Positions 1-43,793 of a DNA stretch of 43,793 bases are shown here, one piece after another. The notes under the pieces were generated by a model that worked only from the letters and a program-made list of their open reading frames with translations, had not been told where the DNA came from and searched no databases. The number at the start of each line of letters is the position of its first letter. Position 1 is the stretch's first letter. Source of the DNA: a virus; the IMG/VR virus record IMGVR_UViG_3300046005_001312, positions 1 through 43,793 of that record; one strand, written 5' to 3'. Position numbers and translations under genes: made by a program.

Positions 1-392
1 GGGGCATCGGCGTGCATGGCCAGAAACTCGGCATTTGCCCGAAGCTCCACCCCGATGGACTTGATCCACTCGAAATACGTCGAGACCGACGTAACCCACG
101 ACCACCAGCAACCCACCGCCATCAAGCGGTTGCCCATGTCGATCTGTTGTTCGGTGGGTTTGTTGCCGGGGGCCTTCAATTCGCAAAAGATTGGCGCCTT
201 GCCTTCAACCAGTAGAAGCGTGTCCGGTGTTCCCGCGCGAACGCCCCGCGCCTTTTCCCGCATGTGCGAGAACTGGCCGGCGGCTTTGGAGCGATCGAAC
301 GCAAGGAACTCGTGCGGAGCCGATACCGCATCGCGCACGAAACGGACCAGCGCGACTTGCAGGATGTGTTCTCGGTTGATGGGTCTGGGCAC
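1..392 (-). CDS. VRR-NUC family nuclease, N-terminal part (gene continues at the other window end)
   Basis: This is a predicted virus-type replication-repair nuclease of the PD-(D/E)XK superfamily. In the family the domain cuts branched or structured DNA using a GxPD...ExK metal-binding core. Visible here are GTPD at residues 54-57, ELK at 71-73 and EQQ at 81-83. The GTG start at 392 shares one base with the upstream TAG stop. Joined through the 126-bp repeat to the frame ending at 43532, the protein is 174 residues, a normal size for stand-alone phage VRR-NUC proteins. A recombination or Holliday-junction role would fit a phage with a RecT-type protein but no obvious exonuclease; that role is inferred. 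Confidence 0.85.
   Translation of the reverse strand, partial: MPRPINREHILQVALVRFVRDAVSAPHEFLAFDRSKAAGQFSHMREKARGVRAGTPDTLLLVEGKAPIFCELKAPGNKPTEQQIDMGNRLMAVGCWWSWVTSVSTYFEWIKSIGVELRANAEFLAMHADA
4..129. repeat. Terminal direct repeat, left copy (contig circularisation overlap)
   Basis: These 126 bases recur identically in the same orientation at 43668-43793. The first three bases of the window (GGG) do not match the bases before the right copy (CCA). The VRR-NUC reading frame continues unbroken from one copy into the other, as expected if the molecule is circular or circularly permuted. The length is close to a 127-base assembly overlap, so I read this as an assembly join rather than a biological terminal repeat. 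That reading is inference. Confidence 0.9.
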
Positions 393-685
393 TAGTCTTT
401 GTCCTTACACGGCTGACACCTACGATTGAAAATCCCCTCAGACGGGAACGGGGCATCGCAGGTCAAGCACGGAATCATCGTCGTCGGCACCTTCACCGCG
501 AGGGGCTTCTGCAGATACTTCTTCTCCCCCTTCCGGAAATGCCGCCGCATCTGTTCATGGTTCCCCGGCGCCGGCTGGTCTGGATGTTCGGTGCACCATT
601 TGTTGTAGATGCGTTCCCATGATGTGCCTTCGTTGGCTTGGACAAAGGCGGCTAGGGCGGGGGTGATCCATAGGGCGCGGGGCAT
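392..685 (-). CDS. Small protein with C-terminal zinc-ribbon-like Cys motif
   Basis: This 97-residue protein is not recognised by name. The C-terminal third contains CLTC, then about 14 residues, then CQPC, a four-cysteine arrangement expected to bind zinc. The N-terminal half is rich in aromatic and basic residues and may contain a short helical DNA- or RNA-binding region. The ATG at 685 follows the previous stop by a few bases, and the TAG stop overlaps the VRR-NUC start by one base, so the two are probably translated together. Similar short proteins ending in a Cys4 knuckle are common in phage early operons; the function is unknown. Confidence 0.75.
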   Translation of the reverse strand: MPRALWITPALAAFVQANEGTSWERIYNKWCTEHPDQPAPGNHEQMRRHFRKGEKKYLQKPLAVKVPTTMIPCLTCDAPFPSEGIFNRRCQPCKDKD

Positions 686-688
686 GGC

Positions 689-931
689 TTAGGTGGCCTT
701 CCGATCGGGCCGCCCCGTCACATGCACCCGGATCGGATAGGCGTGCCCATATCCCCACCACACCCACGGATCGCGGCCCGTCCGTCGTGGTGACCGCATT
801 TCGGTCGGCATGTAGTCTCGCCAGTCATCCGCATCGTCAGGTCCGATGAACAGCGCGCTAGGACGCTCATCAACCGGAATGACCATGAGGACGGCTGCCG
901 CGTCGTCTGGTGTCATGCCGATGGCGTTCAC
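689..931 (-). CDS. Hypothetical 80-residue phage protein
   Basis: I place the start at the GTG at 931, which overlaps the TGA of the winged-helix gene by four bases (GTGA). An ATG at 916 is the alternative. The product is acidic in the middle and has a tryptophan-rich WVWWGYGHAYP stretch near its C-terminus. The frame is open for another 160 codons upstream, but that part reads as Arg/Pro/His-rich out-of-frame sequence under two real genes and is not protein-like. No family is recognised and no function is proposed. Confidence 0.6.
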   Translation of the reverse strand: MNAIGMTPDDAAAVLMVIPVDERPSALFIGPDDADDWRDYMPTEMRSPRRTGRDPWVWWGYGHAYPIRVHVTGRPDRKAT

Positions 932-1266
932 GTCGGCACCACCCGATGCGTCCCCGGCCCCATCTCCGCATCCAGCCGCACCCGCAAAGCCTCGGCCGTG
1001 CTGGGCTTGAGTGGCGCGCTCTGGCCGTCCTTCCACGCGACGCAAACAAGCGGCGGGGCGATGGCTTGGCGGCCTTGGAGCGTGATCCTGTAGACGCAGC
1101 GGCGGGTGGTGGAGATGTTGCGGGCGTGGCCGTTGGCGATGATGCGGGCCATGAGTTCGCGGGCGTTCTTGCCGCACATCCATCCACGCGTCTCGTCGAT
1201 CTCCTGAGGCGTCGCGCTGTCCACTGTGGCGAGGTAGGCGAGGGTGCGGCGCTGTAGGGGGGTCAT
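928..1266 (-). CDS. Winged-helix DNA-binding-like protein
   Basis: The ATG at 1266 overlaps the methyltransferase TGA by four bases. The product has 112 residues. The first 70 show the helix-helix-helix-wing pattern of winged-helix regulators: RRTLAYL, TPQEID, a recognition-like helix NARELMARIIANGH, then a wing strand ending YRITLQGRQAI. The remainder is less ordered. It probably regulates phage transcription or assists a replication protein; only the fold class is suggested by the sequence. A 4-base overlap at each end places it in the same leftward transcript as the methyltransferase. Confidence 0.7.
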   Translation of the reverse strand: MTPLQRRTLAYLATVDSATPQEIDETRGWMCGKNARELMARIIANGHARNISTTRRCVYRITLQGRQAIAPPLVCVAWKDGQSAPLKPSTAEALRVRLDAEMGPGTHRVVPT

Positions 1267-1931
1267 GCTTCCGGCTCCGCGAACAGGTCGACCAGCCGGG
1301 CTTCGGCGGGGTCCTCGGCAACGGGTGCGTGAACGAAAAGGTCTTTCTGGCGTTGCGCGGCTTCGATCCTGCGACATGCGATGCTGAAATAACGCTCTTC
1401 AATTTCGATCCCGACAAACCGACGGCCGAGGCGTGCGCAGGCTACGCCTGTGGTGCCGCTGCCCATGAAGGGGTCGAGGATAATGCGGGCGTTCGGGACG
1501 AATCCTAAGCACCATTCCATGAGCGCGACGGGCTTTTGTGTCGGGTGGCTTCTGTCTCTTACACCGACTTCATCCCCGACCTTCCCGCACCATTTTGCAG
1601 CGTTTCTATCCAGGGATGTCCATGCCAACTCCCCCGCTGCATAACTAGGCGGCATCGGGTGCTTATCCCAAAACAGAAAACACCGAGACGGCGGCAAGAG
1701 AAAATAATTCCCGCCCCAAATAATGCTTGGAACCTTTGGAAGATGTGAAAGATCAGCGGGAACGTCGTCCCAATCTTCGTCGGCCATTCGCAGGTTGCTG
1801 TGCGAACCACGCGCGGCCCTGATCCCATAAGGCGGGTCCGTCACCACCGCGTCCACCGCCCCAATCGTCGGCAGTATCTCGCGGCAGTCGCCCAACAGAA
1901 GCGTCGCATCCCCAATCGTTTCAACTCTCAC
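1263..1931 (-). CDS. DNA adenine/cytosine-N4 methyltransferase (N6_N4_Mtase family)
   Basis: This is an amino-methyltransferase using S-adenosylmethionine. The catalytic motif IV DPPYG is at residues 32-36 and the SAM-binding motif I DPFMGSGTTG at 153-162. That order (IV before I) is typical of beta-class enzymes. The HPTQKP motif near 129-134 is also typical of the family. I chose the GTG at 1931 because it follows a GGAG ribosome site by eight bases and gives the usual short N-terminus; a GTG at 2018 would add 29 non-conserved residues. No restriction enzyme lies alongside, so it probably protects phage DNA from host restriction. The target site cannot be read from sequence. Confidence 0.9.
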   Translation of the reverse strand: MRVETIGDATLLLGDCREILPTIGAVDAVVTDPPYGIRAARGSHSNLRMADEDWDDVPADLSHLPKVPSIIWGGNYFLLPPSRCFLFWDKHPMPPSYAAGELAWTSLDRNAAKWCGKVGDEVGVRDRSHPTQKPVALMEWCLGFVPNARIILDPFMGSGTTGVACARLGRRFVGIEIEERYFSIACRRIEAAQRQKDLFVHAPVAEDPAEARLVDLFAEPEA

Positions 1932-2004
1932 GGCTGGCACTCCGAAAATCCGCCGACCGAGCAAACCCGGCCGGCGTAGTTGATCGGGAGGAAACTGCGC
2001 GCAG

Positions 2005-2037
2005 ATAACCCCCTGCACGCGCGGGGATAAGGGACCG
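2005..2037. repeat. Solitary CRISPR-repeat-like sequence (type I-E-like core)
   Basis: In the 111-bp gap between two methyltransferase genes the minus strand reads ATCCCCGCGCGTGC followed by AGGGG and is preceded by CGGT. These are hallmarks of type I-E CRISPR repeats, which have a CCCC...GGGG stem and an ATAA/ATC side. There is no second copy one spacer length away, so it is not an array. A perfect 10-bp palindrome (1995-2004) lies beside it. Stem pairing is imperfect (four GC pairs, a mismatch, then wobble pairs). It may be a degenerate solitary repeat or chance in GC-rich DNA. Confidence 0.3.
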
Positions 2038-2042
2038 ACGCA

Positions 2043-2585
2043 TCACGGGTTCGCCTCAAAAAACGCTCGGGCAAATCCGGACGGCGTAACAGACCGCAAC
2101 GCGGCCCGGTCGGCAGATGGTGGCAACAGGTGCATCTTGCTGCCCTCGGTGGCGGCAACTGGCCGCTTCGTCGAGCACTTGAACCGCCCCCATAGCTGCG
2201 TCCGTTTCGTGTAAGGATCGCCGTATTCGCACGGATCAAACGCCATGATCGGGTCCCCGAGATAAACCCGGAGGCGGCCGACTGGATTTTCCAGCACCCA
2301 CCATTGCGGAGAATGGACTGCGATGATCCTCATGCAGGCGTCCACCACGGCCAGACCCTCAAGGACGGCGCCTTCTCCCTTGCCATCCCACCACCTGGCA
2401 CCGCTCGACGCAAAATGCGTGCATGGGGGCGCGGCAAGAATGCCACGAACAGGAAAGGGCAGGGCACGGAACAGGCGCACATCGTCGCCGTTCCTAAGGT
2501 CTACCTGCACCACGTCATAGCCGGCTTGGCGATACGGTGCGGACCATGATCCGGTGTAGTCGCACAGGGATAGGATCGTCATCAT
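2043..2585 (-). CDS. C5-cytosine methyltransferase-like protein
   Basis: This 180-residue protein carries the PPC motif (residues 53-55, in AAPPCTHFASSG) with the catalytic cysteine of C5-cytosine methyltransferases, and ENP (99-101) as motif VI. An N-terminal SAM-binding pattern is also visible (LSLCDYTG, then VVQVDLRNGDD). It is about half the length of full enzymes and lacks an evident target-recognition domain; short phage versions like this are common. The ATG at 2585 overlaps the TGA of the upstream 50-residue gene by four bases. A protective or DNA-modifying role is likely. Base modification other than plain methylation cannot be excluded. Confidence 0.8.
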   Translation of the reverse strand: MMTILSLCDYTGSWSAPYRQAGYDVVQVDLRNGDDVRLFRALPFPVRGILAAPPCTHFASSGARWWDGKGEGAVLEGLAVVDACMRIIAVHSPQWWVLENPVGRLRVYLGDPIMAFDPCEYGDPYTKRTQLWGRFKCSTKRPVAATEGSKMHLLPPSADRAALRSVTPSGFARAFFEANP

Positions 2586-2734
2586 CGCGGCGCATCCTGT
2601 GATAAGATCGACCGACGCGCGTTCCGGAGAACGGAACCGCCCGCGCCGGCCGTAGCCGGGTCCCGAGTCCACTTACAACGGGCGTCCAGTGCCGAAGCCT
2701 GGAACACGGTGTTTGCGACATCCCGGCTATTCAT
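2582..2734 (-). CDS. 50-residue hypothetical protein
   Basis: This short gene is defined by its overlaps: its ATG at 2734 shares four bases with the HTH gene upstream and its TGA shares four bases with the cytosine methyltransferase downstream. The product begins MNSRDVANTVFQAS and is basic near the C-terminus. No family is recognised. The double overlap suggests a translated link in the leftward early transcript, although the sequence itself is not strongly protein-like. Confidence 0.5.
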   Translation of the reverse strand: MNSRDVANTVFQASALDARCKWTRDPATAGAGGSVLRNARRSILSQDAPR

Positions 2735-2913
2735 GCCGCGCGCGCCTTCTTGGCCTGCGCACGGGTGCACCATTCGTGAAGCGTCGAAATCGGTATGCCG
2801 GTGCTCTTGGCGATCGCAGCGTAGGTCATCCCGGAAGCGCGCATCCGAGCGACACGGGTCCGCTGCGACACGGTCCGGACGCGCGGCCAGTAGAGGGCGG
2901 AAACGGTGATCAC
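2731..2913 (-). CDS. Small helix-turn-helix protein (resolvase/transposase-type HTH)
   Basis: This 60-residue protein has residues 15-50 resembling the HTH of transposases and resolvases: RVARMRASGMTYAAIAK, then TGIPISTLHEWC. The YAAIAK helix and the STLHEW recognition helix are clear. The GTG at 2913 overlaps the stop of the 25-residue membrane peptide gene by four bases (GTGA), and its own TGA overlaps the next ATG. It probably binds DNA as a small regulator; the target is not known. Confidence 0.7.
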   Translation of the reverse strand: MITVSALYWPRVRTVSQRTRVARMRASGMTYAAIAKSTGIPISTLHEWCTRAQAKKARAA

Positions 2914-2987
2914 AGCGCCAGGCACGCGACGAACAGCGCGCCGATGCCGAGGGACCCGAGCGCCGCGAGGATGGCGTTGAAGATCAT
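2910..2987 (-). CDS. 25-residue single-span membrane micro-protein
   Basis: This very short frame has an ATG at 2987 overlapping the repressor TGA by four bases and a TGA at 2910 overlapping the HTH GTG by four bases. The product, starting MIFNAILAALGSLGIG, is almost wholly hydrophobic and long enough for one membrane helix. The dual overlap argues for real translation by coupling. A role in superinfection exclusion or membrane signalling is possible but unproven. It is the first gene after the repressor in the leftward transcript. Confidence 0.6.
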   Translation of the reverse strand: MIFNAILAALGSLGIGALFVACLAL

Positions 2988-3199
2988 GCCGCGGCGTCCT
3001 GGCTGGCGACGGCGGGTATATCAATCCAGTCATTCGGCATAACCTGCCCCCCTGTAATTTCCGCGATCCGCGCCAGCATATCCCGCGCCGGCATTGATCC
3101 AGCCTCCCACCGCGCCACGGTCGATTGCGTGACGGATAGCTCAGCAGCCAGGTCGGCTTGCGTGATCCCTCGGCTGTCTCGGTATGCGGCGATGTTCAT
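2984..3199 (-). CDS. Cro/C1-type HTH repressor
   Basis: This 71-residue XRE-family DNA-binding protein has its HTH at residues 10-38: RGITQADLAAELSVTQSTVARWEAG, a textbook pattern. I take the ATG at 3199; the longer upstream frame is not protein-like and crosses the control region. No clear ribosome site precedes it, so translation may be weak. It faces the rightward early genes across a region with two 15-bp palindromes. It probably represses the rightward promoter and perhaps its own, like Cro. There is no larger CI-like protein and no integrase, so a lysogeny switch is not demonstrated. Confidence 0.85.
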   Translation of the reverse strand: MNIAAYRDSRGITQADLAAELSVTQSTVARWEAGSMPARDMLARIAEITGGQVMPNDWIDIPAVASQDAAA

Positions 3200-3244
3200 G
3201 TCGGGAACGTGCCACGCGGCGGCGAATTCGGTCAATGGATAAAT

Positions 3245-3259
3245 ATGCAATCGGCGCAT
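3245..3259. promoter_or_regulatory. Putative operator O1 (ATGC-N7-GCAT)
   Basis: The sequence ATGCAATCGGCGCAT has inverted ATGC/GCAT ends with a 7-bp centre. The same pattern recurs at 3280-3294, 35 bp away. It is probably a binding site for the adjacent Cro-like repressor; this is inferred from symmetry and position. Confidence 0.5.
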
Positions 3260-3269
3260 GATGTATGAC

Positions 3270-3297
3270 TTGCGTGGCAATGCGCGGCGTGCATAAT
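3270..3297 (+). promoter_or_regulatory. Putative rightward early promoter
   Basis: TTGCGT (3270-3275) and CATAAT (3292-3297) are separated by 16 bp, a fair match to a sigma-70 promoter. It lies upstream of the first rightward gene at 3329, and the O2 palindrome overlaps its -10 box. I see no equally clear leftward promoter for the repressor operon. Confidence 0.5.
3280..3294. promoter_or_regulatory. Putative operator O2 (ATGC-N7-GCAT)
   Basis: The sequence ATGCGCGGCGTGCAT matches the O1 pattern and runs into the -10 region of the rightward promoter. Repressor bound here would block that promoter. Confidence 0.5.
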
Positions 3298-3300
3298 CCC

Positions 3301-3318
3301 CCCATCGAAACCGATGGG
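3301..3318 (+). other. 5' leader hairpin of the early transcript
   Basis: CCCATCG and CGATGGG form a perfect 7-bp stem with an AAAC loop just downstream of the rightward promoter and 10 bases before the first ATG. There is no T run, so it is more likely a transcript-stabilising or translation-controlling leader than a terminator. Confidence 0.5.
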
Positions 3319-3328
3319 AACCGCCGAC

Positions 3329-3493
3329 ATGACCTGGACCCCCGCCGATATCCTCCCCACCGACCACCCGAACGACACGCACCCGCCGATGGACCTGATC
3401 CGCGCGCTGTCCGGTCCCGCCGTTCCCGAGCCGCCGCTGGTGGAGTTCGTGGCGCTGGATGACGTGCCGGGCTGGATTGTGGAGGTTTGGTGA
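3329..3493 (+). CDS. 54-residue hypothetical protein, first rightward gene
   Basis: This is the first gene after the rightward promoter. The ATG at 3329 follows a leader hairpin with no clear ribosome site. The product begins MTWTPADILPTDHPND and is acidic and proline-rich, with a conserved-looking end VPGWIVEVW. Its TGA overlaps the next ATG by one base. No family is recognised. As the first early gene it may act on the host, but that is only positional inference. Confidence 0.6.
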   Translation: MTWTPADILPTDHPNDTHPPMDLIRALSGPAVPEPPLVEFVALDDVPGWIVEVW

Positions 3494-3798
3494 TGCCCCC
3501 GTATCCAGATGGGTTCGACGGCCCTGCCTTCGACGCCCGCTACGGCACGTCGGACGAACCGCCGCCGCCCGTGATCCGCGCTCCGATCGGCTGGGAGTGC
3601 ATCACGGACACGCCCGCCGACGACACACAGACGACGGTTGGGCTGGTGTGGGACGGTGCATACGGCGCGTTCTTCCTCGACGTGTGCGAGCGGAAGATGG
3701 GCCGGCGGGCTGATGACAACCTGGAAATCATGCTGTCCCGCGACGGCCTGCGCCGGCTGGTGGAGCTTGGCACGCGGATGTTGGGGGATCGGACGTGA
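3493..3798 (+). CDS. Hypothetical 101-residue early protein
   Basis: The ATG at 3493 lies directly on the preceding TGA (TGATG), which I prefer to the TTG and GTG codons just upstream. The product has a proline-rich N-terminus, a beta-rich middle (GLVWDGAYGAFFLDV) and an amphipathic C-terminal helix (LRRLVELGTRML). It is not recognised. Its end overlaps the next gene by four bases. Confidence 0.65.
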   Translation: MPPYPDGFDGPAFDARYGTSDEPPPPVIRAPIGWECITDTPADDTQTTVGLVWDGAYGAFFLDVCERKMGRRADDNLEIMLSRDGLRRLVELGTRMLGDRT

Positions 3799-4031
3799 GC
3801 GACCTCCCCGGCCACGACCAGAGCAAGGTCCGAGGATTCACCAGCCCCACCCTGTCCGGCCTGCTGTCCAACAACGCGCCGCTCCCCGACCAACTCCGCA
3901 CCGCGTCGGAGCAGTTGCGCGGGATGCTCATGGCCGGGGAGTTGGACGCGTTGTCGGAGGACACGCGGCTGGTGTTCGTGGCGCTGGCGATGTTGCTGAA
4001 CGGGGCTGCGGTTCGGGTGGGTGAGCGGTGA
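3795..4031 (+). CDS. Hypothetical 78-residue early protein
   Basis: The GTG at 3795 overlaps the previous TGA by four bases. The product is mainly helical, with a disordered start and a C-terminal hydrophobic helix (LVFVALAMLLNGAAV) that could pack in a helical bundle or touch the membrane. No family is recognised. It is coupled to the next gene by another GTGA overlap. Confidence 0.65.
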   Translation: MSDLPGHDQSKVRGFTSPTLSGLLSNNAPLPDQLRTASEQLRGMLMAGELDALSEDTRLVFVALAMLLNGAAVRVGER

Positions 4032-4198
4032 ACGAATATCTGCGAGCCAAATCTGCCCTAGAAGCCGCCACGTCCGAATCCGATCTGGACGCGGTGTTTC
4101 TCGGGATCAGGTGGGGGTTGGTGGATGCAAACGTGCCAGGTCTGACGGTTGTGTATTTGACCGTTAAGGCGCGGCTTTCTCGGGATGATGGGAAATAA
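4028..4198 (+). CDS. 56-residue hypothetical protein
   Basis: This short gene starts at the GTG at 4028, overlapping the previous TGA by four bases, and ends in TAA at 4198, four bases before the next ATG. The product begins MNEYLRAKSALEAATSESD and looks helical (SALEAATSESDLDAVF), followed by a short beta segment (LTVVYLTVKA). It is not recognised; the reading frame is supported by overlap and spacing only. Confidence 0.55.
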   Translation: MNEYLRAKSALEAATSESDLDAVFLGIRWGLVDANVPGLTVVYLTVKARLSRDDGK

Positions 4199-4202
4199 TA
4201 CG

Positions 4203-5009
4203 ATGGCAACGAAACCGACGACGACCGAAGAAATCTCAGTTTTGGAAATCAGCGAGGGCATGGTCACGTTTTGCGTGATCGGCAATTCTCCGCTGATCTT
4301 CAACCGCATGGCCGAAAAGGCAAAGCGGGAATTGTTGATGCCAAAGGGACGCAAAAGCACCGCCGACCGCGCGGCCAGCCTCAAGCACAATCCGACGGAG
4401 GAATACCGCAACAGCGTGTATCGCAACGTCGGTGATGCAACGAAAACGCGGCTGAAACTGCCTGCCCCTGCGTTCAAGGGTGCGATGGCGACGGCGGCGT
4501 TGGATTTGCCGGGGACGAAGAAGTCTGAAATCGGCCGGCTCGTGTGGGTGCAAGGGGAATACGTCGATGTATACGGCATTCCCAAGTTGCTCATGTCGGT
4601 TGTGCGATCGGCGGATATCAACAAGACGCCGGACATTCGCACCCGCGCCATTGTCGCGGAATGGGCCTGCTCCGTCACGATCCGGTTTGTAAAGCCCAAG
4701 CTGCAAGCCAAGGCGATTGGGAACCTGATGGCAGCAGCTGGCATTACGGCGGGCGTTGGCGACTTCCGGCAGGAAAAAGGCAAGGGGTCGTTCGGGCAGT
4801 TTCGGCTTGTGGAAGCGACTGATCCCGACTTTCTACGGATTATTTCGGAAGGCGGGCGCGAGGCGCAAGACGCCGGCCTCGAAGCGTGCGAACCGTATGA
4901 TTGGGATACGGAAGAACTGTTTGACTGGTTTACGAAGGAGCTGGCCAAGCAGGACGACGACAAGGCGCCGGCGAATGATACGGCAACACGCAAGCGCAAA
5001 GCGGCGTGA
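4203..5009 (+). CDS. RAMP-like phage protein of unknown function
   Basis: This 268-residue protein belongs to a type I have seen in phages near recombination genes, without an assigned function. It starts at the ATG at 4203; two in-frame codons upstream lie inside the preceding gene. Notable parts are IGNSPLIFNRMAEKAKRELL near the N-terminus, an LPAPAFKGAMATAALD segment, and a glycine-rich GVGDFRQEKGKGSFGQFRLV stretch near residues 185-204. The last resembles in style the glycine loop of RAMP/Cas7-fold proteins, which suggests RNA or single-stranded nucleic-acid binding; this is inference from pattern only. The C-terminus is acidic, then basic and disordered. It lies directly before the G-rich pentamer stretch. 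Confidence 0.7.
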   Translation: MATKPTTTEEISVLEISEGMVTFCVIGNSPLIFNRMAEKAKRELLMPKGRKSTADRAASLKHNPTEEYRNSVYRNVGDATKTRLKLPAPAFKGAMATAALDLPGTKKSEIGRLVWVQGEYVDVYGIPKLLMSVVRSADINKTPDIRTRAIVAEWACSVTIRFVKPKLQAKAIGNLMAAAGITAGVGDFRQEKGKGSFGQFRLVEATDPDFLRIISEGGREAQDAGLEACEPYDWDTEELFDWFTKELAKQDDDKAPANDTATRKRKAA

Positions 5010-5039
5010 GAGTGGATGTCACGGAATGGCGGTCATGGA

Positions 5040-5345
5040 TTGATATGGCGTGGCGTGGCATGGCAGGGCGCGGTGCATCATGGCATGGCGGTCAAGGGGT
5101 GGCATCGCATGGCTCGGCGAGACAAGCCGGTCGTGGAATGGCGCGGCCCGGCCGGGCACGGTCGGACACGGCAAGCCGATACGGTCGAGGGAAGACACGG
5201 CGGCGCAAGGTCCGTCGAGGCATGGCCGGGCGGTCGAGGTAGTCATGGGACGGCGCGGCCGGGCAAGCCCTGGCGGTCCTGGCCTGGCGCGGCCGGGCGG
5301 GGTCTGGCGTTGCCGGATCTGGCCGGTCAGGGCGGTCTAGGCGGG
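5040..5345 (+). repeat. G-rich pentamer-periodic repeat stretch without a credible gene
   Basis: The interval 5010-5441 has no convincing gene. From about 5040 to 5345 the plus strand is a run of degenerate five-base units of the TGGCG/TGGCA/CGGCC/GGGCA type. It starts almost perfect (ATGGC, GTGGC, GTGGC, ATGGC) and decays rightward. Long stretches of all three plus frames, and of the minus strand, lack stops, and translations are low-complexity Arg/Gly/Ala/Trp text, so the open frames come from the repeat itself. Possible roles are RNA structure, R-loop formation, or a site for recombination or protein loading. It lies between the RAMP-like gene and the RecT block. Confidence 0.8.
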
Positions 5346-5400
5346 GCGTGTTGCGGATAGGCGATGCCCTGCACGGCTGGGTGGCCAAGCCACCAAAACC

Positions 5401-5422
5401 GGCGGGGGAGCAATCCCCCGCC
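5401..5422 (+). other. Leader hairpin before the 155-residue gene
   Basis: GGCGGGGG and CCCCCGCC form a perfect 8-bp stem with an AGCAAT loop, 19 bases before the ATG at 5442. A GAAGGAA ribosome site lies in between. There is no T tract. Similar GC-only hairpins precede the genes at 9825 and 39178. Confidence 0.6.
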
Positions 5423-5441
5423 ACCTTTGAAGGAATACACA

Positions 5442-5909
5442 ATGAACGACGACATCATTGCGGAACTGACGCGGCTTTCGGTAGAGAACCACGGGCGGTT
5501 GACGCCTGACAATGTGGTTGACGCGGCGCAGGATGAGGCGTCCCCGCTGCATCGATGCTTTGAGTGGGACAACGACGCGGCGGCCCATATGTTCCGCGTT
5601 GAGCAGGCCCGCCACCTGATCCGCAGCGTTCGGGTCGATTTCACGACATCGCATCACACGGTTCGGGTTCCTGCGTTTGTGCATGACCCGGAATGCGAGC
5701 ACGGCGAACAGGGCTATGTGTCGATCCGCCAGCTTTCCTCTGATGAGGATAAGAGCCGGGAAGTCGTGATTGCCGAGTTTTCCCGCGCGGCTTCGGCATT
5801 GAGGCGCGCTCGGTCGGTGGCCATGGCCCTCGGCATTGAGGAACAGATTGACGACATCAGCGAGCAGATGAAGCGCGTTGTTGAGAGTGTGCAGGCGGTG
5901 GCGGCATGA
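5442..5909 (+). CDS. Conserved phage protein near RecT
   Basis: This 155-residue protein starts at the ATG at 5442, after an AAGGAA ribosome site and a leader hairpin; codons further upstream lie in the hairpin. The N-terminal half, including LTPDNVVDAAQDEASPLHRC and FEWDNDAAAHMFRVEQAR, is of a type I recall in many phage recombination loci. A helical C-terminus (RAASALRRARSVAMALG) could be a coiled coil. The function is unknown; its position directly before Gp157 and RecT suggests a part in recombination. Its end overlaps the next gene by four bases. Confidence 0.75.
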   Translation: MNDDIIAELTRLSVENHGRLTPDNVVDAAQDEASPLHRCFEWDNDAAAHMFRVEQARHLIRSVRVDFTTSHHTVRVPAFVHDPECEHGEQGYVSIRQLSSDEDKSREVVIAEFSRAASALRRARSVAMALGIEEQIDDISEQMKRVVESVQAVAA

Positions 5910-6427
5910 CCGCCCCCTCTGCATGGGCCATGGAACAGGCCATGTCGGCACTCATGTCCGGCCGAGCCGCGCTGATTGCGTCGGACCCTGACCTGCCCGC
6001 CGACGAAGCCATCCTGTCCGACACGCTCAAGGCCGAGACGGATGACGTTTACGCCCTACTCCACCGCGTTCTTTTGGCCGCCGTCGAGGCTCGCACGATG
6101 GCGGACGCGACGGATGCACGGGTAAAGGACCTGACGGCCCGGCGCGATCGCTACAAGCAGCGCGCCGAAACGCTGCGGGGCACCGCCTTTGCCGCCATGG
6201 ATACGCTGGGTCTGACACGGCTGGAACTGCCGGACCTGACGGCCTCGATCGCGCGCGGCCGGCCCGTGGCAATCGTGACCGACGAAACGAAGCTGCCCGA
6301 CGATTACTGGCGGACCACACGCGCCATCGACAAGGCCGCGATCAACGAGGCTGTCAAGAATGGCGTCGTGGTCCCCGGCGTCGAAATGACGAATGCGATC
6401 CCGAACCTTCAAGTGAGGACGAAATGA
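5906..6427 (+). CDS. Siphovirus Gp157-family protein
   Basis: This 173-residue protein has the typical Gp157 layout: an N-terminal helical or coiled-coil half (residues 1-100, with KDLTARRDRYKQRAETLRG) and a C-terminal beta segment with LPDDYWRTTRAIDKAAINEA and a final GVVVPGVEM motif. Gp157 was named from a streptococcal phage, where it was linked to phage resistance. In most phages it lies beside single-strand annealing proteins, as here. Its exact role is unclear. The ATGA overlap with RecT implies joint translation. Confidence 0.88.
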   Translation: MTAPSAWAMEQAMSALMSGRAALIASDPDLPADEAILSDTLKAETDDVYALLHRVLLAAVEARTMADATDARVKDLTARRDRYKQRAETLRGTAFAAMDTLGLTRLELPDLTASIARGRPVAIVTDETKLPDDYWRTTRAIDKAAINEAVKNGVVVPGVEMTNAIPNLQVRTK

Positions 6428-7317
6428 GCAACGCAATCACCACGCGCCCGACCGGCGCAACGCAGGTCCTACGCCCCCAGACGTTTGAGCAGCTTGGCCA
6501 GTTCGCCGCCATGGCCGCGCGATCGTCCATGGTGCCGCAAGCCTATCGCGGCAAGCCCGAGGACATCATGCTTGCCGTCCAGATGGGCAGCGAGGTCGGG
6601 CTTGCGCCGATGCAAGCTCTCCAGAATATCGCCACGATCAACGGCCGGCCGGCCCTGTGGGGTGATGCCCAGCTGGGCCTCTGCAAGATGCACCCCGCGT
6701 GGGTCTCGATCGAGGAGATTATGAACGGCACAGGGGAGGGGATGCGGGCGCGGTGTGTCGTGATCCGCAATGGCGAGCCGCCCGTCGTTCGGGAGTTTGG
6801 ATTTGTTGAGGCCAAGCAAGCCGGCCTGTGGGGGAAGGCCGGCCCGTGGACGCAATACCCAGCCCGGATGATGCAGATGCGGGCGCGCGGGTTCGCCTTG
6901 CGCGACGCGTTCCCCGATGCGCTGCGGGGCTTGCTGTCCGAGCATGAAGCGTTGGACACGCCGCCACCGCCTCCGCCGGTCTACCAGGGCACCACGATCG
7001 ACAGCACCGCCACGCCGGTTGCTGATACGCCCGCCGTGACGGCCGAGGTCTATACCCTCGACACCGCCCCGAACCCGCGCGCGTTTCTGGACACGCTCGA
7101 GCCGATGCTGGCCGCAGCGCAGACGGCCGATGACGTGGACGCGATCCTTGCCCACCAGCGCATCCAGTCGGCGCAGGATCGATTTCTGAACGGCGCCAAG
7201 GAGCGGTTGGCATCCCTGATCCAGTCCGCCCTCACCCGCACCGCCCCGCCCGTGACCAAGGAGCTGCCCCCCACCACCACAGACGACGGCTGGCCCGGCC
7301 CCGGAGGTGACGCATGA
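6424..7317 (+). CDS. recT: RecT-family single-strand annealing protein
   Basis: This 297-residue protein matches the RecT/Bet annealase type. The core near residues 45-85 has QMGSEVGLAPMQALQNIATI followed by NGRPALWGDAQLGLC, typical of RecT-like proteins. The C-terminal third is proline-rich and probably disordered, then helical. RecT proteins coat single-stranded DNA and anneal complementary strands for phage recombination and concatemer formation. No lambda Exo, RecE or YqaJ exonuclease is seen next to it; the VRR-NUC nuclease elsewhere might serve instead, but that is inference. Four-base overlaps at both ends place it in the rightward operon. Confidence 0.85.
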   Translation: MSNAITTRPTGATQVLRPQTFEQLGQFAAMAARSSMVPQAYRGKPEDIMLAVQMGSEVGLAPMQALQNIATINGRPALWGDAQLGLCKMHPAWVSIEEIMNGTGEGMRARCVVIRNGEPPVVREFGFVEAKQAGLWGKAGPWTQYPARMMQMRARGFALRDAFPDALRGLLSEHEALDTPPPPPPVYQGTTIDSTATPVADTPAVTAEVYTLDTAPNPRAFLDTLEPMLAAAQTADDVDAILAHQRIQSAQDRFLNGAKERLASLIQSALTRTAPPVTKELPPTTTDDGWPGPGGDA

Positions 7318-8150
7318 CCCGGCCGAACTCCCCCGCGCTAGACGCCATACTAGGCCAATCATTCCCCGTCCTAGACCACGGCTTTATCCGCGTGATCGAC
7401 TACATGGGAGACGATGCTGCGATTGAGCAGGCGGCTCGCGTGTCCTATGCGGCTGGGACGCGCCGGGTATCGGAGACGCGGGATTTGCTGCGCTACCTGA
7501 TGCGGCGACGGCACTCGACGCCGTTCGAGATGTGCGAAATTAAGTTCCACGTTCGCTTGCCGATCTTCGTGGCCCGCCAGTGGATCAGGCACCGCACGGC
7601 GAGCGTGAACGAGCAGTCCGCGCGGTATTCCGAAATGCGGGAGGAATTTTATATCCCGCGCCCGGAACAACTGGCCAAGCAATCGGAAACGAACAAGCAA
7701 GGCCGAGGCGAGGTTCTATCGTCAGAGAATGCGGCGGCTGTGCTGCGGATGCTCTACGCCGACGCGCGCCGGTCGCATGACGACTACAAGGACATGCTGC
7801 ACACGCACGGGCTATCCCGCGAGGTTGCGCGGATCAGTTTGCTACTCGGCACCTATACCGAATGGTTTTGGAAGATCGACCTACACAACCTGTTCCACTT
7901 CCTGTCCCTCCGCGCCGACCACCACGCGCAATGGGAAATCCGCCAATACGCGGACACCATGCACGACATCGTGCGGCAGTGGGTGCCGATCGCGACAGAG
8001 GCTTGGGAGGATCACCGGCTTCACGCGGTCACCCTGTCGGCTCAGGCGGTGGCGGTTATGCGGCGCAAGCTGTCGGGGGAGACGGTCACGCAGGAGACCA
8101 GCGGCATGGGGCGGCGGGAGTGGGCGGAGTTCTTGGAGGCGTTCGCATGA
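7314..8150 (+). CDS. thyX: FAD-dependent thymidylate synthase ThyX
   Basis: This is a flavin-dependent thymidylate synthase that makes dTMP from dUMP using methylene-tetrahydrofolate and NADPH. The signature RHRTASVNEQSARYS is at residues 92-106. The 278-residue length suits the family. A second family region is LLGTYTEWFWKIDLHNLFHF. It would support dTTP supply during phage DNA synthesis. Phage ThyX is common where hosts also use ThyX. The ATG overlaps the RecT stop by four bases, and its own stop overlaps the next gene. Confidence 0.95.
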   Translation: MTRPNSPALDAILGQSFPVLDHGFIRVIDYMGDDAAIEQAARVSYAAGTRRVSETRDLLRYLMRRRHSTPFEMCEIKFHVRLPIFVARQWIRHRTASVNEQSARYSEMREEFYIPRPEQLAKQSETNKQGRGEVLSSENAAAVLRMLYADARRSHDDYKDMLHTHGLSREVARISLLLGTYTEWFWKIDLHNLFHFLSLRADHHAQWEIRQYADTMHDIVRQWVPIATEAWEDHRLHAVTLSAQAVAVMRRKLSGETVTQETSGMGRREWAEFLEAFA

Positions 8151-8575
8151 GACCATCACTCTGGACCCCGGAGCGCGACGCGCTCCTCCGCGAGCTTCGC
8201 GCGTCCGACATGCCCCGGCCGGAAATACTAGAGCGGATCAACGACGGTTTTGAACCAACGGTGACGCTCAGCCAGATGGTGGAACGCGCCCGCACGATCC
8301 GCGCCAAGCGAGGGGAGCCGGTAGTTAGCAATGCGAACCACTTCGCCGCCGGCCCGCGATACCGCACGGATGACGAATATCGGACCATGAGCGATCAGTT
8401 TGCCCAGGCCGGGCGCGATCTACGGTTGCAGGAGGTGACGTTTGCTCCGCCCCCGCGTCAGGGGATCATGTCGGGCAAGCCGCCGAACCACGCGGAAATG
8501 GTCGCGGCGCGGGTGGCTATGTCGGAGCGGACGCGGACTGGCGTTGGCGAGGCTTATGTGAGGGGGTTGGTATGA
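8147..8575 (+). CDS. Myb/GcrA-like HTH protein
   Basis: This 142-residue protein starts at the ATG at 8147, overlapping the ThyX stop by four bases; the longer upstream frame is a ThyX shadow. Residues 5-55 read WTPERDALLRELRASDMPRP...TLSQMVERARTIRAKRG. That is the three-helix pattern of Myb/SANT- or GcrA-like DNA-binding domains, starting with WTPERD. The C-terminal part is not recognised. It may be a small transcription regulator. Confidence 0.65.
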   Translation: MRPSLWTPERDALLRELRASDMPRPEILERINDGFEPTVTLSQMVERARTIRAKRGEPVVSNANHFAAGPRYRTDDEYRTMSDQFAQAGRDLRLQEVTFAPPPRQGIMSGKPPNHAEMVAARVAMSERTRTGVGEAYVRGLV

Positions 8576-8895
8576 GCGACATCGACCGCCCGCACGGCGA
8601 AGGCTGGGCACCGTGGCCATTCGCAATGGAACACAAAGAACACGCCCGCCTCTATGGGCTTCTGGACGCGGGCCGGCAAATCGAAATCACCCGCATCGGG
8701 TGGGTTGCGCCGCAGGTCGTCACGACGCTTCCGCCACTGCTGGACTTGGCCGGCCTGTGGTGGCGGGTTCCCGTTGACGCAGCTCCGCCGGAGCCAAGCG
8801 TTGCGGATCGGATGCGATGCCCGGGAACGCAGGCGGACGCGGCGATGGAGCGGGCCGAGGCGGCGTTGCGGGGTGGGAGAGACAAGGGGACGTGA
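8572..8895 (+). CDS. Hypothetical 107-residue protein
   Basis: The gene is coupled to the previous one by an ATGA overlap. The product has a tryptophan-rich start (GWAPWPF) and a beta-rich middle, with a likely disordered end. No family is recognised. The TGA at 8895 touches the next ATG (TGATG). Confidence 0.6.
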   Translation: MSDIDRPHGEGWAPWPFAMEHKEHARLYGLLDAGRQIEITRIGWVAPQVVTTLPPLLDLAGLWWRVPVDAAPPEPSVADRMRCPGTQADAAMERAEAALRGGRDKGT

Positions 8896-9062
8896 TGATG
8901 AGCATGACCGACGACGACATCAAGGCCGAGGCATACTACGCCCGCCAGGAACGCAACGCCCATCGGTGCCAGTGCGGGTATCCCGACTGGCCAGGATCGT
9001 GCCCCGGCCCGGCGGACTGCCCGTGTTGCCAGTCAGGCACCGATGAGGAGGACGAAGAATGA
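8895..9062 (+). CDS. 55-residue cysteine-rich (zinc-knuckle-like) protein
   Basis: Two closely spaced ATG codons (8895, 8898) follow the previous TGA. The product contains seven cysteines in about 30 residues: CQCGYPDWPGSCPGPADCPC, followed by CQ. A metal-binding mini-domain is likely. The tail is strongly acidic. It is followed by a gene that overlaps it by four bases. The role is unknown. Confidence 0.65.
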   Translation: MMSMTDDDIKAEAYYARQERNAHRCQCGYPDWPGSCPGPADCPCCQSGTDEEDEE

Positions 9063-9430
9063 CCGACGCCGACCTATCCGCCCTAGAGGCTGCCGCGCGG
9101 GCGGCGACGCCGGGGCCTTGGTTCCGGCCGATCGCGAATGACACGGCGATCAGAAGCGATGATGTCGATATCGCGCAGACCGTGGGCGCCTACGAACTGG
9201 AATGGGAGCGGATGGAGGCAGACGCCGCCTACATCGCCAAAGCGAACCCAGACGCCACGCTGCGGCTGATCCAGCGCGTGCGGGAGGCGGAGGCAGATGC
9301 GGCGCGGTTCCGGTGGCTGGACGATACCGCTTCCTACTACGGATCGGGTGACGATCTACGCATTGAGTGGCGCGGGTCTGGATCGTCCATCCGAGCCGCC
9401 ATCGACGCACTCACGCCACCCCGCGATTAA
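9059..9430 (+). CDS. Ead/Ea22-like phage protein
   Basis: This 123-residue protein has the ATPGPW motif near residue 15, followed by an acidic segment and the helical ADAAYIAKANPDATLRLIQR region. This layout is common in Ead/Ea22-like and related accessory phage proteins, whose role is not established. The C-terminal end forms a compact RFRWLDDTASYYGSG segment. It ends the first part of the rightward operon; a new promoter follows within 30 bases. Confidence 0.7.
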   Translation: MTDADLSALEAAARAATPGPWFRPIANDTAIRSDDVDIAQTVGAYELEWERMEADAAYIAKANPDATLRLIQRVREAEADAARFRWLDDTASYYGSGDDLRIEWRGSGSSIRAAIDALTPPRD

Positions 9431-9454
9431 ATCGCCGTAGCGCCCATTTCATCG

Positions 9455-9483
9455 TTGACGGGTCGCCGTGGGGGCGATATAAA
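9455..9483 (+). promoter_or_regulatory. Cassette-copy-1 promoter with palindromic spacer
   Basis: TTGACG (9455-9460), a 17-bp spacer and TATAAA (9478-9483) make a strong sigma-70 promoter. The spacer holds TCGCCGTGGGGGCGA (9463-9477), an imperfect 15-bp palindrome. The whole region from about 9441 to 9509 closely resembles the minus-strand region 39504-39437, including the leader GGGACGGGATGGCCG. Confidence 0.75.
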
Positions 9484-9528
9484 GGGTGTATCGGGACGGG
9501 ATGGCCGGCCCGGATTGGGAGAAAGAAA

Positions 9529-9777
9529 GTGGAAATCAACCTCAGCACCGCCAGCCGCGAATTGTTTATCGCTCTCGTCAACGACGCCGGGAACTGGAGC
9601 GGACAGCCCATGATTGGCAGGGGATCGAACATCCCAACAAACCTTCAGGCGCGCGGGAATATCACAGACTTAAAGAAGAAGGAGCTGATTGCGACGTTCA
9701 AGGATCGCGGCGATATGTTCGTTCATTTCACCGACAACGGGAAGTCGCTCGCATCCGCCATGGGCTTGCAGCTTTAA
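9529..9777 (+). CDS. Small winged-helix-like protein
   Basis: The start is the GTG at 9529, placed by a GGAGAAAG ribosome site and the promoter 45 bases upstream; the frame further upstream crosses the promoter. The 82-residue product looks like a winged-helix domain: helices through LFIALVND, then GNITDLKKKELIATF, then a wing ending FVHFTDNGKSLA. It is the first gene of cassette copy 1 and has no counterpart in copy 2. A regulatory role is likely but unproven. Confidence 0.7.
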   Translation: MEINLSTASRELFIALVNDAGNWSGQPMIGRGSNIPTNLQARGNITDLKKKELIATFKDRGDMFVHFTDNGKSLASAMGLQL

Positions 9778-9785
9778 CCCCACCC

Positions 9786-9803
9786 GGCGGGGGCAACCCC
9801 GCC
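9786..9803 (+). other. Leader hairpin with GCAA tetraloop
   Basis: GGCGGGG and CCCCGCC form a perfect 7-bp stem closed by a GCAA (GNRA-type) loop, 21 bases before the ATG at 9825. The sequence after it (CCACCCACACAGGAG) resembles that after the hairpin in the minus-strand cassette (CCACCAACACGGGAG). Confidence 0.65.
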
Positions 9804-9824
9804 ACCCACACAGGAGACGACGCA

Positions 9825-10037
9825 ATGACCGACTTCATTCTGACCCGCTCGGACCAAGGCGACGGCGGCTGGAGCCTGCACGCGCCTGGATCGACTGACG
9901 AGGATATCGCGACTGGCGAGGCGGCGCCGCTGGTGACCGGGGTATCCCGCAAGCGGGCCGGCGAATGGCTCCGACCGAACGCTCGGGACTATGCCGACGC
10001 CGCTCGTGCCTATGCGCGCGAGATCGAAGCCGCCTAA
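9825..10037 (+). CDS. 70-residue hypothetical protein
   Basis: The ATG at 9825 follows an AGGAG ribosome site and a leader hairpin. The acidic product has a beta-like start (DFILTRSDQGDGGWSLH) and a helical end (YADAARAYAREIEAA). It is not recognised. It lies between the winged-helix gene and the duplicated pair, and no copy of it exists in the minus-strand cassette. Confidence 0.6.
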   Translation: MTDFILTRSDQGDGGWSLHAPGSTDEDIATGEAAPLVTGVSRKRAGEWLRPNARDYADAARAYAREIEAA

Positions 10038-10073
10038 TCCCCCCGGAACTACGCCCGCATAGGAGACAAGCAA

Positions 10074-10382
10074 ATGACCGACACCATGACCGCCGCCGGC
10101 TACATCATCAACGACAACGAAGGCATCATCTACGGAACTGGCGCGACCGTTGACGCAGCGTGGGCCGATGCAGAATACGCGTTCCGCACCGCGCGAGTGG
10201 CGCTGCTGGACGACGACGACGACAGCACCGAGCAGTTGGGAAGCTGGACACGCCGGTCTGGCCTGACGGTCCACCCAGCATCCGCCGCGTTGCTGGCCGA
10301 GGTCGAAAGCAAAGGCGGTGATCTGGCCTGGCGCAAGGTGGGCGGCGTCGCGGTGACGCGCGACGAAGCGGACGCCGCATGA
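10074..10382 (+). CDS. Duplicated cassette protein, copy 1
   Basis: This 102-residue protein is a paralogue of the product at 38894-39178. By eye about 57 of 93 ungapped aligned residues match, including TVDAAW, DSTE, GSWT/GNWT and VGGVAVT. It is acidic and beta-rich and may fold as a small alpha/beta domain. An AGGAG site precedes the ATG. Its stop overlaps the HTH gene ATG by four bases, exactly as in the other copy, so the two act as a pair. The function is unknown; it may be a partner of the HTH protein. Confidence 0.75.
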   Translation: MTDTMTAAGYIINDNEGIIYGTGATVDAAWADAEYAFRTARVALLDDDDDSTEQLGSWTRRSGLTVHPASAALLAEVESKGGDLAWRKVGGVAVTRDEADAA

Positions 10383-10597
10383 CCCCCACCGACATATCCC
10401 CCACCCTAAAACGCCTCGGCCTAACACAGGTCGAGGCGGCGCGGATCACCGGCATCAGCCACCACGCACTGTCCCGATACGTGCGCGGCGTGCTGGTGAC
10501 GCCTCGGTGGCTGGTCCTGCTACTCGACGCCTGGGAGCGGTGCCCGGAGGCTTTGGCGGCGGCTCGTGCCGATTACGGCAGCACCACCCGCCAGTAG
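10379..10597 (+). CDS. XRE-like HTH regulator, cassette copy 1
   Basis: This 72-residue DNA-binding protein has an HTH at residues 7-35 reading TLKRLGLTQVEAARITGISH, then HALSRY. It is closely related to the minus-strand gene at 38709-38897, sharing TLKRLGLTQ, GISHH, LSRY, PRW and AWE. A 25-nt hairpin or palindrome lies in the 5' part of the gene (10413-10437). It overlaps the preceding gene by four bases and is the last rightward gene, 23 bp from the convergent end of the structural operon. It probably acts on the cassette promoters. Confidence 0.8.
   Translation: MTPTDISPTLKRLGLTQVEAARITGISHHALSRYVRGVLVTPRWLVLLLDAWERCPEALAAARADYGSTTRQ
10413..10437 (+). promoter_or_regulatory. Conserved hairpin/palindrome inside HTH gene copy 1
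   Basis: GCCTCGGCCT and AGGTCGAGGC flank an AACAC loop; all ten pairs form in RNA (one G-U). The equivalent site in the other copy (38851-38875) has a C-G pair changed to U-A and the G-U changed to G-C, so pairing is conserved while sequence varies. Confidence 0.6.
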
Positions 10598-10620
10598 GGT
10601 TCCCGAGCGGCAATCCTCGC

Positions 10621-10815
10621 CTAAACCCACCACCCCGCCACAAACCCCACCACAAACGGCCCGATCTGCCAGCACAGGATGCACGGTCGCGCCTTAACCC
10701 GTTCCCACCAAGCTATTCCGTCCAGAGCCAGCGCACTAGCAAAGCCACCGCGCCGCCGGCAATGGCTTTCCCAAGCACTGGCAGCGCCCCTTCCAGAAGC
10801 TTCTCTGTGGTCCAT
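10621..10815 (-). CDS. Possible small membrane protein overlapping the upstream gene
   Basis: The last leftward frame of the structural operon ends in RPCILCWQIGPFVVGFVAGW, a probable transmembrane helix. The only ATG is at 10815, which overlaps the upstream gene by 103 bases in another frame; no GTG or TTG lies in between, although CTG codons do. The N-terminal half is therefore doubtful, while the C-terminal membrane segment looks protein-like. Overlapping membrane genes next to an endolysin recall spanin or antiholin arrangements; this is not shown. Confidence 0.45.
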   Translation of the reverse strand: MDHREASGRGAASAWESHCRRRGGFASALALDGIAWWERVKARPCILCWQIGPFVVGFVAGWWV

Positions 10816-10910
10816 TTCAGGCCGATCCCATTAACGGGTTTTTCACGCTTTTGGTTTTGGCGCACTTCATCGGCAACCTCTTGTGACGGTTTGACACTCT
10901 TACGCGCCAA
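10713..10910 (-). CDS. Small membrane protein of the lysis cassette
   Basis: This 65-residue protein has a charged N-terminal half (EVADEVRQNQKREK) and a C-terminal hydrophobic helix (LPVLGKAIAGGAVALLV). The start is a TTG at 10910, the first possible start in frame; it overlaps the end of a 23-codon frame and may depend on translational coupling. It lies just after the endolysin and so may be a holin, antiholin or spanin-like partner. No family is recognised. Confidence 0.55.
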   Translation of the reverse strand: MARKSVKPSQEVADEVRQNQKREKPVNGIGLKWTTEKLLEGALPVLGKAIAGGAVALLVRWLWTE

Positions 10911-10971
10911 AGCCTGTGACCGGGGCCATAGGCGGAATCGGCCGCGTGTGCCTATCGTGGGGTTTCGTCAT
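10900..10971 (-). CDS. Possible 23-residue leader peptide
   Basis: An ATG at 10971 sits 10 bases after an AGAGGA ribosome site. The frame encodes a short basic, proline-rich peptide (MTKPHDRHTRPIPPM...) and ends inside the TTG-started membrane gene. It may serve to load ribosomes for that gene. Support is limited to the ribosome site and the overlap. Confidence 0.35.
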   Translation of the reverse strand: MTKPHDRHTRPIPPMAPVTGFGA

Positions 10972-11002
10972 GAGGGTGCATTCCTCTGTCGGTCGGCGCA
11001 GG

Positions 11003-11473
11003 TTACACGATGGACATGGCCGCTTCCCATCGCGCTTGCCATGTCGTCTGATGCGGCTTCCCCGGCCGCCATGTCCGCAGGTAGCAGTCCCACGCGGGAC
11101 CGGGTTCGGTGGGCAGCGCCTTCGGATCGGTCCATAGCAGCAGACGGGCGAACCCGACCGCAAGCGTGTCATTCCAGCGCAACGCCTCATAGACCGTCGC
11201 CTGATCCGCCTCGATGCGGAGGGCTGAGCATAGGCCACGCGCCCGATCGGCCGATGCCCTGTGTGTCAGGACGCCAGCGACGCCACCGCCCTTCTCAAAC
11301 TGCCAGAAGCCCCGCGCCGGTCCGCCGATCTGCGCCCGATACATCCACCGGCTTTCCTGCCCCGCAATGGCCAGCATGAGGATGTCCGCCGGCCGGGTGC
11401 GGGGAATGCCGATCAGCGACGCGGCCACGTCGGCGGCTGGGCCGTAGATGGACGGGAAGAAGGACTGGATCAC
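11003..11473 (-). CDS. Endolysin, lytic-transglycosylase/lysozyme-like
   Basis: This 156-residue protein degrades peptidoglycan at lysis (predicted). The catalytic Glu is probably in the IAGQESRW segment near residue 40, with the following substrate-cleft segment ARGFWQFEKGG; both suit lysozyme-superfamily goose-type or SLT-like folds. The GTG at 11473 overlaps the holin gene TGA by four bases; the longer frame upstream is a shadow. There is no signal peptide, so release would need the holin next door. Confidence 0.75.
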   Translation of the reverse strand: MIQSFFPSIYGPAADVAASLIGIPRTRPADILMLAIAGQESRWMYRAQIGGPARGFWQFEKGGGVAGVLTHRASADRARGLCSALRIEADQATVYEALRWNDTLAVGFARLLLWTDPKALPTEPGPAWDCYLRTWRPGKPHQTTWQARWEAAMSIV

Positions 11474-11661
11474 GCCCGGCGGTTCCTCGCGTTCCGGAAG
11501 TTCGCCGCGAGCAAATCCAGCACCACCCGGCAACGCTTCCACCACGCGGGGGATTGCTCAGTTGCCGGCGGGGCGAACGCGGCCAGGATCGCGGCGATAC
11601 CGCAGACGACCGCGAGGTAGCCACCCCATCCGAACAGGTCGGCAATATCGGTCAGGTCCAC
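11470..11661 (-). CDS. Putative holin (one membrane segment)
   Basis: This 63-residue protein starts at a GTG after a strong GGAGGGG ribosome site. A hydrophobic helix, GGYLAVVCGIAAILAAFAPP, spans residues 13-32, followed by a cytoplasmic basic tail with VLDLLAANFRNARN. Size, membrane span and direct coupling to the endolysin make a holin likely. A single span would be a small class of holin, so an antiholin or anchor role is an alternative. Confidence 0.65.
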   Translation of the reverse strand: MDLTDIADLFGWGGYLAVVCGIAAILAAFAPPATEQSPAWWKRCRVVLDLLAANFRNARNRRA

Positions 11662-11670
11662 AATCCCCTC

Positions 11671-12906
11671 CTACGAAGCCGACATAACGGCCAGCGTCAC
11701 CGCGCTGGATGCGCTGTCACGGCGGTAGAACCGTTTCACAATGCCATCCAGTGGCGCCGTCCCAGCGTTGTCGGACGATCCCACATACAGCGCCGACAAT
11801 CCAGTTGGCACGGCTCCGGAAGTATCGGATACCGCCGCCGCGCCGTTGAGACTGATCCGGAACGCATCGGTGGTGTAGCTGAACGCCACCACCGACGTAG
11901 ACCCTGCCGTGATCGCGCCCGCCGTCACGCTGGCCACCTGCGCCGCGCCCGATCGGACCACGGCTGTGACGTTGAGCGTTCCGGCGTCAATGCGGATGTC
12001 ATACGAGTTGTCGGTAGTGCCATCGTCCGTGTGAAACAGCGTCCGGTTGATGCCAGTCGGAGCCGCCGCCGGGACGATGAACTTCATGTAAAATGTGCCC
12101 TGCGTCTGCTCGAATGTGGTTTCGAGGCTGTTCAGGGCACACAGATCAGCGCCACGGGTTTTCGGCGCCGTCGTGGTGGCAATGAACGATCGGGGGGAAA
12201 GGCCAGTGTGCATGTTGTGGCCCCACAGATACACCCCCTTGGCGCCGTCTCCGATGTAGTTTGAGGCGCCATCGTCCCCGAGCAACTGGATACGGGGCCG
12301 CAACGCGTCGGTGCTGCCGGGGTTTGGGGTGCCAATCAGCGTGATGCGATACCAGCCGTTCGGATAGGCTTCCGGCGCAAGGGCCATGACCAGCACGCCG
12401 TTGCCGGTGGCTGCTCCTGTCGCGGTGCCGGTGGTCAGGTTGATGGTGCTGGATATGGAATTCGCCTGTGCCGCGCTGTCGAACATATACGCAATCAGCC
12501 GCGTCCGCCCGTTGGCCTTGACGAAAAACGACCACGCCCGATTGCCGCCGGCATTGATCGCTGGGCTGGATGTGAAGGTTGCGAAGGCGTGATGGGCAAC
12601 TGCGCTGCTGACATCCTCGATGATTTTTGTTGCGGTTGTCGTGCCATCCGGAGCAACCCCGCTGTCATCGTCCTGCGTTGCGTTGACGAAAGACGCAAGC
12701 AGGGCATGAGGATCGCTGGTATTCGGTAGGAGGTTTTGCGTAGAGCCTTCCACGACAAACCCATTGACCGCGCCCGCCGCCGTCCATGCCACCGCCGCCG
12801 TGTTCGCCGCTACCGACGTGATGACGCCAGCCGATCCAAGAAACTCGGCCGTCTCTGTCCGGGTGTAGGTGTAGAGGTCACCAAAATCGACATCTTCCAA
12901 GGGCAT
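11671..12906 (-). CDS. Tail fibre/receptor-binding protein with lectin-like domains
   Basis: This 411-residue protein has a short N-terminal segment (to about residue 60) and then two beta-sandwich regions. Residues about 60-245 look like the phage head-spike/carbohydrate-binding type (NLLPNTSDPHALLASF, RAWSFFVKANG, YPNGWYRITL). Residues about 250-405 look like a LamG/concanavalin-A-like lectin fold (GTFYMKFIVPA, FHTDDGTTDN, YDIRIDAG). It is the last large gene before lysis and the best candidate for cell-surface sugar binding. Confidence 0.75.
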   Translation of the reverse strand: MPLEDVDFGDLYTYTRTETAEFLGSAGVITSVAANTAAVAWTAAGAVNGFVVEGSTQNLLPNTSDPHALLASFVNATQDDDSGVAPDGTTTATKIIEDVSSAVAHHAFATFTSSPAINAGGNRAWSFFVKANGRTRLIAYMFDSAAQANSISSTINLTTGTATGAATGNGVLVMALAPEAYPNGWYRITLIGTPNPGSTDALRPRIQLLGDDGASNYIGDGAKGVYLWGHNMHTGLSPRSFIATTTAPKTRGADLCALNSLETTFEQTQGTFYMKFIVPAAAPTGINRTLFHTDDGTTDNSYDIRIDAGTLNVTAVVRSGAAQVASVTAGAITAGSTSVVAFSYTTDAFRISLNGAAAVSDTSGAVPTGLSALYVGSSDNAGTAPLDGIVKRFYRRDSASSAVTLAVMSAS

Positions 12907-12908
12907 GG

Positions 12909-14306
12909 CTACAGTCCTAGCAGGGTGCGAGTGAAGGGCGTTGTCAGGTCGATGGCGCAGTCGGATTGTCCATCAGCGCTCGGGTGAACGCCGTCGTTGC
13001 TTGTCCCGGTTCGGAAGTTGGCAACTGGCGTGGCGCCGTCTGAGAAATACTCATTTAGGTCAAGCACGTGCATTCCCGCCGCCTCGGCCGCCAGGCACCG
13101 CGCCACGATATCCAGCCGGCTTGCCTCGACGGCAGTAGGATCGCCGGCGGCGTTGATGCGCGTGGGGCAGGGGAGTGGCGTCATCAATACTGGGATGCCG
13201 CCATAGCCTCGCACAGTGTCAGCCAGAGCCGTGGCGGTTGCCCAGTCGCTTTCCGCATCGGCAACGCTGGTGATGCCGTTCGCTGATCGAGCCTCGATGA
13301 ACACGACGGACAGTTTCAGATGCGGCGCCAGCCGACGCATATTCCCGCAGTAGCCTTCCGCGTCAAACCCGCCCGTTCCGCCCGCGAAAAACTCAACGGG
13401 ATTGGCCGCCGTCGAGATCGCCAGAGCGGTGAGAGATACATGGTTCGCCGGGGGCGTCTGCGTGCTGTCACCTGCCACCGCCAGCGAAACCACCGGATGC
13501 GTCGTGATGTATTGCAGGATGGGCGTGGCGATGTCCGTCAGGGTCGTCGATACGAAGTTGGCAGGCGTGGCCACGCAATTGCCCGCGTTGGCGTAGGCGC
13601 GCACCTGATGCCCACCCATGAGCAGGTGATCGGCCGCCGATACTTCCTGTGTCAACGATATAGCGCCCGCGAATTTGACGCGGTGCATGATGATCGGATA
13701 CCCGCCTGGCACATCCGTGCGAGCAAGCGCCTTGATCGGTATCCAATCGGAGTAGGTGTATTTCTGCGATTTAAGGCGCGGGCCATCTGGCCAGACGGAG
13801 CCATTGATGGGCGGCTCGAACAACACCTGCGTGGTGACATCGGCGCCGGCTTGATCATCCTCCGCGTCGAGTTGCGCCGCGAGTGTGAGCGGCAGGCCGG
13901 CGTTGTTGAATGTTACGGTCGTCCACGATACCGGGTTGCCGCTTGCATCCACCGGGTTGATCGGACTGGTGACGCTGGCCGATGGCGCGATGATGGCGCC
14001 TTGGATGGTGCATGTATCAAGCTGGTCATACGGCCAAACCAGACGCACCCACGACGGCGGGACCTCGGTTGTCTGTGTGTGGTGCCATGTCTGTGTATCA
14101 GCCACCTCACCGGACGCCAAAGCAGTCGAAGCGCCGAACCGGGCCGACCATCGGGTTGTGCTGACGTTCTGGCCTTGCACGATGCTGACGCCCTCGACAG
14201 GCTCCGGCGGAACGATATCCGCCACGGCTTCGTCAACCTGTCGCTCAATCTCGGCCGCGAGACGGGAGGCATTCAGAACCATCCCATCCTCTAGGAGTGT
14301 GCTCAT
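12909..14306 (-). CDS. Tail-associated SGNH/GDSL hydrolase
   Basis: This 465-residue protein has an N-terminal beta-rich attachment region (residues 1-270) and a C-terminal SGNH hydrolase domain. Block I is AVAGDSTQT with the catalytic serine. Block V is NDGVHPSADGQ with the DxxH dyad near residue 445. A block III-like glycine appears in EFFAGGTGGFDAEGYCGN. SGNH enzymes remove acetyl or other ester groups, so this tail protein may de-esterify capsule or O-antigen. It lies between fibre genes and overlaps the previous gene by four bases. Confidence 0.82.
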   Translation of the reverse strand: MSTLLEDGMVLNASRLAAEIERQVDEAVADIVPPEPVEGVSIVQGQNVSTTRWSARFGASTALASGEVADTQTWHHTQTTEVPPSWVRLVWPYDQLDTCTIQGAIIAPSASVTSPINPVDASGNPVSWTTVTFNNAGLPLTLAAQLDAEDDQAGADVTTQVLFEPPINGSVWPDGPRLKSQKYTYSDWIPIKALARTDVPGGYPIIMHRVKFAGAISLTQEVSAADHLLMGGHQVRAYANAGNCVATPANFVSTTLTDIATPILQYITTHPVVSLAVAGDSTQTPPANHVSLTALAISTAANPVEFFAGGTGGFDAEGYCGNMRRLAPHLKLSVVFIEARSANGITSVADAESDWATATALADTVRGYGGIPVLMTPLPCPTRINAAGDPTAVEASRLDIVARCLAAEAAGMHVLDLNEYFSDGATPVANFRTGTSNDGVHPSADGQSDCAIDLTTPFTRTLLGL

Positions 14307-14971
14307 AGTGGATTGCCTCCGAGGGTCGTTGTTCCGAGGATGAAATAGCCCATGCGGTCATCCAGAGATGATCCGGGTAGGATTTGATTGACCGTGAACG
14401 GCAACGGCGGGCGAACCACCCGGCCTGTCAGAAACACGCGATCGGGGTTGGTGTTGAAATTGCCGAACACCGTGCCAGGCGTCGCCATCTTGTAAGTGTC
14501 GCCTGCAAAGTTGGCGTCGAAACTGTAGCCGCCTTCCTCGAAATTGGCGTCAAACGAGATCGGAGACGGATACGTTTCCGCGACGTGACGCGGCGCCGTG
14601 AAGTCGGACGAGAACGAAATACCCTCGAACCCGATCGGCTCTTGCGGATCAGCCCACAAACCGAAATCGCTATCGAACCCACTGCGGAGAATGTCCTGTG
14701 TGGTGCCTGTCACATACTCTCCGATTTGCTCCACCCCATCCGTGATTTGGAACCGGCCGTAAACGAAATCCGCCGTCTCCATCAAGTATGTGTCGGTTGT
14801 AAAATCCGCATCGAACGACAACGAGTTGGGCAGCGTGGTCCAATCCGCATCGAATGAGGCTTCATCCGTTGGCGCGATCGTCCAGTTGCTCTCAAAGCCC
14901 CTGCCACGCGGAGGCGCTGCTGGGTTCGTTGCGCCCATGGCCATGAATACGAGGTGACTGCGAGCACTCAT
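14303..14971 (-). CDS. Tail protein with repeated FDADF motifs
   Basis: This 222-residue structural protein contains at least six short repeats of the type F(D/S)(A/S)(D/N)(F/W): SFDADW, SFDADF, FSSDF, SFDANF (twice), and a related FDSDF. They are spaced irregularly through the middle. The repeats suggest a beta-solenoid or calcium-binding spacer, but no family is recognised. The C-terminus (FILGTTTLGGNPL) is hydrophobic. It overlaps the genes on both sides by four bases and belongs to the tail tip/fibre set. Confidence 0.65.
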   Translation of the reverse strand: MSARSHLVFMAMGATNPAAPPRGRGFESNWTIAPTDEASFDADWTTLPNSLSFDADFTTDTYLMETADFVYGRFQITDGVEQIGEYVTGTTQDILRSGFDSDFGLWADPQEPIGFEGISFSSDFTAPRHVAETYPSPISFDANFEEGGYSFDANFAGDTYKMATPGTVFGNFNTNPDRVFLTGRVVRPPLPFTVNQILPGSSLDDRMGYFILGTTTLGGNPL

Positions 14972-15423
14972 GCGCTTGGCCCGCCGCTCCAGTTGATGGC
15001 TGATCCACTGCTATCCGTCGCCGCCATCACCGCCGCCACCCCGCCGGCCGCAAGGGTTGTGTGACCGTAGCCGTTGGAAAATGTCCCGGAGAACGTGACC
15101 ACGCCGCCGGAACGGTTCCACACAACCGCGTTGAATCCCGAACCGAGCGCGGAGAAAGCCGTTGCGGTGATGAACGTGTTGGGCCGCGTGATGGTGAGAA
15201 GCCGCTCATTGTGTTCGGCCGCGCTCAGGAACACGTTGTCGGTTGCCGGCTCCAACGGGACCAGGAATTGCCCGGATGTGCCGAGGACCTGCTGCACCAG
15301 CGCGCTTAGCTGAATGTGGGTGAGCGGCGTGTCCAGCGGGCCTTGCTGCACAAGGATCACGTCGGTGCCGGATATCGCGCCGCCGGCCGGGAATTGGATG
15401 ATCTGTTTCGGTTCGCTGGCCAT
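14968..15423 (-). CDS. Small tail fibre-like protein
   Basis: This 151-residue protein starts MASEPKQIIQFPAGGAISG and continues DVILVQQG, a pattern common at the N-terminus of phage tail fibre or adaptor proteins. The C-terminal half is rich in Gly, Ser, Thr and Ala (VVTFSGTFSNGYGHTTLAAG), as in trimeric fibre tips. It probably attaches to the tail end together with the neighbouring fibres. Confidence 0.65.
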   Translation of the reverse strand: MASEPKQIIQFPAGGAISGTDVILVQQGPLDTPLTHIQLSALVQQVLGTSGQFLVPLEPATDNVFLSAAEHNERLLTITRPNTFITATAFSALGSGFNAVVWNRSGGVVTFSGTFSNGYGHTTLAAGGVAAVMAATDSSGSAINWSGGPSA

Positions 15424-15426
15424 GGT

Positions 15427-16248
15427 TCAGGCGCCTCCGCGAATTTTGTCCATCGCCTCGGACAACCGCTGAATTTTGTCCATCGCCTCGGACAACCGCG
15501 ACGCTTGATCCTGACAAAACGCGACAAGCGCGGGGATCAGTTTGGAGTGGTCAACGCCCTGCATCTGCTGACCATCCTTTTCGCCTCGCACAATCCAGCC
15601 GGCGCCATCCTCTTGCAGTTCATGCGCAAGGAACATCGGGTAGCGCGCGCCATCGGATTTGAATGCCGCGTCATGCACGCGGAGGCGACTGATCAGAGAT
15701 CCATCCGCCGGGCCATAGGTGACCTTTAGCCGGTAGTCGGATGACGTGTTGTATGCGGTCGCCGTGCCGCTTGTGGACACAGAGCCGACCACCCCGTTTG
15801 CGTTCAGGAAGGCGATGGCGAGCGATGATCCGGTGCCAGGTGTTTCAGTCGAGAATGGGGAAGTGGTGCCGTCGTGCTTGACGGAAAGGCGCGCAATCGC
15901 GGCCGCGCCGCCTAGCTGGACGTTGCCGTCGCCGTCCAGAAATACAGCCTGATCCGATGGCAAGCCGCAATAGACCGTCGTGGTGCCTGCGAAGTTCAGC
16001 TTCGCCGTGGTTCCTGCCGAGTTAGCAAGGACCGTCGTGCGAGACAGTGTGTTTGGCGAGCCATGGGTTAGCGTGCCCTCGCCACATTCCCACTGCGTCG
16101 CGTCGCGCATGAAATAATATGGCGTCGATCCGTTGCCGAACACCGAGGCGAACGTAACGAACGGCGGCGTTGCACCGCCAAGGTTGAAGGTCGTTGAAGT
16201 TGCCGGCGCGGATGCCGTTTCCTTCACGTAGTCAGCTAGGCCAGCCAT
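15427..16248 (-). CDS. Tail fibre with S74-type (endosialidase chaperone) C-terminus
   Basis: This 273-residue fibre protein starts at the ATG at 16248, overlapping the previous TGA by one base. The N-terminal part (FVTFASVFGNGSTPYYFMRD, then HGSPNTLSRTTVLANS) matches a common tail fibre module. The C-terminal SSDYRLKVTYGPADGSL followed by a helical tail is the pattern of the S74 intramolecular chaperone, which helps trimerise fibres and may cleave itself off at the Ser before Asp. The last 25 residues contain a tandem copy of RLSEAMDKI, likely a coiled-coil extension. Confidence 0.8.
   Translation of the reverse strand: MAGLADYVKETASAPATSTTFNLGGATPPFVTFASVFGNGSTPYYFMRDATQWECGEGTLTHGSPNTLSRTTVLANSAGTTAKLNFAGTTTVYCGLPSDQAVFLDGDGNVQLGGAAAIARLSVKHDGTTSPFSTETPGTGSSLAIAFLNANGVVGSVSTSGTATAYNTSSDYRLKVTYGPADGSLISRLRVHDAAFKSDGARYPMFLAHELQEDGAGWIVRGEKDGQQMQGVDHSKLIPALVAFCQDQASRLSEAMDKIQRLSEAMDKIRGGA
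15441..15500. repeat. Tandem 30-bp duplication in the fibre gene
   Basis: Two adjacent 30-bp copies (15441-15470 and 15471-15500) differ only in the last base. They encode ten residues each (RLSEAMDKI plus one), adding about one coiled-coil turn set at the fibre C-terminus. This looks like a recent slippage duplication. Confidence 0.9.
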
Positions 16249-17060
16249 CAAATGCGCTCCAAGATGCGAGCATTCCAAGCCACGCGCGCGGCGGTGCGAA
16301 GCCCGTAATTCATTTGGTCCGACGTGGAGAGTTGGCCGAACACCGCTTCATAGTTGATATCCGCGCTGTCTATGTTCGGGATGGCGAGGATGTTGCCGCC
16401 AAGGCGCGCGATGCGGTCAATTTCCATCGCGTATTGCCAGACCTCGGTTGCGGTAGAGGTGCTGTCAAAGTCCACCGTCACGAACCGTTTTTGCCAGCGG
16501 TGCATGGGGAATTCCTGCCCGCCTTGGGTTTGTTGCTGGTCCGTCCGATCGGTGCGACCGAACGTAGAGCGGAACGTCCGGCCGTATTCCGGTATCCAAA
16601 GCGGGCCGCAATAGATCAACGGCACGTTAATGTGGTTGTCTGGATTGCCAGCGTCTTCAACGTAAATTTGCAGGAAATCCGCCGTTATGTTGCTGGGAAG
16701 AACATGAACAATCTGTTGATACCCGGCCGGAGGCCCATTGACATTGGCATTATAAACGGCGGTAGGCGGCCCATTATAGTCATTCCAAAGTCCAATATTG
16801 ATTTGGGCCGATGCGGTTATATTCGACCGAGCAATACAAACGGCACGCCAAGTCTGCTGCTGGGTATTCGGACGGATGCGGATAAACGCACCCGTCGCTA
16901 GCGTTAGCCCACCATCCTTTGTCTGCCAGGCGTATTGCGGCGATCCTTGATCGTTGGCGACTTGATCCGGGTCAAGCCCAACGGCGGTATCGTCCACGCT
17001 AAGCGCATAGATTACTGCATCTTTCGCATAGTTTTGATACCCAAACGCCGTGACACCCAT
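16248..17060 (-). CDS. Tail tip structural protein
   Basis: This 270-residue protein is beta-rich in the N-terminal two thirds (GGLTLATGAFIRIRPNTQQQ, YGRTFRSTFGRTDRTDQQQ) and alpha/beta at the C-terminus (WQYAMEIDRIARLGGNILA). It is coupled by one-base overlaps to the large tail protein before it and the fibre after it. Position suggests a part of the distal tail or a fibre anchor. No enzyme motif is seen. Confidence 0.65.
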   Translation of the reverse strand: MGVTAFGYQNYAKDAVIYALSVDDTAVGLDPDQVANDQGSPQYAWQTKDGGLTLATGAFIRIRPNTQQQTWRAVCIARSNITASAQINIGLWNDYNGPPTAVYNANVNGPPAGYQQIVHVLPSNITADFLQIYVEDAGNPDNHINVPLIYCGPLWIPEYGRTFRSTFGRTDRTDQQQTQGGQEFPMHRWQKRFVTVDFDSTSTATEVWQYAMEIDRIARLGGNILAIPNIDSADINYEAVFGQLSTSDQMNYGLRTAARVAWNARILERI

Positions 17061-19429
17061 CAGACCAGCACCATGAACGTAATCTCTTCCTGCGAGCGAA
17101 ACTGCTCCGACACAATCAATCCTCGCTGGCCGAGGCGCAGGAACGCGCTAGGCCATGTGAGCAAGACCGTTTGGCCTATGTCCAAGCCCAACCCGACCTC
17201 CATCGGCACTGTGAGGAGATAGGCCGATCGTGACGTGCACCACAGCGCCTCTATTTCGCTCGCCACCGTCGCCGCGTCGGTTGCGCTATCCAACCCGCCA
17301 CCGAACGGCGGAAGGTCGTTAGGCCGGCGGTATGCGGCCAGGATCGCGGCGTTGGATGCCGACTTAAACCTGTCCGCCTGGGCAATGAACTCGCGGTGGG
17401 TGTCGGTCGCCAATTCGGATGCGTCGGTCTGGATCGTGTAGTTGTGCTGATAGGCTACTCGGATGCGGTAGGGGGGCGGAGACAGTGAGGACGGCAATTC
17501 GATCGGCCGGACGGTCTTGGCCGTGTATTCGTTGATCGCCGCCGTTGGCGTGGCGGAGAGAGAGGCCGCGCGGAGTGCCAGGACCTTGGATCGCCCGTCG
17601 CGCCCGACGATCATCTTTGCCGCAAAAGATGCCATGACGTATGCCACAGCGGCCCGTGCGGTCATGCCAGAGCCGGCGGCGATGTATATACCGCCTGCAT
17701 AGGGATACGCGGTCGCCGCGTCGCTGTAGGATGTGGTGTTCATAAACCCGGACGGCACCGCCGCATCCTCGGATTGCAGGTAGCGCGCGATGCTGGCCAG
17801 ATTGGTGATGTTGCCAGCGGTCGAGAACTGGCCGGTTGCGGTGAGGGTGATCTGTCCCACAGGCGGGCTGCCAAGCTGGAACAGGCCACGGGAGTTGTCG
17901 GTTCGGTATTGCCCCGCCGTCGTGGTTCCGGTGTAAAGGTCCGTCGTGTTGGCCTGAAAAACGATGCCAGACGCGCCGGTTGCACCTCGCTCATACAGTG
18001 CGACAACCGTGCCGGCCGCGTCATTGTATTGATAGATCAGGTTCGTTGGATCAATGAGAACAGGCGCGATGTTGTAGGCTTTGCCTCGCAGTTTCGGCAG
18101 TGTGACGCCGGCAAGCTCCGCCGTCCCGTCGTAGGTTCCGGTGCCGCCGTAAACCGCCGACTGGATCGGGCGTTCCAACCAATATGAGATATCCCTAATG
18201 GGGATGACAACCGATCGGTCGGCGGCGATCCAGGTTCCCGCGACGCCTGTAAACACGGTTTCGAGAGACGCCAGCGCGGGCGATGTCCAGATTTTCCGCG
18301 CGGTGTAGAGCCGTTCCATGTCGCGGCTTGTGACGGCTGGCGTGCCGACTTCCGGCAGGATCACGGAACTGATCGCGGATGCTTTCTCCATCTGCGGTGC
18401 GCCAACCCGTATCGTCACGTCGATGGTTGCGCCGTTCGTCACGGTCACCAGAATGCGGCCCCGAATATAAGCCGTGTTGGCGACTGTAACCGTGCGAGTT
18501 ACGCTGATCCGTTGGGTATACAGGTCGGCAGTCGTGGGGGTGAAAGTCTGGGATGTCGATGGGGTAGACGACCCGCCGGCTTCCAAGAGATTGACGGAAT
18601 AGGTTGTGCCAGTCACCGCGCCGGCCGCTACCTTGGCGTAAACAGCACAAGTCCACGTCTCGCCTACCGCCGCGACAACCGACGTCGCCGAGACGAAGAA
18701 GATTTGGAACACCTGCGTTGCGGACGCGGTGCCGACAAGGCGGATGTCAACGTATGGTATTCCGTCATCGGTGCCGACCGCCGCGATGGTCCGCGTGATC
18801 CCGCTGGCCGAACCCGTAACGGTCCATCCGGTTGGGACGGTGCCAGGCGATCCCGCGACCGCGCCCGATGCCCGTGGGTTGGCGATGTGGTTCGTTGACG
18901 CCGCCTCATTGAGCAACGTCCGCGTGCCGGTGGAATAGTCCCATCGGATCACGCCGGCCGCCGCTTCCTGCAACACGCCAACAACGTCTACATACCAGCC
19001 CTTGGTTTGCCGGTTCGAACGGTAGCCGTCGAATGCCTCGAAGGTCTTTGTGCCGCGCTTGATCGTGACGTTTTGCGCGTCGATGTTCCACGAACGGAGA
19101 AGCGACGAAACCGCGTCATCCGTATCCGTGACTTCGAGCGACCCGAACGACCATGAACCCGCGCCGTCACCCGGCGGGAGTGGGATTTGCCGGTCAATCC
19201 CGAACGACGCAGCGATCTTGGGCGGGTAGACGACAACGCCGCCCGCGTCCGTGGATTTGGTCGTGTAGCCGTCGTCTGACAGGTAGAGCGTGCCGGTTGT
19301 TTCGGTCGGTTCCACGTCCATGGAAATCGAACCCCACGGCACGGCACCCCAGGCAAGCTCATACTCTTGCGTATCGCCGGCCGGTTGGAACATGTCCACA
19401 GTGGCAACGAAGAACGGCTTTGTGGTCAT
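17060..19429 (-). CDS. Large tail tip/hub protein with inserted carbohydrate-binding module
   Basis: This 789-residue protein directly follows the tape measure gene, where tail hub or tip proteins lie. The first 160 residues and the last 300 read as one tail domain (TIKRGTKTFEAFDGYRSN; later VGLGLDIGQTVLLTWPSAFL). Between about 170 and 355 is an insert beginning NHIANPRASGAVAGSPGTVP and GWTVTGSASG, the pattern of CBM_4_9-like phage carbohydrate-binding modules. The insert probably binds host surface sugars. Overlaps of four and one base link it to its neighbours. Confidence 0.75.
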   Translation of the reverse strand: MTTKPFFVATVDMFQPAGDTQEYELAWGAVPWGSISMDVEPTETTGTLYLSDDGYTTKSTDAGGVVVYPPKIAASFGIDRQIPLPPGDGAGSWSFGSLEVTDTDDAVSSLLRSWNIDAQNVTIKRGTKTFEAFDGYRSNRQTKGWYVDVVGVLQEAAAGVIRWDYSTGTRTLLNEAASTNHIANPRASGAVAGSPGTVPTGWTVTGSASGITRTIAAVGTDDGIPYVDIRLVGTASATQVFQIFFVSATSVVAAVGETWTCAVYAKVAAGAVTGTTYSVNLLEAGGSSTPSTSQTFTPTTADLYTQRISVTRTVTVANTAYIRGRILVTVTNGATIDVTIRVGAPQMEKASAISSVILPEVGTPAVTSRDMERLYTARKIWTSPALASLETVFTGVAGTWIAADRSVVIPIRDISYWLERPIQSAVYGGTGTYDGTAELAGVTLPKLRGKAYNIAPVLIDPTNLIYQYNDAAGTVVALYERGATGASGIVFQANTTDLYTGTTTAGQYRTDNSRGLFQLGSPPVGQITLTATGQFSTAGNITNLASIARYLQSEDAAVPSGFMNTTSYSDAATAYPYAGGIYIAAGSGMTARAAVAYVMASFAAKMIVGRDGRSKVLALRAASLSATPTAAINEYTAKTVRPIELPSSLSPPPYRIRVAYQHNYTIQTDASELATDTHREFIAQADRFKSASNAAILAAYRRPNDLPPFGGGLDSATDAATVASEIEALWCTSRSAYLLTVPMEVGLGLDIGQTVLLTWPSAFLRLGQRGLIVSEQFRSQEEITFMVLV

Positions 19430-22400
19430 GCCGCCGGCCGCATCGCTTGCAAGCGGGTCTCGGCCAGGATGGCGTCGAGCTTCTCGACCATCTTCTCAAT
19501 CAGCCCGCCCAACACCGCCGTTTGTTGCGCCTCCGATGCGCGAATGGCGGCCGCAACGATATCCTCTGGCGACTGCGACACGGCGCCGCGAAGCACTGCT
19601 TGGACCGACGCGAAGTCTGTCGCGTATTGCTGGCCAGAGCCGAACAGATTGCGGGACGATCCTAGAAGCTGATCCGCCGCCGCTGGTAGCTGCGAGAGTG
19701 CATTAAAGTCGCCTTCGCCTATGCCAGCCGCGATCGACTGGAAATTGCCCAACGCGAGGCTGTATTGCGCCCGGCCGGTCATGGGGGATTTGTCGCTAAA
19801 CGGCAACGACGCGGCGTAGTCGGCGATGCTCGTGATCGTGGCGAGGGCGTTTTGTTCCGCGCGCGCGCGAACGGCCAGCGAGGATTGGTCGGACTGGATC
19901 GCTTGGGAGTTGAATTGCGTAAGGAGGGCAAGACGTTCTTCGTAAAGCGCGCTTTCAAGAAACGCCATTTGGCTCAGATAACGCTCAGAGGTTTTGCCGC
20001 TGTCCCCGAGAATAGCGAGCAGTTCGGCGGAATAGCTTTCCCGTTCTTGCCTTGCCCGCGCGTCAAATTCGGTAAGTGTCGCGTCAAAAGCAATACGCGG
20101 GTTATTATCGTTGACTGCTTTTGCGCGCCGGTAGCGCATGTCTAGCGACATTTGAGATTGGTCTAGGACTTCGCTCACGGATTTCCACGCCGTGGCAATC
20201 GCCGTAGCGCGCGCGGCCGTTAGCTCGTGCTCGGCATGGCCAAGCTCGCGCGCCCTGTCCAGGGCGTCGTCGAACCGGCGGCTCAATACGGCTATTGTTC
20301 CCTCGAGAGACCCGAGGCCATAGGTCGTTTCGGTCTTGCCGAGGGCGATCAGCGCCGGGGCTGTGTCGTTGACGAACGTCGTGATGCGCGCAACAGTCGC
20401 TTGCAGGTCTTCCAGGTTGGCGAATGCCTTGTTCTGCAATGCGCGGTTGAGTGTGCTTTCGGTGCTGCTGAACCGCAGCTCCCCGAACGCATCCGCGATG
20501 GATCCGGGGCGGCCGTCACCCTGTCCGAAATTCAGCCACGTTCCGCTATTGCCACCGATGATGCGCTGCTGGCCGAAATTGTCGGCCGATACACCGTTCG
20601 CAATGCGGAGGTTGCTTGCCGCGAGGACGGAATTGATCTGCGCGGTCTGCTGTTGCAGCGCGGCAACCTCTTGGGTCACGTCCACTATCTGCGAGAACGT
20701 CTGGCCGACGGATAGCATTCCGTCCGTCGCGTTTAGGCCGGTGGCGGAGAACGGCGTTGCTTTCTTGGGGCCGATCAGGCCGCCGCCGCCGCCGCCCAAT
20801 AGGCCGCCGAGGAGGCCGCCTAGGACAGTCCCGATACCCGGGAAAAGGAATGTGCCAGCAAGCGCACCAGCGCCCGCACCCAGGCCGGCGCCGATCATGG
20901 GTGCCGGCCCGACCTTGCCGAGAGACGACTGCAACAGCCCGCCAGCGAGGGAACCGGCGCCGAAACCGAGGCCAACGCCAGACAGCATCCCACCGATCGT
21001 TGCGCCGCCCTGTGCCGCCAGGACGGACGACGGAGCCGCCGGGCCGAATGCACCGCCCATGCCCGCGAGCGCCGTGTTGGTGGCAGTGCCGAGGCTGACG
21101 CCATTGATCCCGGTGGATAGGAGGCTAGAGATACTGCCCCCAAGGTTCCCGAGGATGCCATTCGACCCCGTAAGACCGAGATATTCCCCAATCCCGGACA
21201 GCTTGCCCGCGAAATCCGTCAGACCCAGCGCATCCGTGATTCCGCCGAACGTCGAGGCATTCGACGCGGCGTTCATGATGTTCAGGCCGCCGGTTGCTTG
21301 GCCGGACACGCCCGCATTGCCGGCCAGTGTTCCCAGTCCAGTCCACAGGCTATTGCGCTGCTGCCCTCCGAACGAATTGAGGATCGGATTGACGACCGCA
21401 AGCTGGGCAATGCTGGTCGCAACCGATCCCATGACCGATCGGACTATATTGGAGAAGCTGACCGCCGCGCCTTTGCCGGACAGGAACGCGTCGACAATGC
21501 CTTGCCCGAGGCGGTCGAACGCGGTCGAAAGGATATCCGTGACAGCCTGCACCGAGGATTGGATGTGCCTAAATTCCTCGGCCGCGCGACCAGAACGGAT
21601 AAAGCTGTCCGATAAACGGCTAACCGTCGCGTCGTATTCCTTCATTCCCGGCTCTAGCTTTTCCTTCAACGCAGCCGCGTGGGCTTTCTCTTGCGCTTGC
21701 AGAAGGTTCAGGCTTTCGGCCGTGCCATCATATGCCGCGTTGATACGCAGTTGGGCATCGGTGGCTTCGTTGAGATCGCGGATTTGTTCGTTGAGTTTGT
21801 TTCCGCCTTTCGCGTTGTCGAGCGTAATGATTTTGTCAGTTAAACGCTCGACCTCATCCGCATAGGCTTTCGTGCCCCGCGTCAGACCATTGGATATCGC
21901 CTTCGCCTCGGCCTCGCGTGCCGCCGTGATTTTCACAACCTCGGCACGATTGACGCCATAGGCTGCGCTCAATCGTTGCTCTGCCGCGATTTGGCTGTCG
22001 TAGGTGTCGGCGGCTTTCTCTAGACCCGTGCGGTGGGTTTCGTTCTTCTTGATTAGGTCCGCAATCGACTTCTCATTTGCGGCAATGGCGCGCGTGTAGT
22101 CGTTGATGAGCGCCTTATTGCCCTCAACGGCGGGATCGAGTTCTTTGAGCGCGGCGCGGTATTTGTCTGTCCTGATGGTGAGGGCCGCTATTTTGCCGGC
22201 ATCAGAAGCGCCGGCATCAGACGCAGCATGAGCTGCGAGAGACTTCCCCGCATCCGGCGCGGCCATGCTTCCGCCGGCACCGCCACCAGACAAAGGCGGG
22301 ATGACATTGGACGCGGGCGGAACCTCGGCACGCGCCCGGTCTATCAACGACGCCTCGCGAGCGCGATATTCTGCAAGCGCCGCGTTCATGGACTGCCGGC

Positions 22401-23820
22401 GCTGATCCGCCAGCCGGCCGGTTCCTGTTTCTGCCGCTAGAGAATCCTCAACCGTCCTGATTTGACGGCCAACGCCTACGATCTCTTGGCTTAGTTCGGC
22501 GCCCGTGTTCCCGAACATCGCGCCGGAAATGGCGCGAACATCCCTCGCCAACTGCGACATGACGGCCACGACCGGGCCGCTGTTCACAATCTTCGTCATG
22601 AACGCGTCCCAGCCGTTGGCAAGAGCGCGAAACGCCGTCTCCATCGGGGAAAGGGCTTGTTCGTTTAGCCCCGCCACCCGGTCTTTCAACAACCGGAACG
22701 CTTCGTCCGCCGCCTTCGCCTTGTCCCCATGCTCCGTCATTACGCGGATGTTGGCGACCTGTTGGGCCGTGAGCAAGTTGAAGGCTTCATCCAGTTTCAT
22801 GATGCCCTCGAAGCTCCCCTTGGAAGCCTCGGTCAGCAACTGGAATGTTTCGGATATAGATTTACCAGACCCCGCCGCCACATCCGCCCCCAACCCGACA
22901 ATCCGGCCGATGGCGCCGCCGGACAGCGACGGATTGCGAGCAAGAGCAGTCACCGCAGCCTGTGCATCGGCCGCAGCAACGCCCTGTTGCTTGAGTTGGG
23001 TGATGTAGCCTTGAAGCTGTCCGGTAGACAATTCCGCCGAACGGCCAACGCCAGCAATGGCAACGCCTAAATCACGCTGCTGGCCTTCCAGTTCTGACGA
23101 CCGGGACGCAACGGCGTAGATGGCCAGACCGAACCCAACCATGCCGGCCGTCGCGGCAATGATGCCAGCGTTCGCCGCAATCATTCCGCCGATGGATTTC
23201 GCCACGGCGCCGATGGACGTGTTGGACACGGCCATCACCTGTCCGATCTGGCCACCCTGTTGGATGAAAGTGGTCATAATCGGCGCGCCGGACGCCAACT
23301 GCTGGAACACGTCAATCGACTGAATGCCGAGTTGACGGACTGCGAAGGAGGCTTGGTTTGTCGTCGTGGCGAATTTGGCGGTTGACGCGCCGGCCGTCGT
23401 CAATGACGTAGATACAGCGGTGCCGGCTTGAGCAAAGCGTTGCTCTACAGCCGCGCCGTATGCGTTAATCTTCGCTGTTGTCTGGTCAAACAGAACATTC
23501 AGCCGCGCAAGGTCTTGCTGCTGGCGTGCTTGCGTGATTTCGCCACGCTGATAGGCGTCATTGACGGCGTTGATGCGCGACGCGTGGGCCGCCTCGGCTC
23601 GCTCTAGGCGAGATGCAGCCGCCGCCGCTCCGTCGATGTTTCGAACGATGCGGTCATATGTCTGCGAAGAACGCTTAAGAACCTGATCGGTCGCATTTGT
23701 TGCGGTGCCGAGGCTTTCCATCGCCTTGGCCGCACCCAGCAACGCGGCTTCGTCCGCCTTCGCCTGAGCGGCAACCTTGCTCGCATATTCTACGCGGAGG
23801 GTTTCGACTGATACCGCCAT
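19426..23820 (-). CDS. Tail tape measure protein
   Basis: At 1464 residues this is the longest gene, as expected for the ruler of tail length. The N-terminal 200 residues are helical with coiled-coil text (ASRINAVNDAYQRGEITQAR). A TMP family region follows (RQLGIQSIDVFQQLASGAPI). Hydrophobic segments occur near residues 210-235 (IIAATAGMVGFGLAIYAVAS) and in the Gly/Leu-rich stretch FPGIGTVLGGLLGGLLGGGG. At about 0.15 nm per residue it predicts a tail near 200-220 nm. It lies after the tail assembly genes, the usual order. The long open frame on the opposite strand is a shadow. Confidence 0.9.
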   Translation of the reverse strand: MAVSVETLRVEYASKVAAQAKADEAALLGAAKAMESLGTATNATDQVLKRSSQTYDRIVRNIDGAAAAASRLERAEAAHASRINAVNDAYQRGEITQARQQQDLARLNVLFDQTTAKINAYGAAVEQRFAQAGTAVSTSLTTAGASTAKFATTTNQASFAVRQLGIQSIDVFQQLASGAPIMTTFIQQGGQIGQVMAVSNTSIGAVAKSIGGMIAANAGIIAATAGMVGFGLAIYAVASRSSELEGQQRDLGVAIAGVGRSAELSTGQLQGYITQLKQQGVAAADAQAAVTALARNPSLSGGAIGRIVGLGADVAAGSGKSISETFQLLTEASKGSFEGIMKLDEAFNLLTAQQVANIRVMTEHGDKAKAADEAFRLLKDRVAGLNEQALSPMETAFRALANGWDAFMTKIVNSGPVVAVMSQLARDVRAISGAMFGNTGAELSQEIVGVGRQIRTVEDSLAAETGTGRLADQRRQSMNAALAEYRAREASLIDRARAEVPPASNVIPPLSGGGAGGSMAAPDAGKSLAAHAASDAGASDAGKIAALTIRTDKYRAALKELDPAVEGNKALINDYTRAIAANEKSIADLIKKNETHRTGLEKAADTYDSQIAAEQRLSAAYGVNRAEVVKITAAREAEAKAISNGLTRGTKAYADEVERLTDKIITLDNAKGGNKLNEQIRDLNEATDAQLRINAAYDGTAESLNLLQAQEKAHAAALKEKLEPGMKEYDATVSRLSDSFIRSGRAAEEFRHIQSSVQAVTDILSTAFDRLGQGIVDAFLSGKGAAVSFSNIVRSVMGSVATSIAQLAVVNPILNSFGGQQRNSLWTGLGTLAGNAGVSGQATGGLNIMNAASNASTFGGITDALGLTDFAGKLSGIGEYLGLTGSNGILGNLGGSISSLLSTGINGVSLGTATNTALAGMGGAFGPAAPSSVLAAQGGATIGGMLSGVGLGFGAGSLAGGLLQSSLGKVGPAPMIGAGLGAGAGALAGTFLFPGIGTVLGGLLGGLLGGGGGGLIGPKKATPFSATGLNATDGMLSVGQTFSQIVDVTQEVAALQQQTAQINSVLAASNLRIANGVSADNFGQQRIIGGNSGTWLNFGQGDGRPGSIADAFGELRFSSTESTLNRALQNKAFANLEDLQATVARITTFVNDTAPALIALGKTETTYGLGSLEGTIAVLSRRFDDALDRARELGHAEHELTAARATAIATAWKSVSEVLDQSQMSLDMRYRRAKAVNDNNPRIAFDATLTEFDARARQERESYSAELLAILGDSGKTSERYLSQMAFLESALYEERLALLTQFNSQAIQSDQSSLAVRARAEQNALATITSIADYAASLPFSDKSPMTGRAQYSLALGNFQSIAAGIGEGDFNALSQLPAAADQLLGSSRNLFGSGQQYATDFASVQAVLRGAVSQSPEDIVAAAIRASEAQQTAVLGGLIEKMVEKLDAILAETRLQAMRPAA

Positions 23821-23821
23821 A

Positions 23822-24538
23822 TCAGCGGCTCAACGAAATGGTAAGGGCCGGATAAGTCACCTGCTGCCCTTTCTGAGTATCGCGCCGAGGCATCAAAAAT
23901 GCCCGACCTTGACGAAATGCGCTGGATCGGCGGCTCTGTTGCACCGGGGTGCGGTGAGCGTGGCCCTGCAGGATGTATGGCGTCTCGTATCCTAACGTCG
24001 CAAAGGACGCTGGTAGGAATACGAACGTCTTGCCGAAATAGGTGTTCTGGTATTTCCGAAGCAGTCGTTGCCGCGCCCGCTCAATCGGATGGGCGGGAAC
24101 GCTTAACTTCATGGCGCCAACTTCAACCTTCCGCGCGTAGGGAAGCGGGTTGACGATCATCACATCCGCATCAAGCGGTATGTCCTCATAGTCGCCAGTC
24201 CACGGCTTGCCGTTTACGGCCAAGGTCCAAGCCCGAACAAAGTCGCCATCATCCATCGGGGACGCCATGGCGAGTTGAAGCATCGACTCGCGGATGATTT
24301 TGTCCCACGAGTTGAACCGATACTCGACGGCCCCACCCGGCCGCGTGGTTTCCTCTCGTGCGCCTTCCCGACCGTCAACGAACGTGTCGTAACGTTCCGA
24401 CGCGCGCCCGGACTGGATAACCTCATCACGGTAGCCACGCGCGGCGATGGCAAACTTCCGCGCGTTGGCTTCCAATGTCAGGTTCGCATCGACAAATTCG
24501 CGGATCGTGCGAGCAACGGTTAGGTGGTTGCTCGCCAT
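23822..24538 (-). CDS. Tail morphogenesis protein, unassigned
   Basis: This 238-residue protein lies between the tail chaperone and tape measure genes. It has a helical start (VARTIREFVDANLTLEANAR), a central segment with WDKIIRESMLQLAMASPMDD, and a basic C-terminus. No family is recognised. It may be a tail completion or minor tail component; position is the only argument. Gaps of one and three bases separate it from its neighbours. Confidence 0.65.
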   Translation of the reverse strand: MASNHLTVARTIREFVDANLTLEANARKFAIAARGYRDEVIQSGRASERYDTFVDGREGAREETTRPGGAVEYRFNSWDKIIRESMLQLAMASPMDDGDFVRAWTLAVNGKPWTGDYEDIPLDADVMIVNPLPYARKVEVGAMKLSVPAHPIERARQRLLRKYQNTYFGKTFVFLPASFATLGYETPYILQGHAHRTPVQQSRRSSAFRQGRAFLMPRRDTQKGQQVTYPALTISLSR

Positions 24539-24541
24539 CCG

Positions 24542-24961
24542 TCACGACCTCGGCTTGTTCTTGTCCACCCACCACGGAATGAAGACGCCATCCATGGACT
24601 GGATGCAGTAATCCAGCATGTCCCGGTCATCGTCCGAATAACCGTGGCCGTCGCACCATGAACGCACCGCAGTCCATGCGATTTTGCCAGGAACGGACCG
24701 GATCATGACCCCGCCCATTCCAGTCCCGACGCCCGTAACGACGTGCGGGCGTTCATCACCGAGGCGCCACCACGCTTCCCATATCCAGTCGAGATGCGGG
24801 ATGTTGTTCGCGACTTCTTCCACCTGTAGCCGCAACTCCGCGACCTCATGCGCGAAAACCTCGCCCGCGTCCGGTTCCTCCGCAATTAGCCGTTCAACCT
24901 CGGCCAGCCGCGAAGCCGCTTCACCGCCCCCGGCTAGATGGTTTCGGAGGCGGTCACAGAG
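24542..24961 (-). CDS. Tail assembly chaperone, frameshifted (T-like) part
   Basis: This frame lies -1 relative to the preceding chaperone gene and has no good start of its own (only a TTG at 24835 inside the open frame). It is open from the GGGAAAC site, giving LCDRLRNHLAGGGEAASRLA and continuing through PHLDWIWEAWWRLGDERP to PRS. With the upstream 147 codons it would form a fusion of about 286 residues, as for lambda gpGT. The T part usually binds tail tube and tape measure during assembly. The end coordinates are those of the expected -1 product. Confidence 0.75.
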   Translation of the reverse strand, partial: LCDRLRNHLAGGGEAASRLAEVERLIAEEPDAGEVFAHEVAELRLQVEEVANNIPHLDWIWEAWWRLGDERPHVVTGVGTGMGGVMIRSVPGKIAWTAVRSWCDGHGYSDDDRDMLDYCIQSMDGVFIPWWVDKNKPRS

Positions 24962-25401
24962 TTTCCCGCGTTGGCCTGCATGAGCGCCGAACGATCGCCC
25001 GTGACTTCAGCCGCCGCCGCCTGGGCCAGTTGCAGAAACAGCCGGTTCGCCTCGGGTTCCAGAAGCAGCGCCCGAAACGTGTCCTTGCTCACCGCAGGGC
25101 CGTCGTCGGTTTCCACCAAGCCCCGAACATCAAGGAAGCATTCATCCGCCAGCGCGCGACCGAGGCACAAATCCTCGACCGACGGCGGCAGTGTATCCAC
25201 AGACACCATCAACGCGCCGGGGTCGGTCTTGCGGTTGATCTCGCGCACACGCTCCATCCGAAGACGCTGGAACGTGTCGCGATATCGCGCCGTAAAGCCT
25301 CGGGTCTTGATCTCGAACGGCTCGCCGTCGACTTCAACGGTTACCCACCGCCCATCGTTGATCCGGTCCGCATCCAATTGGATGCGCTTGAGAGACGCCA
25401 C
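24934..25401 (-). CDS. Tail assembly chaperone (G-like)
   Basis: This 155-residue protein lies between the tail tube gene and the tape measure region. It has an N-terminal beta segment (RWVTVEVDGEPFEIKTRGFT) and a helical body (DTFQRLRMERVREI; FLQLAQAAAAEVTGD), as in G-type chaperones. A GGGAAAC slippery site near the end allows a share of ribosomes to shift -1 into the T-like frame. The terminated and extended forms probably act together to load the tape measure and tail tube. Confidence 0.78.
   Translation of the reverse strand: MASLKRIQLDADRINDGRWVTVEVDGEPFEIKTRGFTARYRDTFQRLRMERVREINRKTDPGALMVSVDTLPPSVEDLCLGRALADECFLDVRGLVETDDGPAVSKDTFRALLLEPEANRLFLQLAQAAAAEVTGDRSALMQANAGNSVTASETI
24961..24967 (-). 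other. -1 ribosomal frameshift site GGGAAAC
   Basis: In the zero frame the codons read GCG GGA AAC, so the heptamer is G_GGA_AAC, a canonical X_XXY_YYZ slippery site close to lambda's GGGAAAG. It lies 24 bases before the zero-frame TAG, and the -1 frame is open for 139 codons beyond it. Confidence 0.8.
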
Positions 25402-25413
25402 AGGTTGCTCCTA

Positions 25414-26901
25414 TCAGTTTTCGACATATTCGAAACGGTCCAGCGTAATCATCGCGCTGGTCACATCTTCATCCTTGGACGCGCGCCACGAGAGTGGCAG
25501 AATCACGTCCACGTTCCGGCCGCTCGCGTTCGGGCTGCCATCGCCCGCGAAGAACAGACGCGGGACAGCGAATACGAGTGCCTGCTTGGAAAGGCTGTTG
25601 TAGACCGCGCTCGCCAGAGACGTTGCCGTGCCAGCGAGATACTTGGTCAGCAGCGCGTTGTCGCCGAAGTAGGGTTCGATCGTGCCGGTCACGTCCAGCG
25701 CATGGCCGGTGATGCCCTGCGCGTATTCCGTGTCGATTGCGTCGATCATCGTGCTGTTGTTGTTCAGGACGATGGTCATCGCGCGCACGAAATTCGGGGT
25801 CCCGAGGGTGGACCCGCCTTCCGTGAGCCGACCGACATGCACGCGCGTCACGAACGCCGGGAAGTCGGACAGGTCGAGGGTTGCATCGGGGCTGGCATCC
25901 AGCGCCGAGGTGCTGACGGACCCGCCCATGCCCTGATACGTGTTCGCGACCGTGATCGGCTGATTGAGCGCGAAGTTGTAGGTCTGCTGGGCAACGACCA
26001 TGCCGGGATGGACGAAATAGTTTGGCGTGCCCTGGCCGAGAAACCCGCGCTCGATGGTCTGACCGACCTGCGTGGTTCCGTTCTTGATCTGGTCGCCGAT
26101 CCACACCTTGATCGTCTTGCCGGTGCCGCTGTCCGTGGTCCATCCCGTGGGGCGGTGATCCAGAGGAATAGCCGTGGCGGTGATGGTGCCGGAAATGCGC
26201 GCCCATCCGTTCAGGGCCGCCGTGGCGAACTTGTCGCCCGTCGCGGTGCCGCCGATCTTGATCCACTGGCCAACCGCGAGGCCGAGGGTGGTGAAATCGA
26301 GAGCCGTGGAACCGAGGCCGGTTGCCGTGGCGGTGATATCGGCCGAGGCGCCCTGGAACCCGACGACCTTCATGCGGGCCGCTGCCGCCGGGGCGGCTTC
26401 ATCAGTCAAGCCGGCGCCGACAAAGGCCGGGACCGTGGCGCTGCCCGTGGTGCATTTTGCCACCACGTTGTTGCCGGTGACCCCGAACCCCGTGAGCCTC
26501 ACCAGTTGCCCGGCAACGAACGCCGTCCCGGTGGTGCAGGTCACGACCTCGCCAGTCGTTGCGACGGCGGTGATGACGCTATCGGCGGTGCCATCGTTGA
26601 ACCGCGTCGCCGTGTTCGTGAACGCGTTGTAGAACGCAGACCGGATGTCCACATCGTTCGGGCTGTCCGGGAACGGATACAGCATGTCATACGGCATGTC
26701 GCCGCTGGATTGCTTGCCGATCCGCAGCACGTCCGACGACATGCGATCCGAACGCATCTCGCCACTCTCGGCGAACGTCGGAACGAGATTGAGCGTCTCG
26801 CCATTGACGCGGCGGAGACGCATACGCGGCGTGCCGGGCGTGGTCCCGACAGTAGTTTCCAGGACCGACGTGATCTGGGTGCGGTTAGACGAGGGCATCA
26901 T
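25414..26901 (-). CDS. Major tail tube protein
   Basis: This 495-residue protein has the N-terminus of phage tail tube proteins (TSVLETTVGTTPGTPRMRLR, then SGEMRSDRMSSDVLRIG). A large central Ig-like or insert region (residues about 110-250) is followed by tube domain segments (DFPAFVTRVHVGRLTEGG, TIVLNNNSTMIDAID). It is long for a tail tube, which suggests decorating insertions. Two adjacent ATG codons (26901, 26898) overlap the preceding gene by 17 bases in another frame. Confidence 0.82.
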   Translation of the reverse strand: MMPSSNRTQITSVLETTVGTTPGTPRMRLRRVNGETLNLVPTFAESGEMRSDRMSSDVLRIGKQSSGDMPYDMLYPFPDSPNDVDIRSAFYNAFTNTATRFNDGTADSVITAVATTGEVVTCTTGTAFVAGQLVRLTGFGVTGNNVVAKCTTGSATVPAFVGAGLTDEAAPAAAARMKVVGFQGASADITATATGLGSTALDFTTLGLAVGQWIKIGGTATGDKFATAALNGWARISGTITATAIPLDHRPTGWTTDSGTGKTIKVWIGDQIKNGTTQVGQTIERGFLGQGTPNYFVHPGMVVAQQTYNFALNQPITVANTYQGMGGSVSTSALDASPDATLDLSDFPAFVTRVHVGRLTEGGSTLGTPNFVRAMTIVLNNNSTMIDAIDTEYAQGITGHALDVTGTIEPYFGDNALLTKYLAGTATSLASAVYNSLSKQALVFAVPRLFFAGDGSPNASGRNVDVILPLSWRASKDEDVTSAMITLDRFEYVEN

Positions 26902-27115
26902 CGTTCTCCAAGTTCACAGGCGGGACCGTCACCGCACCCGCGCGGCGCATCTTCAACGGCTCAACCGGGGCATCCGGCTTTTCCTCTTGGATCAGACCGG
27001 AATTGACCCAATCCTCCGCCGACACCGGACCGTCGATTTCATCGGCCGTCACAACCTGCCCGACCGAGAAACGGCGCGACGGACTGTTGAACGGCCGCAA
27101 CACTGCGTATCGCAT
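26885..27115 (-). CDS. Small neck/tail protein, unassigned
   Basis: This 76-residue protein starts MRYAVLRPFNSPSRRFSVGQ and has a beta-barrel-like first half (a VVTADEIDG turn) and an acidic tail. Proteins of this size and position, between tail terminator and tail tube, occur in many HK97-like phages without a known role. Its end overlaps the tail tube start. Confidence 0.6.
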   Translation of the reverse strand: MRYAVLRPFNSPSRRFSVGQVVTADEIDGPVSAEDWVNSGLIQEEKPDAPVEPLKMRRAGAVTVPPVNLENDDALV

Positions 27116-27116
27116 G

Positions 27117-27668
27117 TCACGCGTCCCTGACTGTTAAAGTGATCGTCCGCGCGGCGGACTGTGTAACAGGGGTTCCGAATGTCCCTGATCGCACCTTCAT
27201 GTATTGGTAGCCGGCCCATTGATCGAGGTTGGTTGTGCGGTGCATCTTCCCCGCCACCACATCCAACTGGACCGAAGCGCCCGCCTCGGTGACCAACTCG
27301 TAATACGTGATACCGTCTTGCGAGACCTGAAACGTCAGGTCCGCGTCATCCCATCCAGCCGGGACAATGATTGCCAGAATTGGCCGCCGTTGCAGCGTGA
27401 CAGCCGCCGAAAGCGACCCGCCCAACGCAATGGTTGTCGTCAGGTCGTAATAGTTCACGTCTATCAACTCCCGCAGCACAAGCGTATCGAAGGGCTTAGG
27501 TCCGGTCACTTCCTCACGTTCAAGAGCCACGCGCACCAGCCCGCCGACCGTATCGCCGTCCGGGTCGGTCACAACGGAACCGTCAACATCCGCGAGCACA
27601 AAGTCAGGACGAATGCGGCGGGTGTCCGTCTCGAAAGACGACGTTGCCCGCCATTCAACCTCGGCCAT
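27117..27668 (-). CDS. Beta-sandwich structural protein
   Basis: This 183-residue protein starts at the ATG at 27668, overlapping the tail terminator gene stop by one base. The C-terminal part reads as a discoidin/Ig-like sandwich: RRPILAIIVPAGWDDADLTF, then DQWAGYQYMKVRSG and a terminal SAARTITLTVRD. The order of strands resembles the smaller protein at 28470-28859. It may decorate the neck or tail. The role is not established. Confidence 0.6.
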   Translation of the reverse strand: MAEVEWRATSSFETDTRRIRPDFVLADVDGSVVTDPDGDTVGGLVRVALEREEVTGPKPFDTLVLRELIDVNYYDLTTTIALGGSLSAAVTLQRRPILAIIVPAGWDDADLTFQVSQDGITYYELVTEAGASVQLDVVAGKMHRTTNLDQWAGYQYMKVRSGTFGTPVTQSAARTITLTVRDA

Positions 27669-28096
27669 TAGTTCAGGTCCCACTCCACGGACAGGGACAC
27701 CCGATAATAGTTCCCGTTGTCGTCGCCGGGGCCGCCAACATCACCAGTGAAATTGCCGAATTTCAGGTCGGGAGCGATTTGGACGCCCCGGAACAACTCA
27801 ACCATCGCGTCGGCATACTGGTCTGACAGGTCAACGCTGCCATCGGCGCTTGTCGGAGTGTAGATATGGAAGAAGACTAGCCCGTCTTCGCGCCATAGAT
27901 TGGTTGCCCGGCTCTCGCTGCCGATGGACGCCTGATACGTGCTGTTATGAGTGATTTCGACAAACACATACGGCCGAAGGTTGCCGCCGGCAGATAGCGG
28001 GGGCGCGGTATCGGTGGTCTGATAAACAAGCGGCGTGGTCGTCCAGTTGGCCTCTATGCGTTCCTTTACGGCAGCCCTGACGACAGCCCGTGACAT
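27668..28096 (-). CDS. Tail terminator-like protein
   Basis: This 142-residue protein has the pattern of phage tail terminators: an N-terminal helix with AVVRAAVKERIEANW, a strand with YVFVEITHNSTYQAS, a long hairpin, and GLVFFHIYTP followed by a helix with QYADAMVELFRG. The protein would cap the tail tube and join the head. Position between head closure and tail tube genes supports this. Confidence 0.72.
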   Translation of the reverse strand: MSRAVVRAAVKERIEANWTTTPLVYQTTDTAPPLSAGGNLRPYVFVEITHNSTYQASIGSESRATNLWREDGLVFFHIYTPTSADGSVDLSDQYADAMVELFRGVQIAPDLKFGNFTGDVGGPGDDNGNYYRVSLSVEWDLN

Positions 28097-28473
28097 TATC
28101 CGCGCACCGTGACGTTGATCCGGTGCAAATCGCCATCGACGTAGACCGGATCAGCCGCCTCGATGTTGCGCGGGCGGCCCATTATGATGATCTTGTCGTT
28201 CTTCTTCGGCACCCGAACATCCAACCCATTCGGCGGACTGGTCACAGGCTGCCCGCCCGGCCACTGCGCCCGCTCAATGTCGGTTGCTGAAAGGATCACC
28301 AGACTATCCCCCTGGATGATACCGCCCGCCAGTTCGTCCGCCCTGTAGCCCCGCACCAGCGCCCGGCATGTGCAATCGACGTTCGCTTGGTTCGTGGTGC
28401 CGGTGGTGCGACGGAGGGTCACGTCCTGGCCGAATGAGGCGAGCATGGCGTCTAGGTCGGATTGGAAGGTCAC
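28096..28473 (-). CDS. Head-tail joining (head closure-like) protein
   Basis: The GTG at 28473 overlaps the preceding stop by four bases; the longer frame is a shadow. The 125-residue product is a beta-barrel type seen in head closure proteins: SFGQDVTLRRTTGTTNQANV near the start, then the RGYRADELAGGIIQGDSLVI hairpin and a final DGDLHRINVTVRG strand. It probably seals the connector. Its end overlaps the tail terminator by one base. Confidence 0.68.
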   Translation of the reverse strand: MTFQSDLDAMLASFGQDVTLRRTTGTTNQANVDCTCRALVRGYRADELAGGIIQGDSLVILSATDIERAQWPGGQPVTSPPNGLDVRVPKKNDKIIIMGRPRNIEAADPVYVDGDLHRINVTVRG

Positions 28474-28859
28474 GTCACATGAACCCGAACCGCCAGCGCC
28501 CCGCTTGCCCATGTGCCTGTTGACGTAATGACCGCCCGCAATTCCGTTCCAAGCCAATTCAGAACCGAGTTAGCGGACAGAGTGGCAAACGCGGCGGGCG
28601 TGGCCGCTGTGGATACGAGCGTGCATGATTTGGCGCCGGCCGCCGCGAAGTCGATGGAGGCAATCTCTCGCCATACCCCGGCGGAACCCATGCGCGACTG
28701 GATCAGCGCAACCGCCGTTGATCCGCCCGTGCCAGAGAACGTTGCCTCGAATGTGGCGCGCGTCATGCCGTCTAGGTTGGTGATGGCGGTGAACGCCTGC
28801 GCCGTGATGGCGGTGGTGATGGTTTCGGATGCGAGGCTGTAGACGCCGGGGATTGCCAT
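28470..28859 (-). CDS. Small beta-sandwich structural protein
   Basis: This 129-residue protein is rich in Ala, Thr and Ser and shows alternating strands (TRATFEATFSGTGGSTAVAL, VLNWLGTELRAVI). It resembles in style the C-terminal part of the 27117-27668 protein. It may be a head or neck decoration. No family is named. Confidence 0.6.
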   Translation of the reverse strand: MAIPGVYSLASETITTAITAQAFTAITNLDGMTRATFEATFSGTGGSTAVALIQSRMGSAGVWREIASIDFAAAGAKSCTLVSTAATPAAFATLSANSVLNWLGTELRAVITSTGTWASGALAVRVHVT

Positions 28860-29473
28860 TACACCACCATCTCCCGAAACGGGGCCAACAACTCTTGGAT
28901 TTCCTGCGACATGAGCGGGTCAGATGCGCCGCCGACCCACCATTCGCGTTCGCCGACGCCTTCAATGCGGACCCGCTTTAGGTTCGGGTCGGAGCGTCCG
29001 CTGTCACTGCCCTCGGACCAGAGCAGACGCGCCATCTTTGAAGCCGCCAGCTTGATTTCATCGGGCACTGTGTCCCATCCGGCATCGTAGACGACTACGA
29101 CCTTGGCCGAAGACCACCAGACCCGCGCATCGTCCGACAGGCTGTAGAGGCGCCGACCGTCAATTTCGTAATCCGCCGCGTCCAATGTCGTGCCATCGGA
29201 CACAACCGACGTGATGGACGTGACCGGCGCGCGGGACAGCCACAGATGGGACGCGCACACATCACGGAACGTCTCGGTGATGGTTTCAAGCCGCAGCGTG
29301 ACCGGCGTGGACCCGCTGGCGTTCGTGTAGAGCCGTGAGAAAGCCGAGGCGATGCGACGGTTTAGAACGCCTAGCGCGTCGTCCTGGCTTGCGTCCGATA
29401 CTCCGACCGCATACCGGATTTCAGCCGTCGTAAGCAGGTTCCGGTCCGTTGCTGGCGTCGTTACCGTCAGCAT
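28859..29473 (-). CDS. Head-tail connector protein
   Basis: This 204-residue protein has the helix pattern of gp6-like adaptors: LLTTAEIRYAVGVSDASQDD then LGVLNRRIASAFSRLY, and later AGWDTVPDEIKLAASKMARL. Connector proteins bind under the portal and add the tail attachment ring. Position after the portal block and before head closure agrees. The ATG overlaps the previous stop by one base. Confidence 0.75.
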   Translation of the reverse strand: MLTVTTPATDRNLLTTAEIRYAVGVSDASQDDALGVLNRRIASAFSRLYTNASGSTPVTLRLETITETFRDVCASHLWLSRAPVTSITSVVSDGTTLDAADYEIDGRRLYSLSDDARVWWSSAKVVVVYDAGWDTVPDEIKLAASKMARLLWSEGSDSGRSDPNLKRVRIEGVGEREWWVGGASDPLMSQEIQELLAPFREMVV

Positions 29474-30528
29474 CAGCCCTGGACCTTAATGAGCAGCGGG
29501 TAGAAGTCGCATTGCACCACCGACCCATCGGCATTGGTCAACGTCAGGACGCCCTCGCCATCGACCGTGATGGATGCGACTTTCGCGCCGGGCGGGCCGG
29601 GGATCGGGGAGGGACTTTCGCCCGGCTTCCCGCGCCGGCCCGGGGAGGCCAAAAGCTGCCAGCCTTCGCCGGGGCAGTCTCCAGGGTTGTCGCACCGCGC
29701 GACGAACGACCCGCCGTTCCACGCCACAAAGTCCATGGCCTTGTATTCGCCGGCAGGGTCCCATGTGCCGCGCATCACCAGACCGCGCCCGTCGTCGCCT
29801 TTCCGGCCGGCCGCCGCGAGGCAAATCCAGTCCTCATGCGGAGGCTCGCGGCCCGTGTCCCTCTGTGCCTGCCAAGTCGCGCCGGTATGCGTCACGACAT
29901 CGCCCTCATAGCAGACGCCATCGGTCCAAGCCTTGGCGACAGGGAGTTTTCCGTCCGCACCCGGCTTGCCATCCTTGGGGGTCGGGATTGCCGCGACAGC
30001 ATCATCCACCATGGCCCGGATGACAGCGGGATCGGCGTCTAGGCCATTGCGGGGCGCGGGGATGGCCGCTACCGCCTTTGCAACCGCTTCGCCCACCATC
30101 GCCTCAATGGCCACCGGATCGGCGTCCTTGCCCGGCTGAGGGGGCGGCAAAGCGGCAACCGCGTCGGACACCATGGAGCGGACCGCATCCATACTCACAC
30201 TTTCGCCCGGTTCGCCATCCTTGGCGGGCGGGATTGCGGCAACGGCCTTGGCGACTTCGGCGGCGATCAGCGGAGCCACGTCTTCGACCGTGATCGACGT
30301 GCCGGGCTGTCCGTCTTCTCCATTGCGGAGCGTCGCCATGCGGGCCGAAACCATATCGGCCGTGGCGCGTTCCGCTGTTACCGCGCGCAATTCCATTTCG
30401 GCAGTCTTGGCCCGCAGTTCAGCCGACAGCGCGTCAAACCGCTGGCGAAGCTCACGCTCGATCCTGGCCACGATCGCGCCAAGCTCCGAGGCGAGATCAT
30501 CAATCAACGAGTGCGGAATGCCGGTCAT
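29473..30528 (-). CDS. Collagen-like protein with chitin-binding-like domain
   Basis: I take the ATG at 30528 (351 residues), which overlaps the portal gene by 29 bases; an upstream ATG would lie deeper in the portal. After a coiled-coil start (GAIVARIERELRQRFDALSA) come repeated units of about 30 residues, each with AVAAIP and a short G-x-y run (KDGEPGE, QPGKDAD, KDGKPGADGK). Next is a carbohydrate-binding type 5/12-like domain (AWTDGVCYEGDVVTHTGATW). The C-terminal third has another glycine/proline run (SPIPGPPGAK). It may form fibres on head or neck that bind polysaccharide. Confidence 0.65.
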   Translation of the reverse strand: MTGIPHSLIDDLASELGAIVARIERELRQRFDALSAELRAKTAEMELRAVTAERATADMVSARMATLRNGEDGQPGTSITVEDVAPLIAAEVAKAVAAIPPAKDGEPGESVSMDAVRSMVSDAVAALPPPQPGKDADPVAIEAMVGEAVAKAVAAIPAPRNGLDADPAVIRAMVDDAVAAIPTPKDGKPGADGKLPVAKAWTDGVCYEGDVVTHTGATWQAQRDTGREPPHEDWICLAAAGRKGDDGRGLVMRGTWDPAGEYKAMDFVAWNGGSFVARCDNPGDCPGEGWQLLASPGRRGKPGESPSPIPGPPGAKVASITVDGEGVLTLTNADGSVVQCDFYPLLIKVQG

Positions 30529-31873
30529 ACGAGGCGCGGAAGGCGCGGAGGGCGCGTTGCGGATCGGGGTCGGGACCGTCATTGTTATCCGCATCCGGTT
30601 CTGTGGCCACATCAGGCGGGACGGCCGCCGCCGGTTGCGGGGGCTGCATCGCCGCACCGTAGCTCAAGGGAACAACCTGTTGCTGAACGCGGGGGTCGTC
30701 GCCAAATTCCGCACTCGGGTATCCCTCGGAATTGCGGAACTCGTTGATGGTCAGGCCGGACTTCGTGGCGATCGACCACCCCTCCATCCGCTCCTTGAAG
30801 TTGGAGCGCATCAGGGCAGACGTATCAAACTCTAGGTATTCGTCCGGCTGCCCTTTCAACCGGAACAGCAACCCCATCGCTTCCTCAATGTGATTGAGAG
30901 CGAAGCCGAGGCCGGACGATTTCCAGGACGACATAAGCGCCTCGGTTGAGGCGAATGGCGTGCTGCCAACCCCAAGCACCTGCAACGGCATCCGAAACGC
31001 AAGCGCCACATTCTGATCCGACAGCTTGAGCATTTCGGCCAACTGTCCATCGGCCGCCGATACCGCAACCGGCTTGGCCTTCAAGCCCCACGACAGCACA
31101 GGCGTTCCACCGGCATTCTCGCCTTGGGTCTGTTCGTTCCACCGCGCGCGAAGGTCATCAGCCTGTTGCCGCGTCAGCTTTTCATCCGTCTCCAGCATGA
31201 ACGACGGACGAGCTTGGTTCAGATAGAACGCCACCTGCTGATTGAGTGCGGCGCCCGACATGGCCAGATCAAGTGTCGTTGACAGGATCGGGCTTTCGCC
31301 CTTGAGCGGGTGGCGCGGCGTGTGCAGTCGCACATGGAGCACGTCCCGGGCGGGGATCGGCGCGCTAAAGTCAAACCGCTGTTCGGCAATTTCGTTGCCG
31401 CTCAGGTCGTAGAAGATGGACCCGTCCACCGCAACGCGAGGCGTGCCATTCCGCATCAGATGCAGTTCGGCGATTTCCTCACGGGCGTTCCTGATAGCCA
31501 CGCCAAACGCCTCGCCTTTGGTGTATAGGCGCCGGGTCAGGTTCAACAGCAGATCGGAAATCGACTGATAATCGTTCGGCTGGCGGAGGATGCGGGTCAG
31601 ACTGGAATTAGACACCCGCTCCCGGCCGCCATTCGGCATCAGTCGCCAATGGTCGCCGGGGCACATGGCAATCGTCTGGGCATAGGCGGAAACACACGCT
31701 TCGACCATGGCGCTTGTCTCGCCATACGGTTGTGGCGTGTATCCCATCTGCCACCAGTTCATATACCGGCCGGCGGTCGCGGATAGCCAGCCGTCATTCA
31801 GCAGGTAGGGACCGGGGCGATATTGGCCCTCGGTCGCCTTGGCCTTTCCGAAGATGCGGCTCAGGATGCCCAA
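30500..31873 (-). CDS. Portal protein, HK97 family
   Basis: This 457-residue portal forms the dodecameric ring at the head vertex. Family features are MVEACVSAYAQTIAMCPGDH, NDYQSISDLLLNLTRRLYTK, DVLHVRLHTPR and LKLSDQNVALAFRMP. The length matches HK97-type portals. The proline- and Asp-rich end (residues about 405-445) is probably flexible. Terminase, capsid and connector genes around it confirm the role. Confidence 0.92.
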   Translation of the reverse strand: MGILSRIFGKAKATEGQYRPGPYLLNDGWLSATAGRYMNWWQMGYTPQPYGETSAMVEACVSAYAQTIAMCPGDHWRLMPNGGRERVSNSSLTRILRQPNDYQSISDLLLNLTRRLYTKGEAFGVAIRNAREEIAELHLMRNGTPRVAVDGSIFYDLSGNEIAEQRFDFSAPIPARDVLHVRLHTPRHPLKGESPILSTTLDLAMSGAALNQQVAFYLNQARPSFMLETDEKLTRQQADDLRARWNEQTQGENAGGTPVLSWGLKAKPVAVSAADGQLAEMLKLSDQNVALAFRMPLQVLGVGSTPFASTEALMSSWKSSGLGFALNHIEEAMGLLFRLKGQPDEYLEFDTSALMRSNFKERMEGWSIATKSGLTINEFRNSEGYPSAEFGDDPRVQQQVVPLSYGAAMQPPQPAAAVPPDVATEPDADNNDGPDPDPQRALRAFRASYDRHSALVD

Positions 31874-32122
31874 CTAGCCGGCCTTCGCCTCACGCGTCCG
31901 ATACGCCTTCGCCGGACCGGCGCGCATATCGTTCGTCACCACCGGGACAGCCTTAGCCCGTTCCGCGCCGGCATCCACCCCACGGGAACGCGGGGTTTCA
32001 CCATCGGACCGATACTGCACCGCGCGGCCATCCTTGTGATGCAGCCGGCCGGTCGTATCGGGGGACACGTCACGCGGATCACCCACCGTGCCGTCCTCCA
32101 TCACGAACCACGTCTCCATCAT
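31874..32122 (-). CDS. Small head-module protein
   Basis: This 82-residue protein reads MMETWFVMEDGTVGDPRDVS and then GRLHHKDGRAVQYRSDGETP; the product is basic and probably partly unfolded. Proteins of this kind lie beside the portal gene in some HK97-like phages. No function is known. It overlaps the preceding gene by four bases and ends directly before the portal ATG. Confidence 0.6.
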   Translation of the reverse strand: MMETWFVMEDGTVGDPRDVSPDTTGRLHHKDGRAVQYRSDGETPRSRGVDAGAERAKAVPVVTNDMRAGPAKAYRTREAKAG

Positions 32123-32505
32123 GCGTCGGACACCGTGATGACGAACGTGCCAGTTTTGGAGGCGCCGGCCTGTGCCAGAACGATCTTGACCCGATCACGA
32201 GACAGGGCAATCCGGTCGTTCACCGCCTCCCCAAGCGCCGCATACAGGGACGCAACGCCGGCCGTGGTGCATGTCGCGGCACGGGGCCTGACCACCTCGG
32301 AAGCGTTGATGTTCGTATCGGTCCAGATGTTTTCGCCGGTCGCGTCCGCCGTGATGGTGAAATCGACGCCATCGGTATAGCCGCCAGACCCGGCTTTCAC
32401 ATACTGGACGCTCTCGATGTAGCCCGAAAAATAGGGCGTGTAGTGGGTGCCGACCTGCGACCCGTCAGAAGTCGCGGTCACGGTGAATTTGCGGGAGCGC
32501 GCCAT
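32119..32505 (-). CDS. Structural protein, tandem paralogue 2
   Basis: This 128-residue protein is related to the next upstream gene (32512-32883). Both have a THYTPYFSGYIESVQYVK- or TFYTPAIYGHLVSFRYVK-like segment, then DGVDF/DGIDF, a (T)TGE(N/T) turn, a RPRAAT/HPRAAT segment and a final RVKIVLA/RIKIVVD strand. It is beta-rich. Head decoration or cement protein is plausible because the pair follows the capsid gene. Confidence 0.65.
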   Translation of the reverse strand: MARSRKFTVTATSDGSQVGTHYTPYFSGYIESVQYVKAGSGGYTDGVDFTITADATGENIWTDTNINASEVVRPRAATCTTAGVASLYAALGEAVNDRIALSRDRVKIVLAQAGASKTGTFVITVSDA

Positions 32506-32511
32506 GTCCGG

Positions 32512-32883
32512 TCACCCGTCAATCGTAACGTGGAGCGTGCCAGTCGTGGCGTTGCCGGCGCCATCGACCACGATCTTGATACGGTCACCGCCAATGGCGA
32601 TCCGACCGTTCACCGCCGTTCCGCCGCTCGCATACAGGGATGCGGCCCCGGCCGTGGAATGCGTTGCGGCGCGGGGATGGCGTGTGGCCGAAGCGTTCAC
32701 GCTGTCCTCTGCCCACAGGGTTTCGCCCGTGGTTTCCAGCGTGCAGACGAAGTCGATCCCGTCCGTGAAATCGGTCTTCACGTAGCGGAACGACACCAGA
32801 TGCCCATAGATCGCGGGCGTGTAGAACGTCCCATCGCCGCTGGCGTCAACGGTCATCGGGACAACAAAGCGGCGAACAGTCAT
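32512..32883 (-). CDS. Structural protein, tandem paralogue 1
   Basis: This 123-residue protein is the first gene after the capsid terminator and paralogous to 32119-32505. Shared blocks include YTP near residue 22, TDGIDF, GETLWAED, HPRAATHSTAGAASLYA and the terminal GTLHVTIDG strand. Six bases separate the genes, consistent with tandem duplication. A GGGGAGGCACCCAAC ribosome region precedes the ATG. A capsid decoration role is inferred from position. Confidence 0.65.
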   Translation of the reverse strand: MTVRRFVVPMTVDASGDGTFYTPAIYGHLVSFRYVKTDFTDGIDFVCTLETTGETLWAEDSVNASATRHPRAATHSTAGAASLYASGGTAVNGRIAIGGDRIKIVVDGAGNATTGTLHVTIDG

Positions 32884-32919
32884 GTTGGGTGCCTCCCCGC
32901 ACTAGCGCGGACAAAAGGG

Positions 32920-32949
32920 AAGACGCGGGGCGTGGCGGCCCCGCGTCTT
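32920..32949 (-). terminator. Hairpin terminator after the capsid gene
   Basis: On the minus strand AAGACGCGGGGC and GCCCCGCGTCTT form a perfect 12-bp stem with a CGCCAC loop, followed by CCCTTTTGT. It lies in the only sizeable gap of the head module, just after the capsid stop. It probably ends or attenuates transcription so that capsid mRNA exceeds that of downstream genes, or stabilises its 3' end. Confidence 0.85.
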
Positions 32950-32954
32950 GTTGG

Positions 32955-34847
32955 TTACCAGGTGACGTTTTCGATCCACTGCACCATGCCGGTGCGGCGC
33001 ATATTCCACGTCACATCCATCATCATCTTGAGCGCGACGCTGTTGGTCTGGAACATCGACCGAACCGGATCGGCCGTGGTCGGGCCGGTGCCAGAGACGA
33101 TTTCCAGCGGCGTATCGCTCATGTGGATGGTGGCCTGATCGGACGCCTCAAACATCGGCGTGTCGCCAGTCCCGGTCACAAAGTCCGCCGTATCAATGGC
33201 GATCACCATGCCGGAAGTGACCGACGTGGAAACCATCAGACGGAAGTCGGCAAGGAACTGATTGGCCCAGCCGAAACCGCTGTTATTCGGACCCGGCATC
33301 ATCTTGATGTGACGGGCCTGCGCGGGGTTCATCATGAGGGCCAACGAACGCCCCGCATTTGCCGAATCAAACGGCGCAAGCAGGGTTTTCATGTCCTCAA
33401 GGAACGCCGTGTAGTCGCCGCCGCCATAAGCGGTTCCGGCCGCCGACACGCCATAGCGAAGGCCGGGCGGGCGGGTCGTTGATCCGGCCGTCGCATCCAA
33501 CAGCAGCCCATCCAGGGTGATGCCCGTGCGGGTCAGAAGCTCGCGACGGATCACGTCTTCCAGAGCCGGCGTCGTAAGGCGCATCACTTCCTTCGTCATA
33601 GGAACGATGATGCCGAACTTGTGCGGCGCGAGGGTCAGGGAATCCAACGTCAAGCGACCGACCTTGATCGGATCGCCCTCAAGAACGAACCCGCCGGCCA
33701 GCGCGGTCGTGCTGGAACTGAACGGAATCTTGATGGCCCCCGAGTTGGGTCCGAAGGTCAGACCGACGCCCATATCACGCAGGGCCGGGTAGATCGAGAA
33801 CGGCTGAAGCAGTGAAAGGAACTCCGCCGTCGCGGTCTGCACAAGCTGCGAGGCCCAGCCGGATGTGGTCGTGGTGCCGACCACGACATCCGCCTTGGTG
33901 ACCATCGCCGTCGCTTCGTGGCCCGGGTAGCGGTCTTCCAGCACCCGCTCAATCGGCTGACGGGTCACGTGCGCCATGAAGTGGCACAGGGCCGCGCGCA
34001 CGATCAGGTCCGACGCCTTCACTTCCGGCGCGGGATACCCGAGGGGACGGCGATTGATTGCCGGGCTGGCGGGCGAACCGGCGCCCGCGCCGATCTTCGC
34101 TTCCGAGGCCTTCATGACGGCGATGGAGCGTTCCACGTGGTCGATCTCGTCGGTCAGACCGGAAATCGCGTCCAGGTCGAGGGTCTCGTCGTTGTTCAGT
34201 TGCACCAGACGATCACGCTTGGCGTTCAGGTCGGCTTGCGCGGCTTCAATCCGCTGCGAAAGGGTGGTCATGGCAGGTTGCCTTTGGGTAAGGGGAGGTT
34301 TCGGAGAGGCGTTCCCGCCATGGTTGGCCACGTCCCGTTGCCTCGTTTCGGCTTGCTCGCCAAAAACAAGGGACATGGTTTCGTCGGAGACGTTCAACGA
34401 CCGGGCGACTTGCAACGCCGCCGGGTTGGCCGGGATGGAAACCAGAGAGGTTTCAAGCAATTCCTGCCGCTTGTATCGCTGTCCGCCGTAGGGCTTCTTC
34501 GGGTCGATCGGTTCCCATTCAGCGGGGCGAAACCCCACGGAAACCGCACGCAAGATGCCCTGTTCAACAAGGCTGATGACCTCATCCAGCCGCTGGCTTG
34601 TGCCGCGCATGGCGAGGTTCAGCTTGCCGAGTAGCTTGCCGCCTTCAACCCGGATATCGGACCATGTGCCGATCGGGAATGAAGACGAATGGCCGAACAA
34701 AGCGATCGGGTTCCGCTTGAAATTCCGCAGGTCCCATCCGCGCGCCTCGACGATATCGCCGTAACGATCGACCGTCGCATCGGACAGGACGAATTCGAGG
34801 GAACCGCCATCGGAGACGGCAGTTTTGTTGATGATGTCCATGCTCAT
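32955..34847 (-). CDS. Fused HK97 prohead protease and major capsid protein
   Basis: This single 630-residue frame holds both functions. Residues 1-160 are a U35-type prohead protease with the His in FGHSSSFPIG (H53) and the Ser in AVSVGFRP (S103). A coiled-coil scaffold-like delta region follows (about 190-245, RIEAAQADLNAKRDRLVQLN). The HK97-fold capsid occupies about 270-630 (GGFVLEGDPIKVGRLTLDSL, RRELLTRTGITLDGLLLDAT). The protease probably cuts itself and the delta region away after assembly. A second ATG at 34841 is an alternative start. Confidence 0.92.
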   Translation of the reverse strand: MSMDIINKTAVSDGGSLEFVLSDATVDRYGDIVEARGWDLRNFKRNPIALFGHSSSFPIGTWSDIRVEGGKLLGKLNLAMRGTSQRLDEVISLVEQGILRAVSVGFRPAEWEPIDPKKPYGGQRYKRQELLETSLVSIPANPAALQVARSLNVSDETMSLVFGEQAETRQRDVANHGGNASPKPPLTQRQPAMTTLSQRIEAAQADLNAKRDRLVQLNNDETLDLDAISGLTDEIDHVERSIAVMKASEAKIGAGAGSPASPAINRRPLGYPAPEVKASDLIVRAALCHFMAHVTRQPIERVLEDRYPGHEATAMVTKADVVVGTTTTSGWASQLVQTATAEFLSLLQPFSIYPALRDMGVGLTFGPNSGAIKIPFSSSTTALAGGFVLEGDPIKVGRLTLDSLTLAPHKFGIIVPMTKEVMRLTTPALEDVIRRELLTRTGITLDGLLLDATAGSTTRPPGLRYGVSAAGTAYGGGDYTAFLEDMKTLLAPFDSANAGRSLALMMNPAQARHIKMMPGPNNSGFGWANQFLADFRLMVSTSVTSGMVIAIDTADFVTGTGDTPMFEASDQATIHMSDTPLEIVSGTGPTTADPVRSMFQTNSVALKMMMDVTWNMRRTGMVQWIENVTW

Positions 34848-34858
34848 TCCGATTGAGG

Positions 34859-36523
34859 TCAGGCGACCATTGCGAAGACGTCGACAGGCGGCACCGCCTC
34901 CGGGTTCCGAGACATCAGCGCCACCGCATCAAACAGCGCCATCACAGGGTCAATCTTGCCCGTGCCGCTGTTCTGCTTGTTGATGGTGATCGCGTTCCCC
35001 TTCGGCTCGGCCTTCGCGTTGCCCACTGCCCAGGCCATGATGGGCTGATCGGCATGGACCAGCGCACCCGACGCCAGCTTGACCTCGGTTGTTTTGATGG
35101 CACCGTTCAAGGTCCAACCCTGCGAAATGGCAACCACCCGGTCACCATCAATTCCGCGCGCAGCCATCGCATCAACGATCATGCCAACCCCCATCGGGTC
35201 CAAGCCCACGCGCGAAAGCAGCCCGCTTGCGTCAATCTCGGCCGCCAGGTCCGCCACCTGCTCGAAGGCGTCTTCCATGTCGCCGACAATCACCAGATCG
35301 CCCGCAGCCGCGAAGTCTTGCAGCCGGGACGCTTCCGACTTGCGTAGCGCCAGGACGCCCGAATGAACCCAGGACCGGGACCATGAAAGCCAGCGCCGGG
35401 TATCAACCTCGCGTCCGACCACCGACACCGAAAGCAGGTCATCCAACCCGCCGCCGTCGACGCCGATTGCCACGACCTCGGATCGCTCCAACAGCGCCGC
35501 CAGCGTCAGGTCAGGTTCGCCAGAAGTTAGCCAGTGGTCGGCGCCTCGCCAGCGGTCGGAGCCGAGAGAAAGGCCGATCTCGACGTTGAAGTGCTGGCTC
35601 GCCAGCAGGACCATCTGCTCGAGGCCCTGTTCCTCGGCCTTCCGCAGTTCGTCCACAAGGAACGTTTCGTTGACCGAGCGACCGAGGTTCGGATTAACCA
35701 GCGGCCAATATCGCCGCTCTTTCCAACCATCATCCGCTGCCACTTCGGCGGGGAGTTCGTAAATCACAGGCAAAAGCGGCAGCCTGAGAACCCCGTCCCG
35801 CACCTTTCGTGCGGTCATCAGTTCCGTCCGGAACACGCCAGCCGGTGGCGCTTTGCTCTGCGTCGTCGTCTGGAACAGAAACCCGTCAGGCCTCTTGGCC
35901 AAAGCGCCGCGAAGCTCCACAAAGATATCTGCCGCCGCAGGCTTCTTCGCAAAGACGTGCGTCTCGTCGATCATCGTGCCGACAGCCTTGGACCCGGTAA
36001 TAACGTCGGTGTCCGCAGCTTTGATCTGTAGCGTCGCGCCCGTCTTTCGATGGGTAATCAGCCGAATATGCCGCTGGATGTGGAACAGCTTGTCGAGTTC
36101 CGCGTCTGCCCGGATGGTCCCGCTCGCCTGCTTAAAGGCGATGTCCGCGATTTCCTTGGTCGGCGCGATTAGCAGAAACTCAGCCTGCGGCCGGCGGTTG
36201 ACGATTAGCGCCGCCACCATCACCGCGCCGCCGTAACTCGACTTCGCGTTCCCTTTCGGGATCAGTTCAAAGTATTCCTGGATCACCCGGCGATCAGTGG
36301 TCGGATCGTAGGACCCGAAGATGACCTCGACGATCGGGAAATACCAAGGCCCGCAAGCCTCGGCCAGCGTCGGCATTCCCTTGATATCCGGGACCCTGAG
36401 CCGCTTGAATATTCGCAACCCGCGCGCTGCTTCAGTCTCGAACAGCGGCAGGTCCGGGACCAGAGAGCGGCCGGCCATGATCCGGTCCGCCCAGTCGACG
36501 CAAGATGTATCCCAGGACGGCAT
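34859..36523 (-). CDS. terL: Terminase large subunit
   Basis: This 554-residue DNA-packaging motor is of the HK97 Terminase_1 type. The ATPase part has the Walker A-like PKGNAKSSYGG (residues 89-99) and Walker B GTMIDETHVF (182-191; D186, E187). The nuclease part includes VVAIGVDGGGLDDLLSV and a final KIDPVMALFDA motif with acidic metal ligands. The length is typical. It cuts and pumps concatemeric DNA into proheads. The ATG overlaps the small subunit stop by one base. Confidence 0.95.
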   Translation of the reverse strand: MPSWDTSCVDWADRIMAGRSLVPDLPLFETEAARGLRIFKRLRVPDIKGMPTLAEACGPWYFPIVEVIFGSYDPTTDRRVIQEYFELIPKGNAKSSYGGAVMVAALIVNRRPQAEFLLIAPTKEIADIAFKQASGTIRADAELDKLFHIQRHIRLITHRKTGATLQIKAADTDVITGSKAVGTMIDETHVFAKKPAAADIFVELRGALAKRPDGFLFQTTTQSKAPPAGVFRTELMTARKVRDGVLRLPLLPVIYELPAEVAADDGWKERRYWPLVNPNLGRSVNETFLVDELRKAEEQGLEQMVLLASQHFNVEIGLSLGSDRWRGADHWLTSGEPDLTLAALLERSEVVAIGVDGGGLDDLLSVSVVGREVDTRRWLSWSRSWVHSGVLALRKSEASRLQDFAAAGDLVIVGDMEDAFEQVADLAAEIDASGLLSRVGLDPMGVGMIVDAMAARGIDGDRVVAISQGWTLNGAIKTTEVKLASGALVHADQPIMAWAVGNAKAEPKGNAITINKQNSGTGKIDPVMALFDAVALMSRNPEAVPPVDVFAMVA

Positions 36524-36921
36524 CAGTTCAGAGTGGCGCCCGTGTCCAGATCATCGCCCCAATCCGTCCCATGGCCCGCCGTATCCGCGTCGGCCTGAGC
36601 GATTTCCTTCTTGCCCGGAGGCGAGAATGACACGTCACGCCATCCGGCGCGGCACTTGAGCCAGAAGATGCAAGCCGTAACCGCATCCTTGCCCGTGCCC
36701 TCTGTCGCGCGCTTGAATAGCGATTGAGCGACTTTCGCGTTGGCTTCAGCGGCGGCGGTCTCAAGTTCCGACTGAAAGTGAAGCCGCAACGTCTTCGGGT
36801 CGCACCCGATCACCAGCCCAATGTCAGCCTGTGGCACGCCATAAGCCGCCATCGCCTTGACCTGCGAACGCTGCGCGTCAGTCGGCTGGAAGCTCGGTCT
36901 GCCTCGTTTGATTGCGCTCAT
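36523..36921 (-). CDS. terS: Terminase small subunit-like protein
   Basis: This 132-residue protein is directly upstream of the large terminase. The first 60 residues form an HTH: RGRPSFQPTDAQRSQVKAM, YGVPQADIGLVIGCDPKTLR. The next helix (ETAAAEANAKVAQSLFKRAT) would oligomerise, as in small terminases, and the acidic tail could contact the motor. I use the ATG at 36921, which overlaps the methyltransferase gene by 44 bases; the longer frame is a shadow. Confidence 0.8.
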   Translation of the reverse strand: MSAIKRGRPSFQPTDAQRSQVKAMAAYGVPQADIGLVIGCDPKTLRLHFQSELETAAAEANAKVAQSLFKRATEGTGKDAVTACIFWLKCRAGWRDVSFSPPGKKEIAQADADTAGHGTDWGDDLDTGATLN

Positions 36922-38179
36922 GTTCCACTTCGGTGAATGACCGACCGTCGCCTTCAAGCGTGGCAACCTGGCCGGTGAATGCCTGCCACCGCTTGACGGC
37001 GACATCGACGTAGGCGGGAGACAACTCAATGGCGTGACACGCGCGCCCGGTCATCTCAGCCGCAATAATGGTGGTGCCGGAGCCGCTGAACGGTTCGTAA
37101 ACCGCCTGGCCGGGGCTGCTGTTGTTCTCGATCGGACGCTTCATGCACTCGACGGGCTTCTGAGTGCCGTGGCCATGGCCACCGTCCTCACGCGCCTTTA
37201 TGTTCCAGACTGTGGTTTTGTCCCGGCCGCCAAACCAGTGGCCTGTTCCGCCCTTCTTGACAACATACCACGCGGGTTCGTGCTGCCAGTGATAATGGCC
37301 GCGGCCTAAAGTCATCCGGTCTTTCGCCCAGATAATCATCGCACGGTGCTCGAAGCCAGATGCCTCAAGTGAAGCAAGAACCGTAGTCGTGAACATTGAT
37401 GCGTGCCAGACATAGGCGACGTCGCCGGGGAACAGCGCCCAGGCTTCGGACCAGTCTGCTCTGTCGTCGTTCAAAACAATCCCGGACTTGGCCTTGTTAT
37501 TCGAAGTGCGCGTCGGGTCATACTCGACCCCATACGGCGGGTCCGTAACCATCAAGTGCGGCTTCACCCCATTCAAAGCCCGGCCCACCACCAGCGCATC
37601 GGTAGAGTCCCCGCAAACAATCCGGTGCCGACCCAGCACCCAGACATCCCCCGGAACCGTAACAGGCTCGGCCGGCGCGTCAGGCACGTCGTCCGGGTCC
37701 GTCAATCCCTCGGTGGTCTCGGCCAACAGCGCCGCCAATTCCAAGTCCGCGAAGCCGGTCAGCCCCAGGTCGAAGCCCTCGAACTTCAGATCCTCAAGCT
37801 CGACCCGCAACAGCGCATCATCCCAGCCCGCGTTCAGCGCCAACTTGTTGTCGGCCAGGACGTAAGCCTTCTTCTGAGCGTCGGTCCAACCCCGCGCCAC
37901 CATGACCGGGACCTCAGCGATACCGAGCGTCCGGGCTGCCATCACGCGACCGTGGCCGGCAATGATCCCGCCGGCTTCGTCGACCAGAACCGGCGTCGTC
38001 CAGCCCCATTCGCGAATGGAAGCGGCGATCTGCGCCACCTGGGCGTCGGAGTGGGTCCGAGCGTTGCGAGCGTATGGCACCAGGGCCGCCACAGGGCGCC
38101 TCTCGACGGCATCGGCTGGCCATGTAGCGGGGAATGGGTCGGGAGCCACTGTCGCGCGTTTGGTGCCGGCAGCGGCCAT
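36878..38179 (-). CDS. ParB-like/DNA methyltransferase fusion
   Basis: This 433-residue protein has an N-terminal ParB/sulfiredoxin-like domain (residues 28-105, with IIAGHGRVMAARTLG) and a C-terminal N6/N4 DNA methyltransferase: DPPYG at 213-217 and EPFSGSGTT at 362-370. Such fusions are common next to terminase genes in phages. The ParB part may direct the enzyme along DNA. It probably protects DNA before packaging; the target site is unknown. An AAAGGAC site precedes the ATG. Confidence 0.93.
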   Translation of the reverse strand: MAAAGTKRATVAPDPFPATWPADAVERRPVAALVPYARNARTHSDAQVAQIAASIREWGWTTPVLVDEAGGIIAGHGRVMAARTLGIAEVPVMVARGWTDAQKKAYVLADNKLALNAGWDDALLRVELEDLKFEGFDLGLTGFADLELAALLAETTEGLTDPDDVPDAPAEPVTVPGDVWVLGRHRIVCGDSTDALVVGRALNGVKPHLMVTDPPYGVEYDPTRTSNNKAKSGIVLNDDRADWSEAWALFPGDVAYVWHASMFTTTVLASLEASGFEHRAMIIWAKDRMTLGRGHYHWQHEPAWYVVKKGGTGHWFGGRDKTTVWNIKAREDGGHGHGTQKPVECMKRPIENNSSPGQAVYEPFSGSGTTIIAAEMTGRACHAIELSPAYVDVAVKRWQAFTGQVATLEGDGRSFTEVEHERNQTRQTELPAD

Positions 38180-38280
38180 TTATCAAAAGTCCTTTTTACG
38201 GCGGAAAAATTCTGCGGCTGATCCCCAAACGTTCCCTGCCCCCATCGGCGCCAGGGATTTGACCCTACCCCCCCCTGTCG
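38180..38280. other. Candidate cos/packaging region
   Basis: This 101-bp gap between the HNH nuclease and ParB-methyltransferase genes has no gene. It contains a run of eight C on the plus strand (38268-38275), a GGGATTTGACCC inverted motif beside it and a GGCGCC palindrome. In HK97-like phages the HNH gene and cos site lie next to the terminase genes. The exact cut cannot be read because the assembled molecule is closed elsewhere. Confidence 0.35.
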
Positions 38281-38622
38281 TCAGGTCGGCCGCTTGAACC
38301 GCTCAGCCCGTGCCGCCTGGGTCTTCCGAGCGTGGTGCGTGCCACAAAGCGCCATCCCGTTGTCAGGATCGAGCGCCGCGCCACCGTCTTTCCGTTCGGC
38401 GATGTGGTCGGCAAATAAGCGGACGGGATGGGCTGCGGTGCAACGGTATCCGTTCTCAACCGCCTCGCATCTCCACCCGGCGCGGTGCATCACGACTTGG
38501 CGCCATGCTCGGTGTTCAGGGGTCAGAAGATCGGGATCAGCCCGCTTGGGTTCCAGCCGCGCAGTCCGCGTATCCAGAACCGGCAGGCTAGACGACAGAA
38601 ACCGCAGCTTGCTTGGTGGCAT
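38281..38622 (-). CDS. HNH endonuclease (terminase-associated)
   Basis: This 113-residue HNH protein carries the signature LFADHIAERKDGG, then NGMALCGTHHARKT, with the ADH His pair, Asn and the final HH. A Cys pair (C in WRCEAV and YRCTAAH) may bind zinc. Small HNH proteins next to terminase genes assist specific cleavage of DNA at cos during packaging. It is the first gene of the packaging block. Confidence 0.88.
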   Translation of the reverse strand: MPPSKLRFLSSSLPVLDTRTARLEPKRADPDLLTPEHRAWRQVVMHRAGWRCEAVENGYRCTAAHPVRLFADHIAERKDGGAALDPDNGMALCGTHHARKTQAARAERFKRPT

Positions 38623-38708
38623 GGCTGCGGTTCCGGTTCGGATTATCGGGATCGGCAGTCGCTATAACCGCCAGGGTAGCCAGCCTTGGCACACATTGCC
38701 GGAGGGTG

Positions 38709-38897
38709 TCAAGCGTCTTCGCGCGCCTTGGCCAACGCATCGGGGCACGCTTCCCATGCGGCCAGGATCAGCAGCAGCCACCGAGGCGCGGGGAGGGCGT
38801 TGCGGGAGTAGCGCGATAGGGTGTGGTGGCTGATCCCGAGGATCGCAGCGGCCTCGGTCTGGGTTAGACCGAGGCGCTTGAGGGTTGGGTTGATCAT
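38709..38897 (-). CDS. XRE-like HTH regulator, cassette copy 2
   Basis: This 62-residue regulator is paralogous to the plus-strand gene at 10379-10597. The HTH reads TLKRLGLTQTEAAAILGISH, then HTLSRYSR. The conserved C-terminal PRWLLLILAAWEACPDAL helix may dimerise. The ATG overlaps the preceding cassette gene by four bases, as in copy 1. The 86-bp space after it has only a 17-codon frame without a ribosome site. It probably binds the palindrome in the promoter at 39490-39462 and/or the internal palindrome. Confidence 0.8.
   Translation of the reverse strand: MINPTLKRLGLTQTEAAAILGISHHTLSRYSRNALPAPRWLLLILAAWEACPDALAKAREDA
38851..38875 (-). promoter_or_regulatory. Conserved hairpin/palindrome inside HTH gene copy 2
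   Basis: On the minus strand GCCTCGGTCT and AGACCGAGGC are perfect 10-bp inverted arms with an AACCC loop. It occupies the same codons (RLGLTQTEA) as the hairpin in copy 1 but with compensating changes. It could act as an operator or as an mRNA hairpin. Confidence 0.6.
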
Positions 38898-39178
38898 GCG
38901 TCGGCTTCGGCCGTCGTAACAGCGACGCCGCCGACCATCCGCCAGGCGATGTCGCCGCCCATGTCATTCACGTCGGCAATCACCGCATCCGAAGCAGGCA
39001 GGCACCGCAACCCGCTTTCGCGCGTCCAGTTGCCCAGGCACTCGGTGCTATCCACGTCGTCGCCGATAAGCTCGACCTGCGCTGCTGCCAGTGTGGCGCG
39101 GGCGTCGTCCCATGCTGCGTCTACCGTGTCGCCTGCGCCCTGAATAGTGCCGTCGTTGTCGGTGATAATATAGGCCAT
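38894..39178 (-). CDS. Duplicated cassette protein, copy 2
   Basis: This 94-residue protein is the paralogue of 10074-10382. It starts AYIITDNDGTIQGAGDTVDA and ends AWRMVGGVAVTTAEADA. The ATG follows GGGAG and a leader hairpin. It is coupled to the HTH gene by a four-base overlap. Conservation of the pair in both cassettes suggests that the two proteins work together, for example as regulator and co-regulator; no enzyme motif is seen. Confidence 0.75.
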   Translation of the reverse strand: MAYIITDNDGTIQGAGDTVDAAWDDARATLAAAQVELIGDDVDSTECLGNWTRESGLRCLPASDAVIADVNDMGGDIAWRMVGGVAVTTAEADA

Positions 39179-39202
39179 GGTCTGTGCTCCCGTGTTGGTG
39201 GA

Positions 39203-39215
39203 GGGGCAAAGCCCC
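39203..39215 (-). other. Leader hairpin before cassette protein copy 2
   Basis: On the minus strand GGGGC and GCCCC pair around a TTT loop, 24 bases before the ATG at 39178. The following CCACCAACACGGGAG resembles the leader of the gene at 9825. Confidence 0.55.
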
Positions 39216-39223
39216 CTGTTGTG

Positions 39224-39415
39224 TTAGGCGGCGTCCGCCAGCCGGATCAGGTGAGCGGCCAGGGCGCGGGCCTCGTTTGCCGTCATCCGCAGCGTTGCGG
39301 GACATTCAAACAACGGGTCGTCGTGCAGGATCGCGATCGGCGCCTTAACCGCCTCGGCAACGCGCATGTGCGCCGGCGTCACGATCACGGTGTAGGTTGC
39401 TTCCTGAATGTGCAT
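39224..39415 (-). CDS. 63-residue hypothetical protein
   Basis: The ATG at 39415 follows an AAAGGAC ribosome site and the copy-2 promoter by 46 bases; the frame further upstream runs through the promoter. The product has a short beta start (ATYTVIVTPA) and a helical end (TANEARALAAHLIRLADAA) with a TLRMTANEARALA motif seen in various small phage proteins. It is the first gene of cassette copy 2. The role is unknown. Confidence 0.65.
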   Translation of the reverse strand: MHIQEATYTVIVTPAHMRVAEAVKAPIAILHDDPLFECPATLRMTANEARALAAHLIRLADAA

Positions 39416-39461
39416 GTCCTGGTCCTTTTCTCGGGTTCGGCCATCCCGTCCCCATGACCAC

Positions 39462-39490
39462 ACCATATCGCCCCACGGGCGAACCGTCAA
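39462..39490 (-). promoter_or_regulatory. Cassette-copy-2 promoter with palindromic spacer
   Basis: On the minus strand TTGACG (39490-39485), 17 bp and TATGGT (39467-39462) form a promoter. The spacer holds TCGCCCGTGGGGCGA (39468-39482), a perfect palindrome around a GTG centre. It resembles the promoter at 9455-9483. It could drive cassette 2 and the entire late operon. Confidence 0.7.
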
Positions 39491-39514
39491 CCGAACAATG
39501 GACGCACAGGCGAT

Positions 39515-40060
39515 TTATTTACGTTCAAGCCGCGTCCCGTCGTAATGGTCCACCAACCGCAGCATTGCCGCCTCGACCATCGCCGCAGTCCGGTCCCGTG
39601 GTAAACCGCGGTTGCTGGTGATGGCAGCCAAAGAGAGCCGCGACACCAGCAGGTCCGATGCGTAAGCGTGCAGCGTCAGGCCGAGCGCATCCCGTGCCGC
39701 ATGGTGCCGCGTCAGAGCCGCGGCTTTGCCCCAGGCTTTGACGTGCGGGCATGGCAGGTCGATTGCCCCTCGACCACCAGCCGAGGATGCCCCCAGCACG
39801 CCGACCTCATAGTCCCGCCGATAGCGTTCGCCAGCCATGACCAGTGCGTTCGTCCACCGCTCCGGCGTCTGGCGATGGAGCATGAGCAGCGGGTCGTATC
39901 GCCGCTCTCCCAGGATCAGCCGCGCCTCACGCCGCAACGGGTCCATGTCTTCGGGATCGGCCCACGCGGCTTTCATAACGCCAGGATGGTCGAGGACCAC
40001 CGCCGCTGCTGTCCGGGAGGATGGTGACGGGGTTGGCTTGGGTTGCTTACGGGGCTTCAT
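39515..40060 (-). CDS. Hypothetical regulator-like protein next to the origin
   Basis: This 181-residue protein has a disordered basic start (MKPRKQPKPTPSPSS) and two helical regions: GERYRRDYEVGVLGASSAGG and a C-terminal DALGLTLHAYASDLLVSRLS followed by RDRTAAMVEAAML. The style resembles DUF6456-type HTH proteins (from memory). It is just downstream of the iteron region and just upstream of the cassette-2 promoter, so an origin-binding or late regulator role is possible. The ATG has a GGAG site and overlaps a 13-codon leader frame. Confidence 0.55.
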   Translation of the reverse strand: MKPRKQPKPTPSPSSRTAAAVVLDHPGVMKAAWADPEDMDPLRREARLILGERRYDPLLMLHRQTPERWTNALVMAGERYRRDYEVGVLGASSAGGRGAIDLPCPHVKAWGKAAALTRHHAARDALGLTLHAYASDLLVSRLSLAAITSNRGLPRDRTAAMVEAAMLRLVDHYDGTRLERK

Positions 40061-40098
40061 CGGTCGCGCTCCTGTGTCTCATTCCGTAGACGCCGCAT
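40057..40098 (-). CDS. Possible 13-residue leader peptide
   Basis: An exact AGGAGG ribosome site (40113-40108) lies nine bases before an ATG at 40098. The frame encodes MRRLRNETQERDR and its TGA overlaps the next ATG by four bases. This arrangement suggests a translated leader that couples to the regulator-like gene. The peptide is too short to judge by composition. Confidence 0.45.
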   Translation of the reverse strand: MRRLRNETQERDR

Positions 40099-40116
40099 TT
40101 CCTGTCCCCTCCTAAA

Positions 40117-40250
40117 TGTCACCATTGTCGCCTTTGTCACCTTTTTCTAACCCCTACGCATGTGAGATTTAGAACAGATATAGAACACATTGTGTTCATA
40201 CACATATGGGAACTGGCTGAAAAAAGGTGACAAACCCGACAAAGGTGACA
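40117..40250. other. Candidate replication origin with opposed 9-bp iterons
   Basis: TGTCACC-type units begin at 40117, 40126 (TGTCGCC) and 40135, exactly 9 bp apart. Their reverse, GGTGACA, begins at 40226 and 40244 with a degenerate CCCGACA at 40235, again 9 bp apart. Between the triplets is a less GC-rich stretch with two TAGAACA copies and the palindrome GAACACATTGTGTTC (40183-40197). It lies just after the helicase gene. Iterons, AT-richer centre and replication neighbours argue for an origin; an operator is the alternative. Confidence 0.6.
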
Positions 40251-40262
40251 TTCCGACCTCCG

Positions 40263-41852
40263 TCAACGCCGCAAAGCCCAGCGAGGGCGGCGCGTATCGT
40301 TACGGTCCACCGTCAGCTTGGCACCGTCTACCACGTTGTTATTGTTCTTTGTTAGCCACCTGCCCAACCGCGCCGGTGATATTGTGGTGCCCGACCGCTC
40401 TGACGCCGCCTCTAGGCATGCTTCCCGGAACATCGGGCAAACAAACCCATGCCCATCGGTTTCCTCAGCCCGAAGTATCATTTCTGGGACGGACAGCCTT
40501 GCAGCGATGCCGACCTCTTTCTCCCAGGCCCCAAAGAAGGCAGCGCGGGATGCTCGTGTGGGGTCCTCTGCCCGTGCCAAATCCATCGACTTCACCGGGT
40601 CCACGGCACCGAGCCACACCAGCGCGGAGCGGACCAAGTTAGACCACCGCTCGAAGGATGCCAGCGGCGGGAGTTGGTTTGGGTATCCGGCGCACACATA
40701 GGCCCGGCCGATCGTGAGGCACGCGGCGACATAGTGCCCACGGTCGGCCATCACGTCCGCCACCGGGTTGCCGGAGAATTCCCTCGCCTCGGGGTTTTCG
40801 AGGTTGGCATCGAGGCGGCAGATCATCGTTCGGCGCACCATGTCGGCGGGGGCACTCAAATTGTTGCCGTTGGCAAACACGGTGAAAGTGTTGGCGATGC
40901 GGATGTCGGTGGACGTGCCCAACGGCCGGATTTTGAGCAACGGGCGCTCCGTCACTTGGTTCAGGAAGTCCCCACCCATCATCTCCGACACATTGTCGAT
41001 GGCGATGATCTGCTGTCCGGAAAGAGCGGCGGCGATCAGTCGCTTTTCGGTCTCGTTCACGTCGGGAGACATGGCGATCACGGCGCATCGTTCGCCCGTA
41101 GCGATGGCCGATGCGGTGTCGAGTAGGTAGCTTTTGCCGGTGCCAGGCTGCGGCGCGGTGGCGGCATGCATGGGCACCGCCGGCAGTAGCGCGCCCCGTA
41201 GGACCACGGTTAGGATCATGGACAGCGCGACCGATCGGCTTGCATCGTCGGCAAACGGGAACTCGGCCAAGAGCGATTGCAGTGTATCCAGGGCGCGGGC
41301 GGCGTCGGCTTGCGTCGGCTTGGCGGGGATGGGAGGCATCTTCGGCGGTCCGATCAGGACCAGTCCGGTTGCCGGATCGTAGCCTTCTCGGTCAAGGATC
41401 GTGCCATCAGGCCGCATGGTTGGTGTGGAGATGACGCCCGCGATCGGGGGGAATGGCCACTCCCCGAACATGGCCGCGACCTGTTCAACGACCTCCTTCG
41501 GCGGGTCGATGCGGACGATCTCCCCGTTCTTGTTCATGCGCTCCCATTCCGCGACGGTGCCCATGGTCCGGCCGAGGATGGGGATCGTGACCGGGACGAT
41601 CCCCGGTATCCCGATCACGTTGCCGTCCGAGGTTTTGGCTTGGGCCGATGCCGTGCGGACAAGCATTCGGTCCCGCTGATAGAACGGCACGCCTGCGTGA
41701 TCCATGGCCGCTATTGCCTGATCGGCCGCAACGTGGCGCTGGCCGCTGATGACGCTGATGACGGGCCGGCGAACGTCCTCAGACACGGGTGCGGCGCGCG
41801 ACTTTTCTAGCGCCTCACGTGCGACCTGTTCCGGATCAAATGGCAGGCTCAT
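40263..41852 (-). CDS. Phage AAA+ replicative helicase-like protein
   Basis: This 529-residue protein has Walker A PGTGKS at residues 236-241 and Walker B-like IIAIDN at 282-287. An arginine-rich sensor-like region follows (VRRTMICRLDANLENPEARE). The type is often found in phages together with a primase-polymerase, as here. The N-terminal 200 residues are not recognised. It probably unwinds DNA at the nearby iteron region. The ATG overlaps the preceding gene by four bases. Confidence 0.8.
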   Translation of the reverse strand: MSLPFDPEQVAREALEKSRAAPVSEDVRRPVISVISGQRHVAADQAIAAMDHAGVPFYQRDRMLVRTASAQAKTSDGNVIGIPGIVPVTIPILGRTMGTVAEWERMNKNGEIVRIDPPKEVVEQVAAMFGEWPFPPIAGVISTPTMRPDGTILDREGYDPATGLVLIGPPKMPPIPAKPTQADAARALDTLQSLLAEFPFADDASRSVALSMILTVVLRGALLPAVPMHAATAPQPGTGKSYLLDTASAIATGERCAVIAMSPDVNETEKRLIAAALSGQQIIAIDNVSEMMGGDFLNQVTERPLLKIRPLGTSTDIRIANTFTVFANGNNLSAPADMVRRTMICRLDANLENPEAREFSGNPVADVMADRGHYVAACLTIGRAYVCAGYPNQLPPLASFERWSNLVRSALVWLGAVDPVKSMDLARAEDPTRASRAAFFGAWEKEVGIAARLSVPEMILRAEETDGHGFVCPMFREACLEAASERSGTTISPARLGRWLTKNNNNVVDGAKLTVDRNDTRRPRWALRR

Positions 41853-42673
41853 GTCCGTCGTGCCCTCAATCCGCTGTCGATGGTTGCCATGGCTTCGCGG
41901 ATCGGGATAGCCCGGACGCGAGCGGCGGCTAGTAGGCTCTCCCGGACCTCAGCCTCCGTCAATGTGCCATCCTCCATAAACCGCGCCATGCTCCATGTCT
42001 CTCGGTTCAACGTATCGTTGGCCTGGCCAGACGGCGCGGTTGCCACCCGCTCAATCGCATGGCGCAGCGCGCCCGTGGCGTATTTCCGCTTTCGGCCCTC
42101 GCCTACCAGGACCGGAGCGGGACGGGCTGGCGGCTCTGGCGGCGGTGCCATGAGCTCGAGCAGCCACGCGGGCGCGTCGGGAGGGGATACCTCCCACGGC
42201 GGCACAAGCCATCGGTAGGGCAAGCCCAGATCGACATGGGTTGACGGCGGGATGGTCTGTGACAGGCGCCCGCGCCTCGGGTCAATGCCTGGCGCCGGGT
42301 GCCCCGTCTTGCCGATTATGGGTTCGCCAGACCACCGAAAGAACACGGCCATGCCACCCGACCCGGATTGCATGATGGGCCGAGGCGGCAATCCACCATG
42401 TTCCGCGACAATCGCTTTGAACGCGCCGAGACCGTCTGGGTGATGCGGCGGAACATCCAGGTCAATGCCCCACAAGCCGGACGGGCCGAACACCACCCGC
42501 CAGTTGCAGCGCGGGAAGCGTTCGGACCATTCCGCAATCACGTCCAGATCGCAGGACGCGGCGGCCGAGGCACCACCGAAGCATCCGGCGCGGGACGTGG
42601 ACGATGCGGGGTAGACGTGCCACCCCAGCAGCGCCACACGCTCAATATCCTCGGGAATGGCCATGACGGTCAT
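41849..42673 (-). CDS. Bifunctional primase-polymerase (Prim-Pol) domain protein
   Basis: This 274-residue protein has the archaeo-eukaryotic primase pattern: a GWHVYPA start, catalytic IDLD at residues 70-73 (GLWGIDLDVPPHH), GSGGMAVFFRW as the middle motif, and a later PSTHVDLGLPYRW. The C-terminal 90 residues form a helical domain (LNRETWSMARFMEDG) common in these proteins. It probably primes replication at the iteron origin with the helicase, and may also extend DNA. No other polymerase is present, so host polymerase is likely needed. Confidence 0.87.
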   Translation of the reverse strand: MTVMAIPEDIERVALLGWHVYPASSTSRAGCFGGASAAASCDLDVIAEWSERFPRCNWRVVFGPSGLWGIDLDVPPHHPDGLGAFKAIVAEHGGLPPRPIMQSGSGGMAVFFRWSGEPIIGKTGHPAPGIDPRRGRLSQTIPPSTHVDLGLPYRWLVPPWEVSPPDAPAWLLELMAPPPEPPARPAPVLVGEGRKRKYATGALRHAIERVATAPSGQANDTLNRETWSMARFMEDGTLTEAEVRESLLAAARVRAIPIREAMATIDSGLRARRT

Positions 42674-42987
42674 TCCGTGTCGCCTGGATGATCCTGCTCA
42701 ATCGCGGCGATGACAGCGGACGAAAACCGATCGGACGTGTCGCGGTTCGTCCATTCCAGGATCGGCGTGTATTTCGGCTTCCCATCGGTGCCGCGATATA
42801 CAGTCCCATCGGAATTGACGGACGGCTTGGACGGAAGCGCGGCCCATGCCCCGCCATCGGTCTTGCGGTAAATCATCACGCCGTTGATGCGGAGCGCGCC
42901 AAGGCGCACGTCGGCAAACCCCCGCAGCCCGCCCTTGCAAACGGATTTCCATGTGACCAGTTCAACCGGCATCGGTTTATCACTCAT
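42670..42987 (-). CDS. SpoVG-like phage protein
   Basis: This 105-residue protein resembles SpoVG in pattern: GFADVRLGALRINGVMIYRK, then AWAALPSKPSV and a later DTSDRFSSAVIAAIEQ helix. SpoVG is a small nucleic-acid-binding regulator; many phages carry a relative next to replication genes. The match is by motif only. The four-base overlaps on both sides link it with RHH and primase genes. Confidence 0.55.
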   Translation of the reverse strand: MSDKPMPVELVTWKSVCKGGLRGFADVRLGALRINGVMIYRKTDGGAWAALPSKPSVNSDGTVYRGTDGKPKYTPILEWTNRDTSDRFSSAVIAAIEQDHPGDTE

Positions 42988-43190
42988 TGCCGTGCCCCCA
43001 TCAAAACCACGTCGAGTGCTTCCCGATCGCGGGTTACCCCCACATACGATCCCTTGGCGCGCCCCTCGGCCGTGGCCAAGACACCGATGGCGCGCCGCAC
43101 AACGGCAGCCCGCGAAAGGCCCTGCTCAGCAGCGATGGCGTCTATCTGTCCGACTGCCTCCCTCGGCAATCGCATCTCGAACCGTTCCAT
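42984..43190 (-). CDS. Ribbon-helix-helix (CopG/Arc-like) regulator
   Basis: This 68-residue DNA-binding protein reads MERFEMRLPREAVGQIDAIA, then EQGLSRAAVVRRAIGVL: one N-terminal strand and two helices, typical of RHH dimers. A strong GGAGGG site lies before the ATG. The C-terminal tail is short. It probably regulates the replication operon. It overlaps the SpoVG-like gene by four bases. Confidence 0.82.
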   Translation of the reverse strand: MERFEMRLPREAVGQIDAIAAEQGLSRAAVVRRAIGVLATAEGRAKGSYVGVTRDREALDVVLMGARQ

Positions 43191-43217
43191 GGTATCCCTC
43201 CGAATAGACGGCGGATG

Positions 43218-43532
43218 CTACGGCGTTTCTCCCGATGGGTCAACCCATGGCCGGCGCTGCACACAATCCCCAAACCGGACGACCCACGTATCCGGGTCGA
43301 TCGTGACCAGCCATTGCCGGCCGTCGATCTCCACCCACGCGAACCATTCCCAGCCGTATTGGTCGCCTTCCTTGGACCCCCACCACGCCGTAAACGGCTG
43401 CCCGTTGATCGTGAGCCGTGCCCAGATCGTCAGAGCGGGATTACGGCCCGGGTCGTCCAGCACGATCGGCCCCGCGTCGCACATGCCATGCCGCGCGCCG
43501 TTGACCTTGGGGCCGAGGGTGACGGGACCCAT
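43218..43532 (-). CDS. Hypothetical 104-residue protein
   Basis: The ATG lies on the VRR-NUC TGA (TGATG). The product is beta-rich with many tryptophans (FTAWWGSKEGDQYGWEWFAW), perhaps a small barrel. No family is recognised. It lies between the VRR-NUC and RHH genes in the replication/repair transcript. Confidence 0.65.
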   Translation of the reverse strand: MGPVTLGPKVNGARHGMCDAGPIVLDDPGRNPALTIWARLTINGQPFTAWWGSKEGDQYGWEWFAWVEIDGRQWLVTIDPDTWVVRFGDCVQRRPWVDPSGETP

Positions 43533-43793
43533 CAGAACATCACCCGGTCTCGAACCGCGTTCACCTTCCGCAGCCGGGCGGCCGATGGCTTGGCGGCGAC
43601 GGGCTTGTAGGACCGAGGCGCCTTCCCATCCTTCGTTTCAGCCGCAGCAATTTTGCTCCGCACGCCAGCATCGGCGTGCATGGCCAGAAACTCGGCATTT
43701 GCCCGAAGCTCCACCCCGATGGACTTGATCCACTCGAAATACGTCGAGACCGACGTAACCCACGACCACCAGCAACCCACCGCCATCAAGCGG
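43532..43793 (-). CDS. VRR-NUC family nuclease, C-terminal part
   Basis: This is the end of the gene that starts at 392 on the other side of the join. The frame is the same when the 126-bp repeat is merged. It adds the last helices of the nuclease domain (STYFEWIKSIG) and a basic tail (APRSYKPVAAKPSAARLRKV) likely to bind DNA. The ATG inside it (43789) is not the real start. Confidence 0.85.
   Translation of the reverse strand, partial: RLMAVGCWWSWVTSVSTYFEWIKSIGVELRANAEFLAMHADAGVRSKIAAAETKDGKAPRSYKPVAAKPSAARLRKVNAVRDRVMF
43668..43793. repeat. Terminal direct repeat, right copy
   Basis: This stretch is identical to bases 4-129. Removing one copy gives a circle of about 43,664 bp. Confidence 0.9.

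Follow-up and report, generated by a model that had tools for sequence, protein, structure and literature searches.

Inverted copies of a probable Aca-like, self-repressed accessory cassette at the two ends of a phage early region

The window analysed here is the whole of one virus record (43,793 bases), and it holds two inverted copies of a short operon that starts at a predicted sigma-70-type promoter and ends in a gene for a small helix-turn-helix (HTH) protein. We consider it fairly probable that both represent an Aca-like accessory cassette that represses itself, with one operator type in common and with cargo genes that can be exchanged. The plus-strand cassette contains genes A (9529..9777, 82 aa), B (9825..10037, 70 aa), C (10074..10382, 102 aa) and D (10379..10597, 72 aa), the last encoding an MqsA-type HTH protein. 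The minus-strand cassette contains A' (39224..39415, 63 aa), C' (38894..39178, 94 aa) and D' (38709..38897, 62 aa), the latter also encoding a small HTH protein; gene B is absent from it. D and D', both proposed autorepressors, are each encoded last in their own cassette and overlap the preceding gene by ATGA, in agreement with the four-base overlaps reported by the first-pass annotation.

That the two regions form an inverted duplication, as this annotation proposed, is confirmed by alignments that are significant at both the DNA and the protein level. On the list of inverted repeats in the window the C-D block ranks first (10399-10566 with 38722-38889, 168 nt, 71%) and the promoter block second (9428-9514 with 39431-39517, 87 nt, 72%), the next entry being 50 nt long. 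Within a promoter block of 79 nt, 58 positions are identical between the copies. As a null, 300 random 79-mers drawn outside the cassettes and outside a local hairpin were compared with the opposite strand, giving a mean of 39.2 and a maximum of 47 against 57 for 9430-9508; a looser null, with cassettes and hairpin kept and only part of the strand covered, reached a maximum of 54. In both copies the similarity begins with the TAA that ends the gene upstream (TAAATCGCC). The protein pair described earlier as about 95 residues long and about 60% identical corresponds to C and C', with 57 of 92 residues identical (62%, E 1e-36), and the small HTH proteins D and D' indeed form a second pair (43 of 60 identical, 72%, E 7e-31). 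Substitutions between the plus and minus copies are commonest at third codon positions (13, 12 and 30 at the three positions of D; 23, 25 and 51 for C), which points to real genes under constraint.

Scans of viral contigs yielded five related records, referred to as G001 (42.3 kb), G002 (20.6 kb), G003 (12.1 kb), G004 (10.3 kb) and G005 (11.6 kb). Both relatives that are long enough to include the two sites (G001 and G002) have both cassettes, so that the pair is found in related phages as well. G003, nearly identical to the window, and G004 are fragments reaching the minus site only, and in each the minus cassette is present. Two pattern scans of genome contigs (140 and 26 stretches) gave no confirmed relative, proteins P0003 and P0004 (the latter being D) had no match in the phage collection, and P0006 had none in plasmids. 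The nearest named relative of the virus by terminase is 58% identical.

The layout of the record was derived from family searches on part of its genes. A direct terminal repeat of 126 nt indicates that the record is circular or circularly permuted. Consequently, the statement that the cassettes bracket the late operon holds as far as the positions are concerned, but they bracket the early region equally. On the plus strand the early genes run rightward and end at 9430 (among them Gam-like, RecT-like and ThyX genes), and on the minus strand genes run leftward through the record end down to 39515 (map reading), including an HTH gene, two methyltransferases, Prim-Pol and a DUF6456 gene (39515..40060, minus strand; PF20057, 35.2 bits at a cut-off of 26.3) which adjoins the minus cassette in the window and in G001-G004. 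The late genes lie on the minus strand from 38622 to about 10900, with HNH, ParB/methyltransferase, small and large terminase, head, portal and tail genes. As noted in the first pass, one cassette is found at each end of this operon. The plus one comes after the early genes transcribed rightward and is read towards the 3' end of the late operon; the minus one comes after the leftward genes, where it separates the replication genes from the HNH/terminase end of the late operon, its first neighbour being the HNH endonuclease gene (38281..38622, minus strand; phrog_589, 1.9e-14). Both cassette promoters are directed outwards from the early region. Rfam scans (gathering scores) and tRNA scans gave no matches. 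The phage has three genes of the DNA methyltransferase type (1263-2018, 2043-2585 and 36878-38179), one of them with a ParB-like part.

In a home-made scan, the plus promoter (TTGACG-17-TATAAA, 9455..9483), with agreement at 10 of 12 positions, scored highest of all sigma-70 candidates in the window. Its minus-strand counterpart (TTGACG-17-TATGGT, 39462..39490) was found by the home-made scan and by a stock scan; the latter requires T as the last base of the second hexamer, and therefore lists the minus promoter and not the plus one. The spacer between -35 and -10 holds a predicted operator in both cases, namely TCGCC-GTGGG-GGCGA on the plus strand (9463..9477) and TCGCC-CGTGG-GGCGA on the minus strand (39468..39482). 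Exact matches to TCGCC-N5-GGCGA occur only at these two places in the 43,793 bases, where 0.24 would be expected, and as many were found in one out of 100 shuffles. Palindromes with five-base arms around N5 are present at 1.21 per kb in the window, and the chance of an inverted repeat with arms of at least 5 in an 18-bp stretch of the window is P ~0.034; the two operators are not independent evidence, since they are related by descent.

Eight promoters from five records were aligned, six of which are distinct (G003 being near-identical to the window, and the minus promoter of G004 equal to that of G002 in the promoter block). The exact palindrome is seen in 5/8; the other three have a CCGCC left arm (CCGCC-N5-GGCGA), and all three are minus promoters (those of G001, G002 and G004, out of five). 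One additional exact TCGCC-N5-GGCGA is present outside the cassettes in each of G001 and G002. A second, imperfect operator-like dyad lies 31 bp before the main operator in both window copies (TCGCC-N5-GCCCA at 9432..9446 on the plus strand; 39499..39513 on the minus strand), and an accessory role may be suspected for it. Its TCGCC arm is present in all eight aligned promoters, and in the plus promoters its right arm has one mismatch in G001 and G002 and two in the window.

Downstream of the promoters the leader block GGGACGGGATGGCCG is found at 9493..9507 (plus strand) and, as an exact second copy, at 39438..39452 (minus strand). These are its only two occurrences in the record, in keeping with the earlier description of a common leader, and the block is exact in seven of the eight aligned promoters (5/6 when only distinct ones are counted). 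We disfavour its interpretation as an extension of the first gene, as its ATG is in frame with that gene only in some copies (by eye). Neither a coding frame nor a clearly stable fold accounts for the block. A G+C hairpin, previously described as a leader hairpin, does occur at both loci; its position is nonetheless intercistronic rather than in the leader, separating the first gene from the second. It lies 5' of the ribosome-binding site CACACAGGAG in the plus cassette (9786..9803) and 5' of CACGGGAG in the minus cassette (39202..39216). A function as riboregulator is disfavoured given the inconsistent outcome of folding against shuffles (z of -2.3, -0.5, -0.9 and +0.7 at four loci).

The last genes of the cassettes resemble the DNA-binding part of MqsA. 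With the MqsA HTH domain PF15731 (cut-off 30), D (P0004) scores 34.7 bits and D' (P0007) 22.3, below the cut-off; with TIGR03830 the scores are 33.7 and 28.5 at a cut-off of 61.8. The PF15731 match spans only model positions 70-129 of 131, and the proteins, at 72 and 62 aa, hold no counterpart to the remainder of MqsA. Among the missing parts is its zinc-binding N-terminal domain, the match beginning at model position 70. The HTH regions of the two proteins are nearly identical (SHHALSRY and SHHTLSRY). A structure model of D' (pLDDT 93) resembles HigA2 (Z 9.9), MqsA (8.8), Aca2 (8.8), Aca10 (7.5), Aca1 (7.2) and Aca7 (5.5); the fold is a common one, eukaryotic POU domains being level with Aca10 at Z 7.5, and a Foldseek search with the model gave no match reaching E 0.001. 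When a profile of D (A3) was compared with the PDB sequences at E up to 10, 15 sequences were found, including MqsA and PezA and none named Aca. D also matches 17 plasmid records, with 36-46% identity among the matches listed, and most of the annotated ones are named MqsA.

Palindromes of similar geometry precede operons with distant homologs of D. Directly 5' of the first gene of these small operons, TAGGGC-N5-GCCCTA occurs twice in L030 and TAGGCA-N5-TGCCTA twice in L034 (L031-L033 had scores identical to those of L030 and are not counted separately, and L047 is the L034 contig). In a test on loci fetched after the operator idea had been formed, using relatives of the L034 protein, two of two had a palindrome in the same place; TAGGAA-N5-TTCCTA is found once before the operon with the D homolog in L048, and TAGGAC-N5-GTCCTA twice in L049. 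The rate of such 6-N5-6 palindromes in the homolog records, operon sites included, is 0.34-0.94 per kb. Only in L030 is the promoter above the scan threshold; those of L034, L048 and L049 were placed by eye. The D homolog is not the last gene in L034 and L048, where a further open frame follows on the same strand (32 and 2 bases on, respectively), and at the more distant L035 homolog (37% identical) the palindrome geometry does not fit, as judged by eye.

The cassettes persist in G001 and G002 while other modules have been replaced. G001 has terminase, portal, protease, head and tape-measure genes of its own, and the terminase large subunit, the major head protein and two tail proteins of the window (25414-26901 and 11671-12906) are unmatched there at E 1e-4. 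Neither G001 nor G002 has a match to the helicase-like protein (40263-41852), and Prim-Pol has only a weak one, in G002 (25%). With other modules replaced and the cassettes present in both, the latter have kept their place on either edge of the early region. The cargo is more variable: gene A has no match in G001 or G002, where the plus cassette has another first gene instead (110 aa in G001), B is kept in both, and C is kept in G001 and missing from the plus cassette of G002, which has an additional small frame and in which B directly overlaps D. In the minus cassette, A' and C' are kept in G001-G004. None of the cargo proteins A, B, C, A' and C' matched a described family at a meaningful level, PADLOC, run on nine proteins, gave two weak matches, both to D', and the structure model of C' was set aside at a mean pLDDT of 52.

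The copies also exchange sequence. In the plus D gene of G002, 13 consecutive informative sites (out of 56) are of the minus type, forming a tract that equals G002's own minus copy and that was matched in 0 of 20,000 permutations; outside it, all sites are of the plus type except one of the minus type and one unlike both. The tract covers part of the helix-turn-helix, which fits a shared binding specificity and likewise mere recombination between repeats.

At the minus site G005 (L040/L050) has no cassette. Its DUF6456 gene is directly joined to the sequence that elsewhere lies 3' of D', with the HNH gene next (35% identical to that of the window). Aligned to the window, its tail covers 40060-39529 (90.6%) and then 38724-38634 (93.4%), thereby skipping about 0.8 kb; similar gaps are seen against G001 and G004, and in the comparison with G001 the two pieces have six bases in common. 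Over its 11,577 bases, G005 contained no D protein (E up to 0.1), no exact operator and no leader block. The record is a fragment that ends short of the plus site, without matches to plus-side genes (checked on the L040 part). What it does retain is a late-promoter-like element. In the window this comprises the near-dyad TTGACACCCTCCGGCAATGTGTGCCAA (27 bp) together with TATAGC and GATAAT (38642..38712, minus strand), a candidate for a separate late promoter or an activator site, and its core GGCAATGTGTGCC is found in the window, in G001-G004 and in G005 (L050). Given that the cassette is cleanly absent while this element is kept, the minus cassette is optional, and is probably not the late promoter that the phage needs. 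The DUF6456 frame of G005 ends with the last codons of D', so that loss of the cassette seems likelier than its never having been acquired, which we take as a weak indication. The contig ends of L022 and L050 both read GGGGC[T/C]GGAAC, past which G004 continues; this might be a cos end.

The G005 junction bears most directly on the two-copy late/early switch put forward in the first pass, in which D and D' would time the change from early to late expression and the minus promoter would drive the late operon. In favour of this, in the window and in G004 (large terminase at L025:3359-5170) the minus cassette directly precedes the late operon on its HNH/terminase side, and in G001 as well provided that its two contig ends join; read-through is also possible, as no terminator-like site was predicted on the minus strand from D' to the HNH gene. 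However, the minus cassette of the window and G001-G004 is missing from G005, in which DUF6456 is joined to HNH without it and the late-promoter-like element is nonetheless present. This absence in a relative weakens the switch and makes an accessory module more likely, and we regard the switch as unlikely. The same clean absence, together with the six bases common to both boundaries in G001 and the recombination between copies, might instead be taken to mean that the cassette is selfish or merely tolerated duplicated DNA, kept by recombination and without any coordinated role. Against this, substitutions are biased to third positions both between and within copies, the promoter block is conserved while other modules are replaced, and the cassette genes match no recombinase family; we hold this explanation to be quite unlikely.

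It might also be argued that the operon is a toxin-antitoxin module, with C as the toxin and D as an MqsA-like antitoxin that represses the operon. The match of D to the MqsA HTH (34.7 bits; structure Z 8.8 for MqsA) agrees with this, as does the gene order, in which C comes first and overlaps D by ATGA in the manner of toxin-first modules. Yet D is without the N-terminal part of MqsA and D' remains under the Pfam cut-off, C matches no described toxin, no MqsR match was obtained for C, C', B, A or A', and the plus cassette of G002 has D and no C. A toxin-antitoxin module thus appears very unlikely.

For the preferred reading, a pair of Aca-like self-repressed cassettes, the course of events might be as follows. 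Upon infection the host polymerase would fire both sigma-70-type promoters, and the early products would be the small cargo proteins (A, B and C; A' and C'), along with D or D' encoded at the end of each cassette. Dimers of D would then bind TCGCC-N5-GGCGA between -35 and -10 and shut the promoters, perhaps aided by the weaker upstream dyad at a distance of about three helical turns. We infer binding and repression by both proteins from this anatomy. Repression would limit the early burst of accessory proteins, and would stop transcription of the minus cassette from entering the late genes and that of the plus cassette from entering their 3' end in antisense; self-repression would make sense where one promoter faces the late operon and the other is directed into its end in antisense. 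Because the operator is common and the recognition region nearly so, D and D' would probably repress both promoters. Such cross-regulation, already suggested in the first pass, is supported at the level of sequence by the shared palindrome, the near-identical HTH regions and the G002 tract, and we judge it somewhat better than an even bet.

As to the cargo, counter-defence or other host-takeover proteins are the most likely content. Anti-defence genes proper are our favoured guess on the grounds of architecture and turnover, at rather less than even odds; with no cargo family matched, this would be guilt by architecture. More tentatively, the pair may be a two-locus anti-defence regulon, in which D and D' would make up a new Aca family of HTH-only MqsA relatives with a shared operator code and would jointly form a single pool that shuts the two cassettes in step. 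Gene conversion would keep their DNA-reading domains alike and leave the cargo free to change, and A, B, C, A' and C' would be new counter-defence genes.

The closest described systems are acr-aca operons. For the Aca families analysed in PMC9410906, the core promoter of each contains an inverted repeat and the HTH gene lies downstream of small genes; Aca is reported there to repress its own promoter, and high acr transcription to interfere with downstream phage genes. The cassettes resemble the operons of Aca1, Aca2 and Aca10, as described in PMC9410906 and PMC9410881, in having a strong promoter, an inverted repeat in the core promoter, small variable genes and a downstream HTH gene with a similar fold, and a second repeat in some of those promoters recalls the upstream dyad. 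In contrast, D has no sequence match to the solved Aca proteins, the cargo is not known as anti-CRISPR, and the cassettes come in two inverted copies at the two ends of an early region. We therefore do not claim membership of the Aca group for D and D'; the resemblance is one of anatomy. In SIRV2, according to PMC11065993, one conserved regulatory sequence precedes many early accessory genes near both genome ends, and Aca8 (gp01/gp54) is the proposed repressor. The repetition of one regulatory sequence before accessory genes is shared with the cassettes, whereas the SIRV2 system is described in that source as having archaeal promoter elements, mostly single genes instead of operons ending in a repressor gene, and a winged HTH in Aca8. 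Finally, mqsRA shares the MqsA-type HTH, and a Tistrella MqsR/MqsA-like pair (L038, recognised partly by eye in an unannotated record) has a palindrome, TAACCT-N3-AGGTTA, in its promoter spacer; unlike in mqsRA, D corresponds to the HTH part only and no MqsR-like gene was found beside it.

Our literature searches showed no description of paired, inverted Aca-like cassettes, which is no proof of their absence. If the interpretation is right, the cassettes would mark the store of exchangeable accessory genes of this phage group, and the operator together with the D gene could serve as bait for possible anti-defence genes in phages whose hosts are uncharacterised. The pair would also offer a natural test of two repressor copies that jointly control two distant operons, with gene conversion keeping them compatible.

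Two further sites of possible regulatory interest were seen on the leftward side of the early region. The interval between the helicase-like gene and the DUF6456 gene contains an imperfect inverted repeat (40115-40252, 50-nt arms, 78%), possibly an origin or a regulatory site. Another promoter-like site is located at 43243 (minus strand), with a palindrome over its -35 (ATGGGTTGACCCAT), and this might be a leftward promoter.

Follow-up and report, generated by a model that had tools for sequence, protein, structure and literature searches.

Immediately downstream of a helicase gene, the window (the whole 43,793-nucleotide stretch analyzed here, IMG/VR virus record IMGVR_UViG_3300046005_001312) carries two triplets of 9-bp iterons that face each other across an A+T-rich centre. 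This arrangement raises a direct question: Is the element an origin of replication and, if so, which protein reads it? Its parts are as follows, in window positions:

40117–40143, + strand: iteron triplet A, TGTCACCAT / TGTCGCCTT / TGTCACCTT, with units starting at 40117, 40126 and 40135 (9-bp step), oriented towards the centre
40144–40223, no strand: central A+T-rich spacer (62% A+T vs 37% genome-wide), the proposed melting region
40170 and 40181: two copies of TAGAACA in the central spacer, 11 bp apart
40183–40197, no strand: 15-bp palindrome GAACACATTGTGTTC in the centre
40224–40250, − strand: iteron triplet B, helicase-proximal and opposed to A, TGTCACCTT (40250–40242) / TGTCGGGTT (40241–40233) / TGTCACCTT (40232–40224), 9-bp step

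The preliminary description had reported two opposed triplets with an exact 9-bp step, 84 bp apart, with TAGAACA repeats and a palindrome between them, and every one of these parts was found; the distance is 84 bp when the units are taken as 7 bp long and 80 bp when they are taken as 9 bp long. We scored the array by all pairwise matches among its three left units and the reverse complements of its three right units, with the whole window, Markov-shuffled 120 times, as the null. The opposed 3+3 array has a six-unit score of 112, compared with a mean of 76.4 (sd 3.2) and a maximum of 89 for the shuffles (n = 120), and elsewhere in the real window the score reaches at most 81, so that the window has a single high-scoring place. 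The array is thus far beyond chance. The palindrome GAACACATTGTGTTC alone is marginal (shuffle P = 0.03) and is not common to all relatives; it may bind a regulator or form a hairpin. As a candidate conserved core it was rejected: the centres of the relatives have different best palindromes, most of which are no better than expected by chance. An Rfam search gave no match.

The element (40115–40252) sits in a 202-bp intergenic gap between the end of the helicase ORF (40263, − strand) and the start of the DUF6456 ORF (40060, − strand). It therefore lies immediately 3′ of the helicase stop, the location that characterizes PICI/SaPI origins. It had been placed between the helicase gene and a regulator-like gene; the first flank stands, while the second is a DUF6456 ORF. 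The neighbouring genes are:

39515–40060, − strand: DUF6456 ORF, downstream of the element (PF20057, E = 1.5e-8)
40263–41852, − strand: helicase/initiator gene, 529 aa, with a D5/SF3-type AAA+ core by fold (predicted model)
40263–40562, − strand: helicase C-terminal domain, residues 431–529, the proposed iteron-binding domain
41849–42673, − strand: Prim-Pol gene, 274 aa (PF09250, E = 3.9e-20), overlapping the helicase start by 4 bases

The record is a tailed phage, with genes for the terminase large subunit, for the portal and major head proteins and for tape measure and tail proteins; given this full structural gene set, the possibility that the record as a whole is a satellite of the PICI kind was rejected. 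A direct DNA similarity search against phages found nothing. At 36878–38179, adjoining the terminase genes, a ParB-N domain is fused to a DNA methyltransferase.

The helicase gave no significant match in Pfam or in a profile search of PDB sequences, and an hhalign comparison of its profile with pRN1 ORF904 was not significant, leaving no link between these two by sequence alone. It does match phrog_29234 and phrog_19930, annotated as DNA polymerase/primase in PHROG. Its AlphaFold model (mean pLDDT 91.7) matched, in Foldseek, the C-terminal region of NrS-1 polymerase (6lrb, 3.8e-8) and the SaPI5 primase-helicase (7ola, 2.2e-6), together with African swine fever PrimPol and poxvirus D5-type helicases. 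The predicted structure thus suggests a member of the D5/SF3 AAA+ helicases with the D5/Rep primase-helicase fold of a PICI/SaPI-type initiator, at low whole-chain TM-scores (0.36–0.41) that probably result from a different domain arrangement. The C-terminal domain is modelled (pLDDT 93.6) in the order helix-helix-helix-strand-strand, which we read as a winged-helix-like DNA-binding domain; a fold search with this domain in the PDB gave no significant match.

Is the layout kept where the helicase is kept? We gathered helicase relatives from viral and bacterial contigs and found that, in most of them, the same layout recurs where the helicase gene ends, beginning either within about 0–110 bp of the stop codon or a little before it, still in the gene. 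We varied the step from 6 to 14 bp, keeping the unit length equal to the step and taking the 99% null as the threshold (43 loci, 258 control segments). At step 9, 32 of the 43 loci exceed this threshold, against 24 of the 258 control segments; the count is 11/43 at step 10 and 1–8/43 at every other step. Four loci (L030, L031, L037 and L090) clearly prefer a 10-bp step. A clear 9-bp element is absent from 11 of the 43 loci, some of them with 10-bp steps, and the remaining loci may carry the element elsewhere or in another form. The centres are A+T-rich as well (mean A+T 0.55 across 27 loci, vs 0.40 for the loci). The preliminary description had looked to conservation of the iterons in related phages: the layout is kept, but the letters are not. 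The iterons differ by lineage, for example TTTCCTCCG (L003), TGCGGGTTT (L026), CTGCATAGG (L032), TGCAGGATT (L034), TAGGGGGTT (L047) and GGTGGTTGT (L098).

Read by eye, the sequence past the element varies between relatives, whereas the element keeps its place at the 3′ end of the helicase gene. This pattern bears on two other readings of the locus. An operator or terminator for the downstream DUF6456 gene or for the replication operon, rather than an origin, would suit a site between two same-strand genes, and there is one weak terminator-like match at the palindrome; against it stands the pattern just described, and no promoter-like pair overlaps the iterons; we regard this role as very improbable. 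A packaging, recombination or partition (parS-like) site is brought to mind by the ParB-N/methyltransferase and terminase genes 2–5 kb away. Here again the position of the element tracks the helicase gene, and close layouts occur in satellite and archaeal plasmid regions shown to act in replication; we find this reading scarcely credible.

How can a layout persist while its letters turn over? Closely related helicases provide a natural swap. The proteins of L002 and L003 have cores that are 95% identical, with C-terminal domains at 38% and iterons at 45%, while in L003 and L028 the cores are 94%, the C-terminal domains 85% and the iterons 89% identical: between L002 and L003/L028, C-terminal domain and iterons change together. 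In the 46 pairs whose cores share at least 70% identity, the similarity of the iterons correlates with that of the C-terminal domain at rho 0.38 and with that of the core at rho 0.10, the P values being only indicative as these pairs are not independent. When all divergent pairs are included, the similarity of the iterons no longer correlates with that of the C-terminal domains, probably because the iterons are saturated, and a global partial Mantel test is null; only close pairs are informative for this link. Because iteron similarity in close pairs tracks the C-terminal domain and not the core, these sequence comparisons suggest, short of proof, that it is the C-terminal domain which recognises the iterons.

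The preliminary description knew of no standard account of this symmetric layout in phages, but the layout is not unprecedented: it has counterparts in PICI/SaPI satellites, in P4 crr and in a tested E. coli PICI origin. In PICI/SaPI satellites, two iteron sets flank an A+T-rich region (Fillol-Salom 2018, PMC6092414); the origin of the PICI EcCICFT073 supports plasmid replication, and the authors stated that no other known bacterial replicon has this origin organisation (PMC6092414). In the EcCICFT073 origin sequence we found opposed CTGTCTACC units at a 9-bp step. EcCICFT073 and SaPIbov1 resemble the window in placing iteron sets around an A+T-rich region directly 3′ of the primase/helicase gene, and SaPI5 Rep and the window helicase have the helicase fold in common. 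The window differs in belonging to a tailed phage with its own virion genes, in its strict 3+3 array (the EcCICFT073 origin has more iteron sets) and in encoding helicase and Prim-Pol in separate genes. P4 crr, with type 1 repeats TGTTCACC, likewise adjoins the 3′ end of a primase-helicase gene, alpha; its annotated repeats at 4314/4323 (+ strand, 9-bp step) face those at 4366/4384 (− strand, 18 bp apart), with about 35 bp between the two sets, and the type 1 unit resembles the TGTCACC of the window. Unlike the window element, crr is a duplicated 120-bp element with two good units per side, P4 has a separate ori (9176–9413) in which type 1 repeats step by 10–11 bp, and its primase is of the Toprim kind. 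Classing the window as a P4 crr type was rejected: it holds a single element with TGTCACC-type units, at one high-scoring place.

Opposed 9-bp iterons 3′ of a primase-helicase gene also occur in Bordetella phage BPP-1/BIP-1 (TCGTTTGCC-type units in an intergenic gap, about 460 bp 3′ of the primase gene), and clear elements of this kind are present in Acinetobacter phage 4316 and Microcystis phage Mae-JY02 (score 114). These phages differ from the window in having other primase-helicase proteins and unrelated iterons, and no origin is annotated in the stretches seen. No such element was found in Armstrong, Lilbooboo and Asa16, where a D5-type helicase gene lies beside a DNA polymerase I gene, nor in JCL1032, Javan51, Vibrio 367.14, DSS3_MAL1, RcXuper and CcrColossus. 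In SCCmec, the C-terminal domain of the Cch2 helicase binds direct repeats just 3′ of its own gene (PMC7581432); unlike the window, these are three 5-nt iterons, and opposed triplets are not described.

The tested origin of the archaeal plasmid pRN1 introduces a different reading of the same architecture. This origin is required for replication and has been described as a 100-bp stem-loop 3′ of the prim-pol/SF3 gene, without iterons, Berkner and colleagues favouring the stem-loop (PMC4234260). Applied to the window, the recognised feature would be a hairpin or cruciform of the inverted arms, as proposed also for BIP-1, with the 9-bp repeats incidental. The window indeed has an extended inverted repeat 3′ of the helicase with no family-wide sequence conservation: the symmetry extends past the iterons, the 50-nt arms 40115–40164 and 40203–40252 being 78% complementary, single-stranded DNA of this region has a folding z-score of −7.7, and units in mirrored positions resemble each other slightly more than cross-arm units that are not mirrored (0.83 vs 0.76, P = 0.007). 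Yet a hairpin needs no 9-bp direct repeat, and step 9 is strongly preferred; pairing of the arms is imperfect in the middle units of the window element, and the opposed 9-bp iterons of BIP-1 stand apart from its described stem-loop. We therefore consider it unlikely that a hairpin is what is recognised. The pRN1 origin itself holds TTATGTCCA-TAGTGTCCA in each arm, which reads as two facing 9-bp units per arm, and the arms of the pRN2 origin hold GGACCGATA-GGACAGGAA, two facing units at a 9-bp step. Both plasmids resemble the window in having the origin 3′ of a prim-pol/SF3 helicase gene and a sequence that is not conserved across the family; they differ from it in their perfect arms with two units each, which are weaker evidence than a triplet.

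Because its position and architecture are conserved in relatives and match those of origins tested elsewhere, the element is very probably the origin of replication of this phage, at which opposed helicase assemblies open the A+T-rich centre. Through its C-terminal domain, the helicase from the gene just upstream would bind both 9-bp iteron triplets, so that two assemblies, presumably opposed rings, would face each other head to head across the centre. Their ATP-driven action would melt the centre, and each ring would take one strand and travel outward. The strands so exposed could then be primed by the adjacent Prim-Pol, which might also extend the DNA, and bidirectional forks would result.

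One expectation of the preliminary description, an inflection of GC skew at the element, was not borne out in the window and counts against this origin reading: the cumulative GC-skew minimum of the window is weak and lies instead at the contig end, 3.6–7 kb off (43787 raw, 3435 detrended). The minimum coincides with the element in one of five records, and we set GC skew aside as an uninformative origin marker. The one case is G002, the record of L025, where at about 18.6–18.7 kb the minimum lies 65 bp from the element.

Through this layout, phage origins appear to be linked with those of phage satellites and of an archaeal plasmid. What seems new is that the layout is widespread in tailed phages, although subscription journals may hold prior descriptions that we missed, that the 9-bp step is kept while the sequence turns over, and that the 'stem' of the tested pRN1 origin can be read as two 9-bp units per arm. 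A more general proposal follows the same lines: opposed arrays with a fixed 9-bp step would be a general origin grammar of Prim-Pol/D5-type replicons, from tailed phages through satellites to archaeal plasmids, with the letters turning over together with the C-terminal domain, and the pRN1 'stem-loop' would really be an iteron origin. We give this proposal an even chance. If it is true, a single rule (opposed 9-bp units 3′ of a D5-type helicase) could locate the origins in sequences of uncultured phages, and initiator C-terminal domains with their iterons would form a natural collection of matched protein-DNA pairs in which changes of recognition could be studied.

The genes and spacers of this family vary in further ways. 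In the window, Prim-Pol and helicase are encoded by two distinct genes that overlap, while in several of the relatives compared (L025, L026, L027 and L029) the helicase lies inside a single open frame of about 820–950 codons, which suggests fusion or fission. Four loci (L048, L049, L060 and L100) have, instead of a 3+3 element, long and irregular arrays made up of many units of the GCGAGGTTA type. Two short motifs recur in the central spacer of lineages with different iterons: GGCTGAAA, at 40215–40222 in the window, is found near the inner array edge in five lineages, and AAACTGTCAG, possibly a priming or regulator site, is found in four divergent lineages (L046, L092, L094 and L098).
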